DNA of 10,019 nucleotides from Nocardioides sp. (GTDB taxonomy: Bacteria > Actinomycetota > Actinomycetes > Propionibacteriales > Nocardioidaceae). Position 1 is the first letter of the stretch; every line of letters starts with the position of its first letter. Location: the NCBI GenBank assembly GCA_021166815.1, contig JAJPEO010000252.1, positions 1-10,019 of the forward strand, written 5' to 3'. The notes beneath the pieces were generated by a model, which was not told the DNA's origin, did not search any database, and was given only the letters and a program-made list of their open reading frames with translations. Of the stretch, positions 1 through 10,019 are shown piece after piece. A program made the position numbers and the translations under genes.

Positions 1-801
1 CACCGAGGCGGGGTCGATGTCGCCGTTGACGTCGGAGTCGTTGGCCAGCACGTTGATCGAGGCGGCCTGGTTGGCGCCCACCGAGGCGCTGTCGTCGCCG
101 GCGACCGGAGCGGCAGCCGGGGTGACCACGCTGGTGGTGGCGAACGGAGCCGCGGTGGTCCACGACGCGGTGTTGGCCGCGGTGTCGACGGTGCCGGGGC
201 TGCAGCGGAACTTCACGGTGAAGCCGAGGTTGGCGTCGATCTGCAGGCCGCCACCACCCGAGGCGTTGCTGATCGGCACGCTGGCCTCACGGATCTCGAC
301 GTTGCCGCCGCCGTTGGACGTCCAGGCCATGTCGGCGAAGCTCACCGTCGTGGAGACGGCGTCGGCCGTCTCGTCGCCGGTGCCGGGGTTGCCGTCCGGG
401 TCGCTGATGTTGATCGGACCGAGGGTGGCGTTGACGAGGGTGGTCTCCTGCTGGCCCTCGACGGTGTTGCTGCCGGCGAGGACAGCCTTGATCTTGCCGG
501 TCACGGAGCCGCCGTTCTGCACCAGACCGAGGTTGTAGCCGGTGACGAAGACGGCGCCGGGCATGGTGATGGTGGCACCCAGGCCCGTCACGTTGACGGT
601 GTCGCCGGGCCCGACGGACGCGGGCACGTTGGCGGTGAAGTCGGCCGCGACCGGCGCGATGGCGGCCGTGGCGCTGTTGTAGCAGGCGTTGCCGGTCGGA
701 GCCGCGTAGGCGCCCGAGGTCGGCAGCGCGGCAAGGCCGGCGCTACCGGCCAGAGCCGCAAGCGCGTAGAAGCTACGCGAGCGGCGGGTGAATCCGAGCA
801 T
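1..801 (-). CDS. Secreted surface protein, N-terminal part, with Ig-like/cadherin-like repeat (partial)
   Basis: This reading frame starts at ATG 801-799 and stays open to the window edge: 267 codons, with the C-terminus missing. A strong Shine-Dalgarno (GGGAGGGA on the minus strand, 806-813) lies about 5 nt upstream and fixes the start. Residues 1-33 look like a signal peptide: a basic N-terminus, an Ala/Leu-rich core, and a likely cleavage site after AYA. The mature part begins with a beta-rich, Gly/Thr/Asn-rich domain (about 35-210). Two cysteines, C40 and C200, bracket it and could form a disulfide. From about 232 the pattern AGDDSASVGANQ then INVLANDSD fits the start of a cadherin-like/VCBS-type Ig domain (Big_17-like), usually tandem in adhesins and other surface proteins. 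I do not recognise the first domain; secreted actinobacterial domains of unknown function such as DUF6801 are a guess. The role is probably cell-surface structure or adhesion, inferred only from architecture. Confidence 0.8.
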   Translation of the reverse strand, partial: MLGFTRRSRSFYALAALAGSAGLAALPTSGAYAAPTGNACYNSATAAIAPVAADFTANVPASVGPGDTVNVTGLGATITMPGAVFVTGYNLGLVQNGGSVTGKIKAVLAGSNTVEGQQETTLVNATLGPINISDPDGNPGTGDETADAVSTTVSFADMAWTSNGGGNVEIREASVPISNASGGGGLQIDANLGFTVKFRCSPGTVDTAANTASWTTAAPFATTSVVTPAAAPVAGDDSASVGANQAASINVLANDSDVNGDIDPASV

Positions 802-806
802 GGTTT

Positions 807-906
807 CCCTCCCATGGAATCGGCCTGCACGACGAGGTAGACCTTCCCTCTTCAGGCCAGCGGGAGGCAGGGCGCTCGTCGTACGGCCCTCCCAAGCCGA
901 CGAGCG
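807..906 (-). promoter_or_regulatory. Structured 5' leader of the surface-protein gene
   Basis: Within the 240-bp gap upstream of the surface protein, an 8-bp perfect inverted repeat (CGCTCGTC at 873-880, GACGAGCG at 899-906) forms a hairpin with an 18-nt apical part. On the minus strand GGGAGG occurs three times: in the SD (808-813), in that hairpin's loop (888-893) and further upstream (921-926). The complement CCTCCC occurs once between them (862-867). The SD could therefore be paired with 862-867, or freed when 862-867 pairs with an upstream GGGAGG. No known riboswitch consensus was recognised; I checked by eye for the c-di-GMP-I and cobalamin cores. A regulatory role is inference. Confidence 0.3.
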
Positions 907-997
907 TCCCCGAACTGCACCCTCCCGAGGGGTGAGGCTCGCACCAGTGGTACTGACCAGTCATCATCGGTTTTGGGTACGCGCTCGGGTACGCCAG

Positions 998-1023
998 CGT
1001 GTATGCACCCTGTGCGGTACACG
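998..1023 (-). terminator. Possible hutU terminator hairpin
   Basis: Beginning 21 nt beyond the hutU stop, a nested inverted repeat is visible: CGTGTA (998-1003) pairs with TACACG (1018-1023), and inside it GCAC (1005-1008) pairs with GTGC (1012-1015) around a CCT loop. No T-tract follows, as is common for actinobacterial terminators. It could instead be an operator for the surface-protein gene. Just beyond it, GGGTACG is directly repeated at 975-981 and 987-993. No clear -10/-35 pair for the surface-protein gene was seen. Confidence 0.3.
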
Positions 1024-1043
1024 GCTCTCGGAAACGTCCGCGG

Positions 1044-2747
1044 TCAGCCCTCCGACGCGTGCACCTCACGCATCGGGACGCGTACGCCACGCTCCTCGGC
1101 GACCTCCACGGCCCGCTCGTAGCCCGCGTCGACGTGGCGGATGACGCCCATCCCGGGGTCGTTGGTGAGCACCCGCTCGATCTTCTGCGCCGCCAGGTCG
1201 GTGCCGTCGGCGACGGTCACCTGGCCGGCGTGCAGCGACCGCCCGATCCCGACCCCGCCGCCGTGGTGAAACGACACCCAGGTCGCTCCCGAGGCGGTGT
1301 TGACCAGCGCGTTGAGGATCGCCCAGTCGGCGATCGCGTCGGAGCCGTCGAGCATCGCCTCGGTCTCGCGGTAGGGCGAGGCGACGCTGCCGCAGTCGAG
1401 GTGGTCGCGCCCGATCACGATGGGCGCCCGGAGCTCTCCCGAGGCGACCATCTCGTTGAACCGCAGCCCCGCCCGGTGGCGCTCGCCGTACCCGAGCCAG
1501 CAGATGCGCGCGGGCAGGCCCTGGTACTGCACCCGTTCGGCGGCCATGTCGAGCCACTTGTGCAGGCGGGCGTACGCCGGCTTCTCGTGGGCCGGGAACA
1601 GCTCCTTGATCGCGCGGTCGGTCGCGGCGATGTCGGCAGGGTCGCCGGACAGCGCCGCCCACCGGAAGGGGCCCTTGCCCTCGCAGAACAGGGGCCGGAT
1701 GTAGGCCGGCACGAACCCGGGGAACTCGAACGCCCGGTCGTAGCCGCCCTTGCGGGCCTCGTCGCGGATCGAGTTGCCGTAGTCGAACACCTCGGCGCCG
1801 GCGTCCTGCAGCTCGACCATCGCGCGCACGTGCCGGGCCATCGACTCCTGGGCCCGCTTGGTGAAGCCCGCCGGGTCCTCGGTGCGCTCGCGCTCCCAGT
1901 CCTCGACCGCGACCCCGGACGGCAGGTAGAAGAGCGGGTCGTGGGCCGACGTCTGGTCGGTGACCACGTCGATGCGCACCTCGCCCGCCACGTGACGCTC
2001 GAGCAGCTCGGGCAGGACGTCGGCCGCGTTGCCGAGCAGGCCGATCGAGAGCGGGCGGCGGGCGTCGCGAGCCTCGATCGCGAGCTCGACGGCGTGGTCG
2101 AGGTCGCGGGCCTGGGTGTCCAGGTAGCGGGTCTCCAGGCGCCGGTCGATGCGGTGCTGGTCGACCTCGACGCAGATGACCACGCCGTCGTTCATCGTGA
2201 CGGCCAGGGGCTGGGCGCCGCCCATGCCGCCCAGGCCGGAGGTGACCGTGATGGTGCCGGCGAGGGTGCCGTCGAACCTCTTGTCGGCGACCGCGGCGAA
2301 GGTCTCGAAGGTGCCCTGGAGGATGCCCTGGGTGCCGATGTAGATCCACGACCCCGCGGTCATCTGGCCGTACATCGTCAGCCCGAGCTCCTCCAGGCGA
2401 CGGAACTCCTCCCAGTTGGCCCAGTCGCCCACGAGGTTGGAGTTGGCGATCAGCACGCGCGGCGCCCACTCGTGGGTGCGCATGACGCCCACCGGCTTGC
2501 CCGACTGCACCAGGAGCGTCTCGTCGTCCCCGAGGTCGCGCAGGCTCGCGAGGATGGCGTCGTACGCCTCCCAGCTGCGGGCCGCGCGCCCGGTGCCGCC
2601 GTAGACGACGAGGTCCTCGGGGCGCTCGGCGTTGTCGGGGTCGAGGTTGTTCATGAGCATCCGCAGCGGGGCCTCGGTCTGCCACGAGCGGGCGGACAGC
2701 TCGGTGCCGGTCGGCGCGTGGATCGGGAGGCGCGGGTTGTCGGTCAT
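1044..2747 (-). CDS. hutU: Urocanate hydratase (urocanase)
   Basis: This cytoplasmic NAD+-dependent enzyme converts urocanate to 4-imidazolone-5-propionate, the second step of histidine degradation. The 567-residue product has the usual family length of about 550-570 and aligns by eye along its whole length. Hallmarks are [12 protein letters not shown] (49-60), the Gly-rich [12 protein letters not shown] (171-182), the Rossmann-like NAD+ segment around 230-280, the active-site Cys in [10 protein letters not shown] (C416, equivalent to C410 of the Pseudomonas enzyme), and conserved C-terminal blocks [14 protein letters not shown] (445-458) and [11 protein letters not shown] (492-502). The start at MTDN is chosen because homology begins there and an upstream in-frame Met (codon ending at 2867) would add 40 residues of non-conserved, palindrome-containing sequence. 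No strong SD precedes it. An 18-bp palindrome lies 54 bp upstream, identical in sequence and spacing to that of hutH, so the two genes are probably co-regulated though not in one operon. Function is near certain. Confidence 0.97.
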
Positions 2748-2801
2748 GGGTCCATCGAACGCCTCGTACGCGGTCCCCGCCAGCCCCGCCGGCCCGCCTG
2801 A

Positions 2802-2819
2802 CGTCTCGGATCCGAGACG
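2802..2819 (-). promoter_or_regulatory. Palindromic operator upstream of hutU
   Basis: CGTCTCGGATCCGAGACG is a perfect 18-bp palindrome with no central gap, ending 54 bp before the hutU start codon. The same 18 bp occur at the same distance from hutH (7277-7294) and nowhere else that I found in the window. A shared hut regulator binding site is the simplest reading. The Corynebacterium IclR-type HutR motif, as I recall it, has the same TCT...AGA ends, which fits the IclR gene at 8180. No convincing -35/-10 pair could be assigned around it. Confidence 0.75.
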
Positions 2820-2834
2820 AGGTCGTCCCTCCTC

Positions 2835-2867
2835 TTGTTTGAGCAAACGTTTTGAGCATATGCTCAA
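2835..2867 (+). promoter_or_regulatory. Promoter and TetR-type operator of the 2871-5661 operon
   Basis: TTGAGCATATGCTCAA (2852-2867) is a perfect 16-bp palindrome ending 3 nt before the ATG at 2871. A copy of its half-site, TTTGAGCA, also lies 13 bp upstream (2838-2845 against 2851-2858), within the weaker palindrome GTTTG-AG-CAAAC (2837-2848). A candidate promoter is TTGTTT (2835-2840), an 18-nt spacer and TATGCT (2859-2864). The palindrome would then cover the -10 box and the mRNA would be nearly leaderless. The operon's last gene encodes a TetR regulator, so autorepression through this site is likely. The binding partner is inferred. Confidence 0.6.
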
Positions 2868-2870
2868 GCC

Positions 2871-3725
2871 ATGGAGTCCCCACCGGTCCGTACGCGACTG
2901 CTCGCCATGCTGGTCGTCGTCGTCCCCGTCGCGTTCGCGGCCACGCTGCTCGCCACGGCGATCGGCCGCCTCGACACCGCGCTGTTCTTCGTCGGCGTCC
3001 CGTGCCTGCTGGCCCTGGTCATCGGGCTCCTGCCGGGCGAGACGAGCTCGGCGGTCCTCTTCCAGGTCATCACGATCGTCCTGCTACTGATCTCCGCGTT
3101 CCTGCACGAGGGCGCCCTGTGCGTGCTGCTCGTGAGCCCGCTCGTCTACGGCGTCGCGTTCGCCGCCCTCGGGATCACCAAGCTCGTCGAGCGACGCTCC
3201 CAGCGGTACGGCGTCGGCCTGCTGTTCGCGCTGGTCGCGCTCGAGGGGCTGACCCCCGGCCTGCGCATCAGCCCCGAGCACGAGGTCACCGCCGGCCGTG
3301 TCGTGGCCGCGGAGTGCGTCGACTTCGAGCGCGCCCTCGAGCGCGGCCCGCGGATCGACCCGGAGGCAGACCGCGGCTGGCTGCTCCGGCTCGCGCAGTA
3401 CCCCACCCCGACCAGCGCCACCGGCGCCGGCCTCGAGCCCGGCGACACCTGGGAGCTGGGCATGCCCGCCGGCAGCGTGAGCACCGAGGTCGTCTCCCGC
3501 GGCCCGGGGCGCATCGAGTTCGACGTCACCGCCGACGGCGCGCGCACCACGCGCTGGGTCACGCTCGAGCGCGGCGTGCTCACCTGGCAGCAGACCGAGC
3601 AGGGCTGTCGCGCCGAAGTGCGGATCGACTTCGTGCGCGACCTGGACCCGGCGTTCTGGTTCGGTCCGCTGAGCGAGGTCTTCATGACCGCCGGCGCCGA
3701 CGCCTTCCTCGCCAGCCTCGACTGA
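2871..3725 (+). CDS. Membrane protein with C-terminal START/SRPBCC-like domain
   Basis: The 284-residue protein has two parts. Residues 8 to about 127 contain four or five hydrophobic helices (roughly 8-30, 35-53, 60-77, 79-101 and 112-126). Residues 135-284 are soluble and look like a helix-grip (SRPBCC, polyketide cyclase/lipid-transport-like) domain: an N-terminal [11 protein letters not shown] helix, [11 protein letters not shown], strands around [18 protein letters not shown] and [11 protein letters not shown], and a long C-terminal helix after [10 protein letters not shown]. Such domains bind hydrophobic ligands, but no catalytic residue or ligand can be named here. The ATG sits 3 nt after an operator-like palindrome, suggesting a leaderless message; no SD is present. 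It is first in a three-gene operon, 8 nt upstream of a membrane methyltransferase, so a lipid-related job is plausible. The longer frame from 2852 that crosses this gene is a shadow. Confidence 0.8.
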
Positions 3726-3733
3726 GGCCCTCG

Positions 3734-5044
3734 ATGGACAGCGCGGACCTCGCCCGCAACCTCGTCCTCGCCTGGGCACTGGCCCTGGTGGTCGTGGCCG
3801 CCGGCGTACGCCATGCCCGCACGGGTGACCTCCTCCCCCGCACGCCTGCGGCGTTCCTGGCCGCGCTGTGGGTGTGGGTCGCCATCCACGCGGTGGAGGC
3901 CACGACCTCGTGGTGGACGTGGGCATCCGCGCCGGTGGCCCTGTTCGACGTGCCCGCGGAGGTCTCGCTGGGCTGGGCGCTGCTGTGGGGCGTGCTGCCC
4001 GTTCTGGTCGGCGGTCCGCGGGCCGCCTGGCTGGTGGGCCTCGCGTGGTTGGACCTGGTGGCGATGCGAGCCGCCGACCCGCTCGTGGGCCTCGGCCCGG
4101 ACTGGCTCCTGGGCGAGGCGCTGCTGCTGGTGGTGGGCCTGGTGCCGGCCCTGCTCCTGGGCCGGGCCACCCACGAGCGACGCTGGCTGACGCTGCGGGT
4201 CGTCCTGCAGGGTGTGCTGTTCACGGCGATGTTCGGCTGGCTCGTCCCGAGCGTCGCTCTCGCCCGCGACGGCCTCACGTGGTCTGCCCTGGTCGACCAC
4301 TCCTACCCCGTGCGCTCGCTGCTGCTGACGGCGGCCGTGGTCGTCGGGGTGCCCGGCCTCGCGGCGGTGGCGGACCTGGCCCGGGCCGGCGGGACGCCGT
4401 ACCCGTGGGACCCGCCGACGAGACTGGTCACCACCGGGCCGTACGCCTACGTCAGCAACCCCATGCAGATGGCCATCGCCGGACTGATGGTCGTGCTGAC
4501 CATCGCGTCGGGCTCGGTGACGCTGGCAGCGTGCACCGCGTTCTCGATCGCGTTCTCGGTGGTGCTCGCGGAGCGCCACGAGCGGGAGTCGCTGAGCCGC
4601 CGGTGGCCGGAGTACGCCGACTACCGCCGCCACGTGCACGCGTGGTGGCCGCGGTGGCGGCCGTGGGTGCCGGAGCCGGCGACCCTGTGGGTCAGCCGTA
4701 CGTGCGGCCTGTGCGCCGCGACCGGCGACGTCGTCGAGGCGATGGAGCCGACGGGGCTGACGCTGCGCGCTGCCGAGGCCGCGCCCACCGGCCTGACCCG
4801 CATGCGCTGGGAGAGCGGCGCCGACCACAGCGACGGGGTCGCGGCCTTCGCCCGGGCGCTGGAGCAGACCACCCTGCCCCGGGCCTGGCTCGGGTGGTGG
4901 ATGCGGCTGCCGTTGGTGGCGCCGTGGCTGCAGCGCGTGGCGGACGCGTGCGGCCTGGGTCCTCGTACGATTCCCTCGACCGCCGGGCCGACCCCCGGAC
5001 CGACCCGACCCCACCCGTCGACGACCCAGCGAGTGCAGCCGTGA
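3734..5044 (+). CDS. ICMT/PEMT-like membrane methyltransferase fused to a CxxC (DCC-like) domain
   Basis: The 436-residue protein starts at ATG 3734, 8 nt after the previous stop. Residues 10-280 hold about eight hydrophobic segments. The region 222-305 matches the isoprenylcysteine/phospholipid methyltransferase signature: PYPWDPPTRLVTTGPYAYVSN (222-242, PP...GPYAYVSNPM), then ER-HERE (280-285) and WPEYADYRRHV (291-301), the motifs that bind S-adenosylmethionine in this family. Residues 315-408 form a second module with C324-G-L-C327 after a hydrophobic strand, then HSDGVAAFARALEQT and a tail ending LQRVADACG. This resembles the DCC/DUF393 thiol-oxidoreductase family in layout (CxxC, DG...A, final helix) but is divergent. 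A Pro/Thr-rich tail follows (412-436). The substrate is unknown; a membrane lipid or prenyl group is an inference. Its stop overlaps the TetR start (GTGA), implying translational coupling. The methyltransferase call is firm, the DCC call tentative. Confidence 0.8.
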   Translation: MDSADLARNLVLAWALALVVVAAGVRHARTGDLLPRTPAAFLAALWVWVAIHAVEATTSWWTWASAPVALFDVPAEVSLGWALLWGVLPVLVGGPRAAWLVGLAWLDLVAMRAADPLVGLGPDWLLGEALLLVVGLVPALLLGRATHERRWLTLRVVLQGVLFTAMFGWLVPSVALARDGLTWSALVDHSYPVRSLLLTAAVVVGVPGLAAVADLARAGGTPYPWDPPTRLVTTGPYAYVSNPMQMAIAGLMVVLTIASGSVTLAACTAFSIAFSVVLAERHERESLSRRWPEYADYRRHVHAWWPRWRPWVPEPATLWVSRTCGLCAATGDVVEAMEPTGLTLRAAEAAPTGLTRMRWESGADHSDGVAAFARALEQTTLPRAWLGWWMRLPLVAPWLQRVADACGLGPRTIPSTAGPTPGPTRPHPSTTQRVQP

Positions 5045-5661
5045 GCAGCGAAGAGACCCGGACCGCGTTGATGGACGCGGCCGTGCGCCTGACCTCGACC
5101 GCGGGCACCAAGGCGCTCACCGCGCGCGGCATCGCGGGCGAGGCGGGGGTCAACCAGGCGCTCGTCTACTACCACTTCCAGGGGGTCGACGGGCTGCTAC
5201 GCGAGGCCTACGAGCGGGCGACGCTGGCGATGATCGCGGACTTCGCGGCCGACCTCGAGGGGGTCGCGAGCTTCGAGGAGCTCTACGCCGTGGGAGCGCG
5301 GCTCGCCGAGCGGGCCGCGAGCGACGGGAGCGCCGCCCTGCTGAGCCACCTCGTCGCCGCCGCCCACCACGACGAGCAGATGGCGTCCATGCTCGGCACG
5401 AGCATGGACCACTGGAAGGCGGCGGTCGCGGGGGCGGTCCGCCGCATCCTCGAGGGTCGCGGCATGGCCGGGGCGGTCGACGTCGACGGGCTGACCAACT
5501 CCCTGACCGCGTCGACCGTGGGGATGGTGACCCTCGGCGCGGTCCCCGGGCAGCCGCTCGGCGACCCGCTCAAGGCGGTCGGCGCCCTGCCGCCCCTGCT
5601 CGACCGGGTGCTCCGCCTCGTGCCCGCACCCTTGGCGCGGCGCATCTTCGGTCGGGGCTGA
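5041..5661 (+). CDS. TetR/AcrR-family transcriptional regulator
   Basis: The GTG start overlaps the preceding stop (GTGA), making this the third gene of the operon. The 206-residue product has the usual TetR length. The N-terminal helix-turn-helix is clear: ALTARGIAGEAGVNQALVYY followed by HF (about 25-46), the family's most conserved stretch. The C-terminal helical domain (about 55-206) should bind an effector and mediate dimerisation; it is not specific enough by eye to name the ligand. The perfect palindrome over the operon's promoter (2852-2867) is its most likely operator, giving autoregulation of the membrane-protein and methyltransferase genes. Direct control of the flanking hut genes is possible but less likely, because they carry a different palindrome. 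Confidence 0.92.
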   Translation: MSSEETRTALMDAAVRLTSTAGTKALTARGIAGEAGVNQALVYYHFQGVDGLLREAYERATLAMIADFAADLEGVASFEELYAVGARLAERAASDGSAALLSHLVAAAHHDEQMASMLGTSMDHWKAAVAGAVRRILEGRGMAGAVDVDGLTNSLTASTVGMVTLGAVPGQPLGDPLKAVGALPPLLDRVLRLVPAPLARRIFGRG

Positions 5662-5672
5662 GCAGCGCTCAG
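5658..5672. terminator. Small hairpin spanning both convergent stop codons
   Basis: CTGAGC (5658-5663) and GCTCAG (5667-5672) are perfect inverted repeats around a 3-nt loop. The TetR TGA (5659-5661) lies in one arm and the hutH stop (5669-5671) in the other, with only 7 bp between the two genes. It may act as a minimal bidirectional terminator. There is no T-tract on either side, and the stem is short. Confidence 0.35.
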
Positions 5673-7222
5673 GCGAGGTCGCCGACGACGCCCTGCGCCG
5701 CGGCGAGCACCGCGCCCGAGCGGACCTGCTCGACGGCAGCCTCGATCTCGGGCGAGAGGTGCCGGTCCGGCCCCGGCCCGGCGACGCCCGCGGCACGCAG
5801 GGTCCGTACGACCGCTGCCGTCGCGGGGGACGGCTCGAGCGGGGCGCGCAGGTCCAGGGCGCGCGCCGCGGTGAGGACCTCGATGGCCACCACGCGGGAG
5901 AGCCCGTCGACGGCCCGGCGCAACTTGCGGGCCGCGCCCCATCCCATCGACACGTGGTCCTCCTGCATCGCGCTGGAGGGGATCGAGTCGACGCTCGCGG
6001 GCACCGCGAGCCGCTTGAGCTCGGAGACGATCGCCGCCTGGGTGTACTGCGCGATCATCAGGCCGGAGTCGACGCCTGGGTCGTCGGCGAGGAAGGGCGG
6101 CAGCCCGTGGTTGCGCGACTTGTCGAGGAAGCGGTCGGTGCGCCGCTCGCTGATGCTCGCCACGTCCGCGGCGACGATCGCCAGGAAGTCGAGGACGTAG
6201 GCGACGGGTGCCCCGTGGAAGTTGCCGTTGGACTCGACGCGTCCCTCGCCGTCCGGCCCGACCAGCACCACCGGGTTGTCGATCGCACTGGCCAGCTCAC
6301 GGCCGGCCACGACCGCGGCGTGCTCGACGGTGTCGCGGGCCGCCCCGTGGACCTGGGGGGAGCAGCGCAGGGAGTACGCGTCCTGGACGCGGTTGCAGTC
6401 CGGGCCACGGTGCGACGCGACGACGCCGGAATCGGCCAGCAGGGCCACCAGGTTGGCCGCGGAGAGCGCCTGCCCCGGGTGCGGCCGGATCGCCTGCAGC
6501 TCGGGGGCGAAGACCCGGTCGGTGCCCAGCTGGGCCTCGACGCTCATCGCAGCCGCGATGTCGGCGGTGCGCAGCAGCAGGCGCAGGTCGGCGATCGCCA
6601 TGACCAGCATGCCGAGCATCCCGTCGGTGCCGTTGATGAGGGCCAGCCCCTCCTTCTCCCGCAGCTCGACGGGCTCCCGCCCGGCCGCGGCGAGCGCCAC
6701 GGCCGCGGGGACCAGCTCACCCGCGGCGTCGCGCACCTCGCCCTCCCCCATCAGCGCCAGCGCGCAGTGGGCCAGCGGGGCCAGGTCGCCGGAGCAGCCC
6801 AGCGACCCGTGCTCCCGGACCACCGGCGTGATCTGGTGGGTCAGCAGCGCCGCCATCAGCTCGGCGGTCTCCCGACGGACGCCCGTACGGCCGGTGGCGA
6901 GGGTGGACAGGCGCAGCAGCATCAGGGCGCGTACGACCTCCCTCTCGACCTCGGGACCCGATCCCGCGGCGTGCGAGCGGACCAGAGAGCGCTGGAGCTG
7001 GGTGCGGCTCTCGGTGGGGATGTGCCGGGTGGCGAGCGCCCCGAACCCGGTGGAGACGCCGTACGACGGGGTGTCGGCCGACGCGAGGGTCTCGACGACG
7101 GCACGGGCGCGGTCGATGGCGTCGAGGGCCTCGTCGGTGAGCGTGACGCCGGCGCCCCCACGGGCCACGGCGAGGACGTCGTCGAAGGAGACCGGACCGA
7201 CTCCCACCTGGATGCTGCTCAT
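5669..7222 (-). CDS. hutH: Histidine ammonia-lyase (histidase)
   Basis: This cytoplasmic homotetrameric enzyme deaminates L-histidine to urocanate, the committed step of histidine degradation. The 517-residue product matches the family length. The active site is complete: YGVSTGFG (Y54), SHAAGSGP (H84), the MIO-forming segment HGSLGCSGDLAPL (C143-S144-G145), LINGTDGM (N197), DAYSLRCSPQ (Y283, R286), ESNGNFHG (F335) and QEDHVSMG (E421). The cofactor triad is Cys-Ser-Gly rather than Ala-Ser-Gly, a variant I recall from actinobacterial histidases, so it is not a defect. The start at MSSIQ is chosen because homology begins there; GAGGGG (7233-7238 on the plus strand) is a slightly distant SD. An out-of-frame ATG 8 nt upstream opens only a three-codon frame (ATGGCCGCATGA). 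The 18-bp hut palindrome lies 54 bp upstream. The gene is convergent with the TetR gene and separated from hutU by the inserted operon. Confidence 0.97.
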   Translation of the reverse strand: MSSIQVGVGPVSFDDVLAVARGGAGVTLTDEALDAIDRARAVVETLASADTPSYGVSTGFGALATRHIPTESRTQLQRSLVRSHAAGSGPEVEREVVRALMLLRLSTLATGRTGVRRETAELMAALLTHQITPVVREHGSLGCSGDLAPLAHCALALMGEGEVRDAAGELVPAAVALAAAGREPVELREKEGLALINGTDGMLGMLVMAIADLRLLLRTADIAAAMSVEAQLGTDRVFAPELQAIRPHPGQALSAANLVALLADSGVVASHRGPDCNRVQDAYSLRCSPQVHGAARDTVEHAAVVAGRELASAIDNPVVLVGPDGEGRVESNGNFHGAPVAYVLDFLAIVAADVASISERRTDRFLDKSRNHGLPPFLADDPGVDSGLMIAQYTQAAIVSELKRLAVPASVDSIPSSAMQEDHVSMGWGAARKLRRAVDGLSRVVAIEVLTAARALDLRAPLEPSPATAAVVRTLRAAGVAGPGPDRHLSPEIEAAVEQVRSGAVLAAAQGVVGDLA

Positions 7223-7276
7223 GCGGCCATGAAACCCCTCACGGCGTCGACGGCACCAGAGCGCGCGTCCGCGGGG

Positions 7277-7294
7277 CGTCTCGGATCCGAGACG
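7277..7294 (-). promoter_or_regulatory. Palindromic operator upstream of hutH
   Basis: CGTCTCGGATCCGAGACG, identical to the 18 bp at 2802-2819, ends 54 bp before the hutH start, exactly as at hutU. The sequences on either side of the two copies are otherwise unlike, so selection seems to hold the palindrome and its spacing. It sits in the 173-bp gap between hutH and the divergent small gene at 7396 and could affect both. Confidence 0.75.
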
Positions 7295-7297
7295 TTC

Positions 7298-7395
7298 GGG
7301 GGAGTTCCTGGCCACTCCCGATTTTTCCACGAAAAAGTCCGTGGGTATTCTCCCATTCGTGGGCCGCGCCCGCCGGCCCGGACAAGGATGCTCTC
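7298..7395 (+). promoter_or_regulatory. Promoter and hairpin leader of the 49-aa membrane-protein gene
   Basis: A likely -10 is TATTCT (7346-7351). Nine nt later comes GGGCCG (7361-7366) pairing with CGGCCC (7374-7379), then the SD AAGGA (7384-7388) and GTG 7396. The leader from 7361 is nearly the same as the one at 7614 upstream of the next gene. Further upstream are a 6-bp inverted repeat TTTTTC-CAC-GAAAAA (7322-7336), an AT-rich island in very GC-rich DNA, and GGGAGT...ACTCCC (7300-7305, 7314-7319). No clean -35 box can be assigned. Confidence 0.45.
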
Positions 7396-7545
7396 GTGGA
7401 CCTCTTCTTCGTCGTGATGGCCGTCGCGTCGCTCATCGGCTCCGTCGCCGGGGTGATCATCACCGTCAAGCTGGTCCTCTGGCCCGAGCTGCACGCGGCC
7501 TCGACCGCCGCAGATCCGTGCCGGGAGTTCGCGCTCAACCGCTGA
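7396..7545 (+). CDS. Small single-pass membrane protein, unknown function
   Basis: A short frame of 49 residues begins at GTG 7396, preceded by a good SD (AAGGA, 7-nt spacing), and ends at TGA 7543-7545. Residues 3 to about 28 form one hydrophobic helix (FFVVMAVASLIG... to VKLVLW), followed by a short polar tail with one Cys (PCREFALNR). I recognise no family. The case for a real gene is the SD, the promoter-like -10, the unbroken hydrophobic helix and a leader shared with the next gene, which also encodes an N-terminally anchored protein. It is divergent from hutH across the hut operator region, but nothing ties it to histidine use. Confidence 0.6.
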   Translation: MDLFFVVMAVASLIGSVAGVIITVKLVLWPELHAASTAADPCREFALNR

Positions 7546-7560
7546 GCGCGCCCACCCGCT

Positions 7561-7578
7561 CCACCCCCAGGTGGGTGG
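7561..7578 (+). terminator. Possible terminator after the 49-aa gene
   Basis: CCACCC (7561-7566) and GGGTGG (7573-7578) form a 6-bp GC-rich stem with a 6-nt loop, 15 nt after the stop. There is no T-tract. It is followed directly by the next gene's promoter region. Confidence 0.3.
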
Positions 7579-7598
7579 CCGGGTCACGAAGGTCCGCC

Positions 7599-7640
7599 TA
7601 AGTTGGCAGGTCAGGGCCGCGTCCGCGGCCCGGACAGGAG
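7599..7640 (+). promoter_or_regulatory. Promoter and hairpin leader of the coiled-coil protein gene
   Basis: A candidate -10, TAAGTT (7599-7604), is followed nine nt later by GGGCCGCGTCCGCGGCCC (7614-7631), a 7-bp stem with a 4-nt loop, then the SD AGGAG (7636-7640) and GTG 7648. Spacing and sequence copy the leader at 7361. A hairpin at the very 5' end of the transcript would be expected to protect it from decay, or to modulate access to the SD. Confidence 0.45.
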
Positions 7641-7647
7641 ACCCTTC

Positions 7648-8094
7648 GTGGACACCACCGGCTGGATCATCCTCGCCGTCATCGTCATCGCGCTGATCCT
7701 CGTGCTCGCGTTCGCCGTGAGCTCGATGAAGCGCAAGAGCCGCGCCGACGATCACGCCCGGGCCGAGCAGCTGCGCGAGGAGGCCCGCGCCCGCACCGGC
7801 GACCTGGGCCAGGACCACGAGGCCGCCCGTCGCGCCGAGGCGGAGGCCGAGGAGGCCCGCCGCGCCGCTGAGGAAGCCGCCCGCCGCGCCGAGGAGGCCC
7901 GCACCGGCGTCGCTCAGCAGGAGGCCCTGCAGGAGGACCGCCTCCGGGCCGCGGACCGCCTCGACCCCGAGGTCGACCACCGTGCGCCCGACTACGAGCC
8001 CATGACCGACGACACCACACCGCCCGCCGAGCCGGGCGCCACTGACGCCGGGAGTCGCGACACCCGCGGGGGCGACTCCCGGACCACCACCTGA
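7648..8094 (+). CDS. Membrane-anchored Ala/Glu/Arg-rich coiled-coil protein
   Basis: The start is GTG 7648, fixed by SD AGGAG with 7-nt spacing; the frame is open further upstream only through the leader hairpin. The 148-residue product has an N-terminal transmembrane helix (about 6-25, IILAVIVIALILVLAFAV), a basic stop-transfer stretch (MKRKSR), then a long Ala/Glu/Arg-rich region (about 32-105) with EAARRAEAEAEEARRAAEEA-type periodicity predicting a coiled coil, and an acidic, Pro/Thr-rich disordered tail. The basic stretch after the helix suggests the coiled coil is cytoplasmic. Similarity to TolA-like or other Ala-rich coiled coils would be compositional, so no function is assigned. Confidence 0.85.
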   Translation: MDTTGWIILAVIVIALILVLAFAVSSMKRKSRADDHARAEQLREEARARTGDLGQDHEAARRAEAEAEEARRAAEEAARRAEEARTGVAQQEALQEDRLRAADRLDPEVDHRAPDYEPMTDDTTPPAEPGATDAGSRDTRGGDSRTTT

Positions 8095-8112
8095 CAGGGG
8101 GGTCGAGGGGCA

Positions 8113-8150
8113 CACCTGGTTCCCGCCCTGACGGGGCAGGGAACCAGGTG
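8113..8150 (+). terminator. Strong hairpin between the coiled-coil gene and the IclR gene
   Basis: CACCTGGTTCCC (8113-8124) pairs perfectly with GGGAACCAGGTG (8139-8150). GCCC (8125-8128) with GGGC (8134-8137) extends the stem past a single bulged A8138, closing on TGACG. That is about 16 bp of GC-rich stem. It begins 18 nt after the coiled-coil gene's stop and ends 29 nt before the IclR start. It is best read as a T-less actinobacterial terminator; an operator or 5' UTR element for the IclR gene is the alternative. Confidence 0.6.
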
Positions 8151-8179
8151 GTCCCCGCGCGATCTGTCACGATCTGCTC

Positions 8180-8935
8180 GTGACCCAGGTCCCCGCCGCG
8201 ACTCGCACCCTCCGGGTGCTGCGCTACCTCGCCGGACAGGCCGACCCGGTGCCGCTCGATCGCATCATGCGCGCCTGCGACCTGCCCCGCAGCACCGCCT
8301 ACCACCTGCTCAACACGATGATCGACGAGGGCTTCGTCGTCCACCTGCCCGAGGAGCACCGCTACGGGCTGGGCGTCGCCGCCTTCGAGGTCGGCACGGG
8401 CTTCACCCGCCAGGAACCGCTCGCGCGACTCTCCCGCACCCGCCTGGCCGCCCTCGTCGACGAGGTCGCCCACTCCGCCCACCTGGCCGTCCTGCACGGA
8501 CGCGACGTGCTCTACGTCCTCGAGGAGCGGGCCCCGGGACGACCGCCCCTGGTCACCGATGTCGGCGTACGCCTCCCAGCCCACCTCACCGCCTCCGGCC
8601 GCGCCATCCTCAGCGCCCTGCCCGCCAGCCAGGTCCGGGCCCTCTACCCCGACCGCGACGCGTTCGCCGACCGCCACGGCGTCGGACCCCGTACGCCGAG
8701 CGCCCTGCGCACCGTCCTCGCCGAGGCACGGCAGCGCGGCTGGGCCACCGAGGACGGCGAGGTGACACCCGGCTTCAGCAGCGTGGCCGCCCCCGTCCTC
8801 GACCACAACGCACACCCCGTGGCCGGCCTCGCCGTCACCTTCCCCACCGGCGACGAGCCGCCGGGGCTCACGACCGCGGTCGTCTCCGCCGCCGCCGCCC
8901 TCAGCCGCCGCCTGCGCTGGAACCCCGCCGGCTGA
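8180..8935 (+). CDS. IclR-family transcriptional regulator, candidate hut regulator
   Basis: The 251-residue protein has the two-part IclR layout. The N-terminal winged helix-turn-helix covers about 8-63: TLRVLRYLAG, PLDRIMRACDLPRSTAYHLL as recognition region, and the wing at GFVVHLPEEHRYGLG. The effector domain covers about 78-248, with LPAHLTASGRAILSALP (132-148) and PGFSSVAAPVLDH...VAGLAVTFP (197-222) as family signatures. The start is GTG 8180; no SD is visible, so it may be leaderless. GATCTG is directly repeated just upstream (8161-8166, 8171-8176). Because IclR-type HutR controls hut genes in Corynebacterium and two hut genes with identical operator-like palindromes lie nearby, it is the best candidate for their regulator. 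No copy of that palindrome lies in front of this gene, so autoregulation through it is not supported. Confidence 0.93.
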   Translation: MTQVPAATRTLRVLRYLAGQADPVPLDRIMRACDLPRSTAYHLLNTMIDEGFVVHLPEEHRYGLGVAAFEVGTGFTRQEPLARLSRTRLAALVDEVAHSAHLAVLHGRDVLYVLEERAPGRPPLVTDVGVRLPAHLTASGRAILSALPASQVRALYPDRDAFADRHGVGPRTPSALRTVLAEARQRGWATEDGEVTPGFSSVAAPVLDHNAHPVAGLAVTFPTGDEPPGLTTAVVSAAAALSRRLRWNPAG

Positions 8936-8956
8936 GGAGCGCTCGGGTCCCTCGCG

Positions 8957-9280
8957 GGTTGAGGTGCGAGGACCGGTGGCGCGGTTCGCTGGTTGAGGCG
9001 CGAGGAGCGCCGGCGACGAGCCTCGAAACCAGCGCCAGACGGTCCGCTGGTTGAGCTGCGAGGACCGCGGCATCACTCGCTGGTTGAGGCGTCAGGAGCG
9101 CCAGCGCGCTTCGCTGGTTGAGGCGCGAGGAGCGCCAGCGACGAGCCTCGAAACCTGCACCCGACGGTCCGCTGGTCGGGGCGCGAGGATCGGTGGCGTG
9201 GTTCGCTGATTGAGGCGCGCGGACCGCGACGTCACTCGCTGGTTGAGGTGTGAGGAGCGCCAGCGACGAGCCTCGAAACC
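8957..9280. repeat. Array of degenerate actinobacterial extragenic repeats
   Basis: Three full 40-bp copies begin GGTTGAGG and end CCTCGAAACC: 8991-9030, 9116-9155 and 9241-9280. They start exactly 125 bp apart, and their ends form an imperfect inverted repeat (GAGGC with GCCTC; GGTT with AACC). Between and before them lie five shorter 33-34-bp relatives at 8957-8990, 9049-9081, 9082-9115, 9174-9207 and 9208-9240, each beginning with a GGTTGAGG-like block and ending in TTCGCT or ACTCGCT. The array fills most of the gap between the IclR and DUF222 genes. The sequence type is one I recall as highly repeated in Nocardioides and relatives, where it yields spurious ORFs. Function is unknown; REP-like or terminator roles are possible. 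Confidence 0.85.
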
Positions 9281-9306
9281 ACCCTCCACATACGCCACCT
9301 GGAGGA

Positions 9307-9336
9307 TGGACGACTCGAACACCTGTTCGAGACAAT
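9307..9336 (+). promoter_or_regulatory. SOS (LexA) box and promoter of the DUF222 gene
   Basis: TCGAACACCTGTTCGA (9315-9330) is a perfect match to the mycobacterial/actinobacterial LexA box TCGAAC-N4-GTTCGA, within a longer inverted repeat CTCGAACA-CC-TGTTCGAG (9314-9331). It falls between a weak -35 (TGGACG, 9307-9312) and a candidate -10 (GACAAT, 9331-9336), 18 nt apart, where bound LexA would block RNA polymerase. The ATG lies 6 nt after the -10, implying a leaderless message. Confidence 0.8.
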
Positions 9337-9342
9337 GAGTAC

Positions 9343-10019
9343 ATGCCCACCACCCCCGACCTCGCCGACCAGACCGTCACCGGCCTGCTCGAGCACGCCG
9401 CGAAGGTCGACGGCCTGGTGCGCGACGTCGCGATCGAGCAGCTCCGCGTGGCCTACGAGTGGGCGATCGCCCACCCGGTCGTGGACTCGGCCGGGACCGC
9501 CCACGGTCCAGCGCTCCCGTCAGTGCTGTCGACCCCGGAGCTCCTGGGCGGGGCTGGTACGCCGGCGGTGGCGGCGTTCACCGCCGAACCCCTCGCGGTG
9601 GCCTGCGGGATCTCCCCGGCGCGGGCCTCCGCACGCCTGGCTGACGCGTTGGACCTGCACCACCGACTCCCACTGTTGTGGGACCACGTCTCCGCGGGGC
9701 GGGTGGAGGTGTGGAAGGCCCGCCGGGTGGCTGTCCGCACCCGCAACCTGTCCTTCGAAGCTGCGCGGTGGGTGGACCGGCAGGTCGCCGGCCGGGTCGG
9801 CTCGCTCGGGACCGCGCAGCTGGACCGGACCATCGCCGAGGCCACCGCCCGCCTCGACCGCGACGCCCTGAGCGGTGTCGAGGCCGACGGTCGTGCGGGG
9901 TGGGACGTGCGGCTGGTCGCCCGCGACCCAAGGCATGGCGGGGCCACGGCCGAGATCCATGCGGTCGGCGACACCGTGGACCTGACCCGGTTCCACGACC
10001 TGGTCTGCGCCGAAGCCGA
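9343..10019 (+). CDS. DUF222/13E12-family protein, probably HNH endonuclease (partial, 3' end missing)
   Basis: The first 225 codons are present; the C-terminus, where this family normally has its HNH nuclease motif, lies beyond the window. The N-terminal domain is typical of DUF222/13E12 proteins: an alpha-helical start, then AEPLAVACGISPARASARLA (81-100), LHHRLPLLWDHVSAGRVEVW (105-124) and KARRVAVRTRNLSFEAARWVD (125-145). The start ATG 9343 follows the candidate -10 by 6 nt with no SD; an overlapping ATG at 9335 opens a different, Pro-rich frame that is a shadow. The SOS box just upstream indicates LexA control, known for several 13E12 genes of Mycobacterium tuberculosis. A role in DNA cleavage, repair or as a selfish element is inferred from the family; its biological function is not established. 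That the HNH motif is present is expected, not seen. Confidence 0.88.
   Translation, partial: MPTTPDLADQTVTGLLEHAAKVDGLVRDVAIEQLRVAYEWAIAHPVVDSAGTAHGPALPSVLSTPELLGGAGTPAVAAFTAEPLAVACGISPARASARLADALDLHHRLPLLWDHVSAGRVEVWKARRVAVRTRNLSFEAARWVDRQVAGRVGSLGTAQLDRTIAEATARLDRDALSGVEADGRAGWDVRLVARDPRHGGATAEIHAVGDTVDLTRFHDLVCAEA

Follow-up and report, generated by a model that had tools for sequence, protein, structure and literature searches.

HutR of Corynebacterium resistens DSM 45100 is reportedly the regulator treated in Schroder et al. 2012, FEMS Microbiol Lett 331:136. In the cited parts of two sources, an IclR-family regulator adjoins the hut genes of C. resistens (PMC3350403), and the HutR motif of this organism is given as the 16-bp GTCTGWWATWCCAGAC (PMC8222616 Table 1). 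Two regulators of Pseudomonas offer further comparison, both as described in the relevant part of a single source: an IclR-type HutR of P. aeruginosa, inducible by formiminoglutamate and co-transcribed with hutE, and HutC, a urocanate-responsive hut repressor of the GntR family (PMC12977541). P. aeruginosa HutR shares family, pathway and name with the Nocardioides IclR protein considered here, the two being likened by description alone, and its co-transcription with hutE, as given there, differs from the gene context found here. HutC is likewise a local regulator of hut genes, but belongs to a different protein family and is described in that source as a repressor. A literature search, conducted mostly outside subscription papers, found none on Nocardioides histidine utilization (hut), and the sole match to the 12-bp centre of the box together with histidine concerns, in the portion of text available, cloning vectors.

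The window, the whole stretch of 10,019 nucleotides of Nocardioides DNA that was analysed, belongs to a genome whose hut cluster is split, unlike that of C. resistens. The urocanate hydratase gene hutU occupies 1044–2747 on the minus strand (567 aa; TIGR01228, 924 bits, cut-off 375), its start being the first ATG of the family N-terminus, and the histidine ammonia-lyase gene hutH occupies 5669–7222 on the same strand (517 aa; TIGR01225, 644 bits, cut-off 539). Three inserted plus-strand genes lie between them (2871–5661), encoding a 284-aa protein with no Pfam match, a PEMT-domain protein and a TetR regulator (at 5041), an arrangement that upholds the proposal of the initial annotation that hutU and hutH are transcribed separately in this genome. 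Directly before the insert is a separate 16-bp palindrome, at 2852–2867. The same insert recurs in one other locus searched, L151 (58–74% identity), which is not a tree neighbour of the window despite the common insert. An IclR-family regulator, the proposed box binder and here called hutR, is encoded at 8180–8935 on the plus strand, with HTH_IclR and IclR_C above their cut-offs (PF09339, 53.8 bits, cut-off 22; PF01614, 87.5 bits, cut-off 24) and with its start 0.96 kb from that of hutH. Its likeness to C. resistens HutR is one of family, gene context and motif.

Perfect palindromes of 18 bp with the same sequence, CGTCTCGGATCCGAGACG, are found at 2802–2819 and 7277–7294, neither assigned to a strand, and are regarded as candidate HutR boxes of hutU and hutH, respectively. 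Both are exact, as the initial annotation had it, and the gaps of 54 bp that it reported are confirmed at 2748–2801 for hutU and 7223–7276 for hutH, counted up to the A of the ATG (2747 and 7222, both on the minus strand). Relatives conserve the inner 16 bp, a core at 2803–2818 and 7278–7293. The window has no further perfect 18-bp palindrome, and no other 18-mer recurs exactly in it except within a repeat tract at about 8985–9281; at up to three mismatches the window holds two matches to the 18-mer against 0.03 expected from 200 shuffles. A search at this threshold gave no box upstream of the IclR gene itself. With only 4.5 kb between the boxes, the promoters are not unlinked in the genomic sense, as had been stated. 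An RNA element was rejected, since the window has no Rfam match at the gathering threshold, and so was a recent duplication of the hutH promoter to hutU, as by eye only the box and its geometry are shared.

The window box and the C. resistens motif are equal in length (16 bp) and have their GTCT...AGAC arms in common; the GTCT-N8-AGAC palindrome is thus present upstream of hut genes, with C and G at positions 5 and 12 where the C. resistens consensus has G and C. A wider survey took in the best 80 named loci of one scan and 21 loci found by searching 396 genomes within the phylum; of these 21, 20 matched at E ≤1e-50. Among the matches listed, Streptomyces, Cellulomonas and others carry GTCTGGGATCCCAGAC, GTCTGGTATCCCAGAC and similar sequences upstream of hutH, and these GTCTGG-N4-CCAGAC-like boxes of Streptomyces and Cellulomonas are of the published C. 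resistens HutR type. One-sided intermediates exist within Nocardioides. Positions 5 and 12 read C...G at 76, G...C at 25 and mixed at 38 of 139 labelled hutH sites, which represent 122 distinct IclR proteins as some genomes were fetched twice; residues P36, R37, S38 and Y41 of the helix-turn-helix (HTH) are invariant across all 139 rows, and the motif PRS[T/S]-x-Y is common to proteins with C-type, G-type and mixed boxes. The G-type boxes of Streptomyces and Cellulomonas, the intermediates of Nocardioides and the C. resistens motif mark the window box as a variant within the HutR type. The suggestion in the initial annotation of a new operator type in this lineage was given up: G-type and mixed boxes go with unchanged HTH residues. 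Covariation between HTH residues and position 5 of the box was also rejected, the differences at residues 26–28 tracking lineage.

The organism's own draft genome (2.83 Mb, 400 contigs) contains two exact copies of the 18-mer, both at the hut promoters of the window, and one with two mismatches at C323:1935. A reversed control pattern also gives two matches at up to three mismatches, so 18-mer matches at this level are not specific alone; the corresponding tally in relatives, 95 of 96 with some match, is uninformative, because the control matches many of them too. The core GTCTSNNNNNNSAGAC occurs in four places against one for its reversed control, namely three hut promoters and C179:345, where the centre of the match is not palindromic. 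The third box, at C323:1936–1951, is one mismatch from the window core and lies 54 bp upstream of a gene starting at 1881 on C323, which matches allantoate amidohydrolase (NF006770, 587 bits, cut-off 372). Downstream is the start of hutF, the contig ending inside this gene, whose best model reaches 349 bits against a full-length cut-off of 362 for what is a partial gene. The third target is therefore an allantoate amidohydrolase-hutF unit, as opposed to hutG in C. resistens; at amidohydrolase loci of relatives a box at up to two mismatches is present in 21 of 94 (three genomes counted twice). This adds to the small hut regulon that a common site had been thought to define, and which the genome search supports. 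The initial annotation had missed the third target, the one-box hutHU operon usual in relatives and the promoter geometry. No hutI was seen in the draft genome, which is 89.7% complete, and at this completeness further box sites may be missed.

HutU, HutH and the IclR protein were searched for in 96 relatives, and the analysis set comprised 94 regions (L034 and L126–L218) plus the window. A box was called at hutH with at most 4 of 16 mismatches and within 130 bp, and 87 hutH loci had enough upstream sequence, L185 being left out because its contig ends. The IclR gene is in the same region as hutH at 64 of these 87 loci. Where it is, the hutH box is present at 63 of 64; where it is not, at 1 of 23. 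The two groups hardly overlap in mismatches to the box: loci that contain the gene show 0 to 4, apart from L198 with 7, and loci that lack it show 5 to 8, apart from L139 with 1. Three of the 23 gene-less loci have an IclR gene elsewhere in the genome: L139, the one boxed locus among them, and L127 and L137, which have no box at hutH and whose genomes are boxed at separate hutU loci (L126 and L136). When IclR presence is counted by whole-genome search instead (E ≤1e-30), the hutH box accompanies the gene in 64 of 67 cases and occurs in 0 of 20 without it. That leaves L198 as an exception: its locus has the IclR gene, yet hutH lacks a box. The relatives share history and few co-occurrence cases are phylogenetically independent; of four independent pairs for gene against box, 3–4 agree and none opposes (median p 0.125, sign test). 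The IclR protein at 8180, already singled out in the initial annotation as the likely partner of the boxes, very probably is that partner and would bind them.

The promoter stretch of hutU (2748–2801, minus strand) contains CTGGCG (−35-like), TTCGAT (−10-like), 6 bp and the ATG, and that of hutH (7223–7276, minus strand) CTGGTG, TTTCAT, 6 bp and the ATG; both are predicted to be leaderless. Alignment of 64 hutH upstream regions on the box reveals conserved positions 20–23 (T, G/T, G, C/T) and 43–50 (TTGGAT-like, then G), −35-like and −10-like blocks about 18 bp apart. An in-frame ATG or GTG stands 54–57 bp past the core at 64 of 64 hutH loci (50–64 bp searched), and displacing the box position by 4–15 bp reduces such starts to 0–18 of 64. 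For the amidohydrolase the in-frame start lies 54–55 bp past the core at 20 of 20 loci, among which three genomes are counted twice; for hutU it lies 55–59 bp past the core at 8 of 10 loci. A weight matrix trained on 43 hutH promoters, with significance taken against 5000 random sequences, finds the pair in all 10 boxed hutU promoters (p 0 to 0.036), and none of the 5000 scores as high as the hutU promoter of the window. For amidohydrolase promoters this profile was rejected, as it fits just 2 of 21 and is not significant at the other 19; they show TTGACC and TGGACT instead, with the spacing unchanged.

The predicted pair lies outside the box, ends about 6 bp before the ATG and has a −35 element that is poor at hutH and hutU (CTGG[T/C]G). 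Initiation some 7 bp past the −10-like hexamer would place the first transcribed base on the ATG or no more than a base or two from it; going by these consensus elements, hutH and hutU transcripts are probably leaderless and the box centre falls near −63. For IclR-family sites in general, centres at −20 to −80 relative to the gene start are frequent (PMC8222616 section 14), so the distance alone is ordinary and its constancy unusual. In nine Streptomyces hutU upstream regions the aligned start lies 85–199 bp past the box. Inspection by eye shows a CTGG...T[C/G/T]AT pair roughly as far from the box as elsewhere and, after it, a leader that has a GGAG-like sequence ahead of the ATG. Placement of the pair despite this long leader suggests that the spacing is tied to transcription and not to the start codon.

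A box upstream of the −35-like element speaks for an activator site more than for an operator that blocks transcription. The shared site of the initial annotation is supported, and its constant distance from the gene start suggests activation. A repressor on a classical operator, released by histidine or urocanate, is an unlikely alternative that draws on the diversity of the IclR family, which includes repressors, activators and dual regulators in the part of the review cited (PMC8222616), on a transcription start that is itself predicted, and on the capacity of a box upstream of −35 also to repress, for instance by looping. Set against repression are the separation of the box from the −35/−10 pair, the poor −35 of hutH and hutU, and the HutR-less loci L146 and L162, where by eye, in these two genomes, the TTGGAT-like element before the ATG is kept and GTCGAC replaces CTGG. 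No GntR gene was noticed beside hut among the roughly called genes of these two loci. Activation from about −63 appears the better-supported mode.

It is highly improbable that the boxes are bound by another regulator, such as the TetR protein encoded at 5041 or some global factor, and that the IclR gene is just a neighbour. The TetR gene is indeed located between the two boxes of the window, but among the loci searched the insert that carries it is shared with L151 alone, against boxes at 64 hutH loci, and the palindrome at 2852–2867 before the insert is the better TetR candidate; moreover, box and IclR gene are gained and lost together across hutH loci. Chance repeats, restriction-like sites or remnants of mobile repeats could be entertained for a palindrome that includes GGATCC and can form a hairpin, yet this explanation is considered refuted by the excess of window matches over the shuffled expectation, by the constant distance to start codons and by a position that is held while the box sequence varies in relatives.

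The reading we favour, and consider likely as a whole, is that HutR binds the boxes and activates hutH, hutU and amidohydrolase-hutF from about −63. Boxes, fixed geometry and gene co-occurrence are what the sequence provides for it. The boxes would be binding sites of HutR, the IclR-family protein at 8180–8935 and of the kind so named in C. resistens, which would activate at least three promoters here, the third on another contig. It would sit some 63 bp before a start of transcription that coincides with the start codon or lies a base or two away, just upstream of a −35 element that is poor at hutH and hutU, and would aid RNA polymerase in the presence of histidine or one of its breakdown products. 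Candidate effectors are histidine, urocanate and formiminoglutamate, the induction of P. aeruginosa HutR by the last being a lead for the effector here. Finally, the separation of hutU from hutH by the three inserted genes would explain why hutU carries its own box. The parts of this reading that we infer are DNA binding and activation by HutR, the leaderless start, the effector and the greater age of the fused state.

The usual state in relatives is a hutHU operon with one box. The hutH-hutU gap is below 60 bp in 59 loci, 60–250 bp in 13 and 364 bp in one, and a hutU box occurs in none of these 73 loci, 55 of which have the IclR gene, against 8 of 8 loci with a gap of at least 490 bp, window included; L198, in which gene order differs, stands outside the gap classes. 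CGGAG is found around the hutU start in 37 of 39 fused loci (gap below 60 bp, HutU at least 78% identical), in 1 of 8 split loci and in none of 20 more distant fused loci. GGAG-containing near-matches before fused hutU, such as GTCCGTGATCGGAGAC, were rejected as boxes and read as ribosome-site sequence of the hutH tail. On the best tree of 82 HutH+HutU rows, several forks of which are unsupported, the split label, borne by nine rows including L198, changes 9 times, a count that cannot separate gain from loss of the split. Six independent pairs compare split with hutU box, of which five agree and none opposes (p 0.0625). The fused hutHU is taken as the older state because most rows of other families are fused, an ancestry inferred and not established by the tree count.

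What is new here is a box upstream of a conserved −35/−10-like pair with a predicted leaderless start, whose position near −63 would suit activation, and a hutU box that tracks the hutH-hutU gap. More broadly, and tentatively, at somewhat short of an even chance, an IclR-type activator box fixed near −63 may drive leaderless hut transcripts across several actinobacterial families, with repeated breaks of hutHU each accompanied by a separate box and promoter for hutU and by a shift from ribosome-site-coupled to leaderless hutU translation. A regulator described in Corynebacterium is thereby extended to Nocardioides, Streptomyces and other actinobacteria, and a testable mechanism is offered, in which a regulator bound at a constant position activates promoters that are probably leaderless. 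With so many changes of the split label on the tree, the genus forms a natural series on how a gene severed from its operon is regulated.

The three genes that separate hutH from hutU in the window have a counterpart in one relative, L151, where the same insert, encoding a 284-aa protein, PEMT and TetR, occupies approximately 9248-11984 between the two hut genes. L151 is not a neighbour of the window in the HutH+HutU tree of 82 rows, and the insert was not found in the remaining loci searched. Immediately preceding the insert in the window is a perfect 16-bp palindrome, TTGAGCATATGCTCAA (2852-2867); at the equivalent position L151 displays an AT-rich repeat resembling TTGAACATATG. The window palindrome is probably the TetR operator of the insert.

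Within the Streptomyces hut loci L326, L327, L329, L332-L334, L338, L340 and L351, the HutR-type box at hutU is of the C-type (C and G at core positions 5 and 12), [T/G]TCTCGGATCCGAGA[A/G], and hutH and the regulator gene of these loci mostly carry G-type boxes, with the reverse pair. Tandem boxes occur upstream of hutH in L333 (9928 and 9949) and L341 (9927 and 9949). Their spacing of 21–22 bp agrees with the 18–22 nt given for tandem IclR-family sites in PMC8222616. In L034, a relative from a different family, a perfect core box (11147-11162) lies ahead of a second aromatic-amino-acid-lyase-like gene (11212-12639), which scores under the hutH cut-off.

Downstream of the IclR gene, the intergenic window segment 8948-9290 comprises a direct-repeat tract with units CGCTGGTTGAGG... 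and GACGAGCCTCGAAACC. In two relatives the IclR gene is adjoined by an MFS transporter gene (L144, 5776-7020; L128, 6583-7776), the product of which is a possible carrier of histidine or urocanate.

Two relatives without the IclR gene, L146 and L162, harbor palindrome-like sequences, AGTGGTCCGGACCAGT and AGTGGTACGGACCAGT, upstream of hutH. These resemble the DasR-type dre site, and the hut regulator of both relatives may have been replaced by another.
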